Assembly (NCBI GenBank): GCA_017744365.1
Contig: JAGIBL010000001.1
Span: 803,416 to 867,415 of the forward strand
Direction: 5' to 3'
DNA: 64,000 bases
From: Nocardioidaceae bacterium
GTDB lineage: Bacteria > Actinomycetota > Actinomycetes > Propionibacteriales > Nocardioidaceae
Numbering within the stretch: the first letter of the stretch is position 1; every line of letters begins with the position of its first letter. Shown piece after piece: positions 1 to 64,000 of this stretch. The position numbers and the translations under genes are program-made. Below the pieces are notes generated by a model. That model made no database searches. It was not told where the DNA came from and saw only the letters and a list, made by a program, of their open reading frames with translations.

Positions 1-680
1 TCCAGGCCGCCGGACTTCCGCGGGTGGTGGCTGAGCCCGGCGTAGGCGACCAGCCCGCCGACCAGGATGATGACCACGCCCTTCGCGGTGTGGCCGACCT
101 GCCCGAAGGCGAGGTACACGGTGCCGGCCTCGCCGGTTCGGCCGCCGGCGGACAGCTCGTCGCGGAAGTCCCGGGTCAGGCCGCGGTAGGTGTGGTGCAG
201 CCCGACCGCGAGGATGACCAGGGCGACCAGGACCAGCACGACGACCCCGCCAGGATGGTCCAGCACCCGGGCGGTCAGCGAGCGCTCGGTGCGGCTGCCG
301 CCGCCACCTGAGGTGGTCGCGATGGCGAGCGCAGAGCCGCCGATGGCGCCGTACGCCACTGCTTGTCCCCACGCCCGCGCGCGATGTCGCCAGCGATCGC
401 CGCGCCCCTCGTCGCGATGGCCGACGAAGCCCTCGATCACCCGGCTCAGGCAGAACGCGAGCATCGCGACCGCGATCGCCCACACCAGCGCGTGGCCGAG
501 CTGCTGGTCGGTGAGCTGGCGCAGCGCGCCCTGCCCCGAGGACTCGTGGTGCCGGTCGCCGAGGGCCAGCTCGACCGCGACCCAGGCGACCAGCAGGTGC
601 AGCAGCCCGTAGGCGACGAGGCCCGCGCGGGTGGCCCAGGCGAGCCCCTGGTCGGCGTCGGCACGCAGGGCGGTGGTCAT
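1..680 (-). CDS. DUF1206 family membrane protein (3' end outside window)
   Basis: The reading frame starts at an ATG at 680 and is still open at the left edge, giving 226 codons. The translation begins MTTALRADADQGLAWATRAG and shows about five hydrophobic segments (roughly residues 18-40, 62-83, 107-124, 146-165 and 198-217) separated by short polar loops with paired helices of similar design. This repeated two-helix layout with a glycine-rich first helix fits the DUF1206 family of actinobacterial membrane proteins, whose function is unknown. It is divergent from the HNH gene at 776. The family call rests on recalled pattern, so it is moderate; that this frame is the coding one is clear from the hydrophobic periodicity and third-position GC. 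Confidence 0.75.
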   Translation of the reverse strand, partial: MTTALRADADQGLAWATRAGLVAYGLLHLLVAWVAVELALGDRHHESSGQGALRQLTDQQLGHALVWAIAVAMLAFCLSRVIEGFVGHRDEGRGDRWRHRARAWGQAVAYGAIGGSALAIATTSGGGGSRTERSLTARVLDHPGGVVVLVLVALVILAVGLHHTYRGLTRDFRDELSAGGRTGEAGTVYLAFGQVGHTAKGVVIILVGGLVAYAGLSHHPRKSGGL

Positions 681-747
681 CGTCCTGCAGTACCCATCAC
701 CCGGGGCGTCCATTTTCTTGGGCCCGCGAGGATGATTTTCGGGCGAT

Positions 748-763
748 TCGAACACGTGTTCGA
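748..763. promoter_or_regulatory. SOS box (LexA operator)
   Basis: TCGAACACGTGTTCGA is a perfect 16-base palindrome with the TCGAAC-N4-GTTCGA form of the actinobacterial LexA operator. It lies 13 bases before the start codon of the HNH gene and directly abuts a -10 box at 764-769, so bound LexA would block the promoter. Confidence 0.85.
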
Positions 764-769
764 TAGAAT
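764..769 (+). promoter_or_regulatory. -10 box of the HNH gene, leaderless
   Basis: TAGAAT fits TANNNT and ends six bases before the ATG at 776. Transcription would start at or next to the A of the start codon, and no Shine-Dalgarno sequence is present. Confidence 0.6.
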
Positions 770-775
770 CGTGCT

Positions 776-2032
776 ATGAGCACACCCCTTCTCGACACCG
801 CCGGTCTTGGTGACCGTACGTCGGGAGTGCGCGCCCTGCACGGGCTGATCGACTCGATGGTCGAGGCCGAGTCACTGGATGGTGACTACGACGGGCTGCT
901 GATCGAGGTCGATCGGGCGATCCGGCGGTTGGAGTCGTTCAAGCTCCGCGTCGTCGCTGCAGCGGATGCCGCGAGGGTGGCAGACCGCACCGGATTAGCG
1001 GGCACGTCGTCGTGGTTGGCGCGGCGGACGCATGCGGACCCGGCCCAGTCGGCGGCCGATGTGCGGTTGGCGACGGCGCTGGATTCTTCGCGACCGTGCT
1101 CGGAGGCGCTGTCCGCCGGAGAGTTGTCGACCGAGCACGCGAAGGTGATCGTGAAGGCGACCGAGCAGCTGCCCGAGGGGCTGGATGAAGCCTCCGTGGC
1201 GCAGGTCGAGCAACGGCTTGTCGAGCAGGCAACTCATCTTTCTCCCGAGCAGCTGCGCCGGGCCGCTCGGCGGGCGCTGGCTGCGGTCGAGGATGACCGC
1301 GCTGCGGTCGATGCGCACGAGGACCAGCTGTTGCGCTCGGAGGAGCAGGCGGCGCTGGCCAAGGCTCGGCTGACCTGGCATGACAACGAGGACGGCACCG
1401 TGTCCGGCTATTTCACGGTGCCGGCGGCTGCGGCCGCGATCTTGATCCGGATGGTGCAGTCGATGACCTCACCGCGCCGCGCACGCTTGGGTGCCACCGC
1501 CGCCCAAGCAGGAACACCGGTCGAGCGCCGCACCTGGGTCCACCAGAATGGGCTCGCGTTCGTCGAGCTGCTCGAGCACCTGCCCACAGATCATCTGCAC
1601 GGCAAGGTCGCCGCGACGGTGGTGGCCACCGTGGAGCTCGCCACGCTGCAGGCCGCACTCGGCGCCGCTGGCCTCGACTCGGGAGAGCGGATCTCGGCCG
1701 GGGACCTGCGTCGCCTGGCCTGCAGCGCGAGCATCCTGCCCGCGGTCATGAACGGACCTAGCCTCCCGCTCGACCTCGGCCGATCCAGCCGGCTGTTCAG
1801 CGAAGCCCAGCGCCTCGCCCTGGCCACCCGGCACTCGACGTGCGCCGCCGACGGTTGTGAACGGCCGTTCGCCTGGTGCGAACTCCACCACCAACACCCC
1901 TGGAGCCACGGCGGCCGCACCGACCTGAAAGACGCGATACCTGTCTGCGGGTTCCACCACCGGCGGATTCACGACCCGAGCTACATCCACAGGTTCGGGC
2001 CCGACGGCATCACCTTCCACCGGCGAACCTGA
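776..2032 (+). CDS. DUF222 / HNH endonuclease domain protein (13E12-type), SOS-controlled
   Basis: A 418-residue protein. Residues about 20-300 are the helical DUF222 region and residues about 356-405 an HNH nuclease domain with CAADGC, the ELHHQHPWSHGG core and VCGFHHRRIH, which supply the zinc cysteines and the metal-binding histidines. This is the architecture of the 13E12 repeat proteins that occur in several copies in many actinobacterial genomes. Nuclease activity is expected from the intact HNH motif, but the cellular role of the family is not settled. Expression is probably DNA-damage induced because of the LexA palindrome at 748-763. The ATG at 776 is chosen because the -10 box is six bases upstream. 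The gene is complete, with no flanking repeats that would mark it as a mobile element here. Confidence 0.9.
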   Translation: MSTPLLDTAGLGDRTSGVRALHGLIDSMVEAESLDGDYDGLLIEVDRAIRRLESFKLRVVAAADAARVADRTGLAGTSSWLARRTHADPAQSAADVRLATALDSSRPCSEALSAGELSTEHAKVIVKATEQLPEGLDEASVAQVEQRLVEQATHLSPEQLRRAARRALAAVEDDRAAVDAHEDQLLRSEEQAALAKARLTWHDNEDGTVSGYFTVPAAAAAILIRMVQSMTSPRRARLGATAAQAGTPVERRTWVHQNGLAFVELLEHLPTDHLHGKVAATVVATVELATLQAALGAAGLDSGERISAGDLRRLACSASILPAVMNGPSLPLDLGRSSRLFSEAQRLALATRHSTCAADGCERPFAWCELHHQHPWSHGGRTDLKDAIPVCGFHHRRIHDPSYIHRFGPDGITFHRRT

Positions 2033-2037
2033 GCAAC

Positions 2038-2292
2038 TCACTCCGAAGGCGCGGTGCGCGTGCGCCCGTCCTCGGTGCGGTAGCCGAGAGCGAAGCTCGG
2101 GCACCGGTCGATGGTGCTCACGATGTCCTCGACCCCGGCGCCGGTCGGGTCGATCCACGGCCGTGCCTGGTTGTCGAACACCTGCGGCAGCCCGCGCACG
2201 CAGTTGGTCGAGTGCTGGCACCGCCCCGGCTCCCAGGTGATGACGATGCCCGGTGCGCCGTACTCGCGGATCCGGGCCTGCTCCTCGCTCAC
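2038..2292 (-). CDS. Divergent 4Fe-4S mono-cluster protein (YjdI/Fer4_19 type)
   Basis: An 84-residue protein that matches the small YjdI-like (Fer4_19) ferredoxin pattern: WEPGRCQHSTNCVRGLPQVF, then PWIDP, then a final DRCPSFAL. The three visible cysteines plus the conserved histidine are the likely cluster environment. The start is GTG at 2292, overlapping the stop of the upstream flavoprotein gene by four bases (GTGA), so the two are translationally coupled. That suggests it serves as an electron-transfer partner of the neighbouring FAD oxidoreductase, which is an inference. The stop lies only five bases from the convergent HNH gene, so there is no room for a separate terminator between them. 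Confidence 0.8.
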   Translation of the reverse strand: MSEEQARIREYGAPGIVITWEPGRCQHSTNCVRGLPQVFDNQARPWIDPTGAGVEDIVSTIDRCPSFALGYRTEDGRTRTAPSE

Positions 2293-3653
2293 AGCAGCTC
2301 ACGCAGCACCGGCTGCAACCCGCGGTAGAAGGTCGGGTACGCGAAGTGCATCTCGGCCAGGGTCGCGATCGGGATCTCGGCATGGATCGCCGCGACGACG
2401 TACGAGAGCACCTCGCCGCCCATGGTGCCGACGGTGGTGCCGCCGACCAGGACTCCGCGGTCCGCGTCCGCGACCAGCTTGATCGGCCCGGGGTCCTCGG
2501 CGATCCAGCCGCGGGTGCCCAGGTCGCCGGACGCCGTACGCACGTTGATGCCCTGCTCGCGCGCGGCCTTCTCGCTGAGCCCGACCGAGCCGACCTCGGG
2601 GGAGGTGAACGTGACCCGGCCGACCGCGCGGTAGTCGGCCCACGGGCCGTCCACCCCGGTCAGGTCGCGGATCACCAGCTCGGCCTGGTACATCGACATG
2701 TGCGTGAAGGCGCCCTTGCCGGTGATGTCGCCGATCGCCCAGACGCCGTCGGCCACCCGCATCCGCTCGTCGGGCTCGAGTACCCGGGCGTCGTCGGCGA
2801 GGCCGACGTGCTCGAGGCCGAGGTCGCTCAGGTTGTTGCGCCGTCCTGCCGCGACTAGCAGTCGCTCGGCGGTGACGCTCTGCCCGCCCAGGTCGAGGGT
2901 GAAGCCGTCCTCGTCGTACGAGACCCGCTCGGCGCGGGCGCCGGTGAGCACGGTGATGCCGTCCTTCTCGAACGCGGCGGTGACCGCCTCCGAGGCCTCC
3001 GGCTCCTCCATCCCCAGCAGCCGGTCGGCGCCCTCGACGACGGTCACCATCACCCCGAAGGCGGCGAAGACCTGGGCGAGCTCGCAGCCGATCGCCCCGC
3101 CGCCGAGGACGATCATCGACCCCGGCAGCTCGGTGACGCGCACGGCGTCGCGGTTGGTCCAGTACGGCGCCTCGGCCAGCCCGGGAACCGGGGGCGCGGC
3201 GGGGGAGGTGCCGGTGTTCAGGACGATGCCACGGCCGGCGACGTACGTCGTCTCGGCGCCGTCGGGCCCCGTGACGGTGACCTGTCCCGGCGCGGTGATC
3301 CGGCCGCGACCGCGCGCGAAGGTGGCGCCGGCGTCCACCAGCCGGTCGACCGCGACCTGGTCGTCCCAGTCGTCGGTCGCCTCGTCGCGGATCCGCGTCG
3401 CCACCGGCTTCCAGTCCGGCGTCACCACCGCGGAGCCGGCGTGACCGTCGACCAGCCGGCCCTGCCGCAGCTTCTCGGCGGCGGCGATCATCATCTTCGA
3501 GGGGATGCAGCCGTAGTAGGGGCACTCGCCGCCGACCAGCCGCTCGTCCACCCCGACCACGCGCAGGCCGGCCTTGGCCAGGCTTCCGGCGACGTGCTCT
3601 CCTCCGGGCCCGAGGCCGACCACCACGACATCACACGGGATCGCATCGCTCAT
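2289..3653 (-). CDS. FAD-dependent pyridine nucleotide-disulfide oxidoreductase, atypical
   Basis: A 454-residue member of the lipoamide dehydrogenase/mercuric reductase fold family. It has an N-terminal FAD-binding VVVGLGPGGEHVAGSLA, a redox motif GGECPYYGCIPSK (CxxxxC about residues 39-44), an NAD(P)-binding IVLGGGAIGCELAQVF and a second FAD motif VWAIGDITG. The C-terminal interface, where true disulfide reductases carry the His-Glu base (HPTxxE), reads MHFAYPTFYRG instead: the catalytic histidine is replaced by tyrosine and the glutamate is missing. It is therefore unlikely to be a standard lipoamide or mycothiol disulfide reductase. The ATG at 3653 was chosen because the FAD motif follows a few residues later. 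It is coupled to the Fe-S protein gene downstream. Confidence 0.85.
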   Translation of the reverse strand: MSDAIPCDVVVVGLGPGGEHVAGSLAKAGLRVVGVDERLVGGECPYYGCIPSKMMIAAAEKLRQGRLVDGHAGSAVVTPDWKPVATRIRDEATDDWDDQVAVDRLVDAGATFARGRGRITAPGQVTVTGPDGAETTYVAGRGIVLNTGTSPAAPPVPGLAEAPYWTNRDAVRVTELPGSMIVLGGGAIGCELAQVFAAFGVMVTVVEGADRLLGMEEPEASEAVTAAFEKDGITVLTGARAERVSYDEDGFTLDLGGQSVTAERLLVAAGRRNNLSDLGLEHVGLADDARVLEPDERMRVADGVWAIGDITGKGAFTHMSMYQAELVIRDLTGVDGPWADYRAVGRVTFTSPEVGSVGLSEKAAREQGINVRTASGDLGTRGWIAEDPGPIKLVADADRGVLVGGTTVGTMGGEVLSYVVAAIHAEIPIATLAEMHFAYPTFYRGLQPVLRELL

Positions 3654-3692
3654 GGACGAAAGCCAACCAGTCGTTCCGGCCGGTGTCACGCG

Positions 3693-3890
3693 TCAGGCGC
3701 TGCCGGAGATGCGGGCCCACTCGGCCTCGATCTGCTCCGGCGTCCACCGGCTCCAGCCGTGGAAGGAGGAGAAGTCGCCCGAGCTCCAGGCCTCACGCAG
3801 GCCGGGCTTGGCCAGGTCCCAGTCCGGCCGGACCTCCGCACTGACCTCGCGCAGGTCGCGCCACAGGTCCGCGAACGAGGGCCGTCCCTC
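3693..3890 (-). pseudogene. 3' remnant of an unidentified gene
   Basis: The minus strand carries about 65 codons of protein-like sequence ending in a TGA at 3693. It includes DLWRDLREVSAEVRPDWD, GLREAWSSGDFSSFHGW and a tail WTPEQIEAEWARISGSA. No ATG, GTG or TTG start with a ribosome site lies in this stretch. Upstream of about 3890 the same frame becomes a meaningless antisense reading of the enoyl-CoA hydratase remnant. It is most simply the C-terminus of a gene whose 5' part was deleted. I do not recognise the family. Confidence 0.55.
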
Positions 3891-4436
3891 GACGTCACCC
3901 AGGTCGCGGAGTACCGCGCCGAGGCCGCCAGGCTGAGCGGCGAGGCGTCGATCGCGCTGATGTTCCACGACCTCAGCACCAGCCGCCTGGTGACCATCGC
4001 CCAGGTCGAGGGCCGGGTCCGGGGTGCCGGCAACGAGTTCGTGCGCGGCTGCGACCTGTGCTTCGCGGCGCGCGAGACCGCGGTCTTCGCGCAGTTCGAG
4101 GCCGCCTTCGGGCAGCTGGCCGGCGGGGGAGGAGTCCAGCACCTGGCAAGGCTGCTCGGCCGCAACCGGGCGCTCGAGGTCGTGCTCAGCGCCGACGACT
4201 ACGACGCGGACCTCGCCGAACGCTACGGCTGGATCAACCGTGCGCTCCCGGCAGCCGAGCTCGGCGGCTTCGTCACCCGGCTCGCCCAGCGAATCGGCGC
4301 CTTGCCGCAAGCGGGACACGTCGCGGTCAAGGATCGGATCAACGGGATCGCGCTGGCTCCACGCGAGGAGTTCCGGCGGGACTCCGACGACTTCGGCGCG
4401 AGCGTGCGCCGTCCCCGCGGATCAAGTCAGCGGTAA
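3891..4436 (+). pseudogene. Enoyl-CoA hydratase/isomerase, 5'-truncated
   Basis: From about 3891 to the TAA at 4434-4436 the plus strand encodes the C-terminal two thirds of a crotonase-family protein: EASIALMFHDLSTSRLVTIA, then the oxyanion-hole region VEGRVRGAGNEF, then FAQFEAAFGQLAGGGGVQHL and ERYGWINRALP, and a complete C-terminus. About the first 90 residues of a normal hydratase are missing. The frame runs open further upstream, but that part is antisense to the neighbouring remnant and flavoprotein gene and has no homology-like features. There is no credible start at the junction. The body shows no stops or frameshifts, so the loss looks recent. Confidence 0.75.
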
Positions 4437-4467
4437 CAACCGCGCTCCGGCCGGACAATACCCAGGC

Positions 4468-5016
4468 ATGAGCAGCTCCGACGAGGTCGAGTTCAGCCGC
4501 GCCTGGGACCGGGACGGTCCACGCGTGGCGGCGTACGTGCGCCGGCACGTGCCTGCCGACGACGTGCAGGACGTGGTCGCCGAGACGTTCCTGCAGGCGT
4601 GGCGTCGCTGGGAGGAGGTCCCGCACCCGCCGATCGCCTGGCTGATCGGGGCCGCACGCAAGGTGATCGGCAACAGCCGGCGCGCCCGGCGCCGCCGGGG
4701 GGCGTTGCAGGACCGGCTGACGTTGCTGGGCTCGGCGGCCCGGTCCAGCGAGGACGCGGGTGTGCTCGCGACCGAGCGGATGGCCGCGCTGGACGCCCTC
4801 GCGACGCTTCCCGAGCAGCAGCGCGAGGCCCTGCTGCTGGTCGCCTGGGACGGGCTGAGTCCCGACGAGGCCGCCAGCGCTCTCGGCATCCGGCCCGGCA
4901 CCTTCCGGGTCCGCACCCACCGCGCCCGCGCCGCGCTCGACCAATCCCACGCTCGCGACGACCAGCCCCGTTCCCTCCGCCCAGCCCGACCCCTCAACGA
5001 AGGTGGACTCCGATGA
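4468..5016 (+). CDS. ECF RNA polymerase sigma factor
   Basis: A 182-residue sigma-70 family protein. Region 2 is at the N-terminus (EFSRAWDRDGPRVAAYV, then DDVQDVVAETFLQAWRRW) and region 4 towards the C-terminus (LATLPEQQREALLLVAWDGL, then SPDEAASALGIRPGTFRVR, the helix-turn-helix). The length and two-domain layout are those of an extracytoplasmic-function sigma factor. It ends ATGA-overlapped with a gene for a single-pass membrane protein, the usual place for an anti-sigma factor or signal partner. The start at 4468 follows the hydratase remnant by 31 bases. Its regulon cannot be seen. Confidence 0.9.
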   Translation: MSSSDEVEFSRAWDRDGPRVAAYVRRHVPADDVQDVVAETFLQAWRRWEEVPHPPIAWLIGAARKVIGNSRRARRRRGALQDRLTLLGSAARSSEDAGVLATERMAALDALATLPEQQREALLLVAWDGLSPDEAASALGIRPGTFRVRTHRARAALDQSHARDDQPRSLRPARPLNEGGLR

Positions 5017-5753
5017 CGAACGACACGATCCTCACTGCTCTCGCCCCCGCCCCCGAGACCTTCGAGGAGGACTGGTCGCGAGAGGCTCTGGCCGGCATCC
5101 TCGCGACCGACCGTCTCGCCGCCGCCCGCCGGCGTCGTGCACGGCGCGCGACCCTCGTCGGCGCCGCGGTCGGGGCGATCACGCTGAGCACCGCGGCCGC
5201 GGTGGCCTCGGGCGGACCGGCCGACGCGGTGAAGGATCTGCTGCACCAGTTCATCGAACAGCCCAACACGACGGGGAACGGGCTCGGCGAGCTGCGGGAT
5301 CCCGAGCTCGTCGCCCAGTTCCCCCTCGAGCACGGCGTCTTCGCGCTGTGGGTGGCGACGCCGACGTCCGCCGACGGCGTCTGCTTCGCGTACGCGGACG
5401 GCACCTGGGACGGCACCGGCACGCCGACCGCGGACCAGCTCGACTACGGCTGCGGCGGTGAGATCGTCGGCCCGGACCAGCACCCGGTCCCGCTGACCCG
5501 GCCGGACCAGCTCGGCGGCTTCTTCAAGGACGCCGACGGCCCGCTGGTCTACGGGATCGCGCCGTTCCCGGACGCGACCACCGTGCGGGTGAGCGCCGCG
5601 GGCGTCGACCGCACCCTGCCCGTCCGCGCGGACTCCCACGGGTACGGCGCCACGCTGCCCGAGGCCGCGCACGTGCCCGCGGTCACGCTGACCTTCATCG
5701 ACGTGGGCGGCCGGGTGCTGGGCAGCAAAACCGTCTACGCGCCGGTCGGCTGA
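5013..5753 (+). CDS. Single-pass membrane protein, partner of the upstream sigma factor
   Basis: A 246-residue protein with a cytoplasmic tail of about 47 residues ending in a run of arginines (AARRRRARRA), one membrane helix at about residues 48-65 (TLVGAAVGAITLSTAAAV) and an exported domain of about 180 residues. The start ATG overlaps the sigma stop by four bases, so expression is coupled. Topology and position suggest an anti-sigma factor or sensor, but the zinc-binding HxxxCxxC motif of classical anti-sigma domains is absent from the short cytoplasmic tail. The exported part has two cysteines (GVCFAYADG and DYGCGGE) that could pair. I do not recognise a family. Confidence 0.7.
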   Translation: MTNDTILTALAPAPETFEEDWSREALAGILATDRLAAARRRRARRATLVGAAVGAITLSTAAAVASGGPADAVKDLLHQFIEQPNTTGNGLGELRDPELVAQFPLEHGVFALWVATPTSADGVCFAYADGTWDGTGTPTADQLDYGCGGEIVGPDQHPVPLTRPDQLGGFFKDADGPLVYGIAPFPDATTVRVSAAGVDRTLPVRADSHGYGATLPEAAHVPAVTLTFIDVGGRVLGSKTVYAPVG

Positions 5754-5781
5754 CCTTGGCACCGCCGGTCAGCATGGAGGG

Positions 5782-6117
5782 ATGGACTCGCCCCGGACCC
5801 TCCTCGAGGCCGAGCGTGCCGATGCCCTGCGTCGGCTGGCCGACCTGACCGGCGACTACGCCGCGGTCGTCGACGCCTCCCGGGACACCAACGCCGACGA
5901 CGAGCACGACCCCGAAGGCGCCACGATCGCCTTCGAGCGCTCCCAGCTCGGCGCCGTCGTCGAGCAGGTGCGCCGGCACCTGGTCGAGGTGGAGGCAGCG
6001 CTCGACCGTCTTGCGCACGGCAGCTACGGCATCTGCGAGACGTGCGGCGCCGAGATCGGCGAGGGCCGGCTGGAGGCGAGGCCAGTCGCGCGGACCTGCA
6101 TCCGGTGTGCCTCCTGA
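5782..6117 (+). CDS. TraR/DksA C4-type zinc finger protein
   Basis: An 111-residue protein with a helical N-terminal two thirds and a C-terminal zinc finger YGICETCGAEIGEGRLEARP followed by TCIRC, giving the four cysteines of the DksA/TraR finger. The coiled-coil part (residues about 5-75) contains acidic pairs, as in proteins that enter the RNA polymerase secondary channel. Small members like this occur in several copies in actinobacteria and their targets are mostly unknown. The ATG at 5782 is preceded by GGAGGG. A strong hairpin terminator follows at 6188. Confidence 0.85.
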   Translation: MDSPRTLLEAERADALRRLADLTGDYAAVVDASRDTNADDEHDPEGATIAFERSQLGAVVEQVRRHLVEVEAALDRLAHGSYGICETCGAEIGEGRLEARPVARTCIRCAS

Positions 6118-6187
6118 GTGAGTCTCTACCAGGGAGCCGGTCATCAGCCCGACCAGCACGAGCGAGGTTCTGCCCGCTGCGGAAAGC

Positions 6188-6221
6188 GATGGGCCGCCGA
6201 CCCGAAGGTCGGCGGCCCATC
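6188..6221. terminator. Hairpin terminator between convergent genes
   Basis: GATGGGCCGCCGACC and GGTCGGCGGCCCATC form a perfect 15-base-pair stem with a CGAA loop. It lies between the zinc-finger gene and glnA and can serve both strands. No U-tract follows on either side, as is usual in high-GC actinobacteria. Confidence 0.8.
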
Positions 6222-6235
6222 GTACGACGTACGGC

Positions 6236-7663
6236 TCAGATGTCGTAGTACAGCTCGAACTCGTGCGGGTGCGGCCGCAGCTGCACCGGGGCGATCTCGT
6301 TCTCGCGCTTGTACTCCACCCAGGTCTCGATCAGGTCCGGGGTGAAGACGTTGCCGACGGTCAGGAAGTCGCTGTCGGCCTCCAGAGCGTCCAGCACGGC
6401 GCCGAGCGAGGTCGGGACCTGGTCGATCTCGGCCATCTCGGCCGGCGGCAGCTCGTAGATGTCCTTGTCGATCGGGGCGGCCGGCTCGATCTTGTTCTTG
6501 ATGCCGTCCAGGCCGGCCAGCAGCAGTGCCGAGAAGGCCAGGTACGGGTTCGCGGACGGGTCCGGGAACCGGGTCTCGATCCGCTTGGCCTTCGGGTTGG
6601 AGCCGGTGATCGGGATCCGCACCGACGCCGACCGGTTCCGCGAGGAGTACACCAGCGAGATCGGGGCCTCGAAGCCCGGCACCAGGCGGTGGTAGGAGTT
6701 CACCGTCGGGTTGGTGAACGCCAGCACGGCCGGGGCGTGCTTGAGGATGCCTCCGATGTAGTAGCGGGCCATGTCGGAGAGGCCGGCGTACCCGGTCTCG
6801 TCGTAGAACAGCGGCTCGCCACCGCTCCAGATCGACTGGTGCACGTGCATGCCGGAGCCGTTGTCGCCGAAGATCGGCTTGGGCATGAAGGTGACCGACT
6901 TGTTGTTCGCCCACGCGGTGTTCTTGATGATGTACTTGAACTTCATCACGTCGTCCGCGGCCTTGAGCAGCGTGTCGAAGCGGTAGTTGATCTCCGCCTG
7001 GCCCGCCGTACCGACCTCGTGGTGGGCGCGCTCGACGAGCAGCCCCGACGCCTCCAGGTTCTTCACCATCTCGTCGCGCAGGTCGGTGTAGTGGTCGTAC
7101 GGCGCCACCGGGAAGTACCCGCCCTTGAACCGGGTCTTGTAGCCCAGGTTCGGGGTGGTCGGGTCCTCCTTGCCCGAGTTCCACCAGCCCTCGACGGAGT
7201 CGATGTGGTAGAAGCCCTCGTTCGCGCTGGTGGAGTACCGCACGTTGTCGAAGATGTAGAACTCGGCCTCGGGGGCAAAGAACGCGGTGTCGCCGATGCC
7301 GGTGCTGGCCAGGTACGCCATCGCCTTGCGGGCGATGTTGCGCGGGTCGCGCGAGTACGCCTCACCGGTGATCGGGTCGTGGATGAAGAAACTCAGCACC
7401 AGGGTCTTGGCAGCGCGGAACGGGTCGATGTAGGCGGTGGTCGGGTCCGGGAACAGCGCCATGTCGGACTCGTTGATCGCCTGGAAGCCGCGGATCGAGG
7501 AGCCGTCGAAGGCCAGGCCGGTCTCGAACACCGACTGGTCGAAGGAGGAGACCGGGACGGTGAAGTGCTGCTCGATGCCCGGAAGGTCGACGAAGCGCAC
7601 GTCGACCATCTCGACTCCCTCGTCCTTGATGAACTTCAGGAGCTCTTCGCTGTTCTGGAACAT
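6236..7663 (-). CDS. glnA: Glutamine synthetase type I
   Basis: A 475-residue ATP-dependent ligase making glutamine from glutamate and ammonia, the main entry of nitrogen into metabolism. The chain has the N-terminal beta-grasp domain, the DGSSIRGF loop, metal-binding [10 protein letters not shown], the [13 protein letters not shown] glutamate-binding region, the [19 protein letters not shown] region and NRSASVRIP. The adenylylation tyrosine is present in [10 protein letters not shown], so the enzyme is probably under GlnE control, as in other actinobacterial GlnA1 proteins. The ATG at 7663 was chosen because AAGGAGG lies eight bases upstream; the longer in-frame extension is not protein-like. 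A GlnR-type box lies about 120 bases upstream. Confidence 0.98.
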
Positions 7664-7783
7664 TCGTCCTCCTTGGCCGCACGCGGCGACCGCGATCAAG
7701 AAATGGTGAGCCGAGCGACGCGACACTGCGTCACCACGTGGGTGCAACGTACGTACACCCGATGAACCGACCGTATCCGGTTT

Positions 7784-7799
7784 GTTTCAGGCGTGTTAC
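7784..7799 (-). promoter_or_regulatory. GlnR-type nitrogen-control box upstream of glnA
   Basis: Read on the minus strand, this is GTAAC-N6-GAAAC, an exact match to the a-site/b-site pair of actinobacterial GlnR operators (gTnAC-N6-GaAAC). A weaker GATAC follows at the right spacing, but a good second b-site is missing. It lies 121-136 bases before the glnA start, within the divergent region shared with the RDD gene. Confidence 0.7.
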
Positions 7800-7850
7800 G
7801 CGTGCCAGCAGCCGGACCGCCCCGGAAGGGGCCGCGGAGCGCCGGGTGGG

Positions 7851-7856
7851 TAGGGT
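7851..7856 (+). promoter_or_regulatory. -10 box of RDD gene, leaderless
   Basis: TAGGGT fits TANNNT and ends seven bases before the ATG at 7864. No Shine-Dalgarno sequence is needed if transcription starts at the start codon. Confidence 0.5.
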
Positions 7857-7863
7857 CTCCGCG

Positions 7864-8226
7864 ATGACTACCGCCTCCTGGCTCCGGCGCATCGGCGCGC
7901 TGATCGTCGACTGGGCCGCCTCCTCGCTGGTCGCCGCGTTCATCGTGGGCGGCTTCGACGAGCCCGCCTACCAGTGGCTGCCGCTGATCGTGTTCTGGCT
8001 GGAGTCCTCGGTGGGCGTCGCGCTCGCGGGCGGCTCCTTCGGCCAGCTGCTGGTCCGGATCCGGGTGCACCAGACCAACGGGCGCCCGCTGAACCTGCTC
8101 AAGGCGCTGCTGCGCCAGCTCCTGGTCTGCCTGGTCATCCCGCCGCTGGTCTTCAAGGAGGACGGCCGCGGCCTGCACGACCTGGCCACCGACTCGGCGG
8201 CCTACGAATTCGCCGTACGGCGTTGA
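7864..8226 (+). CDS. RDD family membrane protein
   Basis: A 120-residue membrane protein with the RDD signature: RRIGALIVDWAASSLVAAFI at the start, where arginine and aspartate lie in or next to the first helix, and GGSFGQLLVRIRV, the conserved turn before the second helix pair. The C-terminus has EDGRGLHDLATDSAAY, matching the family's RRxxHDxxAxT region. Roles of RDD proteins are mostly unknown; some are linked to transport. It is divergent from glnA, as in other actinobacteria, which supports orthology to the small RDD protein there. The start at 7864 is supported by the TAGGGT box. Confidence 0.88.
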   Translation: MTTASWLRRIGALIVDWAASSLVAAFIVGGFDEPAYQWLPLIVFWLESSVGVALAGGSFGQLLVRIRVHQTNGRPLNLLKALLRQLLVCLVIPPLVFKEDGRGLHDLATDSAAYEFAVRR

Positions 8227-8275
8227 AGGCACCTGCCTAGGCTGGCCGCACCCGCACCCTCGGAGGACACTCACC

Positions 8276-9052
8276 ATGCGTACCCGTTCCCTCGCCGCGC
8301 TCGCCGCCGGCGCGCTGCTCGTCGCGACCCTGGCCGGCTGTGGCGGCTCGGACGACAAGAAGAAGGCCGACGAGCCGACGTCGACCAGCACCGCCACGGC
8401 GACGACGTCGCCCACCGACGAACCGGCCGCGAGCGGTACCAGCACCGGCTCGCCCGAGGCGAACGCCTTCGCGGACAAGCTCATCAAGGCGATGCGCGAG
8501 AAGAAGACCGCGCACATGGTCATCGACATGGGCAGCTCGGTCAGCCTCAACGCGGACGTCCGGTACGCCGCCGACGCCACCGACATGAAGATGCGGATGA
8601 CCCAGGGCAACGTCACCCTGAGCGTGATCCTGGTCGACGACGCGATGTACCTGCAGCAGGGCGCGGGCGGGAAGTACAAGAAGATCGACAAGTCCGACCC
8701 CACCTTCGGCGCGCTGCTCAGCCAGGTCGGCAACCTCGGCCCGGAGGCGTCGGTCAAGGCGATGAAGGGCGCCATCAAGAGCGTCCAGAAGCAGGGCAGC
8801 GCGACCCTCGACGGCGACAAGGTCACCAAGTACCGGCTCACCATCGACACCACCGCGATGGCCTCGATGCTGGGCTCCACCTCGACCGAGGACCTGCCCA
8901 AGACGCTGACCTACACGATGTACCTCGACGACGACGACCTGCTCCGCGGCGCCGACATGTCGGTCGCCGGCCAGGCGCTCAAGCTGAGGGTGTCGAAGTG
9001 GGGCGAACCGGTCGAAATCAAGGCACCGCCGGCCTCCCAGCTGATGAAGTGA
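8276..9052 (+). CDS. Secreted lipoprotein, LppX/LprG-like
   Basis: A 258-residue precursor with a lipoprotein signal peptide (MRTRSLAALAAGALLVATLA) and the lipobox LAGC with the lipidated cysteine at about residue 22. A Thr/Ser/Pro-rich linker of about 45 residues follows, then a folded domain of about 190 residues. Patterns such as ADKLIKAMREKKTAHMVIDM, YLQQGAGGKYKKID and the repeated beta strands resemble the LppX/LprA/LprF/LprG fold, a half-barrel that binds lipids in mycobacteria. It would be anchored outside the membrane. The start at 8276 has GGAGG ten bases upstream. The lipoprotein call is firm; the lipid-binding role is inferred. Confidence 0.85.
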   Translation: MRTRSLAALAAGALLVATLAGCGGSDDKKKADEPTSTSTATATTSPTDEPAASGTSTGSPEANAFADKLIKAMREKKTAHMVIDMGSSVSLNADVRYAADATDMKMRMTQGNVTLSVILVDDAMYLQQGAGGKYKKIDKSDPTFGALLSQVGNLGPEASVKAMKGAIKSVQKQGSATLDGDKVTKYRLTIDTTAMASMLGSTSTEDLPKTLTYTMYLDDDDLLRGADMSVAGQALKLRVSKWGEPVEIKAPPASQLMK

Positions 9053-9167
9053 CCCTGTCTCCTAAGGCCCTCTAAGGGGGTCGGCCGGGCAATCTGAGGG
9101 ACGGCGCCGCCCAGGATGCGGCGTCCTCCCGATGTCCGAGGGGTGGCCTTAGCGGGAGATTCGAGGC

Positions 9168-9356
9168 ATGAACACCTCGATCACCACCGACCACGCCCAC
9201 GTCGTCATCGCCGAGCGCCTGCGCCGCGCCGAGGCCGACCGGGTCGTCCGCGAGCTTCGCCGTACGACGGTCGACGCCGGTGCCGCGACCAGCGCCCGGC
9301 AGCCGTCCTGGCTGGCCCGCTGGGCCCGTCGCGCCCGGCTGCAGGCCGCCGGCTGA
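9168..9356 (+). CDS. Small basic hypothetical protein
   Basis: A 62-residue product, MNTSITTDHAHVVIAERLRR onward, with a helical arginine-rich centre (AERLRRAEADRVVRELRRTT) and a basic tail (WLARWARRARLQ) that could form an amphipathic helix. A weak purine-rich site (GGGAG, 17 bases upstream, then GAGG closer) precedes the ATG. It ends 18 bases before the start of the large LuxR-type regulator. Several actinobacterial genomes have similarly short arginine-rich proteins of unknown role. It is small enough that chance cannot be excluded, but codon bias matches the neighbours. Confidence 0.55.
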   Translation: MNTSITTDHAHVVIAERLRRAEADRVVRELRRTTVDAGAATSARQPSWLARWARRARLQAAG

Positions 9357-9374
9357 ATGGCCATACTTGCCCCC

Positions 9375-12242
9375 ATGTCCCAGCGCGTCTCCGCAGCCGT
9401 CATGGTCGGCCGGGAGACGCCGCTGCGCACGCTGCGCGAGGCCTTCGACGCGGTGACCGGGACCGACGGCCGGGTCGCCGTCGTCGGCGGCGAGGCGGGT
9501 GCGGGCAAGACCCGTCTGGTCGCCGAGCTGCTCGGCACGCTGGGCCCGGCCCGGGTGCTGCAGGGCGGCTGCCTGGAGCTCGGCGAGGCCCTGATGCCGC
9601 TGGCTCCGCTGGCCGGCATCCTGCGGCAGCTCGGCCGCGACCTCGGGGACGACGAGGCCGCCGCGCTGGCCGGGCCGGACCTGGCCGCCTTCCTCCCCGG
9701 ACGCACCGGCAGCGCGCCGGAGACCCAGTGGAACGGCCAGTCCTCCATGTTCGGCGCGCTGCGCGCGCTGCTGGAGCGGCTCGGCGAGGACGGGCCGCTG
9801 CTGCTGGTGATGGAGGACCTGCACTGGGCGGACCGCTCCACCCTCGACCTGGTCACCTGGCTGACCCGTGCGGTGAGCACGCTGCCGGTGCTGCTGGTGC
9901 TCACCTACCGCTCCGACGAGATGCGCCGCTCACACCCGCTCCGGCCGGTGCTGGCCGAGCTGAGCCGGCTGCCGCACGTGGACCGGGTCGAGCTCGATCC
10001 GCTCACCGAGGCCGAGGTGCTCGCGCTGCTCACCGACATCCGCGGCGGCGTGGTGCCGGTCGAGCTCGGCCGCCAGGTGGTGGACCGTTCCGAGGGCAAC
10101 CCGTTCTTCGCCGAGGAGCTGCTCGCCGCGGCCGGCGACGGCGGCCTGCCGCTGACCCTGCGCGACATCCTCTCCGCCCGGCTCGACGGGCTCGGCGAGT
10201 CGGCCAAGGAGGTGCTCCGGATCGCCGCGGCGGCCGGTCGCCGGGTCGACCATCGGCTGCTCGAGGTGGTCGCGGACCTGGCGCCCGACGACCTGGACGC
10301 CGGCCTGCGGGCGGCCGTCGAGGAGCAGGCCCTGGTCGCCGACGGCGACGGCTTCCGGTTCCGTCACGCGCTGCTCCAGGAGGCGGTCCACGACGAGCTG
10401 CTCCCGGGCGAGCGGTCCCGGCTGCACCGGGCGTTCGCGGACGCGCTGCTGGCCGACCCGAGCCTGGCCGGCGGGGGAGCGCACACCCTGGACGCCGAGC
10501 TCGCGCACCACGCGATCGCCAGCCACGACGTCGACCTGGCCTTCGCCTCGCTGGTCCGCGCGGCCGACCGGGCGCGGTCGCTATTCGCGTTCAGCGAGGC
10601 CCAGCACCACTACCAGGGCGCGCTGGACCTGTGCCCGCAGATCTCGGCCGAGGTGGCCGCGGCCGCGCCGCCGACGTGGGAGCTGCTGCGCCGCTCGGCG
10701 CACTGCTCGCGCCAGGCCGGAGACCCGGCGGTCGGGGTGGCCCAGCTGCGTCGCGCGATCGGGCTGCTCGACGAGAGCGCCGACCAGGTCGTGATCGGCG
10801 GGCTGTACGCCGAGCTCAGCGAAGGCCTGTGGATCAACGGCCTCAGTGACGAGGCGATGACCGCCTCGGACGCCTCGGTGGCCCTGCTCGCCGGGCACCG
10901 CACCCGCGAGGCCGCGGAGGCGTTCGGCTGGCGCGCACGGCTGCTGATGCTGCAGGGCCGGTTCGCCGAGGGGGTCGAACCGGGCCGGACCGGCGTGGAG
11001 ATCGCCCGCGAGCTCGACGCCAGCCTCGAGCTGAGTCGGGCGCAGAACTCGCTGGGCACCTGCCTCGCCGTTCTCGGGCACGTCGAGGAGGGGCTCGGCC
11101 GGCTGCGCGAGGCCATCGAGATCGGCGAGCGCGCCGGGCTCGGCGGCGACACGGTCCGCGGCTACATCAACACCGTCTCCACGATGAAGACGCCGCTGGA
11201 CCTGGTCGCCGACGCCGAGCACTGGGCGCAGGCCGGTCTGGCGTTCGCCCGTGAGCGCGCGGTCACCGGCGCGATGGTCGACTGGCTGCGGATGGAGATG
11301 GGCGACGTCCTGCTGCGCACCGGCCGGTGGGCGCAGGCCGACGAGGTGCTCGACCGGGTCCGGACCGGCTGGAGCCCGGGCGTGAACGGGCAGTACTACG
11401 AGATCAGCCGCGCCCAGCTCGCCGTCTACCGCGGTCGCGTCGACGAGGCCGCCGACCACCTGCGCCGCGCGGTCGAGATCGCGCCCGGGATCCGCGACCC
11501 GCAGGCGCTCGGCCCGCAGTCGATGGTCCGGCTGCTGCTCGGGATGCTGCGCGGTGACGCCGACCCCGACGAGGCGCTGGCCCTGGTCATCCCGCACCTG
11601 AGCGACCCGGCGGTCTTCCAGGCCCTCGTGGTCGCCGCCCGCGCCGCTGCGAGCGCCGGCAACCCCGAGACCGTACGACGGGTGGCGGACCTGCTGGGCG
11701 AGCGGTCCGAGGGTGCCAGCGAGGCCATCCGGACTCACCTGGACGGCTGGCTGGCCGTGGTCGCCGCCGAGCAGGCACGTGCCGAGCAGAAGAACGACCC
11801 GGAGCTGTGGTCGCGAGCTCGCGAGGCGATGCGCGCTCGTACCTACGCCGAGCAGGAGCTGCACGCGACGGTCCGGCTGGCCGAGGCGCTCGCCGACCGC
11901 GGGCTCAGCGAGGAGGCCGCAGCCGAGCTGGCCGAAGCGCTGCGCCGGGCCGCCGAGCTCGGTGCGGCACCGCTGGCCGCGGACGCCGACGCGGTGGCCC
12001 GTCGCTACCGGCTCCGGACCTCGGGAGCGCCCTCGCCGCGCGGGGAGGCCGGCCTGACCGCGCGCGAGCGCGAGGTGCTGGGGCTGCTGACGCAGGGGCG
12101 GACCAACCGGGAGATCGGGGCGGCGCTGTTCATCTCGGAGAAGACGGCCAGCGTGCACGTCTCCAACATCCTGGCCAAGCTGGGTGCCGCCAACCGCGGC
12201 GAGGCGGCCGCCCTCGCCCGCGACCGCGACCTCGACCTCTGA
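9375..12242 (+). CDS. Large ATP-binding LuxR-family transcriptional regulator (LAL/MalT-like)
   Basis: About 955 residues. The N-terminus is an AAA/NB-ARC-like ATPase with Walker A GGEAGAGKTRL, a Walker B-like LLLVMEDLHWAD and further motifs (VLLVLTYRSDE, DRSEGNPFFAEELL). The middle, about residues 380-850, is a set of TPR-like helical repeats. The C-terminus is a LuxR helix-turn-helix: GLTAREREVLGLLTQGRTNR, then EIGAALFISEKTASVHVSNI. Proteins of this class activate transcription after binding a ligand or partner through the repeats; the ligand is unknown. An in-frame ATG at 9357 would add six residues, but 9375 is preferred because CATACT ends seven bases before it. The only regulated neighbour may be the small gene upstream. 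Confidence 0.92.
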   Translation: MSQRVSAAVMVGRETPLRTLREAFDAVTGTDGRVAVVGGEAGAGKTRLVAELLGTLGPARVLQGGCLELGEALMPLAPLAGILRQLGRDLGDDEAAALAGPDLAAFLPGRTGSAPETQWNGQSSMFGALRALLERLGEDGPLLLVMEDLHWADRSTLDLVTWLTRAVSTLPVLLVLTYRSDEMRRSHPLRPVLAELSRLPHVDRVELDPLTEAEVLALLTDIRGGVVPVELGRQVVDRSEGNPFFAEELLAAAGDGGLPLTLRDILSARLDGLGESAKEVLRIAAAAGRRVDHRLLEVVADLAPDDLDAGLRAAVEEQALVADGDGFRFRHALLQEAVHDELLPGERSRLHRAFADALLADPSLAGGGAHTLDAELAHHAIASHDVDLAFASLVRAADRARSLFAFSEAQHHYQGALDLCPQISAEVAAAAPPTWELLRRSAHCSRQAGDPAVGVAQLRRAIGLLDESADQVVIGGLYAELSEGLWINGLSDEAMTASDASVALLAGHRTREAAEAFGWRARLLMLQGRFAEGVEPGRTGVEIARELDASLELSRAQNSLGTCLAVLGHVEEGLGRLREAIEIGERAGLGGDTVRGYINTVSTMKTPLDLVADAEHWAQAGLAFARERAVTGAMVDWLRMEMGDVLLRTGRWAQADEVLDRVRTGWSPGVNGQYYEISRAQLAVYRGRVDEAADHLRRAVEIAPGIRDPQALGPQSMVRLLLGMLRGDADPDEALALVIPHLSDPAVFQALVVAARAAASAGNPETVRRVADLLGERSEGASEAIRTHLDGWLAVVAAEQARAEQKNDPELWSRAREAMRARTYAEQELHATVRLAEALADRGLSEEAAAELAEALRRAAELGAAPLAADADAVARRYRLRTSGAPSPRGEAGLTAREREVLGLLTQGRTNREIGAALFISEKTASVHVSNILAKLGAANRGEAAALARDRDLDL

Positions 12243-12261
12243 CCGCCGACGACCTCTGACC

Positions 12262-12397
12262 GCCGAGGCGTCGCAGATGAAAGAGCAAACGCCGCTGAGG
12301 CGTCTCAGATGAAAGAAGCGGGTGCGCCTCGGCGCCGTACGTGCTTTCAGACGAGACGCCTCAGCGTGCTCGAGGCTTTCAGATGAGACGCCTCAGC
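12262..12397. repeat. Four-copy short repeat, two direct and two inverted
   Basis: Four copies of a 22-base repeat fill the gap between convergent genes: 12262-12283 and 12294-12315 in one direction, 12344-12365 and 12376-12397 inverted. The shared left part is GCTGAGGCGTCTC (copy 1 has two differences) and the shared right end is TGAAAG. The copies can fold into hairpins with a mismatched centre, so the block may act as a bidirectional terminator, but its regular architecture is unusual. Confidence 0.85.
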
Positions 12398-12405
12398 ACG
12401 GGGTT

Positions 12406-13101
12406 TCAGCGGCCGCGCAGGTTCCCGCGGGCGCCCTTCATCGAGGTCGGCACCGGGCCCTTGGGCAGCGGGATGTTCGACCGGTTCGCGTCCAGCGCCT
12501 TGAGCCGGGCGAGCACGTCGGTCATCTGGGCCGGCTTGATCTCGCGGCCGAGCTTGGTGACGGTCTTGACGAGCCGCTGCAGCGGGACCTCGTCGGGTCC
12601 GTTGCCGACGTACACCTCGTGGATCGGGGTCTCGGCGGCCACCCGCTCGTGCTTGCGCCGCTCGGCCGACATCAGCGGGCGCAGCCGGTTGATGTTGCCC
12701 TCGCCGATGAGCACGATGCCCGGAGGGCCGACCAGCCGGTGCAGCACGTCCTGCTGCTTGGTGAAGGCGATCGCGGGGTCGGTCTTCCAGCCACGGCGAA
12801 GCAGCCCGAGCGCGGCCGCGGCGGCGCCCGGCTGGCCCTCGATCTGAGTCAGAGCGGCCCGCTGGGCGCGACGGCCGAAGACGATGAGCACAGCCAGGAT
12901 GCCGACCAGCACGCCGAAGACGATCGGGAAGACCAGGTTGCCGCCGAGCAGCAGCAGGACCAGCGCGAAGGCGGCGGCGCCGGTGATCAGGAACCAGCCC
13001 AGCAGGATCAGGCCGATCCGGGGGTCGGACTCCTGGGTCCGCTGGTAGGTCAGGACGATCTGCTTGAGACGTCCTGGCTTGCTCGGGTCCTTCTTCGCCA
13101 T
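12406..13101 (-). CDS. DUF4191 membrane protein
   Basis: A 231-residue protein with a basic N-terminus (MAKKDPSKPGRLKQIVLTY), two adjacent membrane helices at about residues 30-75 (LILLGWFLITGAAAFALVLL, then FPIVFGVLVGILAVLIVF) and a cytoplasmic C-terminal domain containing GPPGIVLIGEG and a basic tail. The layout matches DUF4191, a family found next to lipA throughout actinobacteria. The domain is of unknown function; the constant position beside lipoyl synthase hints at a shared need but proves nothing. The ATG at 13101 is 19 bases from the lipA stop, so the two are probably co-transcribed. Confidence 0.88.
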   Translation of the reverse strand: MAKKDPSKPGRLKQIVLTYQRTQESDPRIGLILLGWFLITGAAAFALVLLLLGGNLVFPIVFGVLVGILAVLIVFGRRAQRAALTQIEGQPGAAAAALGLLRRGWKTDPAIAFTKQQDVLHRLVGPPGIVLIGEGNINRLRPLMSAERRKHERVAAETPIHEVYVGNGPDEVPLQRLVKTVTKLGREIKPAQMTDVLARLKALDANRSNIPLPKGPVPTSMKGARGNLRGR

Positions 13102-13120
13102 GGTGCGTGAGCCTACTGCC

Positions 13121-14071
13121 TCAGCCGGCCTTCTCGGTGCGGGCCTCGACGGCCTGACGGTAGAGCCGGCCGGCCCGGTACGAGGAGCGCACCAGCGGCC
13201 CGGACAGCACGCCCGCGAAGCCGATCTCCTCGGCCTCGGCGGCCAGCTCGACGAACTCCTCGGGCTTGACCCAGCGCTCGACCGGGTGATGCCGCACGCT
13301 CGGGCGCAGGTACTGGGTGATGGTGACCAGCTCGGTGCCGGCCTCGTGCAGGTCGCGCAGCGCCTGGGAGACCTCCTCGCGGGTCTCGCCCATGCCCAGG
13401 ATCAGGTTCGACTTGGTGACCAGGCCGAACGCGCGCGCCTGGGTGAGCACGTCCAGGGACCGCTCGTAGCGGAAGGCCGGCCGGATCCGCTTGAAGATCC
13501 GCGGCACCGTCTCCACGTTGTGCGCCAGCACCTCGGGCCGGGACTCGAAGACCTCGGCGAGCAGCTCGGGGACCCCGTTGAAGTCGGGGATCAGGTTCTC
13601 CACACCGGTGCCCGGGTTGAGCTCGTGGATCGCGCGCACCGTCTCGGCGTACAGCCAGGCGCCGCCGTCGGCGAGGTCGTCGCGGGCCACCCCGGTGATG
13701 GTCGCGTAGCGCAGGTTCATCGACTGCACCGACTCGGCGACCCGGCGCGGCTCGTCGCGGTCCAGCGGCTGCGGCTTGCCGGTGTCGATCTGGCAGAAGT
13801 CGCAGCGCCGAGTGCACTGGTCGCCGCCGATGAGGAAAGTCGCCTCGCGGTCCTCCCAGCACTCGAAGATGTTCGGGCAGCCGGCTTCCTGGCAGACCGT
13901 GTGCAGCCCCTCGGACTTCACCAGCTGCTGCAGCTCGCGGTACTGCGGGCCCATCTTGGCCCGGGTCTTGATCCACTCCGGCTTGCGCTCGATCGGGGTC
14001 TCCGCGTTGCGCACCTCCAGACGCAGCAGCTTGCGTCCGTCCGGAGCCGTGGGGGAGGACAGGTCAGTCAC
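13121..14071 (-). CDS. lipA: Lipoyl synthase
   Basis: A 316-residue radical-SAM enzyme that inserts two sulfur atoms into protein-bound octanoyl groups to make lipoate. The auxiliary Fe-S cluster is bound by [12 protein letters not shown] near residue 60, the radical-SAM cluster by CTRRCDFC near residue 90, and the C-terminus carries the conserved RSSYRAG serine that ligates the auxiliary cluster. The start is GTG at 14071. It acts after LipB, encoded at 16093, on the E2 lipoyl domains encoded at 22011 and on GcvH. An ABC transporter pair lies between lipA and lipB here. Full length and all catalytic cysteines are present. Confidence 0.98.
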
Positions 14072-14107
14072 AGTCGCCAGCGTACGCGCCTGTCGGTGAC
14101 ACCGAGG

Positions 14108-15073
14108 TCACAGGTCGCGGCGGCGGAACACCAGCACGCTGGCCAGGCAGGAGACGGTCAGCAGCACCAGCAGGTAGATCCCCGCGTCCAGGTGCCCGAG
14201 GTGCGCGGCTCCCGGGCACTCGTCGATCTCGCAGCGGCGGCTGCCGACGTACTGGAGCCGGGTCTCGAGCCACCCGAAGACGTTGTTGCCCAGCGTCCAG
14301 CGGGCGACCTTGTCGGACTGGGCCAGCGCCAGGACCACCTCGCCGCCGACGCTGTAGGCGAACAGCAGGCCGAGCGTGGCGAAGGCGTGCCGGAACAGCA
14401 TCGTCAGCGCGTACGCCCCGATGCCCGCGCCCGCGCAGAACAGCACCCCGCGGACGACGTGCCAGCAGATGTCGTCCACGATCGCGGACCCGTGCGGCAC
14501 GTCCCGGTCGGCGGCCACCAGGTAGAGCGTCAGCCAGAACCCACCGAGGGTGACCGCGGCGACCAGGGCGCTCCAGGCGCCGACGGCGATCGCCTTCGCC
14601 GACCACAGCCGCGCCCGTCCGGGCGCGAACAGCACCTGGTTGGTGATCGAGCCGGACGCGTGGTCGCCGCCGGCGAACGCGCTCGCCCCGATGATGAGCA
14701 GCGCGGCGACCAGCAGGGCGACCCCGATGCCGTTGCCGCGCAGGGTGCCGCGCAGGTCGAGCGGTTCGCGCGGCAGGTAGCTCTGCGCCGCCGGCACCAG
14801 GGCGTCGCGGCACTGCTGCTCGGTGGCGCCCGGCCCGAGGTACTTCACCGGGTCCTTGAGGCACTTGTCCAGGTCCGCCTGGATGTCGGTGCGGTCGCTG
14901 TCCTGGGAGGCCTTGACCTGCGCGGTGGCGATCTCGGTCCTGGTCAGCGGCCTGCTCTCCCACGCGGTGAGTGCGGCGATGGCGGCGGCCGCCAGCACGG
15001 CGAGCAGCACCACCAGCCCGGTCGCACGCCGCACCCGGTACCGGGTCAGCTCGGTCCCCACCAGCCGGATCAC
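14108..15073 (-). CDS. ABC transporter permease (ABC-2 type)
   Basis: A 321-residue membrane protein. An N-terminal helix (GLVVLLAVLAAAAIAALTAW) is followed by an exported loop of about 75 residues and then five more helices, the layout of ABC-2 permeases. The sequence SAFAGGDHASGSITNQVLFA matches the EExxGT/SGT-like region where ABC-2 permeases contact their ATPase. The GTG start overlaps the ATPase stop by four bases (GTGA), so the pair is coupled. The substrate is unknown. Two cysteines near RRCEIDECPGAA lie in a late exported loop. The pair is inserted between lipA and lipB. Confidence 0.85.
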   Translation of the reverse strand: MIRLVGTELTRYRVRRATGLVVLLAVLAAAAIAALTAWESRPLTRTEIATAQVKASQDSDRTDIQADLDKCLKDPVKYLGPGATEQQCRDALVPAAQSYLPREPLDLRGTLRGNGIGVALLVAALLIIGASAFAGGDHASGSITNQVLFAPGRARLWSAKAIAVGAWSALVAAVTLGGFWLTLYLVAADRDVPHGSAIVDDICWHVVRGVLFCAGAGIGAYALTMLFRHAFATLGLLFAYSVGGEVVLALAQSDKVARWTLGNNVFGWLETRLQYVGSRRCEIDECPGAAHLGHLDAGIYLLVLLTVSCLASVLVFRRRDL

Positions 15074-16041
15074 CGCGCACCACTCCCGAGCCGCTCGGCG
15101 GCCTCGTCGGCGTCCGGGTCGTCGCCGGGCTCGGGCCGGTGCCCGGTCAGCGCCAGGAAGAACGTCTCCAGGGTCGGCCGGACAGCCCGTACGTCGGTCG
15201 CGTACAGCTCCTGCAGCGCGAGCAGCCGGACGATCTCCTCGGGGTGCTCGTGGCCCTCGACGAGCAGCGCGCCGTCGTCGCGGGTGACCTGGTAGCCGCC
15301 CTCGGTGAGCAGCGTCGCGGCCCGGTCCTGGTCCGCGACCGCGATCCGGGTGCGGACCACGCCCTCGCCGAGCAGGTCGTCGACCTTGCCGCCGGCGAGC
15401 AGTCGCCCGTCGCCGATGATCGAGACCGCCGAGCAGACCTGCTGCACCTCGGCCAGGATGTGCGAGGAGAGCAGCACGGTGATGCCGCTCTCGCCGAGGC
15501 CGCGGATCAGCTCGCGCATGTCCAGGATGCCGGCCGGGTCGAGCCCGTTGGTCGGCTCGTCGAGGACGAGCAGCTCGGGTTCCTTGAGCAGCCCGGCGGC
15601 GACGCCGAGGCGCTGCCGCATGCCGAGGGAGTAGCCGCCGAACCGGTCCTTGCCGCGGTCGGCCAGCGCGACCCGCTCCAGGGCCGCGTCCGCCCGGGCG
15701 GCGGGCAGCCCGGCCAGGCCGGCGAGCAGCTGCAGGTTGCGGCGTCCGGTCAGGTCGGGGGAGAAGCGCGGGCTCTCCACGACGGCGCCGACCCGCGGGC
15801 TCACCGCGTCGAGGGCACCGGGCAGCTGCGCGCCCAGCACGCTGATCTCGCCGCGGTCGGGCTTGCTGAGGCCGAGCAGCATCCGGATCGTGGTGGTCTT
15901 GCCGGAGCCGTTGGGCCCGAGGAAGCCGTGCACCCCGCCGCGCTCCACCGAGAGGTCCAGCCCGTCGACGGCGACGACCTTCCTAGCGCCGTCGCGGAAC
16001 GTCTTGCGCAGGCCGTGAGCCTCGACGACGAGGTCAGTCAT
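15070..16041 (-). CDS. ABC transporter ATP-binding protein
   Basis: A 323-residue ATPase with Walker A GPNGSGKTTTIRMLLGL, the ABC signature YSLGMRQRLGVAAGLL, Walker B LLVLDEPTNGLDPAGI and the switch histidine in LLSSHILAEVQ. The C-terminal 100 residues form the extra domain typical of DrrA/CcmA-type exporters paired with ABC-2 permeases. It would power export or membrane extrusion of an unknown substrate together with the permease at 14108. The start is ATG at 16041, 51 bases downstream of the lipB stop. Function beyond exporter ATPase cannot be assigned. Confidence 0.95.
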   Translation of the reverse strand: MTDLVVEAHGLRKTFRDGARKVVAVDGLDLSVERGGVHGFLGPNGSGKTTTIRMLLGLSKPDRGEISVLGAQLPGALDAVSPRVGAVVESPRFSPDLTGRRNLQLLAGLAGLPAARADAALERVALADRGKDRFGGYSLGMRQRLGVAAGLLKEPELLVLDEPTNGLDPAGILDMRELIRGLGESGITVLLSSHILAEVQQVCSAVSIIGDGRLLAGGKVDDLLGEGVVRTRIAVADQDRAATLLTEGGYQVTRDDGALLVEGHEHPEEIVRLLALQELYATDVRAVRPTLETFFLALTGHRPEPGDDPDADEAAERLGSGAR

Positions 16042-16092
16042 GCCGTGCGCCTCCTGAGGTTTCCCGAGTCCCCAGCATGTCGCAGATGCGGC

Positions 16093-16818
16093 TCAGGCCA
16101 GCGGATTGAGCACCGGGACACGCAGGTCCTTGGGTGCCCGCCCGGGCTCGGGCCGCGCCTCGTAGTCGGGCGTCCGCTCGTACGGCGCCCAGGCCAGCAG
16201 CTCGGTGAGCCGGCGCTCGACCAGGGGAGCCACCTCGGCGACGGTGACGTCGCGGCCGAGCTCGGCCGACAGCGAGGTCACCCCGGCGTCGTCGATGCCG
16301 CACGGCACGAAGCGGGCGTACCAGTCGAGGTCGATGTCGCAGTTGATCGCGAAGCCGTGCATGGTCACGCCGTTGCTGACCCGGATGCCGATCGCGGCGA
16401 CCTTCCGCTCGGGCTTGCCGCCGCCGGCCTGCAGCCACACGCCGCTGCGTCCGGGCACCCGCGCGGTGGTCACGCCCAGGTCGGTGCAGGCACCGATGAG
16501 GGCCTCCTCGAGCCGGCGCACGTAGTCGACGACGTACACGTGCTCGGCCAGCCGCACGATCGGGTAGCCGACCAGCTGGCCGGGCCCGTGGAAGGTGATC
16601 TTGCCGCCGCGGTCGACCTCGATCACCTCGGCGCCGCCGGTGTCGTAGGGGCGCTCGTGCGGCTCGGTGCGCTTGCCGCAGGTGAAGACCGGCGGGTGCT
16701 CCAGGAGCAACACGGTGCCGGGCCCACCGGCGACCACCTGGTCGTGCAGCTCGCGCTGGAGGTCCCAGGCGGCGCGGTAGTCGAGGGTGCCGAGGTTGCG
16801 GTACTGCAGGTCGCTCAC
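16093..16818 (-). CDS. lipB: Octanoyl-[acyl carrier protein]-protein transferase
   Basis: A 241-residue transferase moving octanoate from acyl carrier protein to lipoyl domains, the first step of lipoate synthesis. Visible family motifs are [31 protein letters not shown], the catalytic lysine in [10 protein letters not shown] and the catalytic cysteine in [13 protein letters not shown]. The start is GTG at 16818. The C-terminal 25 residues are a Pro/Arg-rich extension beyond the fold. It stands upstream of the ABC pair and lipA in the same direction, so lipB, transporter, lipA and the DUF4191 gene may share a transcript. Confidence 0.97.
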
Positions 16819-16840
16819 GACCCCGAGCCTACGCCGCCGA

Positions 16841-17728
16841 TCAGCCCGCGCCGCCCATCCCCGTGAGCAGCACCGACTCCACGTCCGGGTCCGCGAACCG
16901 GAAGCCGGCGTCGAGCAGCGCCTGCGGCACCGCCCGGATCGAGCCGAGCAGCTCGGGGGCGAGCTTGCCGGCGGCCTGCCTGAGCACGATCGCGGGAACC
17001 GGGACCACCGCCGGGCGGCGCAGCAGCCGGGCCAGCTCCTCGGTGAACCGGGCGTTGGTCGGCGGGTCCACGCAGCACAGGTTCACCGGACCGGCGAGGT
17101 CGCCGTGCTCGGCCACGAACCGGGCCGCGGCCACCCAGTCGCGCAGCGAGACCATCGGCATGTACTGCCGGCCGGAGCCGACCCGGCCGCCGAGCCCGGC
17201 CTTGAACAGCAGCAGCAGCTGCTTGAGCGGGGCACTGCCGCGGTCCATCACCGGGACGGTGCGCAGCACGCAGACCCGGGCACCCGCCTCGACGGCGGGC
17301 TGGGTGGCCGCCTGCCAGTCCCGGGTCACGCCGGTGAGGAAGGTGTCGCCCCGGCTGTCGGAGCTCTCGGTGACCGGCTCGTCGCCGTGATCGCCGTACC
17401 AGGCGATGGCGTTGCCGGCCAGGAACGCGGGCTTGCGGTCGCTGGCCGCGATCGCCTCGGCCAGGACCCGGGTCGTGGTCACCCGGCTGGTCCGCAGGTT
17501 GCGCGCCCACCGCCGCGAGTGCGGGTTGCCGACGGTCGGGGAGCCGGCCAGGTTCACCACGACGTCGGCGTCCTCGACGAGGGCCCGGTCCAGGCGCCCG
17601 CCGTACGGGTCCCAGGTGTGCGGGCCCGCGGAGCGCGAGAGTGCCACCACCTCGTGCCCGGCCGCGCGCAGGTCGGAGGTCAGGTGCGAGCCGAGGAAGC
17701 CGGACGCGCCGGCGACGAGGAACTGCAT
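16841..17728 (-). CDS. TIGR01777 family NAD(P)-dependent epimerase
   Basis: A 295-residue short-chain-dehydrogenase-fold protein. The N-terminal [16 protein letters not shown] gives the nucleotide-binding glycine motif. [12 protein letters not shown] and the later [17 protein letters not shown] follow, and the C-terminal DUF1731-like part ends in [20 protein letters not shown], matching the LLxxGFxFxxP tail of the TIGR01777 (YfcH/SulA) family. The substrate is unknown. Its place beside lipB is conserved in actinobacteria, including mycobacteria. The ATG at 17728 was chosen because the glycine motif starts at residue 7; longer in-frame sequence upstream is antisense to the dihydrolipoamide dehydrogenase gene. 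It is divergent from that gene. Confidence 0.93.
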
Positions 17729-17776
17729 GTGGCCAGCGTGACACGTCCTGCGTGAGGGGTCCGCGCCGCGCGGCGG

Positions 17777-17782
17777 TAGCCT
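17777..17782 (+). promoter_or_regulatory. -10 box of lpd, leaderless
   Basis: TAGCCT fits TANNNT and ends six bases before the GTG at 17789. No Shine-Dalgarno sequence is visible. Confidence 0.5.
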
Positions 17783-17788
17783 CGACCC

Positions 17789-19186
17789 GTGACCGATTTC
17801 GATGTTGTCGTCCTCGGCGCCGGCCCCGGTGGGTACGTCGCCGCCATCCGCGCCTCGCAGCTGGGTCTGAAGACCGCTGTCATCGAGTCCAAGTACTGGG
17901 GCGGCGTCTGCCTCAACGTGGGCTGCATCCCGTCGAAGGCGCTGCTGAGGAACGCCGAGCTGGCGCACGTGCTCACCCACGAGAAGGACAAGTTCGGCAT
18001 CACCGGCGACGTGTCGATGGACTTCAAGCCCACGCACGCGCGCAGCCGTCAGGTCTCCGAGGGCATCGTCAAGGGTGTCCACTTCCTGATGAAGAAGAAC
18101 AAGATCGAGGAGATCCACGGCTGGGGCACGTTCAGCGGCCCCAACAGCATCGAGGTCCAGCTCAACGACGGCGGCAGCCGGACCGTCACCGCGGCGAACG
18201 TCATCATCGGTGCCGGTGCGACGGTCCGGCTCGTGCCGGGCGTCTCGCTCTCGCCGAACGTGGTCACCTACGAGGAGCAGATCCTCGACGACTCGCTGCC
18301 GTCCTCGATCGTCATCGGCGGCTCGGGCGCGATCGGCGTCGAGTTCGCCTACGTGATGAAGAACTTCGGGGTCGACGTGACCATCGTCGAGTTCCTGGAC
18401 CGGATGGTGCCCACCGAGGACGCCGAGGTCTCCAAGGAGCTGCTGCGGCACTACAAGAAGCTCGGCATCAACGTGCTGCTCTCGACCGCGGTCCAGGGCG
18501 TCGAGGACACCGGCTCGGGCGTGCGCGTGACGGTCGCCCGAGCGGCCGGCGGTGACCCGCAGGTGCTCGAGGCGGACAAGTTCCTGGCGGCCTTCGGGTT
18601 CGCGCCGCGCCTGGACGGCTACGGCCTGGAGAACACCGGGGTGGCCACCACCGACCGCGGCGCCATCGCGATCGACGAGTACGGCCGCACGAACGTGGCC
18701 GGCGTCTACGCGATCGGCGACGTCACCGGCAAGCTGATGCTCGCGCACACCGCCGAGGCCCAGGGCATCGTCGTCGCCGAGACCATCGCCGGCGCGGAGA
18801 CGATGCCGATCGAGTACGACTTCATCCCGCGGGCGACGTACTGCCAGCCGCAGATCGCCTCGTTCGGCTACACCGAGGAGCAGGCCAAGGAGAAGGGGTA
18901 CGACGTCAAGACGGCGAAGTTCCCGTTCTCGGCCAACGGCAAGGCGATGGGCCTGGGCGACGCGGTCGGCTTCGTCAAGATCGTCGCGGACGCGACGTAC
19001 AACGAGATCCTCGGTGCGCACATGATCGGCCCGGACGTCACCGAGCTCCTCCCGGCCCTGACGCTGGCGCAGAAGTGGGACCTGACCGCGGACGAGGTCG
19101 CCCGCAACGTCTTCGCCCACCCGACGCTGTCGGAGGCCGTCAAGGAAGCCGTCGAGGGCATCGCCGGCCACATGATCAACCTCTGA
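17789..19186 (+). CDS. lpd: Dihydrolipoamide dehydrogenase (E3), first copy
   Basis: A 465-residue flavoprotein that reoxidises dihydrolipoamide of 2-oxoacid dehydrogenase complexes and the glycine cleavage system with NAD+. It has FAD motif [17 protein letters not shown], redox-active [16 protein letters not shown] motif [36 protein letters not shown] and the catalytic base [10 protein letters not shown] near the C-terminus, so all catalytic residues are intact. The start is GTG at 17789, supported by the TAGCCT box. A second E3 gene is at 23837. This copy is monocistronic and resembles the mycobacterial LpdC-type enzyme in its [13 protein letters not shown] region. A palindromic repeat block follows at 19189. 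Confidence 0.96.
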
Positions 19187-19188
19187 GC

Positions 19189-19303
19189 GCTGACCCGGCG
19201 CAAAAGGACGCGTGTCACCGCTGACCTGGCGCAAAGGTGCGAGTACTACTCGCACCTTTGCGCCAGGTCAGCGCAATTACGTGCACCTTTGCGCCGGGTC
19301 AGC
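19189..19303. repeat. Nested inverted repeats, four copies
   Basis: Copy 1 is 19189-19206, copy 2 is 19220-19245, copy 3 is 19247-19272 (inverted) and copy 4 is about 19284-19303 (inverted). Copies 2 and 3 form a perfect 26-base-pair palindrome around one base (19246). Copies 1 and 4 share the variant GCTGACCCGGCGCAAA, whereas 2 and 3 share GCTGACCTGGCGCAAA, so the outer copies pair with each other and the inner copies with each other. It lies between convergent genes and could terminate both. Confidence 0.9.
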
Positions 19304-19305
19304 GA

Positions 19306-21183
19306 TCACACGGTCACCTTCTCGCGGGTCGGTGAGCCGGCGGCCGCAGCCGCCTGGTTGTAGCACCACCCGTAGAACAGCAGCAGGCTCAGCCAGGCCG
19401 CGATCACCAGGGCGTAACCGAGGGCGTACAGCGACGCCGGCACGTCGTCCTTGGTCTCGCGCTGCAGGAACTTCCGCTCCAGCACCGGCCGCACGGTGTC
19501 GCCGTCGTGCACGAGCACCTGGCGTCCCTGCGCGCCCTTGATCGCCGGGTCGTCCGGGGCGTACAGCGGCACCGCGAGCATCGTCGAGGGCGCCAGGTGC
19601 AGCCGCAGCATCGTCTTCCAGTTGCCGTACAGCGGGACGGCCTGCGCGGTCCGGTACTGACCCGGGGCGCCGGTCTCCTCCAGCTTCACCCGCATGATCC
19701 CGGGAGCGTCCTGCTCGGGGTCGCGCGGGATGCCGGCGTCGCTCGTGGCCTGCCCGCGGCCCTGCCAGGACAGCGAGTAGAACCAGATCGCGTCGTCGGC
19801 CGCGTCCGCCGGGTCCAGGGTCACCGTGACGTGCGCGAGACACCGCGTCTCGCCGTCGCAGGCCTTGTCGAGCGCAACGCCCGCGGAGATGTCGTCACCA
19901 CCAGCGCGCGGCGGCGCGAACACCGCCATCAGCACGACGAAGACACCGACGCCGGCCAGCCCGAGCCAGCGCTGTCGCGGGACCGCGGCGGGGACCGGCG
20001 GGTTCGGGTCGGCGACGTCCTCCAGGCGCGCGACGTGCCAGGTGGCGAGCAGGCCGCCACCGATCGCCGCCAGGGTCCCGGCGCTGAGCATGAGCGGGAG
20101 CGCCGAGGCGGGCAGCGGCTGGGGCAGCGGCATGAAGACCTTCGACCACAGCCACTCGCCGTACAGGCCGAGGGAGCCGAGCAGCGCGCCGGACAGCACC
20201 GCGAACGGCACCCGGCGCCGCTGCGGCGGCACCAGCAGCGCGACCAGCTCGACCAGCACCGCGGAGGGGAGCATCAGCAGGAATCGCGCGGTCAGCACCC
20301 CGGGCAGCGGCAGGATCGTCAGGTAGAGGAACGCGTGGATCACCAGGTACGACGCGCCCGCGAGCAGCGCGCCACCGGGGCCGAACCAGAGCCGTACGGC
20401 GACGAAGACCCACGTCGCGACGAAGCCCATGATGACGAACTGGGTGACCGCCGGGAACTGCGGGACGCCCAGGTCGAACTCCATCAGGAACGCCACCGGG
20501 ATCACGCACGCGCTCAGCGCGGCGGCGCCGAGCAGCCGGCCGGGCAGGCCCTGCATGGCGCGCGCGCCGACCTGGGCGGCCTCGGCCAGCAGCAGCGGCA
20601 CGCCGAGGATGCAGGTGACCGCGCCGCCGATCATCATCACGTGCGTCGGGCCCCACTCGGTGACGTCCTGGCCGAAGATCCGGTGCCAGAAGTCGTCGGC
20701 CGGGAAGCCGACCAGCGCGATCGCGCCGGCGGCGGTGACGACCAGCGCGCCCATCGGCACCCGCCAACTCGGCGCCAGCCTGACCGTACGACGGGGGAGC
20801 GGGTCGCGGGCCAGGCCGATGCCGAGGATGCCCGCGTGCGTGAAGCCGAGGATGCCCAGGAAGATCGGGTAGTGCGACGGGTTCGCCAGCGGGCCGGGGT
20901 CGCGCCCGTTCTGCATGTGGATCGGGACGTCCCACCAGACCCCGAAGCCGGCCAGCAGGATCGAGCCGACCAGCAGGCCCGAGGGCAGCGCCACCCAGCG
21001 CGGCAGCCCGCTCCACGAGGCACACCAGTCCGCGAACCGGCTCACGAAGGTCGGCTTGTCCAGTCGCTCGCGCAGCACCACCCAGCCGACGAAACCGATC
21101 ACGACTCCGGCGATGGCGCCGGCGTAGAGGATCTCGTGGAAGGCGGCGCCACCGGCCGGCGGCGGCGTCTCGAGCAGAGTCAT
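19306..21183 (-). CDS. Large polytopic membrane protein with a C-terminal exported domain
   Basis: A 625-residue protein with about 13 membrane helices. Helix-associated histidines stand out: GILGFTHAGILGIGLA, DDFWHRIFGQDVTEWGPTHV and YLVIHAFLYLTILPLP. Such buried histidines often bind metal or haem. After about residue 435 a soluble exported domain of 150 residues follows (LDKACDGETRCLAHVTVTLD has a probable disulfide pair; GAPGQYRTAQAVPLYGNWKT resembles the beta-sandwich of FixH/YtkA-like proteins), then one final helix. I do not recognise a named family. The ATG at 21183 is preceded by a palindromic operator at 21197-21217, so it is probably regulated on its own. Confidence 0.75.
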   Translation of the reverse strand: MTLLETPPPAGGAAFHEILYAGAIAGVVIGFVGWVVLRERLDKPTFVSRFADWCASWSGLPRWVALPSGLLVGSILLAGFGVWWDVPIHMQNGRDPGPLANPSHYPIFLGILGFTHAGILGIGLARDPLPRRTVRLAPSWRVPMGALVVTAAGAIALVGFPADDFWHRIFGQDVTEWGPTHVMMIGGAVTCILGVPLLLAEAAQVGARAMQGLPGRLLGAAALSACVIPVAFLMEFDLGVPQFPAVTQFVIMGFVATWVFVAVRLWFGPGGALLAGASYLVIHAFLYLTILPLPGVLTARFLLMLPSAVLVELVALLVPPQRRRVPFAVLSGALLGSLGLYGEWLWSKVFMPLPQPLPASALPLMLSAGTLAAIGGGLLATWHVARLEDVADPNPPVPAAVPRQRWLGLAGVGVFVVLMAVFAPPRAGGDDISAGVALDKACDGETRCLAHVTVTLDPADAADDAIWFYSLSWQGRGQATSDAGIPRDPEQDAPGIMRVKLEETGAPGQYRTAQAVPLYGNWKTMLRLHLAPSTMLAVPLYAPDDPAIKGAQGRQVLVHDGDTVRPVLERKFLQRETKDDVPASLYALGYALVIAAWLSLLLFYGWCYNQAAAAAGSPTREKVTV

Positions 21184-21196
21184 GGCGTCCCCGTTA

Positions 21197-21217
21197 TCTG
21201 TGACTTTGTGTCACAGA
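21197..21217. promoter_or_regulatory. Palindromic operator before the polytopic membrane protein gene
   Basis: TCTGTGAC and GTCACAGA form perfect 8-base arms around TTTGT. The site is 14-34 bases upstream of the ATG at 21183, in the leader or core promoter. TGTGA/TCACA half-sites recall CRP/GlxR operators, but the spacing is one base longer than their consensus, so the regulator is uncertain. Confidence 0.6.
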
Positions 21218-21244
21218 CAAGGTCCCGCGCGCGGCCCTAGGGGG

Positions 21245-22009
21245 TCAAGAGCGTGTGACGGTTCGCACCAGCGCGGCGGCGACCCCCTCGGGATCGCGGT
21301 ACTGCGGCACGTGGTCCGCGTCGAGCCGGACCAGCTCGGCGCCGGGGATCCTCGCGGCCAGGTCGACCGAGGCCTGCAGCGAGTCGGCCGGGTCCAGCGC
21401 ACCGGCGACCACCGTGGTCGGCGCGGTGATCGCCGCGACCTTCGACCACTGCTCCGGGTTCTCCTGCTCGAGCGGGCCGGCCGGGGAGAAGTCCAGCTCG
21501 GTGGCCTTGAGCACCTGCTCGCTCAGGTAGTCGTCGGTGCCGGCGGCGAACCACATCCCCTCCTGGATCTTCGCCAGCGCCGGCACGTCCCCGGCCTCCT
21601 TGGCCGCCGTCCAGGCGGCCACCAGCTCGGGGTAGTCGTCCTCGGGCCACGGGTAGCCGCCGATGCCCGGGCACAGCAGCGTCAGCGAGGCCACCCGGTC
21701 CGGCTCGGTGACGGCGAGCGCGAGCGCGGTCTCCCCGCCCATGCTGTTGCCGACCAGGTGCGCCCGCTCCAGGCCGAGGTGGTCGAGCACGGCAACCAGG
21801 TCGCGCAGCGCCGTGTACTCCTCGGTGGCCGGCGCGGACCGGCCGAAGCCGCGCCGGTCGAACCGGATCACCCGGTAGTCGTCCAGCAGCGGCAGCAGTC
21901 GGTCCCAGATCGTCGAGTCGGCGATCCCGGGGTGGAGCAGCACCAGCGGGACGTCGCCGGTGCTCGTGTCGTCGTACCAGACGAGATCCGCCCCGGCGAC
22001 CAGCTCCAC
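21245..22009 (-). CDS. Alpha/beta hydrolase
   Basis: A 254-residue alpha/beta-hydrolase fold protein. The oxyanion region is PLVLLHPGIADSTIW, the nucleophile elbow is VGNSMGGETA (serine at about residue 92), the acid is in VAGALDPADS and the histidine in DADHVPQYRDPE, so the catalytic triad is complete. The start is GTG at 22009, one base after the stop of the acyltransferase gene, so it is the third gene of the lpd-E2-hydrolase operon. The substrate is unknown; a thioesterase or esterase role related to acyl groups is only a guess from position. Confidence 0.9.
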   Translation of the reverse strand: MELVAGADLVWYDDTSTGDVPLVLLHPGIADSTIWDRLLPLLDDYRVIRFDRRGFGRSAPATEEYTALRDLVAVLDHLGLERAHLVGNSMGGETALALAVTEPDRVASLTLLCPGIGGYPWPEDDYPELVAAWTAAKEAGDVPALAKIQEGMWFAAGTDDYLSEQVLKATELDFSPAGPLEQENPEQWSKVAAITAPTTVVAGALDPADSLQASVDLAARIPGAELVRLDADHVPQYRDPEGVAAALVRTVTRS

Positions 22010-22010
22010 G

Positions 22011-23822
<1,812 letters not shown>

Positions 23823-23836
23823 GGGCTTCCTTCGGT

Positions 23837-25216
23837 TCAGGAGTGGGCGTGGAGGGGCTTGCCGGCGAGCGCCAGATGGGCCTCGCCGAGGGCTTCGTTC
23901 TGGGTCGGGTGGGCGTGCACGAGCGGAGCCACGTCGTCGGGGAACGCCTCCCAGTTGAAGATCAGCTGGGCCTCGCCGATCAGCTCGCCGACGCGGGCAC
24001 CGACCAGGTGGACGCCGATGACCGGCCCGTCCTGGCGGCGGACCAGCTTGACGCTGCCCGAGGTCTTGAGGATCTGGCTCTTGCCGTTGCCGCCGAGGTC
24101 GTAGGTCAGCGTCTCGACCGCGTCGCCGTGCGCGGCGCGCGCCTGCTCCTCGGTCAGCCCGACGGAGGCGAGCTCGGGGTTGCTGTAGGTGACCCTCGGG
24201 ATACCGGCGTCGCGGACCGGGGCCGGGTTCAGCCCGGCGATCTCCTCGGCCACGAAGATGCCGTGCGCGAAGCCGCGGTGGGCCAGCTGCAGGCCGGGCA
24301 CGATGTCACCGACGGCGAAGACGCCGGGCACGCTGGTGCGCAGCCGCTCGTCGGTCGGCACGAACCCGCGGTCCACGGTGACCCCGGCCTCCTCGAAGCC
24401 GAGTCCCTCGGTGCGCGGGCCACGGCCGACCGCGACCAGGAGCACCTCGGCCTCGACCGGCTCGGCACCCTCGACATGGACGACCACGCCGCGCTCGGTG
24501 TGCTCGACCTTCTGGAACGGCGCCCCGGTCAGCGCCTTGATCTTCCGCTTCCGGAACGCGCGCTCGAGCTGCTTGGAGGAGTCGGCGTCCTCGGCGGCCA
24601 TCAGCCGCGGCAGCGCCTCGACGATGGTGACCTGGGTGCCGAACGAGCTCCACACGCTGGCGAACTCGCAGCCGATCACGCCGCCGCCCAGGACCACCGC
24701 GGTGGCCGGGACCCGGTCCAGGGTCAGGGCCTGGTCGGAGGTGATGACCCGCTCGCCGTCGATCTCGAGGCCGGGCAGGGTGCGTGCGTAGGAGCCGGTG
24801 GCCAGCACGACGTGCTTGCCGGTCAGGGTCCGGTCGCCGACCGCGACGGTGGTCGGCGAGGTGAGCCGGCCGCTGCCCTCGACCACGGTGATGCCGCGGC
24901 CGTTGATGAGACCGGTCAGCCCCTTGAACAGGCGCTGGACGACACCGTCCTTGTAGGCGTTGACCCCGGCCATGTCGATGCCGTCGAGGGTGGCCTTCAC
25001 GCCGAACTGCTCGGACTCGCGCGCCGCGTCGGCGACCTCGGCCGCGTGCAGCAGCGCCTTGGTGGGGATGCAGCCGACGTGCAGGCAGGTGCCGCCGACC
25101 TTGTCCTTCTCCACGAGAGCGACGCTCAGGCCCAGCTGGGCCGCACGCAGCGCACAGGCGTAGCCGCCCGATCCTGCACCCAAGATCACCACGTCGAAGT
25201 GGTCGGCGTCCGCCAC
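23837..25216 (-). CDS. lpdA: Dihydrolipoamide dehydrogenase (E3), second copy
   Basis: A 459-residue E3 with FAD motif [17 protein letters not shown], redox pair [16 protein letters not shown] motif [36 protein letters not shown] and catalytic base [14 protein letters not shown], all intact. It differs clearly in sequence from the copy at 17789, so the two are paralogues, not a recent duplication. The GTG at 25216 is chosen because GGAGGG precedes it by five bases and the FAD motif begins at residue 9; sequence further upstream in frame is not protein-like. It is the first gene of an operon with the E2, suggesting this copy is the dedicated E3 of the complex. Confidence 0.95.
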
Positions 25217-25361
25217 GTTCCCTCCGCTCGCTGTCGAAGCCCTGCGCCGCTGTCCGGCCCATCTTTGCACTTCCCCGCGAGGAGTCCACGTCAGGGCCGA
25301 CACAAGACTTCCCGCCGGAACTTGTGCGCGTCCCCACCCCGGATGCCGCAGAATGGCGCGC

Positions 25362-25754
25362 ATGGGTTTGCTTGACCGGTTCCGCCGTCGTGGTGGCCTC
25401 AGCCGTGGCGGTCCGACCGGGTCCACCGTCCGTGGCTCCGACTCCGAGGACGCGCGGCACCTGCGCGACTGGGTCGCCAGCCGCCGCGGGGTCGAGGGCT
25501 TCGTGGAGCCTCGTACGACGGTCACCGAGGTGACCCTGCTGCTGGTCGCCCACGACGGCGAGTGGACCCGGCGACGGGTGCCTTCGGTGCAGTGGGCGCA
25601 CGAGTTCGCGAACAAGCTCGGGATCCCGTCGTACGACGCCGCGGTGGTCGGCATCCCGCAGCGGATGCGCGACTGGAACCGGCAGCAGAAGCAGGCCCAG
25701 AACCCGAACCGGTCCCCGAACCCGTTCAGCAGCCCACCGCCCTCGCAGGCCTAG
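25362..25754 (+). CDS. Conserved small hypothetical protein
   Basis: A 130-residue protein. The basic N-terminus GLLDRFRRRGGLSRGG and the low-complexity C-terminus (QQKQAQNPNRSPNPFSSPPP) flank a compact domain with TEVTLLLVAHDGEWTRRRVP and KLGIPSYDAAVVGIPQRMRD. The core is soluble and looks globular. I recall similar proteins next to the E2/aminopeptidase genes of other actinobacteria but know no function. ATG at 25362 is preferred over 25353 because CAGAAT lies seven bases upstream. Its TAG stop overlaps the stop of pepA on the other strand within the palindrome CTAG. Confidence 0.75.
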   Translation: MGLLDRFRRRGGLSRGGPTGSTVRGSDSEDARHLRDWVASRRGVEGFVEPRTTVTEVTLLLVAHDGEWTRRRVPSVQWAHEFANKLGIPSYDAAVVGIPQRMRDWNRQQKQAQNPNRSPNPFSSPPPSQA

Positions 25755-27238
25755 CCGGCCAGCGACTCGACGTACTCGACCAGGGTCGCGGTCGCGAACC
25801 CGGTGCCCCCGCTGGGCACGTGCCCCCACGGACCGCCGGTGTTGTACGACGGGCCGGCGATGTCGAGGTGGGCCCAGGGGAGGCCCTCGACGAAGACCTC
25901 CAGGAACGCCGCCGCGAAGAGCGAGGACCCCCAGCGCACCCAGTTGTGCTGGAGCAGGTCGGCCACCTTCGACTCGGTGCGCACCGAGTCGCGCTGCTCC
26001 TCGGGGATCGGCAGCCGCCAGAACAGCTCGCCGGTCCGGGTGGCGCAGGCCTCGATCGCGGCCACGGTCTCGTCGTCACCGAACAGCGCCGCGATCCGGT
26101 CCCCGAGCGCGACCACGGCCGGTCCGGTCAGGGTGGAGACCTCGACGATCGAGTCCGGCCGGTCCTGCGCGGCCATGGTCAGCGCGTCGGCCAGGATGAG
26201 CCGGCCCTCGGCGTCGGTGTTGAGCACCTCCACGGTCTTGCCGGACAGCGTGGTGAGCACGTCGCCGGGCCGCATCGCCGAGCCCGAGATCATGTTCTCG
26301 GCCAGCGGCAGGTAGCCGGTCACGGTCACCGGCACCTTCGCGGCGGCGACCGCCTTCATCGCGGCCACGACCGCGGCCGCGCCGGCCATGTCCGACTTCA
26401 TGTGGCTCATCGAGCCGCCAGGCTTGATGGTCAGGCCGCCGGAGTCGTAGGTGATGCCCTTGCCGACCAGCGCGACCGACGTACCGGCGTCGGCGGGGGC
26501 GTAGCGGAGCCGGACCAGGCAGGGCGGCGCTGCCGAGCCGAGGCCCACCCCGAGGATGCCGCCGCAGCCGAGCCGGGCCAGCTCGTCGGCGTCGAGCACC
26601 TCGGCCTCGATCCCGGTGCCCTTGACGGCGGCCACGATCTGCTCGGCGAAGACCTCCGGCACCAGCACGTTGCCCGGGGTGTTGACCCAGTCGCGCGCCT
26701 CGTCGGCGACCTCGACGAGCAGCTGCGCGCGCCGCACGGCGTCGACCACGTCGGCGCGCCGGGCTGCCTCGCTGAGCACCACGACGTCGGCCAGCCTGCT
26801 GCTCGCCGGTGGGGTGCGCAGGGCGTCGTACCGGTAGAGACCGGTGCCGAAGCCCTCCACCACGGCGCGGGCCGCGTCGGCCTCCTCGGCCGGCAGCGCC
26901 AGCGCCACCGAGGCGGCGTTGCCGAGGTTGCGGGCCGCGATGCCCGCTGCCCGCCGAACCTTCTCCGCGGTCAGGTCGTCGCCGGGACCGAGCCCGACGG
27001 CGAGCACCCGCCCGGCGTTGACCTGGTCCCCGCCGGGGAACTGCGCCACCTCGCCGAAGGAGCCACGGAACCCGAGCGAGGCCAGCATCGGAGCGAACCG
27101 CCGGCCGTAGGCGTCCGCCACCGACCGGGAGGCGGGCACCGGCACCAGGGCCTTGCCCTTGCCGGTGGTGATGCCCACGACCACCACGTCGGTGCGGACC
27201 TTCTCGGCGGCCGCGCGGCGCAGCGTGTAGGTCGTCAC
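25751..27238 (-). CDS. pepA: Leucyl aminopeptidase (M17 family)
   Basis: A 495-residue cytosolic aminopeptidase needing two metal ions and forming hexamers. The N-terminal regulatory domain is followed by the catalytic domain with VALVGKGITYDSGGLTIKPG (metal-binding lysine and aspartate), MKSDMAGAAAVVAAM and the family signature NTDAEGRLILADAL. The C-terminus has WAHLDIAGPSYNTGGPWGHV and GGTGFATATL. The GTG at 27238 is chosen to give the usual length (VTTYTLRRA start); an ATG at 27283 would overlap the divergent gcvT start codon and leave no promoter. The stop overlaps that of the convergent gene. The mycobacterial orthologue is called pepB. Confidence 0.95.
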   Translation of the reverse strand: MTTYTLRRAAAEKVRTDVVVVGITTGKGKALVPVPASRSVADAYGRRFAPMLASLGFRGSFGEVAQFPGGDQVNAGRVLAVGLGPGDDLTAEKVRRAAGIAARNLGNAASVALALPAEEADAARAVVEGFGTGLYRYDALRTPPASSRLADVVVLSEAARRADVVDAVRRAQLLVEVADEARDWVNTPGNVLVPEVFAEQIVAAVKGTGIEAEVLDADELARLGCGGILGVGLGSAAPPCLVRLRYAPADAGTSVALVGKGITYDSGGLTIKPGGSMSHMKSDMAGAAAVVAAMKAVAAAKVPVTVTGYLPLAENMISGSAMRPGDVLTTLSGKTVEVLNTDAEGRLILADALTMAAQDRPDSIVEVSTLTGPAVVALGDRIAALFGDDETVAAIEACATRTGELFWRLPIPEEQRDSVRTESKVADLLQHNWVRWGSSLFAAAFLEVFVEGLPWAHLDIAGPSYNTGGPWGHVPSGGTGFATATLVEYVESLAG

Positions 27239-27269
27239 GGGCTCGATGTTAGAGCCAGACGGGCTGCGG

Positions 27270-27275
27270 TAGTTT
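27270..27275 (+). promoter_or_regulatory. -10 box of gcvT, leaderless
   Basis: TAGTTT fits TANNNT and ends six bases before the ATG at 27282. It leaves no room for a leader, which argues against a glycine riboswitch at this gene. Confidence 0.5.
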
Positions 27276-27281
27276 GCGGCC

Positions 27282-28397
27282 ATGTCGTCGTCGTCCAGCC
27301 CTGCGCTGAAGCACTCCCCGCTCCACGACCGCCATGTCGCCCTCGGCGCCAAGTTCTCCGAGTTCGGCGGCTGGGAGATGCCGCTGGAGTACGACGGCGT
27401 GGTCAAGGAGCACACCGCCGTGCGCACCAGCGTCGGCATCTTCGACGTCAGCCACCTCGGCAAGCTGGTGGTCCGCGGCGACGGGGCGCTGGAGTTCGTG
27501 AACGCCTGCCTCACCAACGACCTGGGCCGGATCGAGAAGGGCAAGGCGCAGTACACGCTGTGCTGCGACGAGGAGACCGGCGGCGTCGTGGACGACCTGA
27601 TCGTCTACCTCAAGGACGACGACCACCTGCTGCTGGTCCCCAACGCCGCCAACACCGCCGAGGTCGCCCGCCGGCTGCGTGCCGCCGCGCCCGTGGGCAT
27701 CGAGATCGCCGACCACCACGAGACGCACGCCGTGCTCGCCGTCCAGGGCACCAAGTCCGACGAGGTGCTCGCGGCCGCGGGCTTCCCGGTCGGGCACGAG
27801 TACATGAGCTTCGTGGAGACCCCGTTCGAGGGCGAGGACGTGGTGGTCTGCCGGACCGGCTACACCGGCGAGCGCGGCTACGAGCTGATCGCGCCGTACG
27901 GCGTGGCGGTGGCGCTCTGGGACGCGCTGATGAAGGCCGGGGAGGCGTACGACATCCAGCCGGCCGGCCTGGGGGCGCGCGACACGCTGCGCACCGAGAT
28001 GGGCTACCCGCTGCACGGCCAGGACATCAGCCTGGCGATCACGCCGGTGCAGGCCCGGCTCGGCTGGGCGATCGGCTGGAAGAAGGACGCGTTCTGGGGC
28101 AAGGAGGCGCTGCAGGCCGAGAAGGAGAACGGCCCGATCGTGCTGCTGCGCGGCCTGGTCGCCTCCGGCCGTGGCATCGCCCGCCCGCACATGAGCGTGC
28201 TGCTCGCCCCGGACCTGCCGGTCGGCGAGATCACGTCGGGCACCTTCTCGCCGACCCTGAAGAAGGGCGTCGCGCTGGCCCTCGTCAACGCCCAGGTGGC
28301 CGAGGGGGCCGAGGTGACCGTGGACGTACGCGGCCGCGCCGAGGTCTTCACCGTGACCAAGCCGCCGTTCGTCGAGCCCGGTGTCAGGGAGGCCTGA
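27282..28397 (+). CDS. gcvT: Aminomethyltransferase, T protein of the glycine cleavage system
   Basis: A 371-residue tetrahydrofolate-dependent enzyme that releases ammonia from the aminomethyl group held on lipoyl-GcvH. Characteristic segments are [55 protein letters not shown] and [20 protein letters not shown] (the catalytic aspartate region), ending in the beta-barrel domain with [14 protein letters not shown]. The gcvH and gcvP genes are not in the window. The next gene begins one base after the stop codon, so they form a two-gene unit. The link to the neighbourhood is lipoate: LipA/LipB make the cofactor and E3 reoxidises it. Confidence 0.96.
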
Positions 28398-28398
28398 G

Positions 28399-28647
28399 AT
28401 GACCAACGCCCCGGAGCCCTTCGGCTCGTTCACCGCCTCGGCGGGCGCCCCCTGGTGGTGGCAGCTGCTCGACGCCGACGGCCGGGTGGTCACGCCCGCC
28501 GACGGCCGTCAGGAGTTCCCGACCCGCGCGGACGCCGAGTCCTGGGTGGGGGAGTTCTGGGCCGAGCTGGCCGAGGACGGCGTCGCCGCGGTCACGCTCT
28601 TCGAGGGCGACCGCGAGGTGTACGGCCCGATGTCGCTGGAGGCCTGA
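28399..28647 (+). CDS. Small hypothetical protein coupled to gcvT
   Basis: An 82-residue acidic protein (FGSFTASAGAPWWWQLLDAD, then GRQEFPTRADAESWVGEFW and AVTLFEGDREVYGPMSL). It looks like one compact alpha/beta domain rich in tryptophan. The ATG lies one base after the gcvT stop, so it is co-translated. I do not recognise a family; its place suggests some link to glycine cleavage or one-carbon metabolism, which is untested. It is followed three bases later by the convergent DUF3043 gene. Confidence 0.75.
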   Translation: MTNAPEPFGSFTASAGAPWWWQLLDADGRVVTPADGRQEFPTRADAESWVGEFWAELAEDGVAAVTLFEGDREVYGPMSLEA

Positions 28648-28650
28648 GCC

Positions 28651-29238
28651 TCAGTCCAGCTTCTGGCCGATCTTGACCTGCGTCTTCGGCATCCGCAGCG
28701 GCCGGATCTGCAGGATCCGGATGAACGCGTAGAACGTGGTGCCCTTGAGGTCCTCGCCGGGGAACCTCGCGCGCAGCGCCCGGCGCAGCCGGAACCGGGT
28801 GTAGACGATGTCCACCAGCAGCAGCAGGATGCTGGCCGACCACAGCAGGCTCGCCACCGACTGCGTGCTCGACCCCGGCTTGCCGACCGACATCAGCACC
28901 ATGATCACGATGAGGATCGGCAGCAGGAACTCGGTGAAGGTGATCCGGGAGTCCACCCAGTTGCGGATGAAGCGCTTGACCGGGCCCTGGTCGCGCGGCG
29001 GCAGGTACCGCTCGTCGCCGGACTTCATGCCCTCGCGCATCTTCTTGTTGTTCTCCGCACGCCGCTCGCGCAGCAGCTTCTGCGCACCCTTCTTGTCCAT
29101 ACCGGCGCGGGCGCGCTCCTTCGAGGCCGCCTGGGCCTCCTTGCGGGTCGGCGTCGGACGGCCCTTGCCGCCCTCCTTGGCGATCGCCTCGGCGGCGGGC
29201 TCGGACTTGTCGGTACGACGGAACAACGCAGACCTCAT
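28651..29238 (-). CDS. DUF3043 membrane protein
   Basis: A 195-residue protein. A highly charged cytoplasmic N-terminus of about 90 residues (RPTPTRKEAQAASKERARAG, MDKKGAQKLLRERRAENNKK) is followed by FIRNWVDSRITFTEFLLPIL, two membrane helices at about residues 105-145 and a basic C-terminus (FRLRRALRARFPGEDLKGTT). This matches DUF3043, an actinobacterial family of unknown function conserved in this same neighbourhood. The ATG at 29238 is chosen as the start of the basic tail. It is divergent from the histidine kinase gene at 29285 with only 46 bases between them, so promoters must overlap. Confidence 0.85.
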   Translation of the reverse strand: MRSALFRRTDKSEPAAEAIAKEGGKGRPTPTRKEAQAASKERARAGMDKKGAQKLLRERRAENNKKMREGMKSGDERYLPPRDQGPVKRFIRNWVDSRITFTEFLLPILIVIMVLMSVGKPGSSTQSVASLLWSASILLLLVDIVYTRFRLRRALRARFPGEDLKGTTFYAFIRILQIRPLRMPKTQVKIGQKLD

Positions 29239-29284
29239 CGGGCAGGGGGGTGAACGCCAGCAGGATATCCGTCAGACTCGTGGG

Positions 29285-30484
29285 GTGCGGAACGACCCAC
29301 GCCGCGCCATCGAGCGCGAGGCAGAGCTGCGGGCGTACGCCGTGCTCGGGGCGGAGGACATCCCGACGCTGGAGCGTGTGGTCGACCTGGCCGCGGCCCT
29401 GTGCGGCGCGGCCGTCGCGGAGATCAACGTGGTCTCGACCGCCGACGTGGTGCACGTCGCCACCACCACCCGCGACCACCGCCGGGTGCCGCGCGAGCAC
29501 TCTTTCTGCAGCCACGTCATCGAGCACGACGCCGACAACTTCACCGTGCACGACGCGCGGTCGACGCTGCCGTTCGCCCGGAGCCCCTACGTCACCGGGG
29601 AGCGAGGCTCGATCCGCTCCTACGCCTCGGCCCGGCTGGTCGCGCCGACCGGAACCGTGCTCGGCACCCTGTGCGTCTTCGACGAGGTCGTCCGGGAGTT
29701 CGACGAGGACCAGCTGGCCACGCTGCGCCTGCTCGCCGCGCTCGTCGTCGACGTGCTCGAGCACCGCCGTGAGCACCGCGAGCTGGCCGGCTCGGTGGCC
29801 AGGCTCGCCGACTCGCACCGCGAGGTGTGCACCTCGAACGAGGCCCTGGACGGGTTCGCCGCGCAGGTCAGCCACGACCTGCAGGCGCCGGTGGCGACGC
29901 TCGGGATCGCGCTGTCGATGCTCGAGGACCGCGCCCGTGACGAGGAGAGCGCGCAGGTCCTCGACATCGCCCGGTCCGGCGTACGGCGGATGCAGCAGAT
30001 GATCGCGGACCTGCTCGACTTCGCCGTGCTCGGGAGTGGCCGGCCGCCCGCCGTGGTCGACCTGGACCGGGTGGCCCGCCAGGTGGTCGACGACCTCGGT
30101 TCCCTGCTGGCGAGCGCGAAGGTGGAGGTGGGCCCGCTGCCGCGCCTGCTCGGCCACGAGAGCGAGGTCCGGGTGGTGCTGCAGAACCTGGTGGCCAACG
30201 CGGTGAAGTTCGCCGCACCGCACCGCGTCCCGCGGGTGGTCGTGGCGGGGGAGGTGCGCGGCGACCGGGTCCGGGTGACGGTGACCGACAACGGGCCCGG
30301 GGTTCCCGAGGACGCGCGGGACGACGTGTTCGCGCCGCACGTGCGCGCCGAGACGACCGTCCCCGGCTACGGGATCGGGCTGGCCACCTGTGCCCGGGTG
30401 ATCCGGGCCCGCGGCGGAACCATCGGCGTGGACCCGGCGCCCGCGGGCGGGGCGACGTTCTGGTTCGAGCTGCCGGCCGGCTGA
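29285..30484 (+). CDS. GAF-domain sensor histidine kinase
   Basis: A 399-residue soluble kinase. Residues about 10-160 form a GAF domain with the signature HSFCSHVIEHDADNFTVHDA and GTVLGTLCVFDEV, as in free-standing GAF/phytochrome-related kinases. The dimerisation region has the phosphorylated histidine in AAQVSHDLQAPVATL (about residue 200), and the ATPase domain has NLVANAVKFAAP (N box), TDNGPGVPED (G1) and GYGIGLATCARVIRARGG (G2). There is no membrane helix, so it senses a cytoplasmic signal. No response regulator is adjacent, so the partner is unknown. GTG at 29285 is the likely start; the region before it belongs to the divergent DUF3043 gene. Confidence 0.9.
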   Translation: MRNDPRRAIEREAELRAYAVLGAEDIPTLERVVDLAAALCGAAVAEINVVSTADVVHVATTTRDHRRVPREHSFCSHVIEHDADNFTVHDARSTLPFARSPYVTGERGSIRSYASARLVAPTGTVLGTLCVFDEVVREFDEDQLATLRLLAALVVDVLEHRREHRELAGSVARLADSHREVCTSNEALDGFAAQVSHDLQAPVATLGIALSMLEDRARDEESAQVLDIARSGVRRMQQMIADLLDFAVLGSGRPPAVVDLDRVARQVVDDLGSLLASAKVEVGPLPRLLGHESEVRVVLQNLVANAVKFAAPHRVPRVVVAGEVRGDRVRVTVTDNGPGVPEDARDDVFAPHVRAETTVPGYGIGLATCARVIRARGGTIGVDPAPAGGATFWFELPAG

Positions 30485-30506
30485 GGAGCCCCCGCTCGGG
30501 GATCGC

Positions 30507-31679
30507 TCAGTCGCGGTGCGACTTGCCCGGCAGCGCGAGCATCCGGTCCAGCGCCACCTTGGCCCACTTCTCGGTCTCCGGGTCGACCTCGATCTGGTTG
30601 ACCACGGTGCCCTCGACCAGCGACTCCAGCGCCCAGACCAGGTGCGGCAGGTCGATCCGGTTCATCGTCGAGCAGTAGCAGACGGTCTTGTCCAGGAACA
30701 CGATCCGCTGCTCCGGGTGCGCGGCGGCCAGCCGCTTGACCAGGTTGAGCTCGGTGCCGATCGCCCAGACCGAGCCCGGCGGCGCGGCCTCGACGGTCTT
30801 GATGATGAACTCGGTCGAGCCGACCAGGTCGGCCTTGAGCACGACGTCGTGGGTGCACTCGGGGTGCACCAGCACCTTGACCTCGGGAATCTCGGCGCGC
30901 AGGGAGTCGACCACGTCCGCGCTGAACCGGCCGTGCACCGAGCAGTGGCCCTTCCAGAGGATCATCTTCGCGTCGCGCAGCTCCTCGGCGCTCAGCCCGC
31001 CGTTGGGCTTGAGCGGGTTCCAGACCACGCAGTCCTCGAGGGAGTAGCCCATCTTCAGCACCGCGGTGTTGCGGCCGAGGTGCTGGTCGGGCAGGAAGAG
31101 CACCTTGGCGTCCGGCTTCTGCGCGAACGCCCACTCCAGCGCGACGTCGGCGTTGGAGGACGTGCAGACCGCGCCGCCGTGCTTGCCGCAGAACGCCTTG
31201 ATGTCGGCCGAGGAGTTCATGTACGTCACCGGCACGACCTGGTCGGCGATGCCCGCGTCGGCCATCGCGTCCCACGCGTCCTCGACCTGGGCGAGCCGGG
31301 CCATGTCGGCCATCGAGCAGCCGGCGGCCAGGTCGGGCAGCACCACCTTCTGGCCGGGCGCGGTGAGGATGTCCGCGGACTCGGCCATGAAGTGCACGCC
31401 GCAGAAGACGATGTACTCGGCCTCCGGGCGGGCGGCCGCGTCGCGGGCCAGCTTGTAGGAGTCGCCGGTGACGTCGGCGAACTGGATCACCTCGTCGCGC
31501 TGGTAGTGGTGCCCCAGCACGAAGACCCGGTCGCCGAGCGCCTCTTTGGCGGCCCGCGCACGGGCGACCAGGTCCGGGTCGGAGGCCGGCGGCAGGTCGC
31601 CCGGGCACTCCACGCCACGCTCGGCGGACAGGTCCTGGCCGCGGCCGAGCGGCAGCAGCGGCAGGTCGACAGTGGTCAT
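30507..31679 (-). CDS. nadA: Quinolinate synthase
   Basis: A 390-residue 4Fe-4S enzyme that condenses iminoaspartate and dihydroxyacetone phosphate to quinolinate for NAD synthesis. Visible motifs are VFVLGHHYQRDEVIQFADVT, the first cluster cysteine region YIVFCGVHFMAESADIL, GKHGGAVCTSSNA, VHPECTHDVV and FLDKTVCYCSTMNRIDLPH. The ATG at 31679 is preceded by GGGAGGA at a good distance; a longer in-frame extension is antisense to the acetyltransferase gene. nadB and nadC, its usual operon partners, are not in the window, so it stands alone here. Confidence 0.96.
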   Translation of the reverse strand: MTTVDLPLLPLGRGQDLSAERGVECPGDLPPASDPDLVARARAAKEALGDRVFVLGHHYQRDEVIQFADVTGDSYKLARDAAARPEAEYIVFCGVHFMAESADILTAPGQKVVLPDLAAGCSMADMARLAQVEDAWDAMADAGIADQVVPVTYMNSSADIKAFCGKHGGAVCTSSNADVALEWAFAQKPDAKVLFLPDQHLGRNTAVLKMGYSLEDCVVWNPLKPNGGLSAEELRDAKMILWKGHCSVHGRFSADVVDSLRAEIPEVKVLVHPECTHDVVLKADLVGSTEFIIKTVEAAPPGSVWAIGTELNLVKRLAAAHPEQRIVFLDKTVCYCSTMNRIDLPHLVWALESLVEGTVVNQIEVDPETEKWAKVALDRMLALPGKSHRD

Positions 31680-31702
31680 GGACCAAATCCTCCCATGGGG
31701 TG

Positions 31703-32518
31703 TTACAGCAATGCCCCCTGGTGCAAGTACGGCGCCGGCGGTTCCATTCCTCGGACGGCGAGCGAACCCGACGGCTGCGCCACCAGGCCGGCCTCCTCGG
31801 CGACCGCGCGGGCCCACGGGTTGGCGTCGGTGACGTGCGCGACCGTGGGTGCGGACCCGGTGGCGAGCGCGTTCCGCAGCAGCGACCGGGCGGTGTCGTC
31901 GTCGTGGGCGCAGAGCACCGCCGGGGTGCCGTCCTCGTCGAGGTAGGCGTAGCCGCCGTCGGTGGTGACCAGCCGGAACTGCGCGGCGAGGATCGCGTGG
32001 TCGGGCCCGTGCCCACTGCCGCGCACCTGGCGGTCCAGTGCGTCCAAGTCGACCGTGCCGGACGCGAGTGACCCGTCCTCGACACGCGCCGTGCCGGCGA
32101 ACCGCCACTGCGGCACCAGCGTGAACCCGGCTGCCCGGTAGCGCTGCTCGGCCTTCGGGTCGGCGCTCGCCGAGAGCATCGCGCGCGGGCAGTCCACGCC
32201 GTACGAGGAAGCCGCCTCCATCAGCTGCCGGCCGATGCCCTGGCCCTGCAGGTCCAGCCGGACGGCGTACGAGGCCAGGAACCAGGTGGTCTCGCGCCGG
32301 AACGAGACCGCGAAGCCGACCACCTCGTCGCCCGCGACCGCGACGACGCACCCGCCCGGGTCGGTGGCCAGCAGGTGCCCGGTGCGGCGCAGCCAGCGCT
32401 CCCGGCCGGCCGCGCTGCGATGGCCGAACGACGGCTCGACGTCGCCGTACGCGGCATCGGAGATCCGCTCGGCGGCATCGAGGTCGGCGGGGGCCATGGG
32501 TCTGATCGCGAGCTGCAC
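31703..32518 (-). CDS. GNAT family N-acetyltransferase
   Basis: A 271-residue protein with the GNAT fold. MAPADLDAAERISDAAYGDV is followed by beta strands, and the acetyl-CoA loop is in VRLDLQGQGIGRQLMEAA. A second half of about 130 residues, FRLVTTDGGYAYLDEDGTPA onward, resembles another degenerate GNAT-like domain, as in two-domain acetyltransferases. Substrate unknown. Two starts are possible: GTG at 32518 (used here) and ATG at 32539, which would overlap the ATG of the divergent glycerate kinase gene. It probably shares a promoter region with that gene. Confidence 0.85.
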   Translation of the reverse strand: MQLAIRPMAPADLDAAERISDAAYGDVEPSFGHRSAAGRERWLRRTGHLLATDPGGCVVAVAGDEVVGFAVSFRRETTWFLASYAVRLDLQGQGIGRQLMEAASSYGVDCPRAMLSASADPKAEQRYRAAGFTLVPQWRFAGTARVEDGSLASGTVDLDALDRQVRGSGHGPDHAILAAQFRLVTTDGGYAYLDEDGTPAVLCAHDDDTARSLLRNALATGSAPTVAHVTDANPWARAVAEEAGLVAQPSGSLAVRGMEPPAPYLHQGALL

Positions 32519-32537
32519 GGGTCTATCGTCCACGCCC

Positions 32538-33632
32538 ATGCGGGTCGTGATCGCGCCGGACAAGTTCGCCGGCACCCTGACCGCGGTCGAGGCCGCCGAC
32601 GCCATCGCCACCGGCTGGCGGCGGCGGGTCCCGGACGCGGAGCTGGTGACGGTGCCGATGTCCGACGGCGGGCCCGGGTTCGTCGACGTGCTGCATGCCG
32701 CGCTCGGCGGCGACCTGGTCGCGGTCACCGTCGCCGACCCGTACGGGGAGCCGGTGCCGGCCACGATCCTCGTGGTCGGCGAGACCGCCTACCTGGAGAG
32801 CGCCCAGGCCGCCGGGCTGCACCTGACGCCGGAGAGCGCCCGGGCGCCGCGCCGGGGGAGCAGCCGGGGCGTGGGCGAGCTGATCGCCGCCGCGCTCGAG
32901 GGTGGCGCCACCCGGATCGTGCTCGGCGCGGGCGGGTCGGCCACCAGCGACGGCGGAGCCGGGCTGCTTTCCGCGCTCGGCGCGACCGCCGACGTGCCGC
33001 TGGACGCCGGGCCGGACGGCCTGGCGGGGATCGGTGCGCTCGACCTGTCGGCGGCGCGGGCCCGGACCGCCGGTGTCGAGCTGGTGCTCGCCTCCGACGT
33101 GGACAACCCGCTGCTGGGGCTGTTCGGGGCGACCAAGACCTACGGCCCGCAGAAGGGGCTCACCGAGGACGACCTGGTCGAGGTGGACGGCCTGCTCACC
33201 GCCTTCGCCGGCCTCGCCGGGCGGAAGGCCGCCAGCGAGAAGGGTGCCGGCGCCGCGGGCGGGATCGGCTACGCCCTGCTGCTCCTCGGGGCCACCCGCG
33301 CGCCGGGCGTCGAGACGGTCGCGGCGGCGGTCGACCTGCCCGGCCGCCTCTCCGGCGCGGACCTGGTGGTCACCGGGGAGGGCTCCTTCGACTTCTCCTC
33401 GCGCTCCGGCAAGGTCCCGTACGGCGTCGCGCAGGCCGCCGCGGAGCACCTGCTGCCGTGCATCGCCCTGGCCGGCCAGGTGCTGGTCGGGTCCCGGGAG
33501 ATGCGTGCCCTCGGCATCGAGGCGGCCTACGCGGTGGTGGACCTCGTGGGGGAGGAGCGGGCCTTCGCCGCACCGTCCGACGCGCTGGCCGACCTGGCCG
33601 AGCGCGTTGCGCGGACGTGGGGCCGGGAATAA
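32538..33632 (+). CDS. glxK: Glycerate kinase
   Basis: A 364-residue kinase phosphorylating glycerate. It begins MRVVIAPDKFAGTLTAVEAA, followed by VPMSDGGPGFVDVLHAALGG, the conserved ESAQAAGLHL, GATRIVLGAGGSATSDGGAG and VVTGEGSFDFSSRSGKVPYG, all typical of the GlxK/GarK family. Length is near the family norm (about 375). The gene keeps the position next to erpA seen in other actinobacteria. The start codon overlaps that of the divergent acetyltransferase if the longer form of that gene is used. No coupled partner follows; a gap of 85 bases precedes erpA. Confidence 0.93.
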   Translation: MRVVIAPDKFAGTLTAVEAADAIATGWRRRVPDAELVTVPMSDGGPGFVDVLHAALGGDLVAVTVADPYGEPVPATILVVGETAYLESAQAAGLHLTPESARAPRRGSSRGVGELIAAALEGGATRIVLGAGGSATSDGGAGLLSALGATADVPLDAGPDGLAGIGALDLSAARARTAGVELVLASDVDNPLLGLFGATKTYGPQKGLTEDDLVEVDGLLTAFAGLAGRKAASEKGAGAAGGIGYALLLLGATRAPGVETVAAAVDLPGRLSGADLVVTGEGSFDFSSRSGKVPYGVAQAAAEHLLPCIALAGQVLVGSREMRALGIEAAYAVVDLVGEERAFAAPSDALADLAERVARTWGRE

Positions 33633-33656
33633 CCGTCGGTGTGCGACGATTGTGCC

Positions 33657-33672
33657 TGTTGGCATGCCGACA
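33657..33672. promoter_or_regulatory. Imperfect palindrome before erpA
   Basis: TGTTGGCATGCCGACA is a 16-base palindrome with a single mismatched pair, 46 bases before the erpA start. It may be an operator. No known regulator is assigned. Confidence 0.35.
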
Positions 33673-33717
33673 CCGACTGCCCGCCCAGGGCACGACGAGA
33701 GAACCACGGGAGAGACG

Positions 33718-34092
33718 ATGACCGAGCAGGTCGAGACCACCACCGCGACTGACGCCGGACACCGCGCCGACAGCATCAACGTCAGCGACGCCGCTGCCGC
33801 CAAGGTCAAGAACCTCCTCGAGCAGGAGGGCCGCGACGACCTCGCGCTGCGGATCGCGGTCCAGCCGGGCGGCTGCTCCGGCCTCCGCTACCAGCTGTTC
33901 TTCGACGAGCGGAACCTGGACGGCGACGTCGTCACCGAGTTCAACGGCGTGAACGTGGTCGTGGACCGGATGAGCGTGCCGTACCTCAACGGCGCCACCA
34001 TCGACTTCGTCGACAGCATCGAGAAGCAGGGCTTTACGATCGACAACCCGAACGCCACCGGCTCTTGCGCCTGCGGCGACAGCTTCCACTGA
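33718..34092 (+). CDS. erpA: Iron-sulfur cluster carrier, A-type (ErpA/HesB family)
   Basis: A 124-residue A-type carrier that delivers Fe-S clusters to target enzymes. The core has INVSDAAAAKVKNLLEQEG, RIAVQPGGCSGLRYQLFF and the paired cysteines near the C-terminus, NATGSCACGDSFH; these three cysteines bind the cluster. The N-terminal 18 residues are an extra acidic tail. The ATG at 33718 follows GGGAGAGAC. Likely clients in this window include quinolinate synthase, lipoyl synthase and the Rieske protein. A strong terminator follows at 34115. Confidence 0.96.
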   Translation: MTEQVETTTATDAGHRADSINVSDAAAAKVKNLLEQEGRDDLALRIAVQPGGCSGLRYQLFFDERNLDGDVVTEFNGVNVVVDRMSVPYLNGATIDFVDSIEKQGFTIDNPNATGSCACGDSFH

Positions 34093-34114
34093 GCGGGTCT
34101 CCCGCACAGGACAA

Positions 34115-34148
34115 AAGGCGGCGCTCCCCGATCGGGGAGCGCCGCCTT
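34115..34148. terminator. Hairpin terminator after erpA
   Basis: AAGGCGGCGCTCCCCG and CGGGGAGCGCCGCCTT form a perfect 16-base-pair stem across a short centre. It sits 22 bases after the erpA stop and 35 before the stop of the convergent gene, and so can serve both. Confidence 0.85.
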
Positions 34149-34182
34149 CGTCGTAACCGGAGAGGCCCGGTCAGTCCAGGGG

Positions 34183-34419
34183 TCAGTCGAGATGCAGGTG
34201 CAGCCGGGCGGCTAGGTGCGCGGCCGCCTCGCTGACCGTGATGACCGGCTTGGCGATCTCGCGGGGAAAGTCCTCGAACTCGATCGAGGGAACGGTGCCG
34301 AGCGCGTCGGCCGAGATCGTCTGCTCGGGAAGCCCCATCTGCGACGCGCAGGCGGTGCAGTCCGAGTGCATCTGAACAGTCGTGTCCTGGTCGTCGTACG
34401 CGAGACGCTGGTAGCTCAT
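34183..34419 (-). CDS. Small hypothetical protein with a CxxC motif
   Basis: A 78-residue protein, MSYQRLAYDDQDTTVQMHSD followed by CTACASQMG. One CxxC pair near residue 21 could bind a metal or act in redox chemistry. The rest (PSIEFEDFPREIAKPVITV, EAAAHLAARLHLHL) has a histidine-rich amphipathic C-terminal helix. The start at 34419 is supported by TAGCGT seven bases upstream on the minus strand. It is divergent from adenosine kinase and shares with it a palindromic operator. I do not recognise the family. Confidence 0.65.
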   Translation of the reverse strand: MSYQRLAYDDQDTTVQMHSDCTACASQMGLPEQTISADALGTVPSIEFEDFPREIAKPVITVSEAAAHLAARLHLHLD

Positions 34420-34426
34420 GCGCTCG

Positions 34427-34432
34427 ACGCTA
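34427..34432 (-). promoter_or_regulatory. -10 box of the CxxC protein gene, leaderless
   Basis: TAGCGT on the minus strand fits TANNNT and ends seven bases before the ATG at 34419. Confidence 0.45.
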
Positions 34433-34444
34433 TTGGCTACTTCC

Positions 34445-34464
34445 CGGTACTCCTACGAGTACCG
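34445..34464. promoter_or_regulatory. Palindromic operator in the divergent adoK promoter region
   Basis: CGGTACTC and GAGTACCG are perfect 8-base arms around CTAC. The site lies between the two divergent starts, 12 bases from the minus -10 box at 34427-34432 and five from a plus-strand TAGGCT at 34470-34475, so a bound protein could control both. Confidence 0.55.
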
Positions 34465-34532
34465 AACGGTAGGCTGCGGATTTCACGAGACTCTCATCTC
34501 GCCGCAACATTCCCGCCGAACTCTGAGGACCC

Positions 34533-35507
34533 ATGCCGCTCCTGATCGCCGGTTCCATCGCGACCGACCACCTGATGACCTTCCAGGGCAAGTTCGCCGA
34601 CTCGCTGGTCGTCGAGCAGCTCGACAAGCTCTCGGTCAGCTTCCTCGTCAACGACCTCGAGATCCGTCGGGGCGGCGTCGCGGCGAACATCTGCTTCGGG
34701 CTCGGTCAGCTCGGCCTGGACCCGGTCCTGGTCGGCGCGGTGGGCGAGGACTTCGCCGACTACCGGTCCTGGCTGGAGCGGCACGGCGTGGACTGCGAGT
34801 CCGTGCACACCTCGGACAGCAAGCACACCGCACGGTTCGTGTGCACCACCGACACCACGATGGCGCAGTTCGCGTCCTTCTACCCGGGCGCGATGAGCGA
34901 GGCCCGGCTGATCGAGCTGCACCCGATCGTGGAGCGTGTCGGCGACCCGGACTACGTGCTCATCGGTGCCGACGACCCGGACGGGATGCTCCGGCACACC
35001 GAGGAGTGCCGCCAGCGCGGCTACGCGTTCATCGCCGACCCGAGCCAGCAGCTGGCCTTCGGCGAGGGCGACCTGATCCGGCAGCTGATCGAGGGCGCCA
35101 CGCTGCTGTTCAGCAACGAGTACGAGTCGCACCTGATCGAGTCCAAGACCGGCTGGAGCGCCGAGGACGTGCTCGACCGGGTCGGCACCCAGGTCATCAC
35201 GCTCGGCAAGGACGGCGTCCGGATCGTCGCGAAGGGCCAGGAGCCGATCCACGTGCCGGCCCTGCAGAACGTGAGCGCGGTCGAGCCGACCGGCGTCGGC
35301 GACGCCTTCCGCGCGGGCTTCCTCGCCGCCGCCGACTGGGGCCTGTCCCACGAGCGCGCGGCCCAGGTCGGCTGCACCCTGGCGGCGTACGTCGTCGAGA
35401 CGGTGGGCACCCAGGAGTACACCTTCACCCACGAGGAGTTCGTGGCGCGCCTCGGTGCCTCGTACGGCGACGACGCGGCTGCAGAAGTAGGGAAGTTCCT
35501 CAGCTGA
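34533..35507 (+). CDS. adoK: Adenosine kinase (PfkB family)
   Basis: A 324-residue PfkB kinase, the same length as mycobacterial AdoK and closely similar along its whole sequence. MPLLIAGSIATDHLMTFQGK is followed by the substrate loop RRGGVAANICFGLGQLG, FYPGAMSEARLIELHP, HTEECRQRGYAFIADPSQQL and the catalytic anion-hole motif PTGVGDAFRAGFLAAAD. It phosphorylates adenosine to AMP in purine salvage. Bacterial adenosine kinases of this type are related to ribokinases rather than to the eukaryotic enzyme. GAGGACCC precedes the ATG. The leader from the TAGGCT box is about 50 bases and lies just after the palindromic operator. Confidence 0.93.
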   Translation: MPLLIAGSIATDHLMTFQGKFADSLVVEQLDKLSVSFLVNDLEIRRGGVAANICFGLGQLGLDPVLVGAVGEDFADYRSWLERHGVDCESVHTSDSKHTARFVCTTDTTMAQFASFYPGAMSEARLIELHPIVERVGDPDYVLIGADDPDGMLRHTEECRQRGYAFIADPSQQLAFGEGDLIRQLIEGATLLFSNEYESHLIESKTGWSAEDVLDRVGTQVITLGKDGVRIVAKGQEPIHVPALQNVSAVEPTGVGDAFRAGFLAAADWGLSHERAAQVGCTLAAYVVETVGTQEYTFTHEEFVARLGASYGDDAAAEVGKFLS

Positions 35508-35733
35508 CCCGGCGCACGGAGTAGACCGGGACGCCGTCCTCGGCCGGCTCCGCCCCGAGGTACTCCTGCTCGCGCATCCGCGCCCAGGCCGGCACGTCCA
35601 CCGCCGCGGCCACGTCGTCGGAGGCGACCGCGATCACCCCGCCCACGGGCACCTCGGCCAGGTGCTTGCCCAGCTCGATGATCGGGCGCGGGCAGAGCAT
35701 GCCGCGGCAGTCCAGCAGCAGGTCCGCGCTCAC
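35500..35733 (-). CDS. tusA: TusA family sulfur-carrier protein
   Basis: A 77-residue protein with the TusA signature at the N-terminus, LLDCRGMLCPRPIIELGKHL; the second cysteine (in MLCPRP) carries persulfide sulfur. The family passes sulfur from a cysteine desulfurase to acceptors for tRNA thiolation or cofactor synthesis. The GTG start overlaps the stop of the cysteine desulfurase gene by four bases (GTGA), so donor and acceptor are made together. Its 3' end overlaps the convergent adoK end by eight bases. The length is normal for the family. Confidence 0.92.
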   Translation of the reverse strand: MSADLLLDCRGMLCPRPIIELGKHLAEVPVGGVIAVASDDVAAAVDVPAWARMREQEYLGAEPAEDGVPVYSVRRVS

Positions 35734-36827
35734 AGCCCCGCCTCCTCGCGGATCCCGGCCACCACGTCCGGCAGCGCGGCCAGCAACCTGTCCACGTCGT
35801 CCGCGGTGGTCTCGCGGCCCAGCGAGATCCGCACGTTGCCGTGGGTGAGCGCGCCCATCGCGGCGAGAACGTGGCTGGGCTCGAGCGCGCTTGCCGTGCA
35901 GGCCGAGCCGCTGGCCACCGAGAACCCGCGCCGGTCCAGCTCGCCCACGATCGCCTCGCCGTCGACGTACAGGAACGAACACGTCAGCAGGTGGGGGAGG
36001 CGGACGTCCGGGTCGCCGACCACGTCGGTGTCCGGGATGGTGGCCACCCCGGCGCGCAGCCGGTCCACCAGCGCGTGCTGGCGCGCGGCCAGATCCTCCT
36101 GCTCGGCGACCATCGCCTGCAGCGCGGCCGCGGCGGCCAGCGCGCCGGCCACGTTCTCCATCCCGGTGGCGCGCTCGTCGACCCGGTCGTCGCCGGGAAA
36201 CGGGTTGCGCCAGCGGGCACCCTTGCGGACCAGGAGCACGCCGACACCCGCCGGCCCGCCCCACTTGTGCGCGGAGGCCGCCGCGGCGGCCCAGCCCTCG
36301 GGGAGCGGCAGCCGGCCGGCCGAGGCGCAGGCGTCCAGGAACAGCGGCGCGCTCTCGCCGTACGACGCCACCGGCTGCACCGTGCCGACCTCGTGGTTGG
36401 CGGCCTGGACGGCGACCACCGTGGTCCCGGCGGGGGGCTCCTCGGTGACCCGGCCGAGCGGGTCCACGGCGAGGGTCGCGAAGGAGCCGCCACGGGCCTC
36501 GTGCCAGCGGCCGGCGTGCATCACCGAGGCGTGCTCGACGGCGCTGGCGGCGAGCAGGCTCCCCGACCGCGCGTGACCGGCCAGCAGGCCGAGGACGCCC
36601 AGGTGCACGGCATGGGTGCCGCTGGGGGTGAAGGTGACCTCGTCGGGCCGCACGCCGAGCGCCTGCGCGGTGGCCTCGCGGGCGTTGTCCAGCATGATCC
36701 GGGCATTCCGGGCGGGCCCGTGCAGCCGCCGCGGATCGGCGTACCCGTGCTCGGTCGCCTGCTCCAGGACCGTCTTCGCGGCCGGGTGCAGCGGCTCGCC
36801 GGAAGCACTGTCGAGGTACGTCGTCAC
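35730..36827 (-). CDS. Cysteine desulfurase (NifS/IscS-like)
   Basis: A 365-residue PLP enzyme that removes sulfur from cysteine as an enzyme-bound persulfide. The fold starts with TTYLDSASGEPLHPAAKTVL. PLP is held by the lysine in ASAHKWGGPAGVG, the histidine region is AVQAANHEVGTVQ, and the catalytic cysteine is in VASGSACTASALEPSHVL. The active-site loop is short, as in SufS-like or compact desulfurases, but the Ser-Gly-Ser-Ala-Cys arrangement is that of IscS/NifS. It is translationally coupled to tusA, so sulfur probably goes to TusA rather than to an Fe-S scaffold; no iscU is nearby. Confidence 0.92.
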   Translation of the reverse strand: MTTYLDSASGEPLHPAAKTVLEQATEHGYADPRRLHGPARNARIMLDNAREATAQALGVRPDEVTFTPSGTHAVHLGVLGLLAGHARSGSLLAASAVEHASVMHAGRWHEARGGSFATLAVDPLGRVTEEPPAGTTVVAVQAANHEVGTVQPVASYGESAPLFLDACASAGRLPLPEGWAAAAASAHKWGGPAGVGVLLVRKGARWRNPFPGDDRVDERATGMENVAGALAAAAALQAMVAEQEDLAARQHALVDRLRAGVATIPDTDVVGDPDVRLPHLLTCSFLYVDGEAIVGELDRRGFSVASGSACTASALEPSHVLAAMGALTHGNVRISLGRETTADDVDRLLAALPDVVAGIREEAGL

Positions 36828-36992
36828 ACGTGAAATCTAGGCCCTCGCCGGGTAGCGCCGGACGTAGTCAGGAGCACATCGCGGCACGCCGCGTCCAGGG
36901 CCCCGACCTGGGGGTAGAACCGGGCAGACGCAGTAGTAGGGTTCGGCATGTTCGCCCAGGAGAGATGTTCGGTCTAGAGAGAGGGCTCGTTC

Positions 36993-37868
36993 GTGGGTCT
37001 GCATCTGCCCAAGCGCGCTCGGAAGCTCGCAGCGGGAACCGTCGCCGGTGCGTCGTTGCTGTTCCTCACCGGCTGTTCGGATGAGAACGAGTGGCAGCGC
37101 CTCGCCATGCCGGATCCGTCCACCAAGGAAGCGCACCACGTGCTCGACCTGTGGCAGGGCGCCTGGCTGGCCGCGATCCTGACCGGCATCCTGGTCTGGG
37201 GCCTGATCTTCTACGCGATGATCAAGTACCGCCGCCGCAGCGAGTCCGAGATCCCCGTGCAGACGCGCTACAACCTGCCGATCGAGATCTTCTACACCCT
37301 CGCGCCGGTGATGATGGTCATCGTCTTCTTCTTCTTCACCGTGGACGCGCAGGACAAGATCCTGCACGCGCCCAAGGACCTGGACAAGGCGAACGCCCAG
37401 GCCGACCAGTCGGTGACCGTCGTCGGCCAGCAGTGGTCGTGGACCTTCAACTACACCGATGTCGATGCCCTCGGTGGCGACACCGTCTACGAGGGCGGCA
37501 CCACCGCCGACGAGCCGACGCTGTGGCTGGTCAAGGACAAGCAGGTCTCCGTCGACCTGTACTCGCCCGACGTCATCCACTCCTTCTGGGTACCGGCCTT
37601 CCTGTTCAAGATGGACGTGGTGCCCGGTCGTGAGAAGGAGAACCACTTCATCCTGACCCCGGACCGGACCGGCACCTTCGAGGGCCGCTGCGCCGAGCTG
37701 TGCGGCGTCTACCACTCGCGGATGCTGTTCAAGGTCAAGGTGACCGACCAGGCGTCGTTCGACGCGCACATGAAGGACCTCCAGGAGCAGGGCAACACCG
37801 GCCTGGCCCTCGGTGGCGAGAACGTCGGCCAGCAGCCCGGCCTGGAGAGCAACGGAGGAGAAGAGTGA
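36993..37868 (+). CDS. ctaC: Cytochrome c oxidase subunit II
   Basis: A 291-residue precursor. The signal peptide ends in a lipobox LTGC (cysteine about residue 28), two membrane helices follow ([20 protein letters not shown] and [16 protein letters not shown]), and then the CuA domain. The copper ligands are visible in [11 protein letters not shown] and [13 protein letters not shown], so the dinuclear CuA centre is complete. It receives electrons from the cytochrome cc subunit QcrC in the bcc-aa3 supercomplex. The start is GTG at 36993 with GAGGG upstream. The stop overlaps the ctaD start. A leader of about 50 bases contains a possible tiny reading frame (36948-36977). Confidence 0.97.
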
Positions 37869-39568
37869 CCGCGGTCTCTGACGCACCCACCGGCATCGGC
37901 GCACCCTCGCGCACGCTGGGACAGCAGGTCGTCCGGATCCTCACGACGACCGACCACAAGCTGATCGGCAAGCTCTACCTGGGCACGTCGTTCGCCTGGT
38001 TCATCCTCGGCGGCATCATGGCGCTGCTGATCCGCTCGGAGCTCGCCTTCCCGGGCCAGCAGGTGGTCAACGACGAGGTCTACAACCAGCTCTTCACCAT
38101 GCACGGCACGATCATGCTGCTGCTGTTCGCGACGCCGCTGTTCTTCGGCTTCGCGAACGTCATCATGCCGCTGCAGATCGGCTCCCCGGACGTCGCGTTC
38201 CCGCGCCTGAACATGTTCAGCTACTGGCTGTTCCTGTTCGGCGGTCTCATCGCCGGCTCCGGCTTCATCTCGCCCGAGGGCGCCGCCGACTTCGGCTGGT
38301 TCGCCTACACGCCGCTGTCCAACGCGGTCCGCTCGCCGGGCATCGGCGGCGACCTGTGGATCATGGGTCTGTGGATGGCCGGTCTGGGCACCATCCTCGG
38401 TGCGGTCAACTTCATCACCACGATCATCTGCATGCGCGCCCCCGGCATGACCATGTTCCGGATGCCGATCTTCGTCTGGAACACGCTGGTCACCTCGCTG
38501 CTGGTGCTGATCGCGTTCCCGATCCTGGCCGGCGCGCTGCTCTCCCTCGAGGCGGACCGCAAGTTCGGCGCGCACGTCTTCGACGCGGTCCACGGCGGGC
38601 CGATTCTGTGGCAGCACCTGTTCTGGTTCTTCGGCCATCCCGAGGTCTACATCATCGCGCTGCCGTTCTTCGGCATCGTGACCGAGATCCTGCCGGTGTT
38701 CAGCCGCAAGCCGATCTTCGGCTACGTCGGCCTCGTCGCCGCGACGCTCGGCATCGCGATCCTCTCGGTGGCGGTGTGGGCGCACCACATGTTCGTCACC
38801 GGCGCGGTCGACCTGCCGTTCTTCTCCGGCATGACCTTCCTGATCGCGGTACCGACAGGCGTGAAGTTCTTCAACTGGATCGGCACCATGTGGGGCGGGT
38901 CGTTGAGCTTCGACACGCCCATGCTGTGGTCGATCGGCTTCCTGACCACGTTCCTGTTCGGTGGCCTGACGGGCATCATCCTGGCCTCGCCGCCGCTGGA
39001 CTTCCAGGTCTCCGACTCCTACTTCGTGGTGGCGCACTTCCACTACGTCGTCTTCGGCACCGTGGTGTTCGCGATGTTCGCGGGCTTCTACTTCTGGTGG
39101 CCGAAGATGACCGGCCGAATGCTCGACGAGCGGCTCGGCAAGATCCACTTCTGGCTGCTGTTCGTCGGCTTCCACACCACCTTCCTGGTGCAGCACTGGC
39201 TCGGCGTCGAGGGCTTCCCGCGCCGGTACGCCGACTACGGCGAGCACGACGGCTTCACCACGCTGAACCAGATCTCCACGATCGGCGCGTTCCTGCTCGC
39301 GTCCTCGACGCTGCCGTTCTTCTGGAACGTCTACAAGTCGCGGCGCGCGCCGAAGGTGACCGTCGATGACCCGTGGGGCTGGGGCCGCTCGCTGGAGTGG
39401 GCGACCTCCTGCCCGCCGCCGCGGCACAACTTCGTGTCGATCCCGCGGATCCGCTCGGAGTCCCCGGCGTTCGACCTGCACCACCCGGAGATCGCCGCAC
39501 TGGAGTACGCCGAGGACCTGGCGCCTGCCGAGACCAACCCGGCCATCGACGAGGGGAAGGACGCCTGA
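37865..39568 (+). CDS. ctaD: Cytochrome c oxidase subunit I
   Basis: A 567-residue heme-copper oxidase core subunit with 12 membrane helices. Heme a ligand region is [12 protein letters not shown]. The CuB ligands and crosslinked tyrosine are in [14 protein letters not shown], the paired histidines in [10 protein letters not shown], and the heme a3/heme a pair in [11 protein letters not shown]. It reduces oxygen to water and pumps protons. The GTG start overlaps the ctaC stop by three bases, and the stop overlaps the ctaF start by one base, so ctaC-ctaD-ctaF form a tight operon. The C-terminus has an actinobacterial extension of about 50 residues. Confidence 0.98.
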
Positions 39569-39963
39569 TGAAGTCCGAGACCTGGATCTTCGCGATCTGC
39601 ACGGTGTTCTTCGTGCTGGTCGCCCCGGCCTACTGGCTCATCACCGAGGACCCCACCGGGACCTCCGCGCTGGTGATGACGGCGCTGCTGACCCTGCTGG
39701 TGAGCTTCTACCTCTACATGCACGCCCGGCGGATGGACCCGCGCCCGGAGGACCGCAAGGACGGCGAGATCGCCGACGGCGCGGGCGAGCTCGGGTTCTT
39801 CCCGCCGTACAGCTGGTGGCCGCTGTGGTGCGGCCTGACCCTGGGCATGATCGTGCTCGGCGTGGTCATCGGCTGGTGGCTGGTCATCATCGGCGCCGTG
39901 CTCGGCTCGCTGGCCCTCTGCGGCCTCATCTTCGAGTACTACCGCGGGGTTCATGCTCACTGA
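39568..39963 (+). CDS. ctaF: Cytochrome c oxidase subunit IV (actinobacterial CtaF)
   Basis: A 131-residue membrane protein with four helices (about residues 5-25, 34-52, 82-98 and 101-123). The first begins WIFAICTVFFVLVAPAYWLI; the loop has MDPRPEDRKDGEIADGAGEL and FFPPYSWWPLWCGLTLG, the conserved signature of actinobacterial subunit IV. It is a structural subunit of the aa3 oxidase. Translation is coupled to ctaD by a TGATG overlap. A hairpin terminator follows 17 bases after the stop. Confidence 0.93.
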   Translation: MKSETWIFAICTVFFVLVAPAYWLITEDPTGTSALVMTALLTLLVSFYLYMHARRMDPRPEDRKDGEIADGAGELGFFPPYSWWPLWCGLTLGMIVLGVVIGWWLVIIGAVLGSLALCGLIFEYYRGVHAH

Positions 39964-39979
39964 GCGTGAACAGAGCAAC

Positions 39980-40012
39980 CACGCCGGGTCCTTGATACAA
40001 GGGCCCGGCGTG
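39980..40012 (+). terminator. Terminator of the ctaCDF operon
   Basis: CACGCCGGGTCCTTG, loop ATA and CAAGGGCCCGGCGTG form a 15-base-pair stem with one G-T pair. It is 17 bases after the ctaF stop. Confidence 0.8.
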
Positions 40013-40114
40013 ATGCTTCCCACGACGTTGTGCGGGGATTTGCGTGCATTCGATCCTCCGGGGTCTTGTTACCCTGGATCCGTCCATACTGCACGAGCCG
40101 GGCGGGGAGCACCC

Positions 40115-41314
40115 ATGCGTTCGCGTCGTACTCTGGCCGCGGCATCCGCCGCGGTCCTTCTCATGGTGAGCCTCTCTGCCTGCGGCGGTGGCGGCGGCAC
40201 CACGTCGGTCTCCGACAAGCCCGGCGGCGACGCCACGTCGGAGGCTCCGGAGACCTCGAAGGCCAGCGTCACGGCCAGCATCCCCGCCGACGCGACCGGC
40301 GTGAAGGTCAACCGCTCCCTGCGCCTCGACGTCGCCGACGGCACCCTCGAGAACGTCACCGTCAACGGTGGCAAGGCCGGCCCGCTGCGCGGTGCGCTGT
40401 CCACCGACAAGCTCTCCTGGCAGAGCACCAGCCGGCTGCAGCCCGGCTCCACCTACCAGGTGCAGGGCACCGCGGTGGACGCGAAGGGCCGCGAGACGAC
40501 GTATGCCTCGACGTTCACCACCGAGGTGCTGCCGCTGGACCGGCAGACCTTCCCCAGCTTCGTCCCGCTGCCGGGCTCGACGGTCGGCGTCGGGATGCCG
40601 GTCATCATCCGCTTCGACGTGCCGGTGACCAACCACGCCGCCATCCAGCGGCACCTCAAGGTGACCAGCGTGCCGGCGCAGGCCGGCGCGTTCCACTGGA
40701 TCTCCGACACCGAGGTGCACTGGCGGCCGCAGAAGTACTGGCAGGCCGGCACCAAGGTGACCGTGGCCGCGAACATCGACAGCGTCCCGGCGGGCAACGG
40801 CGTCTACGGCCAGAAGAGCCGGACGAGCTCGTTCACCGTGGGCCGCTCGATGGTCAGCAAGGTGGACATGAACACCCACCAGATGCGCGTCTTCAAGGAC
40901 GGCAAGCTGATCCGGACGATCCCGATCACCACCGGCCAGCAGCCGAAGTTCACCACCCGCTCGGGCACCAAGGTCATCATCGAGAAGTTCCGCCGCAAGC
41001 GGATGAGCTCGGAGACCGTGGGCATCCCGGTCAACAGCGCGGACGGCTACGACATCGACAACGTCGAGTACGCGATGCGGATCACCTACTCCGGTGAGTT
41101 CGTGCACGCGGCGCCGTGGTCGGTCGGCTCCCAGGGCCGGGCCAACGTCAGCCACGGCTGCACCGGGATGAGCACCTCGAACGCGAAGTGGCTCTACGAC
41201 AACACCATCGTCGGCGACGTGGTCGAGTACACCGGCACCAGCAGGGAGATGACGCTGACCAACGGCTACGGCGACTGGAACCTGCCGTTCAACGCCTACT
41301 CCGCGGGCGCGTGA
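40115..41314 (+). CDS. L,D-transpeptidase lipoprotein (YkuD domain)
   Basis: A 399-residue precursor: signal peptide, lipobox LSAC (cysteine about residue 23), a Gly/Ser/Thr linker, two Ig-like domains (about residues 50-250) and a C-terminal YkuD catalytic domain. The active site reads NVSHGCTGMSTSNAKWLY, with the nucleophilic cysteine and preceding SHG. An upstream histidine is in SGEFVHAAPWS. Enzymes of this type make 3-3 crosslinks in peptidoglycan and are anchored outside the membrane. ATG at 40115 begins the signal peptide; GCGGGGAGC precedes it. The last 19 bases overlap the 3' end of the convergent hydroxylase gene. Confidence 0.95.
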   Translation: MRSRRTLAAASAAVLLMVSLSACGGGGGTTSVSDKPGGDATSEAPETSKASVTASIPADATGVKVNRSLRLDVADGTLENVTVNGGKAGPLRGALSTDKLSWQSTSRLQPGSTYQVQGTAVDAKGRETTYASTFTTEVLPLDRQTFPSFVPLPGSTVGVGMPVIIRFDVPVTNHAAIQRHLKVTSVPAQAGAFHWISDTEVHWRPQKYWQAGTKVTVAANIDSVPAGNGVYGQKSRTSSFTVGRSMVSKVDMNTHQMRVFKDGKLIRTIPITTGQQPKFTTRSGTKVIIEKFRRKRMSSETVGIPVNSADGYDIDNVEYAMRITYSGEFVHAAPWSVGSQGRANVSHGCTGMSTSNAKWLYDNTIVGDVVEYTGTSREMTLTNGYGDWNLPFNAYSAGA

Positions 41315-42033
41315 CCCTCGAGGTTGTGCAGGTTCTTCGCGGTCGCTGAGGTCCGCACCGTGGCCGGGTCGGGGTAGGTCCGGAACAGCCGGTCGGCGGT
41401 GCCCGCGGTGGTCACTGTGAACCAGTAGTGCTCGTTCTTGTAGTGGTGCAGCCGGTGGTTGCGCCAGACCGCCTTGTAGACGCGGCTGCGCGGCTTGTAG
41501 TCGCTGTGCACCAGGTAGTGCGTCCACTCGTAGAGCAGCCCGATGGTCGCGAGCGCGAGCATGAACGTGAGTCCCTGGCCGAGCCGGGGGAAGGCGAGCA
41601 GGCTGATCGCGTAGTAGCCGGCGATCACGAAGACCAGCGAGCGCCACGGGATGAACACCAGCGGGATGTCGCGCGGGTCGGCATGGTGCCGGCGGTGGTC
41701 GCGGGCCAGCTCGCTGTCGACCCTGACCCCGGCGACCTTGCGCGGCCGCCAGTGCAGGATGAACACGTGGATGACCCACTCCAGCACCGGGAAGGTCACC
41801 ACCAGGACCACCGGGCCCCACAGGTCGGAGAGCCGCCAGCCGCCCTCCGCGATCCGCCAGCCCAGCGCGACCAGCAGCGCTGCCAGGATCATCCAAGGGC
41901 TCGGGTGCCGGACGAACTCGCCGAAGGTGGAGCGCAGCGTGACCGCCGTACGACGGGAGCCGGTGATCCGGGACTCCTCGGCCGCCAGGCGCTGCTGGGC
42001 CAGGGCCTCGACCTCGGGGCTGACCTTGCTCAT
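41296..42033 (-). CDS. Fatty acid hydroxylase / sterol desaturase family membrane protein
   Basis: A 245-residue membrane protein with about four helices and the histidine clusters of non-heme di-iron hydroxylases: VIHVFILHWRP, ARDHRRHHADPRD, YEWTHYLVHSDYKP and WRNHRLHHYKNEHYWF. It would insert oxygen into, or desaturate, a membrane-associated lipid. The ATG overlaps the stop of the GntR regulator gene by four bases (ATGA), so regulator and enzyme form an operon, and the regulator is FadR-like, in line with a lipid substrate. The 3' end overlaps the L,D-transpeptidase gene. Substrate unknown. Confidence 0.9.
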   Translation of the reverse strand: MSKVSPEVEALAQQRLAAEESRITGSRRTAVTLRSTFGEFVRHPSPWMILAALLVALGWRIAEGGWRLSDLWGPVVLVVTFPVLEWVIHVFILHWRPRKVAGVRVDSELARDHRRHHADPRDIPLVFIPWRSLVFVIAGYYAISLLAFPRLGQGLTFMLALATIGLLYEWTHYLVHSDYKPRSRVYKAVWRNHRLHHYKNEHYWFTVTTAGTADRLFRTYPDPATVRTSATAKNLHNLEGHAPAE

Positions 42034-42776
42034 GCCTCTTCTCCCTCGTAGTCGTCCAGGCGGTATTCATCAAGGAGGGCGACCATGGCTTCGGTGGCCG
42101 GGCGCAGGAAGTCGGCCGCAGCGATCGACGCGGCCTCGGGATCTCCGGCGAGAACGGCCTCGCTGATCCGCCGGTAGCCGGCAAGGTCGCTCACCTCGCC
42201 GTCGAGGAGCGGCGCGAGGGCCTCGATGGCCGGCTCGTAGGACTGCCGAAGGTTGTTGAACATCAGCCGGAACACGATCGAGTCGGCCAGGTCGACGACC
42301 ACGTCCCAGAACGCCAGTGCGGCCCGCTGCCGTGCGACTGCCCCCTCGGCAGTCGCCAGGGCGTCCACGGCGGCGGGCAGCGTCGTCCGTGCGCCGTGCG
42401 CCCGTACGACGCGGCGCGCGGCCAGCGCGGTCACCTGCGGCGCGATCGCGTACCGGGCCTCGATGATGCTGCGCGCGACCGCCGGGTCCAGCTCGCCGGC
42501 CCGGACCAGCAGCCGGGGGAGCAGGTCGAGCCCGGCGTGCCGCTGGAAGTCGCGCACCGTGGTGGCGCCACCGTGCCGGACCTCGACGAGCCGGGTGGCC
42601 GACATCCGCTGCAGGGCCTCGCGGACCGCGGGCCGGGACACGCCGAGCAGCTCGGCCAGCCGGCGCTCGCTGGGCAGGGCGTCGCCGGGCCCGAGCGTGC
42701 CGTCGACCACCTCGGTGAGCAGCTGGTCGAAGACGTCGTCGGGGACGAGGCGCTTGGTGATCGGCTTGAGGTCCAC
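42030..42776 (-). CDS. GntR family transcriptional regulator, FadR-like
   Basis: A 248-residue regulator. Residues about 10-75 are the winged helix: VFDQLLTEVVDGTLGPGDAL, PSERRLAELLGVSRPAVREA, LQRMSATRLVEVRHGG. The rest is an all-helical effector domain of the FadR/FCD type, with metal- or acyl-ligand-type histidine and arginine positions less obvious than in FCD proteins. GTG at 42776 is the only start fitting the domain. It is coupled to the hydroxylase gene and probably controls that operon. A FadR-like palindrome lies 38 bases upstream, next to short direct repeats, so autoregulation is likely. Confidence 0.92.
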   Translation of the reverse strand: MDLKPITKRLVPDDVFDQLLTEVVDGTLGPGDALPSERRLAELLGVSRPAVREALQRMSATRLVEVRHGGATTVRDFQRHAGLDLLPRLLVRAGELDPAVARSIIEARYAIAPQVTALAARRVVRAHGARTTLPAAVDALATAEGAVARQRAALAFWDVVVDLADSIVFRLMFNNLRQSYEPAIEALAPLLDGEVSDLAGYRRISEAVLAGDPEAASIAAADFLRPATEAMVALLDEYRLDDYEGEEA

Positions 42777-42796
42777 CCGACCACCCTCGCCGCAGG

Positions 42797-42830
42797 GTGG
42801 TCAGGTGGTCAAGTGGTCAGACCAGTGGTC
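42797..42830. promoter_or_regulatory. Operator region of the GntR gene
   Basis: TGGTCAGACCA at 42814-42824 is a perfect palindrome very close to the FadR operator form TGGTnnnACCA. GTGGTC occurs at 42797, 42805, 42813 and 42825; the first three are exactly eight bases apart. The region lies 21-54 bases before the GTG start. Confidence 0.7.
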
Positions 42831-42834
42831 TAGG

Positions 42835-43815
42835 TCACTCCGTGCAGGCGTTGTTCGTGGTGGTCAGCAGCATCTCGCCCACGGTGTCGTCCTGCTCGAT
42901 GCCGAACTGGTACTCGGTCCCGTCGCCGAGCGGGACGATCCAGTACCCGTTCCTCAGGCTGCCCTGCGGGTAGGCCGCCTCGACCTTGGCGCGGGGGGAG
43001 CCGAGGCCGATCCGCTCCGGGGTCTTCATGCCCGGGCGGGCACTGATCGCGGCGACGCGCACGGTCAGGCCGAACCAGCCGTCGGAGCGGTTCTCCACGG
43101 GGGTCTGGTAGGGCAGCACCAGGCTCACGCACGCCTCGCCGCCCGGTGAGGGCACGACGGTGCCGCCGGCCTCCCGGACGTCGGCCTTGGTCATGCCGAG
43201 CTTGATGCCGTCCACCTCGTCCGGTCCGAAGCCGCCGGCCTCGTCAGCGCAGTCGCCGGCGAAGGACCGCGGCACGCCGAGGTAGTCGATCGTCTCGCAG
43301 TCCCAGGCGTCCTGACTGCCCATGCCGAGGATCCACTGGCCGTCGCGCACCGCCCACAGCGCCACGTAGCCGCCGCAGGCGTTGTAGAGGCCGCTGGCGT
43401 AGCCGGCGCTGCTGTACTTCCGCACCGTGATGCCGTGCTCGCCGCAGGTGGAGCCTTCCCGTGCCGCCTGGGCGGCCTGGCCGGCGACGAAGGCTTTGAA
43501 GGCGGGGGTGGTCCCGGTCAGCTTCGCGGTGTCGGCCTCGTCGACCACGAACACGCCGTCTCCCGGGTAGGTGATCTCGGTGGGGACCTCGGTGATCCGG
43601 TCCTCGGACTTCGGGCCGCCGCCACCGGAGGTCAGCGCGAACGGCACCCCGACGGCGACCAGGACGGCCAGGCCGGCGCCGGCGACCGCGGCGTTGCGCC
43701 GGCGCACCCGGCGGCGGTCGCCGAGGCGGCGGATCTCGGAGGGCGGCAGCGGGCTGGTGGTCAGGTGTCCCATGGTGAAGCTCTCGAGCTGGTCGATCGG
43801 GTCGTGCTCAGGCAT
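42835..43815 (-). CDS. Single-pass membrane protein, partner of the upstream sigma factor
   Basis: A 326-residue protein. The cytoplasmic N-terminus of about 40 residues ends in arginines (RRLGDRRRVRRRN), one membrane helix follows (AAVAGAGLAVLVAVGVPFAL, about residues 41-60), and the remainder is exported with several cysteines (GSTCGEHG, NACGGY, WDCETID, GDCADE, ACVSLV, NNACTE) that could form disulfides. The start overlaps the sigma factor stop by eight bases. Design and linkage match the pair at 4468/5013, and again there is no zinc anti-sigma motif. It is likely the anti-sigma or sensor partner of this sigma factor. No family recognised. Confidence 0.75.
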   Translation of the reverse strand: MPEHDPIDQLESFTMGHLTTSPLPPSEIRRLGDRRRVRRRNAAVAGAGLAVLVAVGVPFALTSGGGGPKSEDRITEVPTEITYPGDGVFVVDEADTAKLTGTTPAFKAFVAGQAAQAAREGSTCGEHGITVRKYSSAGYASGLYNACGGYVALWAVRDGQWILGMGSQDAWDCETIDYLGVPRSFAGDCADEAGGFGPDEVDGIKLGMTKADVREAGGTVVPSPGGEACVSLVLPYQTPVENRSDGWFGLTVRVAAISARPGMKTPERIGLGSPRAKVEAAYPQGSLRNGYWIVPLGDGTEYQFGIEQDDTVGEMLLTTTNNACTE

Positions 43816-44314
43816 GGCGGGCTCCCGGGTCGTTCGCGTCGGTGGGGGCGAGCAGGGCGGCGAGGGCGGCGCGGCCCCGGGAGAGGCGAGCCTTGACGGT
43901 GCCTTCCGGGACGCCGGTCTCGCGGGCCACCGCGTGCACCGGCAGGTCGCAGAGGTGGTGCAGCACCAGCGCCTGGCGCTGCTTCTCCGGGAGTCGCCTG
44001 AGGGCGGCCACCAGGGCCACCCGGGACTCGTCGGCCGAGGCCGTCTCGGTGGCGGGGGAGACGGCCCGGTCCGGTGGCCGGTGGGCGAGCCTCGTCCGGC
44101 GCCAGCGGCTGACCGCGAGCCGGTACGCCGTGGTCCGCACCCAGGCCTCCGGGTGCTCGACCTTGGCCAGCGTGCGCCGGTGCGCCCAGGCCCGCACGAA
44201 CGCCTCCTGAACGCACTCCTGGGCTTCGTCGCGGTCGCCGATCATCGCGTAGAGCTGGCCGGTCAACCGCGCGAAGGAGGAGGTGTAGAAGTCGTCGAAC
44301 TCTGCCTCGTCCAT
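43808..44314 (-). CDS. ECF RNA polymerase sigma factor (SigE-like)
   Basis: A 168-residue sigma factor. Region 2: DEAEFDDFYTSSFARLTGQL and DRDEAQECVQEAFVRAWAHR; region 4: ALRRLPEKQRQALVLHHLCD and ARETGVPEGTVKARLSRGRA with the helix-turn-helix. There is no C-terminal extension, so it is a minimal ECF factor of the SigE family common in actinobacteria. ATG at 44314 starts the conserved region; an earlier in-frame start would add non-conserved residues. It is coupled to the membrane protein gene at 42835. The gene lies downstream of the qcr operon, separated by the repeat block at 44389-44503. Confidence 0.92.
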   Translation of the reverse strand: MDEAEFDDFYTSSFARLTGQLYAMIGDRDEAQECVQEAFVRAWAHRRTLAKVEHPEAWVRTTAYRLAVSRWRRTRLAHRPPDRAVSPATETASADESRVALVAALRRLPEKQRQALVLHHLCDLPVHAVARETGVPEGTVKARLSRGRAALAALLAPTDANDPGARHA

Positions 44315-44388
44315 GGACCCCTCCGCCTTGTCGTGTCTGTCGGGGTGGATACGCCTGGGGGAGCAGCTCGGTTGCATTCAGTTTTTCC

Positions 44389-44503
44389 GCGAGCGGGCAG
44401 TTTGTACGTCGCGACATGCAGCGAGCGGGCAGTTTGGCGGAAACCTGTTCCGACAAACTGCCCGCTCGGCGTGTTTCAGCGGTGACGAGGTGCCCGCTCG
44501 CGC
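44389..44503. repeat. Four-copy short repeat, two direct and two inverted
   Basis: GCGAGCGGGCAGTTTG occurs at 44389-44404 and 44421-44436. The inverted form is at 44454-44470 (CAAACTGCCCGCTCGGC) and, shortened, at 44491-44503 (TGCCCGCTCGCGC). The inner pair can fold into a 14-base-pair hairpin. It lies after the qcrB stop and before the sigma factor promoter, and may end the qcr transcript. Confidence 0.85.
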
Positions 44504-44514
44504 ACCTTGGTGTG

Positions 44515-46248
44515 TCAGTGGCGCAGCGTCTCGCCGTCCACGTCGTGGTGGCCGTCGAACTGGTGCCCGTCGGCAGCGTGGCCCTCGAGCGGAGCCTGGT
44601 GGTCGTGCTCGAGCTCGGCGTGGTGGTGGCCCTCCTCGAGCTTCTCCGCGGTCGGCTTCTGCACGTTGTCCGCGAACCAGGCGTGGGAGGCCTTGGCGCG
44701 CAGCCGGTCCAGGCGAGCCTTCGGGGCCGAGACCCCGTTCGCGTCGGTGCCGTTCGCACCGGTGTACACCACGTCCCGCTGCCGTGCGGTCAGCGTGTAG
44801 GCACGGTCCTCGCTGATCGGCAGGTGCCGCTCGGAGTAGCCGCCCTCGGCGTCGCGCATGATGATGCCGGTCTCGTAGCCGTGCAGCAGCACGTCGTTGT
44901 CGTGGCGCTGCAGCGAGATGCACCAGCGCTTCGCGAGGATGAACACCAGCGGCGGGATCACGAAGATCGCGGCCCTCATGAAGTACGTGATGTGGTTCAG
45001 ATTCAGCTTGAACGTGGTCGCGATGATGTCGTTGCCGCCGGCGGCCCAGAGCAGGCCGTACAGCGAGATCATCGCCGCCAGGAACGCCGTCCGGGTCGGG
45101 GCGTTGCGCGGCCGCTGGAGCAAGTGGTGCTCCCGCTTGTCGCCGGTCACCCACTGCTCGATGAACGGGTAGGCGAGCACGACGCCGAGCAGCGCGATCG
45201 GGGCGATCTGGCCGGGCAGGAAGACGTTCCACGAGATCGTGATCCCGAAGATGTGCGTCTCCCAGCCGGGCATGATGCGCAGCAGACCCTCGGCGATGCC
45301 CATGTACCAGTCGGGCTGCGAGCCCGCGGTCACCTCGGCCGGGTTGTACGGGCCGAAGCGCCACACCGGGTTGATGGTCATCAGTCCGCCCATCAGCGCG
45401 ATCACGCCGAAGACGATGAAGAAGAACCCACCGGCCTTGGCGGCGTACACCGGCATCATCGGGTAGCCGACGACATTCTGCTCGGTACGGCCGGGACCGG
45501 GCCACTGGGTGTGCTTGTGGAAGACGAGCAGCAGCATGTGCGCACCGATGAGCGCGATCAGCAGACCCGGGATCAGCAGCACGTGCGCGATGTAGAGCCG
45601 CGGGATGATCACGTCGCCGGGGAACTCGCCGCCGAACATGAAGAACGACATGTACGAGCCGAGCACCGGGGTTGCCTTCACCAGGCCGTCCGCGATCCGC
45701 AGGCCGGTGCCCGAGAGCAGGTCGTCGGGAAGCGAGTAGCCGGCGAAACCCTCGAGGATGCCGAGCAGCAGCAGCAGGCCGCCGATCAGCCAGTTCAGCT
45801 CACGCGGCTTGCGGAACGCGCCGGTGAGGAAGACGCGCATCAGGTGTACCAGCATCGCGGCGATGAACAGCATCGCTGCCCAGTGGTGCATCTGCCGCAT
45901 GAGCAGACCGCCGCGGACGTCGAAGCTGATGTGCAGCGTGGACGCGTAGGCCTCGGACATCTCGATGCCGCGGAGCTGGTCGTAGGAGCCGTTGTAGACG
46001 ACCTCGCCCATGCTCGGCTTGAACCACAGGGTCAGGAAGACGCCGGTGAGCAGCAGGACCACGAAGCTCCACAGCGCGATCTCGCCGAGCATGAAGGACC
46101 AGTGGTCCGGGAAGACCTTGCGGATCTGCTTCTTGGTGGCGGTGGCGAGGCCCAGGCGCTCGTCGGCCCAGGTGGCCACGGCGCCGGCGGGGTTCGCCTT
46201 CTTGCGAGCGGCGGGGGAGGTGCCGTTGGTCGAGGCAGTGGCGCTCAT
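44515..46248 (-). CDS. qcrB: Cytochrome bc1 complex cytochrome b subunit
   Basis: A 577-residue membrane protein, longer than mitochondrial cytochrome b as usual for actinobacteria. It has eight helices. Heme ligand histidines lie in LLMRQMHHWAAMLFIAAMLVH and YIAHVLLIPGLLIALIGAHM; the quinol site has NPVWRFGPYNPAEV and the PDWYMG motif (actinobacterial PEWY equivalent). The C-terminal 80 residues are a histidine-rich cytoplasmic tail (LEEGHHHAELEHDHQ, DGHQFDGHHDVDGE), which could bind metal. The start overlaps the qcrA stop by four bases. It oxidises menaquinol in the bcc-aa3 supercomplex and is the last gene of ctaE-qcrCAB. Confidence 0.97.
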   Translation of the reverse strand: MSATASTNGTSPAARKKANPAGAVATWADERLGLATATKKQIRKVFPDHWSFMLGEIALWSFVVLLLTGVFLTLWFKPSMGEVVYNGSYDQLRGIEMSEAYASTLHISFDVRGGLLMRQMHHWAAMLFIAAMLVHLMRVFLTGAFRKPRELNWLIGGLLLLLGILEGFAGYSLPDDLLSGTGLRIADGLVKATPVLGSYMSFFMFGGEFPGDVIIPRLYIAHVLLIPGLLIALIGAHMLLLVFHKHTQWPGPGRTEQNVVGYPMMPVYAAKAGGFFFIVFGVIALMGGLMTINPVWRFGPYNPAEVTAGSQPDWYMGIAEGLLRIMPGWETHIFGITISWNVFLPGQIAPIALLGVVLAYPFIEQWVTGDKREHHLLQRPRNAPTRTAFLAAMISLYGLLWAAGGNDIIATTFKLNLNHITYFMRAAIFVIPPLVFILAKRWCISLQRHDNDVLLHGYETGIIMRDAEGGYSERHLPISEDRAYTLTARQRDVVYTGANGTDANGVSAPKARLDRLRAKASHAWFADNVQKPTAEKLEEGHHHAELEHDHQAPLEGHAADGHQFDGHHDVDGETLRH

Positions 46249-47288
46249 GTCAGATCACTCCGATTCCGCTCCCAGTAGCTGGGCCCGACTGGCTCGGTGA
46301 AGTCGCTCGTGGCGATCAGGTAGCCCTCGTCGTCGACGGCCAGCGGCAGCTGCGGCAGGTGCCGGCCGGCCGGGCCGAAGACGACCTTGCCGTTGTCCGC
46401 CAGGTCGAAGGTCGACTGGTGGCACGGGCAGAGCAGGTGGTGGGTCTGCTGCTCCCACAGCGAGATCGGGCAGCCCACGTGGGTGCAGATCTTGGAGTAG
46501 CAGAGGATGCCGTCGACGCCCCAGTTCTCGCGGCCCTTGGCCGGCTTGATGTCGTTGGGGTGCATCCGGACCAGGATCACCGCGGCCTTGGCCTTGGCGG
46601 CCTGCAGCTCGGCGCCGTGGATCTCCGGCTCGCCCTCGGCGTTCTCCTCGAAGAAGATCGCCGGCTCGGCGTTGACCAGCTGGCCGATCACCATGTCGGA
46701 GGGCTTGATCTCGGCACCGTCGACGTCCTGGACGACGCGCATGCCCTTCTTCCAGACGGTGTGCGCCAGCGTGTCGCCAGGCAGCGGGCCCAGGTCGCGC
46801 AGGAACACGATGCCCGGCAGGCCGAGCGTGGCCAGCGCGCCGAGCAGCGAGTTGCGGACCAGCGAGCGGCGGGCGATGCCCGAGTCGGCCAGGCCGGTCT
46901 CGAACGCGGCGACCGCCTCGGTGCGGTCCTCCTCGGGGGAGGAGGCCGAGTGCCGGTACTCGACGATCTCGTGGTCGCTCATCAGCTTGCGCGACCACTG
47001 GATCGCGCCGAAGCCGATGCAGAGCAGCGCGCCGCCGAGCAGGCCGCCGAACGCCACGTTCTGGGCGCCCATGTCGAGGAAGGTGTCGTCACCGTCGATG
47101 GTGAAGTACGCGACGCAGGTGAGCAGCGCGAAGATCGAGGACAGCCCGAAGAGGGTTGCCACCTGGCGCTCGGCGCGCTTCTCGGCGGCCGGGTCGACGT
47201 CGGTGGGACGCGGCAGGTGCTCGGGGAGCCCCGGGTCGGGGATCGGCTCGGCGACCGTGGTCGTGGCGAGCTCGTGCTGGTCGGTCAC
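46245..47288 (-). CDS. qcrA: Rieske iron-sulfur subunit of the bc1 complex
   Basis: A 347-residue protein with three N-terminal membrane helices, a feature of actinobacterial Rieske subunits, and a C-terminal 2Fe-2S domain. Cluster ligands are in SKICTHVGCPISLW and LLCPCHQSTFDLAD. The domain-linking segment and GPAGRHLPQLPLAVDDEGYL complete the fold. GTG at 47288 overlaps the qcrC stop by four bases. It transfers electrons from quinol bound at QcrB to the cytochrome cc of QcrC. The N-terminal tail is acidic and proline-rich. Confidence 0.97.
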   Translation of the reverse strand: MTDQHELATTTVAEPIPDPGLPEHLPRPTDVDPAAEKRAERQVATLFGLSSIFALLTCVAYFTIDGDDTFLDMGAQNVAFGGLLGGALLCIGFGAIQWSRKLMSDHEIVEYRHSASSPEEDRTEAVAAFETGLADSGIARRSLVRNSLLGALATLGLPGIVFLRDLGPLPGDTLAHTVWKKGMRVVQDVDGAEIKPSDMVIGQLVNAEPAIFFEENAEGEPEIHGAELQAAKAKAAVILVRMHPNDIKPAKGRENWGVDGILCYSKICTHVGCPISLWEQQTHHLLCPCHQSTFDLADNGKVVFGPAGRHLPQLPLAVDDEGYLIATSDFTEPVGPSYWERNRSDLT

Positions 47289-48145
47289 GCGACGTCACCC
47301 TTCTTGGTCTTCTTGGAACGCGCGGTCTGCGAGGTGATCCAGATGCCGGCACCCACGACGACGGCGAGGGTCAGCCAGGCGAACATGCCCTCGGCCACCG
47401 GTCCGATCGAGCCGAGGGTGAAGCCGCCGTACGACGGGGTGTCCTCGTTCTTCTTCAGGTAGCTGATGATGTCCTGCTTGTCCTGCGGGGAGAGCACCTC
47501 GTTGGAGAAGACCGGCATCTGCTGCGGGCCGGTCAGCATCGCCTCGAACAGGTGCTTCTCGGAGACGCCGACCAGCGAGGGCGCGAACTTGCCCTGGGGC
47601 AGGGCGCCGCCGCTGCCGGCGAAGTTGTGGCACGCGGTGCAGTTGGTGCGGAAGAACTCGCCACCGCGGGAGACGGCCTCCGGGTCGTCGGTCTTGGCCT
47701 CGTACTCGTCCGCGGCCGGGACCGAGGGGCCCGGGGCGAGGGAGGCGACGAACGCGCCCAGCGCGTCGATCTCGTCCTGGGTGTAGACCACGCGCTTGCG
47801 CAGCGCCTGCGAGCCCGGCTGGGCCATCGGCATCCGGCCGGTGCCGACCTGGAAGTCCACCGCGGCGGCGCCGACGCCGGCCAGCGACGGGCCGTACTGG
47901 TTGCCGCGCTCGGTGAGGATGCCCTCGCCGTTCTTGCCGTGGCAGGAGGCGCAGCCGACCAGGAAGAGCGCCTTGCCCTTCGCGATCTCCGAGGTGCTGT
48001 CGGCGGTCTTCTCGGCACTGGCCGGGGAGAGGGCCACGTAGAGCCCGCCGGTGGTCAGCAGGGCGACCAGCAGCACGGCCGGGCCGGCGAAGCGGCTGCG
48101 CCGGTGAGCGGAGAGCCGAGCTGAGATCTTGCGTGTGAGTCGCAC
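47285..48145 (-). CDS. qcrC: Diheme cytochrome c subunit of the bc1 complex
   Basis: A 286-residue membrane-anchored protein with an N-terminal uncleaved signal anchor (FAGPAVLLVALLTTGGLYVAL), two heme c domains (CASCH about residues 65-69 and CTACH about residues 168-172, with methionine ligands plausible in GRMPMAQPG and QQMPVFSNE) and a C-terminal membrane helix (WLTLAVVVGAGIWIT). The two hemes replace soluble cytochrome c and pass electrons directly to CuA of CtaC. The start is GTG at 48145. The stop is coupled to qcrA. Confidence 0.97.
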   Translation of the reverse strand: MRLTRKISARLSAHRRSRFAGPAVLLVALLTTGGLYVALSPASAEKTADSTSEIAKGKALFLVGCASCHGKNGEGILTERGNQYGPSLAGVGAAAVDFQVGTGRMPMAQPGSQALRKRVVYTQDEIDALGAFVASLAPGPSVPAADEYEAKTDDPEAVSRGGEFFRTNCTACHNFAGSGGALPQGKFAPSLVGVSEKHLFEAMLTGPQQMPVFSNEVLSPQDKQDIISYLKKNEDTPSYGGFTLGSIGPVAEGMFAWLTLAVVVGAGIWITSQTARSKKTKKGDVA

Positions 48146-48167
48146 ACCAGGTCCTATCGGTTCAGGC

Positions 48168-48809
48168 TTACTTGAGGAGGTAGATGGTCGCGAAGAGGCC
48201 GATCCAGACCACGTCGACGAAGTGCCAGTAGTAGGAGACGACGATCGCGGTGACGGCCTGCTCGTGGGTGAACCGGCGCGCCACGAAGGTGCGGCCGAGG
48301 ACGAACAGGAAGGCGATCAGGCCACCGGTCACGTGCAGGCCGTGGAAGCCGGTGGTCAGGTAGAACATCGTCCCGTACGACGACGCGGGGATGGTGATGC
48401 CCTCGTGGACCAGCTCGGTGTACTCGAACGCCTGACCGCCGATGAAGATCGCGCCCATGATGTAGGTGAGCACGAACCACTCGCGCAGACCCCACTGCTT
48501 GAGGTTCAGCAGGCCGCCGGTGCGGCCGACGATGCCCTTCTCCGCCGCGAACACGCCCATCTGGCAGGTGACGGACGAGAGCACCAGGATGGTGGTGTTG
48601 ACCGAGGAGAACGGCACGTTCAGCTTCTCGGTCGACTGCGCCCACAGCTCCGGGCTCACCGCGCGGATGGTGAAGTAGCTGGCGAACAGCGCCGCGAAGA
48701 ACATCAGCTCGCTGGAGAGCCAGATGATCGTGCCGACGCTGACCATGCTCGGCCGGTCGTGGTGCCCGTGCAGACGGGATGCTGGGATCACAGAGGTTGC
48801 TGTCGCCAC
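48168..48809 (-). CDS. ctaE: Cytochrome c oxidase subunit III
   Basis: A 213-residue membrane protein with five helices beginning [20 protein letters not shown], the actinobacterial subunit III start. Later segments are [20 protein letters not shown] and [16 protein letters not shown], both family hallmarks. It stabilises the oxidase core. GTG at 48809 is chosen because the N-terminus [17 protein letters not shown] is family-like and CATAAT lies six bases upstream. It heads the ctaE-qcrC-qcrA-qcrB operon, the standard actinobacterial order, while ctaC, ctaD and ctaF are in a separate operon 9 kb away. Confidence 0.95.
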
Positions 48810-48815
48810 GCGGCC

Positions 48816-48821
48816 ATTATG
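48816..48821 (-). promoter_or_regulatory. -10 box of ctaE, leaderless
   Basis: CATAAT on the minus strand ends six bases before the GTG at 48809. No Shine-Dalgarno sequence is present. Confidence 0.45.
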
Positions 48822-48891
48822 TCGGTACGGCTCGGTGGTGCCACCCCGACCCCCGGTTTTGGTCGGCCGTGTCGGCGGGGGTGATCGGAGG

Positions 48892-48909
48892 GGGTGGCAC
48901 GTGTCACCC
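48892..48909. promoter_or_regulatory. Palindrome in the divergent ctaE/ctaG region
   Basis: GGGTGGCACGTGTCACCC is an 18-base palindrome with one mismatched pair and CACGTG at its centre. It is about 80 bases from the ctaE start and 51 from the ctaG start, so it could control either gene. A related GGTGGTGCCACC lies near 48833. Confidence 0.45.
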
Positions 48910-48947
48910 GGAAGCGCCCCGTTCGCGGGGTTTCGCGGCCTCGTCCC

Positions 48948-48953
48948 TAGGCT
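48948..48953 (+). promoter_or_regulatory. -10 box of ctaG, leaderless
   Basis: TAGGCT fits TANNNT and ends six bases before the GTG at 48960. Confidence 0.5.
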
Positions 48954-48959
48954 GTCAGG

Positions 48960-49877
48960 GTGCTGGTAACGCTGGCTTCGACCCCCGATCTGCCGCGGTT
49001 CACGGCCTCCACCTTCTTCACCGGGTGGGGCCTGGACCCGCTGGCGTTCGTGGTCACGGTCTGGGTGGCCGGTTTGTACCTTTTCGGGGTCTGGACGCTG
49101 CGCCGGCGCGGTGACTCCTGGCCGCTGGGCCGGACGCTGGCCTTCGTCGCCGGGGGGATGGGCTCCTTCTACGTGGCCACGTCCTCGGGGCTCGGCCGGT
49201 ACGACACCACGCTGCTGAGCGTGCACATGGTCCAGCACATGGCGCTCTCGATGCTGGTGCCGCTCTTCCTGGCGCTGGGCGCCCCGGTGACGCTGGCGCT
49301 GCGCACGCTGCCCGCGCTCCCGCGCCGCTGGCTGCTCGCGGTGCTGCACTCCTGGGTCGCCAAGGTGCTCAGCTTCCCGCCGCTGACGCTGGCGCTCTAC
49401 GTGCTCAGCCCGTGGGCGCTGTACTTCTCCGGCTGGTACGGCGCCTCGCTGCACTCGACGTTCGTGCACGAGATGATGCACGTCCACCTGGTGCTGGTCG
49501 GGTCGCTGTTCTTCTGGCCGCTGGTCGGCGTCGACCCGCTGCCGGGCCGGGTGGCCTATCCGTTCCGGGTGCTGCTGGCGGTGCTGACGCTGCCGTTCCA
49601 CGCGTTCCTGGGCATCACGATCATGAACCAGACCGACCTGCTCGGCGGGGACTGGTACCCGAGCCTGCACGCGACGATGCCGTGGCTGCCCGACCCGCTC
49701 GACGACCAGCACCTGGCCGGCGGCATCCTCTGGGGGTCGGGCGACCTGGTCGGCCTGGTCATCTTCGGGGTGCTGTTCGTGCAGTGGGTGCGCTCGTCGA
49801 TGAAGGAGGCCGAGCGAGAGGACCGGCGGCTGGACCGGCTGGAGCGGACGCAGCAGGGCAGTGCCGGCGGCCAGTGA
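48960..49877 (+). CDS. ctaG: Cytochrome c oxidase assembly protein, CtaG/caa3 type
   Basis: A 305-residue membrane protein with about seven helices. The conserved features are [40 protein letters not shown] and [20 protein letters not shown] followed by [19 protein letters not shown]. The histidines and methionines probably bind copper for insertion into the oxidase CuB site. The cytoplasmic C-terminus is charged ([17 protein letters not shown]). The GTG start at 48960 fits the TAGGCT box. It is divergent from ctaE, in keeping with a role in building the oxidase encoded nearby. Confidence 0.93.
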
Positions 49878-49878
49878 G

Positions 49879-49884
49879 TAGCAT
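49879..49884 (+). promoter_or_regulatory. -10 box of the receiver-like gene, leaderless
   Basis: TAGCAT fits TANNNT, lies at the end of ctaG and ends seven bases before the GTG at 49892. It supports that start over the GTG at 49874. Confidence 0.45.
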
Positions 49885-49891
49885 CACCCGC

Positions 49892-50299
49892 GTGACTGCG
49901 AACTCCACGCTGAAGGTCCTGGTCTACAGCGACGACTCCGACGTACGGCAGCAGGTGATCCTCGGGCTGGGCAAGCGCGTCCACCCCGACCTGCCCGAGC
50001 TGGAGTACGTCGAGGTCGCGACCGAGCCGGTGGTCTGGCAGCAGCTCGACGCGGGTGGGATCGACCTGGCCATCCTGGACGGCGAGGCCACCCCGGCCGG
50101 CGGCCTGGGCGTGGCCCGGCAGATGAAGGACGAGATCTACCAGGCGCCGCCCGCGCTGGTGCTGACCGGCCGGCCGCAGGACAACTGGCTGGCCACCTGG
50201 TCGCGCGCGGACGCCGCCGTCTCGCACCCGCTGGACCCGATCGAGCTCGCCGAGGCCGTCACCCGGCTGCTGCGCTCGCGGGTCCCGGCCACGAGCTGA
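49892..50299 (+). CDS. Stand-alone receiver-like protein
   Basis: A 135-residue protein with the receiver (CheY-like) fold: strand 1 [14 protein letters not shown] with the acidic pair, strand 3 [14 protein letters not shown] with the phospho-acceptor-like aspartate, strand 4 [13 protein letters not shown] with the switch threonine. Strand 5, where receivers have a conserved lysine, reads [12 protein letters not shown], so the lysine is replaced by histidine. There is no output domain. Such proteins sit beside ctaG/ctaE in other actinobacteria; the function is unknown. GTG at 49874, overlapping the ctaG stop, is an alternative start adding six residues. Confidence 0.8.
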
Positions 50300-50307
50300 G
50301 GCTCGGC

Positions 50308-51335
<1,028 letters not shown>

Positions 51336-51339
<4 letters not shown>

Positions 51340-51956
51340 GTCAGCTCCAGCTCGAAGCGGCCGTCCGCGCGCGGGCTGAAGCCGAGACGCTGGTAGTACG
51401 GCGCCACCATCCGTGCCGGGGTGACCACGCGGGTGAAGCCGTGCTCCTGGAGCGCGCCGCTGTGCCGCCAGACGAACTCGCCGGGGGAGAAGTCCCGGAA
51501 GCGCGGGGTGACGTAGTCCAGCTGCACCTCGGCCACCCCGTCCCCGGCGTCGTGGATCAGCACCACGCCGACCGTCTCGTCGCCGCGCAGTACCAGGAAC
51601 GCCGCACTGCCCTCGGCGGCCCCGTCGAAGGTCAGGTCCGGCTGGTAGCGCAGGATGTCCGCCTCGTGCACGCGGAGCACGTGGCGCAGGTAGTCGTCCT
51701 CGGGCCCGACCTCGAGGACCGTGTACGCCTCCTGGTCGTGCCGGGTCCGGACCAGGTTCCGGATGTGCCACAGGTTGATGAGGCTCAGGGCGATGTTCAT
51801 CGCCACCAGCGGCCAGATCTCCAGCGCGATGTTGAACCCGGTGAGGACGAGGCAGGCGGCCAGGTTGAAGACCCGGAACCGGAGCACCCGGGTCTGCATC
51901 ACCGAGTAGATCAGCAGCGCCGAGCCGAGCCAGCCGACGAGATCGAGCCAGGACAT
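51336..51956 (-). CDS. Membrane-anchored acetyltransferase-like protein (YgjV-like plus GNAT-like)
   Basis: A 206-residue protein of two parts. Residues about 1-65 form three membrane helices: [40 protein letters not shown], then [20 protein letters not shown], a YgjV-like or inner-membrane motif. Residues about 80-205 resemble a small GNAT fold: [20 protein letters not shown], then [20 protein letters not shown] and [20 protein letters not shown], the last being the tail of GNAT proteins. A classical acetyl-CoA loop is not obvious. The substrate is unknown. The stop overlaps the trpD stop on the other strand. Confidence 0.8.
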
Positions 51957-51981
51957 GGCCCGAGGCTAGGTCATCGGCAGG

Positions 51982-52764
51982 TCAGCGGGCTCGCGCCACG
52001 GCGGCGCTGTTGCGGTCGACCCGGCGCTTGGCGAGCCAGAGGGCGAGACGTCCTGGCCAGCGCAGCACCAGGTAGGCGCGAGCCGCGAGCGGATGCATGT
52101 ACCTCATCCGCAGTCGATCACTCTCCTCCATCGAGACGCTCTCGCCCTGCACGGTCGCCGAGTCGGCGTGCCAGCGGAACGACGCCAATGTGGCCGGGAT
52201 CGCCACCAGGCGACCGCGACGTCGCAGGCGCAGAAACAGGTCGAGGTCCATCGCGAGCCGGACCGACTCGTCGAGGGCGCCCACCGCCATGACGGCGTCG
52301 TAGCGCATCAGGCTGCCCGGCTGCGGGACCAGGTTCGGGCCCCAGCCGAGGATCCAGGCCGCCAGCCGTCCCGCGCGGCTGCGGAAGACCACCTCGCCGC
52401 GCTCGTCGATGTAGTCGCACCAGCCGAAGGCCATCACCGCGTCCGGGCGCTGGTCCAGCAGGCTCGTGGTCCGCTGCAGCGAGCCCAGGCTGAGCAGGTC
52501 GTCGTCACCGAGCCAGGCCGCGTACGTCGTACCCGGCCGTGCCGCGGCGAGACCCGCGTTGAGCGCTCCGGAGAGCCCGCCCCGCCCGGGGTCGGCCACG
52601 AAGCGGGCTTCGTACTGCTCGGCGACAGCCTCGACACCTGTCCCGGGAGGGGCCACCAGCACGATGTCGATGTCGCCTACCTGCTGGGAGGCGATCGAGT
52701 CCAGGCAGAGCCGGAGCAGGTCGGGCCGCCGACCCAGGGTCGGCACGATCATCAGGATGCCCAT
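51982..52764 (-). CDS. Family 2 glycosyltransferase
   Basis: A 260-residue GT-A fold transferase: MGILMIVPTLGRRPDLLRLC, ADPGRGGLSGALNAGLAAAR, and the metal-binding YAAWLGDDDLLSLGSLQRTT (DDD motif). Further on, VGALDESVRLAMDLDLFLRL is the acceptor-side motif of GT2 enzymes. It ends with a basic, tryptophan-rich tail that could sit on the membrane (WPGRLALWLAKRRVDRN). The start at 52764 overlaps the DUF2142 gene by 13 bases, making it the last of a four-gene operon for surface glycan assembly. The sugar is unknown. Confidence 0.93.
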   Translation of the reverse strand: MGILMIVPTLGRRPDLLRLCLDSIASQQVGDIDIVLVAPPGTGVEAVAEQYEARFVADPGRGGLSGALNAGLAAARPGTTYAAWLGDDDLLSLGSLQRTTSLLDQRPDAVMAFGWCDYIDERGEVVFRSRAGRLAAWILGWGPNLVPQPGSLMRYDAVMAVGALDESVRLAMDLDLFLRLRRRGRLVAIPATLASFRWHADSATVQGESVSMEESDRLRMRYMHPLAARAYLVLRWPGRLALWLAKRRVDRNSAAVARAR

Positions 52765-54224
52765 GAGACCGTCTCCGGCTCCTGGACGGTTCTCGGCGCG
52801 TCTTCGTCGAAGGCACCCAGTCCCCACGGTGCGCAACAGCCAGCGATCGCGAGCAGGGCGAGCAGAACAAGTTCCCAGGGGCTGCCGCCGAGCGCAGGGT
52901 TGCCTCCGAGTCCGTCGCCCGCCTCGCGATGGGCGACCCAGACCACGCTCGTCGCGACCGCGACGGTGGTCATCGCGACGACCGTGTGCACCAGGATCCG
53001 TCGCGGCGGGCGGGAGACCTGGGGAATCGCCAGGAGCATCACGACGAGTACACCCATCCACAGCGGCAGGCTGTACCGCCCCTGCCAGACCGGGCCCTGA
53101 TGCGGGTAGGCGATCACGGTCAGCGTCGTGGGTACGACCACCAACATGGCCAACAGCAGGCCCAGGGCCAGGCGCAGACGCGGCCGTGCGACGCGCGCGG
53201 TCCACATCAGGGCGGCCAACAGGAGCACCGCCCACAGCGCGTACACGAAAACCGGTGGATGCTCGTTCCGGGTGGGGTAAGCAGCGATCGCCTGGAGCGC
53301 CCAGAGGAACTGGAGACCGAACAGCTCGCCGATCGCCGCGTGCCCCTGGTCCTGGGCCGGACCGAGCGCGTTGGTGCTGGCGTGACGCACCCAGACCACC
53401 GAGAGCAGGACCGCGAACATCACAACAGAGCCGGCCGTGGTCCAGGTGCGCAGATCGGTGCGGAGGGCAGTGAACCACTGCTGCCTAGGAACCAGTACCA
53501 GGGCCGTGACCCCCGTCAGCGCCAGCCACATCGGGCCGGTCGTGTGGGTGGCTGTCAGGGCGACCGCACCGATGGTGGCGGGGAGAGCCAGCTGGCCTCG
53601 ACGTTCGTACGTACGGGTGAAGGCAGCGATCGACGCCCAAAGGAGTGCCGCACCGGCGTAGGTGAGCCCGTTGGGGCTGGCGATCGAGGTCGAGTAGACC
53701 AGGACGGGCGTGATCCCGATCGTGAAGATGAGGGCGACCCAAGATGGCCCGCTGCACCGGACCAGCAGTGCTGCCGACCAGGCCAGCAGCAGCGCGCACA
53801 GGAGCGCCGTCACCGCGCGCATGACGTAGTCGGCGGCGGCGCCGTCGAACGGACGAGCGATCGTGCCGACGATCAGGTAGTACGCCGGGTTGTACCTGCT
53901 CGCTGCCGTGGCGATCCGCTGCTGGTGAGGATCGGACGCGGGTGTGCCGACGCAGTTGGCCGCCTCGGTGTAGTTGTATCGTTGGCACTCGCTGCGAGCT
54001 GCCCGGACGATGTTGGCCGGGATCGTGACAAGGCCGCCACGACCCTCAGTCGGCGGGCCATCGTCGAGCCATTGCCAGCGCGCGACCGCGGTGGCTTTGT
54101 ACACGTGGTCGAACTCGTCGATACCGCGGAAGGCCGGCAGTGCCAAGATCCACGCCGCCTGGACCAGCAGCAAACCGACGAGCGTGCCGCCGAAGATCCG
54201 GCGGGCGCTGGGCTCAGGACGCAC
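52752..54224 (-). CDS. DUF2142 polytopic membrane protein, possible glycosyltransferase
   Basis: A 490-residue protein with about 12 membrane helices. The first exported loop has ILALPAFRGIDEFDHVYKAT with the acidic ED/DE pair near a helix end, which resembles GT-C type transferases that use polyprenyl-linked sugars. It matches DUF2142, common in actinobacterial and firmicute polysaccharide clusters. GTG at 54224 is preferred because GGGGAGGAAC precedes it at ideal distance; an ATG at 54299 would overlap the upstream gene by 86 bases. It overlaps DUF2304 by 11 bases and the GT2 gene by 13, so the operon is coupled. Exact activity is inferred. Confidence 0.85.
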   Translation of the reverse strand: MRPEPSARRIFGGTLVGLLLVQAAWILALPAFRGIDEFDHVYKATAVARWQWLDDGPPTEGRGGLVTIPANIVRAARSECQRYNYTEAANCVGTPASDPHQQRIATAASRYNPAYYLIVGTIARPFDGAAADYVMRAVTALLCALLLAWSAALLVRCSGPSWVALIFTIGITPVLVYSTSIASPNGLTYAGAALLWASIAAFTRTYERRGQLALPATIGAVALTATHTTGPMWLALTGVTALVLVPRQQWFTALRTDLRTWTTAGSVVMFAVLLSVVWVRHASTNALGPAQDQGHAAIGELFGLQFLWALQAIAAYPTRNEHPPVFVYALWAVLLLAALMWTARVARPRLRLALGLLLAMLVVVPTTLTVIAYPHQGPVWQGRYSLPLWMGVLVVMLLAIPQVSRPPRRILVHTVVAMTTVAVATSVVWVAHREAGDGLGGNPALGGSPWELVLLALLAIAGCCAPWGLGAFDEDAPRTVQEPETVSWAS

Positions 54225-54594
54225 GTTCCTCCCCGTTCGGCCGAACGTCCGCGCTGTCGTCCCGCACAGGCCCCGCAGTATCGCGAAGAGCCAGCTCACG
54301 CACCAGCATCGTCACCGTGCGCTCGAGCCGGTGGATGCGCTGGCTGGTCGCGACCGCCGAGTAGATGAAAACCATCACCAGGACGTACAGCACCAGGTCG
54401 GTGCCGCGGCCCACGCCGATGGCGTTGGCGACGCGGGTGGTCAGCAGCGGCCAGAGCACGGCGATGATCCCGAGCACGACCACCGTCAGGCCGGCCAGCC
54501 GGCGCAGCAGCAGGTGATGGCCGGCGCCGCGGTCGCGCAGCACGAGCACGCCGAAGCCCAGCGCTCCGGTGATGAGCAGGATCTTGATGATCAT
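54214..54594 (-). CDS. DUF2304 small membrane protein
   Basis: A 126-residue membrane protein with three helices (about residues 2-20, 33-53 and 64-82: IIKILLITGALGFGVLVLRD, LAGLTVVVLGIIAVLWPLL, VLYVLVMVFIYSAVATSQRI) and a charged coiled-coil-like C-terminus (HRLERTVTMLVRELALRD). This is the DUF2304 layout, a family found next to dolichol-phosphate-mannose-synthase-like GT2 genes, as here, and thought to assist them. It is coupled on both sides: ATGA with the GT2 gene upstream and an 11-base overlap downstream. Confidence 0.88.
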   Translation of the reverse strand: MIIKILLITGALGFGVLVLRDRGAGHHLLLRRLAGLTVVVLGIIAVLWPLLTTRVANAIGVGRGTDLVLYVLVMVFIYSAVATSQRIHRLERTVTMLVRELALRDTAGPVRDDSADVRPNGEERAS

Positions 54595-55280
54595 CGGGCC
54601 GAGCGCAGCCTTCTCAGGGCGAGGTCGAAGAGGATGTTGAACGCGTTGCTGTTGCGCTGCCCCTTGGCGCGCGAGTAGTCGGTGTAGCTGACCGTCGTCG
54701 GGACCTCGGTGTAGGTCAGTCCGTTGGGGACGATCGACTCGAGGAGCTCGCTGGCGTAGGCCATCCGGGGAAGGTCCAGCCTGATCCGGGTGAGTGCCCG
54801 CCGGCTCAGCACCCGCAGGCCGTTGTGGGTGTCGGTGATCTCCAGGTGGGCGGTGGCCCGGGTGAAGCGGACGCCCGCCTGCAGCACCATCCGGCGGCTG
54901 AACGGCATCGCCTCGGTCTGACCGGTGAAGCGGGAGGCGAGGACTACGTCGACTCCGGTCTCCCGCGCCACCTCGAGCATCCTGACGGCGTCCTCGACGT
55001 CGTGCTGGCCGTCCGCGTCGAAGGTCACGACGTGATCGGCGCGGGTACGTCGCAGCGCGTAGTCGAAGCCGGTCTGCAGCGCGGCGCCCTGGCCGAGGTT
55101 GACCGCGTGCCGGAGAACGGTCGCGCCGGCGGCGCGGGCGATCTCCCCGGAGCCGTCCCCGGAGCCGTCGTCGACGCAGACGACGTGGGCGAACGTGTCG
55201 AGAAGACCCGCCAGCGTGCCGCCGACGGCCGGCTCCTCGTTGTACACGGGCACGATGACGCAGACGTCGTCGGCGTACAT
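54591..55280 (-). CDS. Family 2 glycosyltransferase, dolichol-phosphate-mannose-synthase-like
   Basis: A 229-residue GT2 enzyme: CVIVPVYNEEPAVGGTLAGL, VVCVDDGSGDGSGEIARAAG, LGQGAALQTGFDYALRR and the DXD region HVVTFDADGQHDVEDAVRML. It most resembles polyprenyl-phosphate sugar transferases that load a lipid carrier. With DUF2304 it is a standard pair, and the DUF2142 protein downstream could use the lipid-linked sugar outside the membrane. ATG at 55280 starts the conserved strand 1; the upstream in-frame extension is not protein-like. It heads the four-gene operon. Confidence 0.93.
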   Translation of the reverse strand: MYADDVCVIVPVYNEEPAVGGTLAGLLDTFAHVVCVDDGSGDGSGEIARAAGATVLRHAVNLGQGAALQTGFDYALRRTRADHVVTFDADGQHDVEDAVRMLEVARETGVDVVLASRFTGQTEAMPFSRRMVLQAGVRFTRATAHLEITDTHNGLRVLSRRALTRIRLDLPRMAYASELLESIVPNGLTYTEVPTTVSYTDYSRAKGQRNSNAFNILFDLALRRLRSAR

Positions 55281-55382
55281 GGGCCCCCTCCGTCCGTCCG
55301 CGCCAGACCTGTCCTCAGCAGGGTAAGGCCCGATCGCCGCGCCGATGCCCCGTTTCGGCGGATTCGTCAGGTCGCCCGTCGC

Positions 55383-55388
55383 TACGAT
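55383..55388 (+). promoter_or_regulatory. -10 box of the GT4 gene, leaderless
   Basis: TACGAT fits TANNNT and ends eight bases before the ATG at 55397. Confidence 0.4.
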
Positions 55389-55396
55389 CCGAGGCG

Positions 55397-56458
55397 ATGG
55401 ACCAGTCACCGTTGCGGGTCGTGATGTCCGCGCTCACCTTCGTGCCCGGGCACATGGGCGGCAGCGAGACCTACGCACGATCGCTGGCCACCGCGCTCGC
55501 CGGGCGCTCCGACGTCCACCTGACCACCGTCGTCACCGAGGCCGCGGCCGGCCTGCTGGCGCACGATGGCGAGGTGGTCGTCCCCGAGGTCACCGGGGGA
55601 GCGCGCGCGCACCAGCGGGTGCGCACCCTGGTGCAGGCGGCCCGCCGGCGTCGCGCGCTGCCGTCCGGCGTCGTGCACTACCCGTTCACGGTGCCGCTGC
55701 CGGGTGCCGCCGGGCCGTGGGTGACGTCCCTCCTCGACGTGCAGCACCGCGACCTGCCCGACATGTTCGGTAGGCCGGAGCGCTGGTATCGCACCTTCGC
55801 GTACGACGGCGCGGCGCGGCGGGCGAGCCGGGTGCTGACGATCAGCGAGTTCGCGCGCGAGCGGATCGTGGCGACCCTCGGCGTCGACCCGGCGCTCATC
55901 GACGTGGCGCCCCTGGGGGTGGACCGCACGGTGTTCACGCCCGAGCCGGTCGAGAGGTTGCCGTTCGTGTACTACCCGGCGGCTGCGTGGCCGCACAAGA
56001 ACCATGAGGGACTGCTCGCCGCGATGGAGATCCTCAGGCGCGGCCGCCCGGAGGTGCGTCTGGTCCTCAGCGGCGGAATGCAGGAGCAACTCGGGCCGCT
56101 GCCCGCCTGGGCCGAGCACCGCGGTCACCTGACCGGGGCCGAGGTCCTCGCGCTGTACCGGTCCGCGGCCTGCCTGGCCTACCCGAGCCGGTACGAGGGG
56201 TTCGGGCTGCCGCCCCTGGAGGCGATGGCGGTCGGCACTCCGGTCGCCGCCTCCGCGGTGGCCTCGATCCCGGAGGTGTGCGGGAACGCCGCGATCCTGT
56301 TCGACCCTGACGACCCCCGCTCGATCGCTGCGGGCGTCGAGCAGGCGATCGGCGCTGGGGACAGGCTGCGTGACCTGGGACTGAAGCGCGCGGCCGAGTT
56401 CACCTGGGAGCGTTGCGCCGAGGCGCACGTGGCGAGCTACCGGGCCGCGGCGCGTTGA
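55397..56458 (+). CDS. Family 4 glycosyltransferase (GT-B fold)
   Basis: A 353-residue transferase. The N-terminal Rossmann domain begins VVMSALTFVPGHMGGSETYA, the glycine-rich acceptor loop. The C-terminal donor domain has FVYYPAAAWPHKNHEGLLAA and ALYRSAACLAYPSRYEGFGL, followed by PPLEAMAVGTPVAASAVASI, the E-x7-E region that retains nucleotide sugar in GT4 enzymes. It is a lone plus-strand gene between two minus-strand operons and convergent with the aminotransferase gene. It would add one sugar, from an NDP donor, to a lipid-linked or surface glycan. The sugar cannot be read from sequence. Confidence 0.93.
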   Translation: MDQSPLRVVMSALTFVPGHMGGSETYARSLATALAGRSDVHLTTVVTEAAAGLLAHDGEVVVPEVTGGARAHQRVRTLVQAARRRRALPSGVVHYPFTVPLPGAAGPWVTSLLDVQHRDLPDMFGRPERWYRTFAYDGAARRASRVLTISEFARERIVATLGVDPALIDVAPLGVDRTVFTPEPVERLPFVYYPAAAWPHKNHEGLLAAMEILRRGRPEVRLVLSGGMQEQLGPLPAWAEHRGHLTGAEVLALYRSAACLAYPSRYEGFGLPPLEAMAVGTPVAASAVASIPEVCGNAAILFDPDDPRSIAAGVEQAIGAGDRLRDLGLKRAAEFTWERCAEAHVASYRAAAR

Positions 56459-56461
56459 GGT

Positions 56462-57583
56462 TCACGCTGCCAGGATCGAGACCAGCTCCTGGCACACCCG
56501 GTCGACATCACCCTCGGACAACGAGAGTGCGCTCGGGAGGTTCAACCCGTAGGGGCTCAGGCGGTAGGCGACGTCGTTGCGCTGCCGTGCGAGGGCGGCC
56601 TGGGGTTCGTCCGCGTACGCCGGCAGCGAGCTGAGCGGGCGGAAGAGCGGACGCGTGTCGATGCCGACGGCGGCGAGCCGGTCCTGAAGCTCGTCCTTGT
56701 CCAAGCCGATCTCCGGGTCGACCTGGGCGGTGACCATCCACCAGACCACCCCTGGGTTGGGACTGGCGTAGATGCGCAGCTCGGACCGGTCGCCGAGCCG
56801 GTCCTCGTACCAACCGTGCAGCCGCCTCTTCAGGGCGACGAGCTCGTCGATGCGCTCGAGCTGGGCGAGCCCGAGCGCGGCCTGGAGCGAGCTCATCTTG
56901 TACTTGAACGCGACCTCGGCGTTGTTGAACGCCCGGTCGCCCGGACGCCGGCCGTGGTCACGGAGCTGGTCCACTCGGTCGGCGAGGGTGTGGTCATCGC
57001 ACACCAGCATGCCGCCCTCACCTGTGGTCATCGTCTTGGAGCCGTGGAAGCTGAACGCACTGAACGCGCCGTAGGTCCCGGCAGGCCGACCGTCGAGGCT
57101 GGAGCCGATGGCTTCGGCAGCGTCCTCGATCAGGGCAACGCCTGCTTCGCGGGTCACGGCCTCGATCGCCGCCATGTCAGGCATCGCGCCGTACAGGTCC
57201 ACCACGATGACGGCTTTGGTGCGAGGGGTGAGGCAGGCACGGACCGACTCCGGTGTCGCGCACAGCGAGTCCGGGTCGACGTCGGCGAAGACCGGGGTCG
57301 CACCGACGTACGCGATCGGTGCCGACGACGCTATCCAGGTGAGATCGGGCACGATGACCTCGTCGCCGGGGCCGATGCCGAGCGCACGCAGGGCCAGGTG
57401 CAAGCCGGACGTGCAGGAGGGAAGGGAGACTGCGTGTCGACGCCCGAGGTAGGTGGCGAACGCCTCCTCGAACCGGACGACCGGTGCACCGGCGCCGTCG
57501 TACCAGGCGTTCGCAACAGCGTCCTGGACGTAGGCAATCTCCTTGGCGGTGATGGAGGGGCCGGCAATCGGGACGCGCTTCAT
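56462..57583 (-). CDS. DegT/DnrJ/EryC1/StrS sugar aminotransferase, perosamine-synthase-like
   Basis: A 373-residue PLP enzyme that puts an amino group on a keto sugar nucleotide. Hallmarks are KRVPIAGPSITAKEIAYVQD, HAVSLPSCTSGLHLALRALG, PGDEVIVPDLTWIASSAPIA, VALIEDAAEAIGSSLDGRPA and the PLP lysine in FSFHGSKTMTTGEGGMLV. The sequence is closest in style to GDP-perosamine synthases and other C4 aminotransferases. With the NeuD/PglD-like acetyltransferase at 58267 the product is probably a 4-acetamido (or other acylamido) 4,6-dideoxy sugar. It is the last gene of the coupled operon, six bases after the preceding stop. Confidence 0.93.
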   Translation of the reverse strand: MKRVPIAGPSITAKEIAYVQDAVANAWYDGAGAPVVRFEEAFATYLGRRHAVSLPSCTSGLHLALRALGIGPGDEVIVPDLTWIASSAPIAYVGATPVFADVDPDSLCATPESVRACLTPRTKAVIVVDLYGAMPDMAAIEAVTREAGVALIEDAAEAIGSSLDGRPAGTYGAFSAFSFHGSKTMTTGEGGMLVCDDHTLADRVDQLRDHGRRPGDRAFNNAEVAFKYKMSSLQAALGLAQLERIDELVALKRRLHGWYEDRLGDRSELRIYASPNPGVVWWMVTAQVDPEIGLDKDELQDRLAAVGIDTRPLFRPLSSLPAYADEPQAALARQRNDVAYRLSPYGLNLPSALSLSEGDVDRVCQELVSILAA

Positions 57584-57589
57584 CGCCGA

Positions 57590-58270
57590 TCAGTCCTGCA
57601 TGCAGCGGAGGTATCCGCCCGGCGCCGTGGTGATCGCCAGCCGCCGTTCCAGCTCGGTGTCGACCTCGAACCGTGAGCTCTCGGCGACGAAGGCCGCAGC
57701 AGCGGTGCGCGGATTGTCGGCGGAGGTCCACGGACGGTCCGGGTAGAGGTCGTCGGGCAGGTCCGCGATCACCGTGTCGAGGACGACCACGTAGCTTCCG
57801 GCCGAGACCAGGGGGGAGTAGGCACGCAGCTCCGCCAGCACGTGATCGTGGGTGTGCATCGAGTCGAGGATGACGAGCACCGGTGCGGCATCACCGACCT
57901 CCTCGTGGACTTTCCGCACGATGTCGCTGTCGATCGACGAACCCTCCAGGAGCCTCATCCGGTGCCGGAGCGGGTGCTCGTCCAGCGCTTCTCGGTTGTG
58001 CTCGCGGATGTCGATGTCGACGCCGATGACGCGCCCGGGCCCGCCGATCAGCTCCAGCATCGACGCGCTGAAGACGAGGGACCCGCCGTGCGCGATGCCC
58101 GTCTCGACGATCACCTGGGGACGAATCCGCCAGATCAGCTCTTGGATCGCGATCATGTCCTGGGGGTACTGGATGACCGGCCGTCCTAGCCAGGTGAAGT
58201 TGTAGGAGTAGCGCTCGCGCACGCTCTCCTCCATCCACTGGCGGGAGAGCGACTCGAAGGGGGAGCTCAC
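57590..58270 (-). CDS. CmcI-like SAM-dependent methyltransferase
   Basis: A 226-residue protein of the cephalosporin-hydroxylase (CmcI)/rhamnosyl O-methyltransferase family. The conserved YSYNFTWLGRPVIQYPQDMI is followed by the SAM-binding VIVETGIAHGGSLVFSASML, RVIGVDIDIREHNREAL, LLEGSSIDSDIV and LVILDSMHTHDHVLAEL. Family members methylate sugar hydroxyls or act in antibiotic synthesis, so sugar O-methylation is the best guess. GTG at 58270 overlaps the upstream stop by four bases. It is the sixth gene of the sugar operon. Which hydroxyl is methylated is unknown. Confidence 0.88.
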   Translation of the reverse strand: MSSPFESLSRQWMEESVRERYSYNFTWLGRPVIQYPQDMIAIQELIWRIRPQVIVETGIAHGGSLVFSASMLELIGGPGRVIGVDIDIREHNREALDEHPLRHRMRLLEGSSIDSDIVRKVHEEVGDAAPVLVILDSMHTHDHVLAELRAYSPLVSAGSYVVVLDTVIADLPDDLYPDRPWTSADNPRTAAAAFVAESSRFEVDTELERRLAITTAPGGYLRCMQD

Positions 58271-58920
58271 GTTGGTTTCCTCAGCTCTCGTGCGGGGTTT
58301 CCAACCACCGTCGTTCCGGGTGGTACGTCGTGCAGGACCACGGCGCCGGCGCCGATGGTGGCACCCGCGCCGACATGGACGCGGGGGAGTACGACGGCGC
58401 CGGCACCCACGAACGCGAAGTCGTCGACCCGGACCAGCCCGCTCAGGTGCGCACCGGGGCCGATGTGCACGCCCGCACCGAGCTCCGCCTCGTGGTCGAC
58501 GGTGGCGGCGGTGTTGACGATGCTCTGGGGCCCGACTGTCGCCGCTTCGCACACCGCTGCCATCGCCAGGACCTGGGATCCCGGTGCGCAGACCGCGCCT
58601 GAGGCGACGAAGGCCCGCGGGTGGACCACGGAGTACGGGCTCATTCCCGAGCCCGTCAACTTCTGCTGAAGAGCGATCCGGTCCCGTCCGCGGTCGCCTC
58701 CGACGGCGACGACGAAGCCGATCCGGCTGGGGTCCCCGCGCTGGGCGAGCCACCTCTCCAGCGCGTCGTGTCCGGTGTAGAGGGGGACGTCGTCGAAAGG
58801 CGCATCGAGGTCACGGTTGTCGAAGACCGCGCAGACCTCGGGCGCGTTCGGACCCAGGGCGTCCCGGACGACTTTCGCATGCCCGGCAGCACCCCAGATC
58901 ACCAGGCCTTCCACCGTCAC
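58267..58920 (-). CDS. NeuD/PglD-like sugar O/N-acyltransferase
   Basis: A 217-residue acyltransferase. The N-terminal Rossmann part LVIWGAAGHAKVVRDALG is the NeuD/PglD signature. The C-terminal half is a left-handed beta-helix built of hexapeptide repeats (GAVCAPGSQVLAMAAVCEAA, ELGAGVHIGPGAHLSGLVRV, HVGAGATIGAGAVVLHDVPP), ending VVGNPARELRKP. The catalytic histidine is probably in NTAATVDHEAELG. PglD-type enzymes N-acetylate the 4-amino group of UDP-amino sugars; here the partner is the aminotransferase at 56462. The GTG start overlaps the epimerase gene stop by four bases. Confidence 0.92.
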   Translation of the reverse strand: MTVEGLVIWGAAGHAKVVRDALGPNAPEVCAVFDNRDLDAPFDDVPLYTGHDALERWLAQRGDPSRIGFVVAVGGDRGRDRIALQQKLTGSGMSPYSVVHPRAFVASGAVCAPGSQVLAMAAVCEAATVGPQSIVNTAATVDHEAELGAGVHIGPGAHLSGLVRVDDFAFVGAGAVVLPRVHVGAGATIGAGAVVLHDVPPGTTVVGNPARELRKPT

Positions 58921-59456
58921 GGCACGTCTCCGAGGAACGGGGCACCTGCGTCACGATCGGAGATCGACGTGACCTCGAGCGGCCAGCTGATGCCGAGCGC
59001 CGGGTCACGCCAGCTGATCGTGCGAGCACTGGCCGGCTCGTACGGAGTGCTGATGAGGTAGACGAGGGTGCTGTCGTCACTTGTCGTCTGGTAGCCGTGG
59101 GCGACGCCCTTCGGGACGTGCAGCGCAACCGGCTCCGCGTCCGTGAGCTCGACCGAGATCCAGGTCAGGTACGTCGGCTCCGAGGGCCGCACGTCGACCA
59201 GGACGTCGTACACCGACCCCGACTCGCACCAGAGGGTCTTGGCCTCCTCGTGCGGTGCGTCCTGGTAGTGCAGACCGCGCACCGTGCCGCGCTGGATGTT
59301 GTGGGCCGAAGCGACGTAGGCAGCCTCGGGGTCGTCCACGGTCGTGCGGAGCAGGCCGAGGTCGACCTGGCGAGAGAATCGTCCACGTTCGTCGGTGCTG
59401 GTCGACCCATGCAACAGGTAGGCCCCGCGGATCGACAGCGCCTCGGCCGCGCTCAC
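58917..59456 (-). CDS. dTDP-4-dehydrorhamnose 3,5-epimerase family protein
   Basis: A 179-residue cupin of the RmlC family: DERGRFSRQVDLGLLRTTVD, ASAHNIQRGTVRGLHYQDAP (the RGLHYQ motif with catalytic histidine), VYDVLVDVRPSEPTYLTW, VPKGVAHGYQTTSDDSTLVY. In a pathway starting from CDP-glucose it would epimerise C3 and/or C5 of the 4-keto-6-deoxy intermediate. GTG at 59456 overlaps the upstream methyltransferase stop by four bases. It is a little shorter than RmlC, with a normal core. Confidence 0.92.
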   Translation of the reverse strand: MSAAEALSIRGAYLLHGSTSTDERGRFSRQVDLGLLRTTVDDPEAAYVASAHNIQRGTVRGLHYQDAPHEEAKTLWCESGSVYDVLVDVRPSEPTYLTWISVELTDAEPVALHVPKGVAHGYQTTSDDSTLVYLISTPYEPASARTISWRDPALGISWPLEVTSISDRDAGAPFLGDVP

Positions 59457-60700
59457 CGGGTCACCTTCCTCATCTCCGGCACCGCGACCCAGCAGGCGGC
59501 CGCGGGTGCCAGCGCGGCCACCAGCTCGACGAGCTCTGTCTCGATGTTCCACGGCAGCAGCAGCACGTCGGCCGGGTCGGTCTCTGCCAGCGCCGATGGT
59601 GCCACGACCGGGACGTGCGAACCGGGCAGGAGCCGACCCACCTTCTCCGGGCTGGCGTCCGCGACGACCCGCAGGAACGACGCGTTGTCGCCGACCGCGT
59701 TGAGCAGCGTGTTCCCCTTGGCCGCGGCTCCGTAGCCGACGACCACGTCACCGGCGTCGTGGCGAGATTGCAGCCAGCCACGCAGACCCTCGACCGTCTG
59801 CAAGCACTCGCGCGCGAAGGCCTGCCACGCCGCCGGGTCGGTCAGGCCGCGGCGGCGGTCGTCCTCGATCGCCGCGCCCACGGAGGCATCTGGAACGTCG
59901 GCTCCGCGGCGCCGTAGCCAGTAGCGCAGCGAACCTCCGTGGGTCGGCAGCCGCTCGACCCGCACGAGGACGAGGTCGTGTCGTCGAGCCAGCGCGTCGA
60001 CCGATGTCGCGGAGAGGTAGCTGAAGTGCTCGTGATAGATCGTGTCGAACTGCCTGCCCGCGAGCAGCTCGGTCAGCGTCGGGTTCTCGATGGTGACGAC
60101 GGTGTCGGGCCCGCACAGCCCGGCCAGCCCGGAAACGAAGTCGTCGAGGTCCGGGACGTGGGCGAGCACGTTGTTGGCGGCGACCAGGCGCGGAACGCCG
60201 TGCTCGGCGACCAGTTGCTCGGCGGCGGCTCGGCCGAAGAACGTGCACGTCGTCGGGATCCCGGCGGCTCGCGCGATCGCGGCGACGTTGCCGGCAGGCT
60301 CGACGCCGAGGACCCGGTGGCCCATGTCCTGGAAGCCCTTCAGGAGGTGGCCGTCGTTGCTGGCGATCTCGACCACGAAGTCGTCGTCGCGGAGTGCGAG
60401 CTCGGTGCGCATGTGCGTCGCGTAGGTACGAACGTGCTCGAGCCAGACGCTGCTCATGGAGGACAGATACGGATAGTCGCCGAAGATCTCCTCGGGTGAC
60501 ACGAACTCGCCCACCTGGCCCAGCGAGCAGACCGCGCAGATCCTGAGGTGGAGCGGGTAGACGGGATCGGGGTCGGTGGCCTCGCGTAGCAACCTGTTCG
60601 CCAACGGCTGGCTTCCGAGGTCGAGCACGGAGCGCAGGTCGTCGGAACCACAAGCCCGGCAGATCCGCGTGCCGCGGGGACTCAGCTCACCGGTGTTCAT
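59453..60700 (-). CDS. Sugar C-methyltransferase (TylC3/NovU-like)
   Basis: A 415-residue SAM-dependent enzyme of three parts. The N-terminal zinc-binding domain has TRICRACGSDDLRSVLDLGS and RICAVCSLGQVGEF (four cysteines). The middle is a Rossmann methyltransferase with VVEIASNDGHLLKGFQDMGH and VLGVEPAGNVA. The C-terminal nucleotide-type domain has VVGYGAAAKGNTLLNAVGD. This is the architecture of NDP-sugar C3-methyltransferases such as TylC3 and NovU, which methylate carbon 3 or 5 of 4-keto sugars. ATG at 60700 is preferred to 60706 because GAGG is seven bases upstream. It overlaps the dehydratase gene by 14 bases. Confidence 0.93.
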   Translation of the reverse strand: MNTGELSPRGTRICRACGSDDLRSVLDLGSQPLANRLLREATDPDPVYPLHLRICAVCSLGQVGEFVSPEEIFGDYPYLSSMSSVWLEHVRTYATHMRTELALRDDDFVVEIASNDGHLLKGFQDMGHRVLGVEPAGNVAAIARAAGIPTTCTFFGRAAAEQLVAEHGVPRLVAANNVLAHVPDLDDFVSGLAGLCGPDTVVTIENPTLTELLAGRQFDTIYHEHFSYLSATSVDALARRHDLVLVRVERLPTHGGSLRYWLRRRGADVPDASVGAAIEDDRRRGLTDPAAWQAFARECLQTVEGLRGWLQSRHDAGDVVVGYGAAAKGNTLLNAVGDNASFLRVVADASPEKVGRLLPGSHVPVVAPSALAETDPADVLLLPWNIETELVELVAALAPAAACWVAVPEMRKVTR

Positions 60701-61781
60701 CGACATCCTCGGTCGCCAGGCACGCGTACGCACGCAGCTGCTCGAGGAGCACCGCGGAGGCGTCGGCTCCCCGGCGGAATTGGACGTACCAGTCGACCGC
60801 CATCGACACCGCCGCCTGCCAGTCGAGCCGGCTGCGCCAGCCGAGCACCTCGGTCGCCTGCACCGAGTCGATGGTGAGCGCTTCGGTCTCGACCATGCTC
60901 GGCTTCGGACGGACCACCGACGCCGGCGTGGGGACCTCGAATGACGTCGCCCACTCACGGGCGGCCAGATCCACGACCTCCCGGACCGAGACCGCCTGTT
61001 GTGCCGACGGACCGAAGTTCATGGTTCGCGGCAGGCTCGGCTTCGCAGCGAGTGCCTCGACATAGACCAGATACCCGCTGAGGGGTTCGAGGACGTGCTG
61101 CCAGGGCCGGGTCGCGTCGGGGTGGCGAAGCTCCACAGTGGCACCGGCGGACCAGCCGCGCACCAGATCGGGGACGAGTCGGTTGCTGCCCCAGTCACCG
61201 CCGCCGATCACGTTGCCCGCGCGGGCCGTGACGACGGGACATCCGACGGCTGGCCACGACCCGACCACCAGCTCGGCGCCCACCTTGCTGGCTGAATACG
61301 GGTCCTTGCCGCCCAGGCGCGACCTCTCGTCGTACGGCGTCGGGCCGGTGCTGTCGTAGACCTTGTCGGTGGTCGCGACCAGTACGGCCTCCACCGATGC
61401 GAGCGAGGGCACGGTGTCGAGCAGGTTTGCAGTCCCGAGCACGTTGGTGGCGAAGGTTCGATACGGGGCCGCGAAGCCCTCGGAGACCAGCGGCTGAGCG
61501 GCGAGGTGCAGCACGACCTGGGGGTCGAAGTCGGCGACGGCGCCCTTCCAGCTCTCGGAACAGATGTCCGCGCGGAGGTCCAGGGCGAGGTCGACGCCGA
61601 GGCTGTCCCACAACGCAGGATCGGTGACAGGCTCGGGAAGCGACAGCCCAGCTGTCTCGGCCCCGAGCTCCTGGAGCCAGGCCGCGAGCCAGCTGCCCTT
61701 GAATCCGGTGTGGCCGGTCAGCAGGACCCGCTTGCCGTGCCAGTACGCACGGGTCGGCACACGTGGCCGCTCTTCGGTCAT
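60687..61781 (-). CDS. rfbG: CDP-glucose 4,6-dehydratase
   Basis: A 364-residue extended short-chain dehydrogenase. The NAD motif is RVLLTGHTGFKGSWLAAWLQ, as in RfbG. The catalytic Tyr-x3-Lys is in DPYSASKVGAELVV, and the TDKVY signature in VLVATTDKVYDSTGPTPYDE. It makes CDP-4-keto-6-deoxyglucose, entry point to 3,6-dideoxy- and branched CDP-sugars. The ATG overlaps the stop of the cytidylyltransferase gene by four bases, so the first two pathway genes are coupled. Length is normal for the family. Confidence 0.96.
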   Translation of the reverse strand: MTEERPRVPTRAYWHGKRVLLTGHTGFKGSWLAAWLQELGAETAGLSLPEPVTDPALWDSLGVDLALDLRADICSESWKGAVADFDPQVVLHLAAQPLVSEGFAAPYRTFATNVLGTANLLDTVPSLASVEAVLVATTDKVYDSTGPTPYDERSRLGGKDPYSASKVGAELVVGSWPAVGCPVVTARAGNVIGGGDWGSNRLVPDLVRGWSAGATVELRHPDATRPWQHVLEPLSGYLVYVEALAAKPSLPRTMNFGPSAQQAVSVREVVDLAAREWATSFEVPTPASVVRPKPSMVETEALTIDSVQATEVLGWRSRLDWQAAVSMAVDWYVQFRRGADASAVLLEQLRAYACLATEDVDEHR

Positions 61782-62539
61782 CGAGCCGTCCAGGGTGCGT
61801 CGCCACGGTCCCAGAGCTCGTTCAGCTCGTCGCGGTCGCGAGCCGTGTCCATCGCCATCCAGAAGCCGTCGTGACGGTAGGCGGCGAGCTGGCGTCGCGC
61901 GGCCAGCGTCTCCATCGGTTCCTGTTCCAGGCCGGGCTCGTCGACGAGGAGGTCGAGGATCTCGGGCTCCATCACGAAGTAGCCGCCGTTGACCCAGCTC
62001 GAGGGGTCCGCGGGCTTCTCGGAGAAGCCCACGACCCGCTCGTCCTCGACCGAGAGGGCTCCCCAGCGAGGGAGCGGATGCACCGCGGTGACTGTCGCGG
62101 TCGCGCGCTGGACGCGGTGGTGCTCGATGAGCGCGTCGATCGGGATGTCGGCGAGACCGTCGCCGTAGGTGAGCATGAAGGTGTCGTCGAGGAAGCGCTC
62201 GAGGCGCTTGATCCTGCCGCCCGTCTTGGTGTCCTGACCGGTGTCGACCAGCGTCACCCGCCAGTTCTTGGCCGGCTGGGACAGCAGCTCCACCGACCCG
62301 GTGTCGAGGTCGACCCGGATGTCGGACTCGTTCGCGCGGTAGCGGCTGAAGTACTCCTTGAGCACCTCGCCCTTGTATCCGCAGGCGACGATGAAGTCGT
62401 CGAAACCGTAGGCCGCGTAGCGACTCATGATGTGCCAGATGATCGGGCGGCCGCCGATGCGGACCATCGGCTTCGGGATCGCGTGCGTCTCCTCCGAGAG
62501 CCGCGTCCCCCGGCCCCCCGCCAGGATGACGACCTTCAC
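61778..62539 (-). CDS. rfbF: Glucose-1-phosphate cytidylyltransferase
   Basis: A 253-residue nucleotidyltransferase making CDP-glucose: KVVILAGGRGTRLSEETHAI, PKPMVRIGGRPIIWHIMSRY, DDTFMLTYGDGLADIPIDAL and SEKPADPSSWVNGGYFVMEP. The pattern is that of RfbF, distinct from dTDP-glucose pyrophosphorylases. GTG at 62539 has GGAGGAGGAC upstream at good distance. It is the first gene of a seven-gene coupled operon (rfbF, rfbG, C-methyltransferase, epimerase, acyltransferase, CmcI-like enzyme, aminotransferase) and divergent from the flippase gene. Confidence 0.96.
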   Translation of the reverse strand: MKVVILAGGRGTRLSEETHAIPKPMVRIGGRPIIWHIMSRYAAYGFDDFIVACGYKGEVLKEYFSRYRANESDIRVDLDTGSVELLSQPAKNWRVTLVDTGQDTKTGGRIKRLERFLDDTFMLTYGDGLADIPIDALIEHHRVQRATATVTAVHPLPRWGALSVEDERVVGFSEKPADPSSWVNGGYFVMEPEILDLLVDEPGLEQEPMETLAARRQLAAYRHDGFWMAMDTARDRDELNELWDRGDAPWTAR

Positions 62540-62665
62540 CTGAGTCCTCCTCCATGCGCCCACCGGCGCCCCGGCTTGAGGCTAACCTTTCGATTGCGCT
62601 CCCGCTCATCTTCGCGGACTTCGACATCGAGACGGGGCAGACACTCAGATGGAGACGAAGCTGAC

Positions 62666-63994
62666 GTGAAGCGGCTCCCAGGCGCGGTCCACGATCGAGC
62701 GATCGTGGCGACGCTCATCGCGGGTGTCGGGTCCCAGGTGGCGGTCGCGGTGTCCACACTGGTGGCACTGCCGTTCGTGACGCGCAGCCTCACCCCGCCC
62801 GAGTTCGGGGTGTTCACCACACTGACCGGGTTCGTGGTGCTTCTCTCCTTCGCCGACTTCGGTGTTGGTGGTGCTCTGGCCACGCGGCTCGCGGAGGCAC
62901 GCGGACGAGACGATGCCGGGGCGTCCAGGACCGCGGTCGCCACCGCCGTTCTCGCCTCCTGCGCGCTGGGCGCGCTGGTGGCCGGAGTGCTGCTGGTCTC
63001 GGTGTGGGTGCTGCCGTGGCGCTCGCTGCTCGGTGCTGAGGCCGTCAGCGCCGCCGACCTCGACGCGGCCCTGGTCGCGATGGCGTTCGCCGTCGGCGCC
63101 TCGGTCCCGGCGGGCATCGGCCAACGCATGCTGTACGGCGTGCACCGAGGCGGGCTGGTGAACGTGCAGCTGCTGGTCGGCGCGGTGGCGACGGCGGCGC
63201 TGCTGATCCTGGCGGCCGCGTTGTCCTGGTCCCTGCCGGTCTTCGTACTGCTCGCGCTGGCGCCGCAGGTGCTGGTCGGGGTCTCGTGCGGCGTCACCGC
63301 GGTGCGGCTCGCTCCCGTGCTTGCCCCTCGGTGCCGGCACGCCAGCCTGACGGAGTGGAAGGCCCTGAGGGCCTCGATCGGGTGGTACTTCGCCATCGGC
63401 GTCGCAGGTGCGACGAGCTTCCAGACCGATGCGCTGATCGTGTCCGGCGTCCTCGGCGCGGCGACCGCCGGAGTATTTGCGGTTGCGGTGCGGGTCTACG
63501 GTCTGGTCACGCAGTCGCTCTACCCGGCGATGATGCAGCTGTGGCCGGCCTTCGGCGAGGCGTACGGGCGTGGGGATGCGGGGTGGATCCGGTCCCGGCT
63601 CGTGCGAATCACGGCGCTCGCTGGTTCGCTGTCACTGGTGGCCGGCCTGCTCGTGGTCGGTGTTGGACGCCCGGTCATCGAGGCCTGGCTCGGCTCGGAC
63701 CTGGTACCGGAACGAGGGCTGCTGGTCGCCCTGACGTGCTGGACCGCCTACAGCCTGATGAGCGCGCCGAGCTTTCTGCTGCTGAACGCGTCCGGGCGCG
63801 TGCACGTGCACGCGCTATCGGCGATCGCGGTCGCGGTCGCCAACCTCCCGATCTCGTTGGTGCTCACCCACGCCGTCGGCATCTCGGGCCCGGTGTGGGG
63901 GAGCCTCATCGCGAGCGCCGCCTTCTCAGCACCCGTCGGAGTCGTCGCGGTTCGCCGGACACTTCACGAGGTCGCGCAACGCGCGGAAGCGTGA
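62666..63994 (+). CDS. Polysaccharide flippase (Wzx/MATE-like)
   Basis: A 442-residue membrane protein with about 12 helices and few charged residues in them. The start region LIAGVGSQVAVAVSTLVALP, VTRSLTPPEFGVFTTLTGFV and SFADFGVGGALATRLAEA is characteristic of Wzx/RfbX-type polysaccharide flippases, which move lipid-linked sugar units across the membrane. Basic loops alternate as expected. GTG at 62666 is chosen with GGAG 11 bases upstream. It is divergent from the CDP-sugar operon and is probably the exporter for the unit made there. The stop is six bases before the window edge, so its neighbours are unknown. Confidence 0.9.
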   Translation: MKRLPGAVHDRAIVATLIAGVGSQVAVAVSTLVALPFVTRSLTPPEFGVFTTLTGFVVLLSFADFGVGGALATRLAEARGRDDAGASRTAVATAVLASCALGALVAGVLLVSVWVLPWRSLLGAEAVSAADLDAALVAMAFAVGASVPAGIGQRMLYGVHRGGLVNVQLLVGAVATAALLILAAALSWSLPVFVLLALAPQVLVGVSCGVTAVRLAPVLAPRCRHASLTEWKALRASIGWYFAIGVAGATSFQTDALIVSGVLGAATAGVFAVAVRVYGLVTQSLYPAMMQLWPAFGEAYGRGDAGWIRSRLVRITALAGSLSLVAGLLVVGVGRPVIEAWLGSDLVPERGLLVALTCWTAYSLMSAPSFLLLNASGRVHVHALSAIAVAVANLPISLVLTHAVGISGPVWGSLIASAAFSAPVGVVAVRRTLHEVAQRAEA

Positions 63995-64000
63995 CGAACC

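What the first reader, a model, noticed from the sequence alone, without database searches (positions are those of the whole stretch)
56462..62539. Seven-gene operon for an apparently undescribed CDP-activated branched amino sugar
The order is rfbF, rfbG, a TylC3/NovU-like C-methyltransferase, an RmlC-like epimerase, a NeuD/PglD-like acyltransferase, a CmcI-like methyltransferase and a perosamine-synthase-like aminotransferase, all but the last junction overlapping. CDP-glucose would become CDP-4-keto-6-deoxyglucose, be epimerised and C-methylated, aminated at C4, acylated and perhaps O-methylated. Branched-chain sugars made by such C-methyltransferases are usually dTDP-linked, and 4-acylamido sugars are usually UDP-, dTDP- or GDP-linked. 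Combining these steps on a CDP sugar is unusual, and I know no product that fits. No 3-dehydrase (RfbH) is present, so it is not a classical 3,6-dideoxyhexose route. A flippase is divergent from the operon.
Basis: partly seen in the sequence, partly recalled or inferred. Interest (0 to 1): 0.8.

Follow-up and report, generated by a model that had tools for sequence, protein, structure and literature searches.

The report
CDP pathway for kansosamine-like branched sugar
The seven genes are a real operon, conserved in other phyla, that most likely makes a CDP-activated, C-methylated, N-acylated amino sugar for the cell surface; the predicted product resembles N-acylkansosamine, already known from Mycobacterium kansasii, so the sugar type is probably not new, but I found no paper that assigns its pathway.

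Summary
In detail: seven co-directional genes, five overlapping junctions and one 6-bp gap. It is no chance neighbourhood: a Bacillota genome has the same seven in the same order, beside flagellar genes (L187). In eight loci found through the aminotransferase (AT) alone, CmcI is present in 8, C-methyltransferase (CMT) and RmlC in 7, RfbF in 6, RfbG in 5, NeuD in 3. Four related clusters carry a sugar N-formyltransferase between RmlC and CmcI, where the window has NeuD, which supports amine acylation.

C-methylation of a CDP sugar is common: 35 of 80 CMT loci have RfbF, RfbG and RmlC nearby, and in 20 of 28 examined a ketoreductase-like SDR comes next. Here NeuD, CmcI and AT stand instead. And a product fits: N-acylkansosamine (structure recalled). 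A locus matching the published M. kansasii lipooligosaccharide cluster carries RfbF-RfbG-RmlC-CMT-AT, and its AT falls in one clade with the window's. I found no paper assigning these genes to such a sugar (open-licence text only). Stereochemistry, methyl positions, acyl group and nucleotide are inferred. New variant of a known kind.

The parts
61778..62539 (-). RfbF: glucose-1-phosphate cytidylyltransferase, makes CDP-glucose
   Evidence: TIGR02623 341 bits over cut-off 300; 50% identical to the RfbF of L187
60687..61781 (-). RfbG: CDP-glucose 4,6-dehydratase, makes CDP-4-keto-6-deoxyglucose
   Evidence: TIGR02622 344 bits over cut-off 278; best PDB match 1wvg CDP-glucose 4,6-dehydratase 2.8e-68; YSASK and TTDK present
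59453..60706 (-). Sugar C-methyltransferase (TylC3/TcaB9 type), probably at C3
   Evidence: PF08421, PF13489, PF08484; PDB 4rv9, 5t64, 3ndi at 3e-74 or better; YHEH at residue 224
58917..59456 (-). RmlC-like 3-, 5- or 3,5-epimerase
   Evidence: PF00908; His, Asp and Tyr of the RmlC active site (roles recalled) aligned with 1pm7 and 1dzr; below the TIGR01221 rhamnose-pathway cut-off, 116 vs 155.75
58267..58920 (-). NeuD/PglD-type N-acyltransferase, predicted to acylate the 4-amine
   Evidence: TIGR03570 172 bits over cut-off 161; PDB 4m98 and perosamine N-acetyltransferase 4ea7; a PF00551 formyltransferase lies between RmlC and CmcI in L094, L184, L185, L188
57590..58270 (-). CmcI-like methyltransferase, predicted ring O-methylation, probably O-2
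   Evidence: PF04989 291 bits; present in 8 of 8 AT-centred loci at 54-56% identity
56462..57583 (-). DegT-family aminotransferase, predicted C4 amination
   Evidence: PF01041; PLP lysine in FSFHGSKT; 22-row clade 100/100, mostly CMT-linked aminotransferases
62642..63994 (+). Divergent flippase-like membrane protein, likely export of the surface glycan
   Evidence: Homologs with PF01943/PF13440, five named O-antigen/teichoic acid export membrane protein; no direct Pfam match
55397..56458 (+). Convergent group 1 glycosyltransferase, candidate user of the sugar
   Evidence: PF00534, PF13439
51982..55409 (-). Further glycan genes: two family 2 glycosyltransferases, a DUF2142 membrane protein, a DUF2304 protein
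   Evidence: Pfam

Best explanation
The operon makes a CDP-activated 4-acylamino-4,6-dideoxy-3-C-methylhexose, probably 2-O-methylated: a kansosamine-type sugar for a surface glycan. RfbF makes CDP-glucose and RfbG CDP-4-keto-6-deoxyglucose (families shown, activity inferred). While the 4-keto group is present, the RmlC-like enzyme inverts C5 and/or C3 and the C-methyltransferase adds a methyl group, most likely at C3 (inferred; the chemistry needs the 4-ketone, so it precedes amination). The aminotransferase then turns the 4-ketone into an amine (inferred from clade and lysine), where commoner relatives of the module carry a ketoreductase-like SDR. NeuD acylates the amine (inferred; supported by a sugar N-formyltransferase at the matching place in four related clusters). 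The CmcI-like enzyme methylates a ring hydroxyl (inferred: it is present with either acylating enzyme). Neighbouring glycosyltransferases and the flippase would use and export the product (inferred from position).
For: Same seven genes, same order, in a Bacillota genome (L187 4110-10314; 39-56% identity per gene). Eight AT-centred loci outside this genome: CmcI 8, CMT 7, RmlC 7, RfbF 6, RfbG 5, NeuD 3 of 8 (two of the five RfbG hits are weak, 126 bits in L185 and 111-114 in L186). PF00551 formyltransferase between RmlC and CmcI in L094, L184, L185, L188. RfbF and RfbG over equivalog cut-offs. CMT closest to solved sugar 3-C-methyltransferases. AT in one clade (100/100) with CMT-linked ATs, including those of L160, L162, L163 and L164, separate from the one perosamine synthase used, 3bn1. 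Gene order of L160 matches Table 1 of PMC4403928 but for one strand.
Against: No chemistry exists for this organism. The genome also has Gmd and RmlB at other loci, so GDP- and dTDP-keto sugars may be available. Related clusters vary: L182 has a radical SAM protein in the RfbG place and a methyltransferase, not an acylating enzyme, between RmlC and CmcI; L183 lacks RfbF and RfbG; L189 lacks CMT, RmlC, RfbF and RfbG within the 20 kb held; L115 lacks CmcI; the ORFs between RmlC and CmcI of L186 were not annotated. At the mycobacterial LOS locus the tailoring genes differ: ATP-grasp, SDR and TylF-like methyltransferase instead of NeuD and CmcI. Five ATs near both CMT and RfbF fall outside the clade, and two of the 16 clade rows with known context are not within 8 kb of both.
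Confidence: 0.62

Rival explanations
1. Two sugars, not one: RfbF, RfbG, CMT, RmlC (and CmcI) make a CDP 3-C-methyl sugar, while the aminotransferase and NeuD make N-acylperosamine from GDP-4-keto-6-deoxymannose supplied by the Gmd encoded elsewhere.
For: Best PDB match of the AT is a Caulobacter perosamine synthase (7.5e-85), and the perosamine N-acetyltransferase 4ea7 is the second-best for NeuD; the genome encodes Gmd over its cut-off; many of the 120 listed AT homologs are named perosamine synthetase by a source.
Against: AT and NeuD lie in one operon with the CDP genes; the same set recurs in other phyla; the AT lies in a clade separate from 3bn1 with its own motif; without the AT the CDP branch in this operon has no enzyme for C4.
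Confidence: 0.15
2. The methyl group goes to C5 (as recalled for NovU in noviose) rather than C3, giving a 5,5-dimethyl 4-amino sugar.
For: C3- and C5-methyltransferases are one family (recalled), and an RmlC-like enzyme adjoins.
Against: The ten PDB sequences matched are named D-mycarose 3-C-methyltransferase, sugar 3-C-methyl transferase or TcaB9. NovU itself was not compared.
Confidence: 0.1
3. The route runs on dTDP sugars made elsewhere (RmlB is present), and RfbF/RfbG serve another purpose.
For: RmlB over cut-off on another contig; the characterised C-methyltransferases use dTDP sugars (recalled).
Against: RfbF and RfbG are first in the operon, exceed their own equivalog cut-offs and lie within 12 kb of the CMT in 38 of the 80 CMT loci examined.
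Confidence: 0.05

Closest known systems
N-acylkansosamine of Mycobacterium kansasii lipooligosaccharide (Hunter et al. 1984, only the title seen, in a reference list; LOS cluster in PMC4403928, passages)
   Same: Predicted modifications coincide (3-C-methyl, 2-O-methyl, 4-N-acyl, 4,6-dideoxy; structure recalled). L160, L162, L163 and L164 share RfbF-RfbG-RmlC-CMT-AT; L160, the one annotated further, matches the published locus order.
   Different: RmlC and CMT swap order; ATP-grasp, SDR and TylF-like methyltransferase stand where the window has NeuD and CmcI; AT only 43% identical.
CDP-vinelose of Azotobacter vinelandii (recalled; one search found no paper held)
   Same: A CDP-linked 3-C-methyl-2-O-methyl-6-deoxyhexose (recalled), showing that CDP and C-methylation combine in nature.
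   Different: C4 hydroxyl rather than C4 acylamino group (recalled); its genes were not examined here.
Widespread RfbF, RfbG, CMT, RmlC, SDR module
   Same: First four genes shared: 35 of the 80 CMT-centred loci have RfbF, RfbG and RmlC within 12 kb of the CMT.
   Different: In 20 of 28 examined loci the next ORF is an epimerase/reductase SDR; the window has NeuD, CmcI and AT.
GDP-perosamine synthase and perosamine N-acetyltransferase (Caulobacter; organism recalled)
   Same: Nearest solved structure of the AT and second-nearest of NeuD.
   Different: GDP substrate (recalled); 3bn1 has FSFFGNKI where the window clade has FSFHG[S/T]KT.
TylC3 and TcaB9 sugar 3-C-methyltransferases
   Same: Same family; YxEH motif kept in the alignments shown.
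   Different: Act on dTDP sugars in antibiotic pathways (recalled).

Membership tests
CDP-4-keto-6-deoxyglucose-derived pathway | Glucose-1-phosphate cytidylyltransferase | tested here: met
   TIGR02623 over cut-off
CDP-4-keto-6-deoxyglucose-derived pathway | CDP-glucose 4,6-dehydratase | tested here: met
   TIGR02622 over cut-off; PDB 1wvg
CDP-4-keto-6-deoxyglucose-derived pathway | CDP product formed | not testable with these tools
   needs enzyme assay
N-acylkansosamine-type sugar | Gene of the sugar 3-C-methyltransferase family | tested here: met
   family and nearest structures; position of methylation not shown
N-acylkansosamine-type sugar | 4-aminotransferase of the clade found in the kansosamine-type LOS loci | tested here: met
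   22-row clade, 100/100, holding window, L160, L162, L163, L164; that these ATs make kansosamine is itself inferred
N-acylkansosamine-type sugar | N-acylating enzyme | tested here: met
   NeuD over TIGR03570 cut-off; another family than the ATP-grasp at the LOS locus
N-acylkansosamine-type sugar | O-methyltransferase | tested here: inconclusive
   CmcI family PF04989; the rhamnosyl O-methyltransferase model NF045824 is far below its cut-off, 99 vs 400
N-acylkansosamine-type sugar | L-manno configuration and substituent positions | not testable with these tools
   needs product NMR
GDP-perosamine synthase | Groups with a characterised perosamine synthase | tested here: inconclusive
   3bn1 is sister to, not inside, the window clade (99/96 for the join); only one characterised sequence was used
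3,6-dideoxyhexose route | RfbH with His in place of the PLP Lys | tested here: not met
   Window AT has Lys; 8 of the 10 AT rows near RfbG but not near a CMT have SFYPAHH with His
RfbF, RfbG, CMT, RmlC, SDR module | 4-ketoreductase-like SDR after CMT/RmlC | tested here: not met
   NeuD follows RmlC in the window

The most novel reading that the evidence does not exclude
A previously unassigned, cross-phylum operon type for CDP-linked 4-acylamino-3-C-methyl-4,6-dideoxyhexoses, with an interchangeable N-acyl/N-formyl position and its own aminotransferase clade, used for surface polysaccharides in the window's actinobacterium and probably for flagellin glycosylation in a Bacillota genome; the same aminotransferase clade would explain how mycobacteria make kansosamine.
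Probability: 0.5. Interest if true: 0.62.

Novelty: new variant of a known kind. Interest (0 to 1): 0.5.

Why it matters
It gives a concrete, testable gene set for a rare sugar class (branched 4-acylamino sugars on a CDP carrier), marks an aminotransferase clade that could identify such pathways, and suggests gene candidates for kansosamine, whose biosynthesis I did not find assigned in the open-licence papers that I could search (and the passages).

Tried and rejected
Chance neighbourhood: rejected by the same order in L187 and by the AT-centred counts. Classical dideoxyhexose route: rejected (no RfbH in the operon; Lys motif). Local conservation: not a genus trait. A CMT match occurs in 6 of 58 relatives including this genome, and the short loci around the others show different neighbours; the AT at E <= 1e-95 occurs in 1 of 294 genomes of the family, this one alone, although the protein database holds 71% and 67% identical ATs named from a Marmoricola and a Nocardioides. 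I treat the operon as accessory; G+C gives no sign of recent import (0.69-0.70 over the operon, 0.66-0.76 over the window). Plasmid records: 79 hold partial DNA similarity to the CMT gene, 54 of them Sinorhizobium, none covering 80% of it; tblastn of the CMT at 1e-80 found none and of the AT two at 42-44%; not pursued. The sibiromycin cluster (sibirosamine, a recalled 3-C-methyl-4-amino sugar) could not be checked: the paper is not held. Vinelose: no paper held. The in silico virenose paper PMC3539893 (passages) weighs GDP and TDP routes and did not help; nor did PMC12961483 (passages). Right of the flippase I scanned four of the ORFs: three have no Pfam match, one is a histidine kinase; the others were not scanned. 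Structure prediction and fold search were not used.

Selection effects: L047-L126 are the best 80 of at least 593 CMT relatives, so those counts hold for that set only. From the search of G327's genus (98 of 248 genomes matched) I fetched 20 regions of my choosing, mostly high-scoring; Pfam was run on L160, L165 and L159 only. L094 and L115 came from the CMT search and are not counted in the 8 AT-centred loci. L183-L189 are not in the trees. Of the 35 loci with RfbF, RfbG and RmlC, 28 had a suitable next ORF and were scanned.
Full report
THE OBSERVATION. Family searches support each name: RfbF and RfbG exceed the curated equivalog cut-offs for glucose-1-phosphate cytidylyltransferase and CDP-glucose 4,6-dehydratase; the C-methyltransferase (CMT) has the three domains of the sugar C-methyltransferases; NeuD exceeds the NeuD/PglB/VioB cut-off; the RmlC-like protein is in its family but below the rhamnose-pathway cut-off, which would suit another substrate. 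Residues checked by alignment or pattern are in place: YxxxK and TTDK in RfbG, YHEH in CMT, the His/Asp/Tyr set of RmlC, the PLP lysine of the aminotransferase, AT (which of them are catalytic is recalled). The divergent ORF is flippase-like through its homologs only. Four contig lengths (17496, 22418, 103056, 4495819) occur both among AT homologs and flippase homologs, which suggests, without proving it, that the two share contigs elsewhere.

THE CORE IS COMMON. Of the 80 CMT-centred loci returned (best 80 of at least 593), 38 have RfbF and RfbG within 12 kb of the CMT, 35 of them RmlC as well, 13 a CmcI-like gene, 3 a NeuD and 4 an AT of 280 bits or more (thresholds CMT, RfbF and RfbG 200 bits, RmlC 60, NeuD 80, CmcI 150). 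Of the other 42, 14 have RfbF only, 4 RfbG only, 24 neither. Starting from RfbG instead, 33 of 394 genomes of the class carry it, this one included; in the 32 regions fetched from the other genomes, 21 have no CMT and 7 have RfbF, RfbG, CMT and RmlC. In 28 of the 35 loci a same-strand ORF follows CMT/RmlC directly; 20 of the 28 match the epimerase/reductase family PF01370, one is an AT and one a PglD-type acyltransferase. So the usual end product is probably a 3-C-methyl-6-deoxyhexose with a C4 hydroxyl, as recalled for CDP-vinelose; the window replaces ketoreduction by amination (inference).

THE FULL SET IS CONSERVED. To avoid choosing loci by the CMT, I searched with the AT alone. Matches: 2 of 396 genomes of the phylum including this one (E <= 1e-100); 5 of 295 in the phylum of L094 (Nitrospiraceae), 4 new (E <= 1e-105); 4 of 296 in the order of L115 (Cohnella lupini), 3 new. 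In these eight new loci, L182-L189, CmcI is present in 8, CMT in 7, RmlC in 7, RfbF in 6, RfbG in 5 and NeuD in 3 (RfbG scores only 126 bits in L185 and is split in L186). L187 has RfbF-RfbG-CMT-RmlC-NeuD-CmcI-AT in exactly the window's order, with identities of 50, 39, 42, 40, 47, 56 and 56%, and is followed by FliD, FliS and, further on, a ribosomal S30AE/HPF-type gene, which points to flagellin glycosylation there. L184 and L185 have the same order with a sugar N-formyltransferase (PF00551 and PF18216) in place of NeuD; L188 and L094 also carry PF00551 between RmlC and CmcI, with other genes beside it. The exchange of NeuD and N-formyltransferase beside a constant AT is the best evidence that NeuD acts on the new amine; the constancy of CmcI suggests that it methylates the ring, not the acyl group. 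Exceptions: L182 has a radical SAM/SPASM protein in the RfbG place and a methyltransferase between RmlC and CmcI; L183 lacks RfbF and RfbG; L189 has only AT, CmcI and NeuD of the set in the 20 kb held; L115 lacks CmcI.

THE AMINOTRANSFERASE. A 41-row tree puts the window AT in a 22-row group with 100/100 support, beside the perosamine synthase 3bn1. Sixteen of the 22 rows have known context: 14 (window included) lie within 8 kb of both CMT and RfbF, two do not (L155, L176). 21 of the 22 share FSFHG[S/T]KT; L155 differs. Of the 10 AT rows near RfbG but not near a CMT, 8 have His for the lysine, the RfbH signature (recalled). Against a simple story, five other ATs near CMT and RfbF fall outside the group (L067, L075, L086, L099, L177), the CMT-linked label needs 7 changes on the tree (shuffled mean 11.4), and several outside rows sit on long branches. 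In a smaller tree without this background 3bn1 sat on a very long branch and said little.

THE KNOWN PRODUCT THAT FITS. PMC4403928 (passages with Table 1, and the Discussion) says that M. kansasii LOS-IV to VII contain N-acyl kansosamine and lists in the LOS cluster, in order: a glycosyltransferase (27425), an epimerase/dehydratase marked c (27430c), a glycosyltransferase (27435), a glucose-1-phosphate cytidyltransferase (27440), an epimerase/dehydratase (27445), a 'rhamnose epimerase' (27450), a methyltransferase (27475) and a polyketide synthase (27485); no entry stands between 27450 and 27475. One difference: the glycosyltransferase beside the SDR is also on the complement strand in L160, while the table marks only 27430 with a c. 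If tags step by five, the four unlisted genes would be CMT, AT, ATP-grasp and SDR (inference). L162, L163 and L164 repeat RfbF-RfbG-RmlC-CMT-AT; with L160 these are 4 of the 20 regions that I picked from that genus. The structure of kansosamine (2-O-methyl, 3-C-methyl, 4-acylamino, 4,6-dideoxy-L-manno) is recalled; I saw only the title of Hunter et al. 1984 in a reference list. The window product is thus best called kansosamine-like; identity with kansosamine is not claimed.

SUBSTRATE AND RIVALS. The host genome encodes Gmd and RmlB over their cut-offs at other loci, so GDP- and dTDP-keto sugars are possible. Operon overlap, cross-phylum order and clade membership favour the CDP route. The position of C-methylation, the outcome of epimerisation, the O-methyl position and the acyl group remain open.

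NOVELTY. My searches (open-licence PubMed Central text only, listings and the passages named) showed no paper that assigns such an operon. That is weak evidence of absence, since most papers of subscription journals are not held. New variant of a known kind.

Noticed in passing
L182:5192-6358 (-): A radical SAM/SPASM protein occupies the RfbG position between RfbF and CMT in an otherwise similar cluster; it might replace or alter the dehydration step.
   Followed up: partly
L165, L166, L168: Loci with CMT, RfbF and AT (AT 50-53% identical) but no RfbG hit at RfbG strength; in L165 an SDR and a 332-aa ORF without Pfam match precede the AT.
   Followed up: partly
L187:10636-15223: The seven-gene operon lies directly before FliD, FliS and an HPF-like gene, suggesting a flagellin glycosylation island.
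   Followed up: partly
L006-L009, with L011-L014 (relatives of the same genus and order): CMT next to a 31-41% RfbF-like nucleotidyltransferase and a second, divergent CMT nearby, with RmlC in three of these four genomes and no strong RfbG match in the short loci: apparently another branched-sugar cluster type.
   Followed up: no
L117:12913-13758 and L188:5225-6073: PhyH-type oxygenases inside CMT/AT sugar clusters.
   Followed up: no
L094:13106-13816 and L107:14851-16335: WbqC-like proteins beside CmcI/AT in two clusters.
   Followed up: no
L186:16430-17247: The RfbG match is split over two short ORFs; possible frameshift or sequencing error, only described.
   Followed up: no
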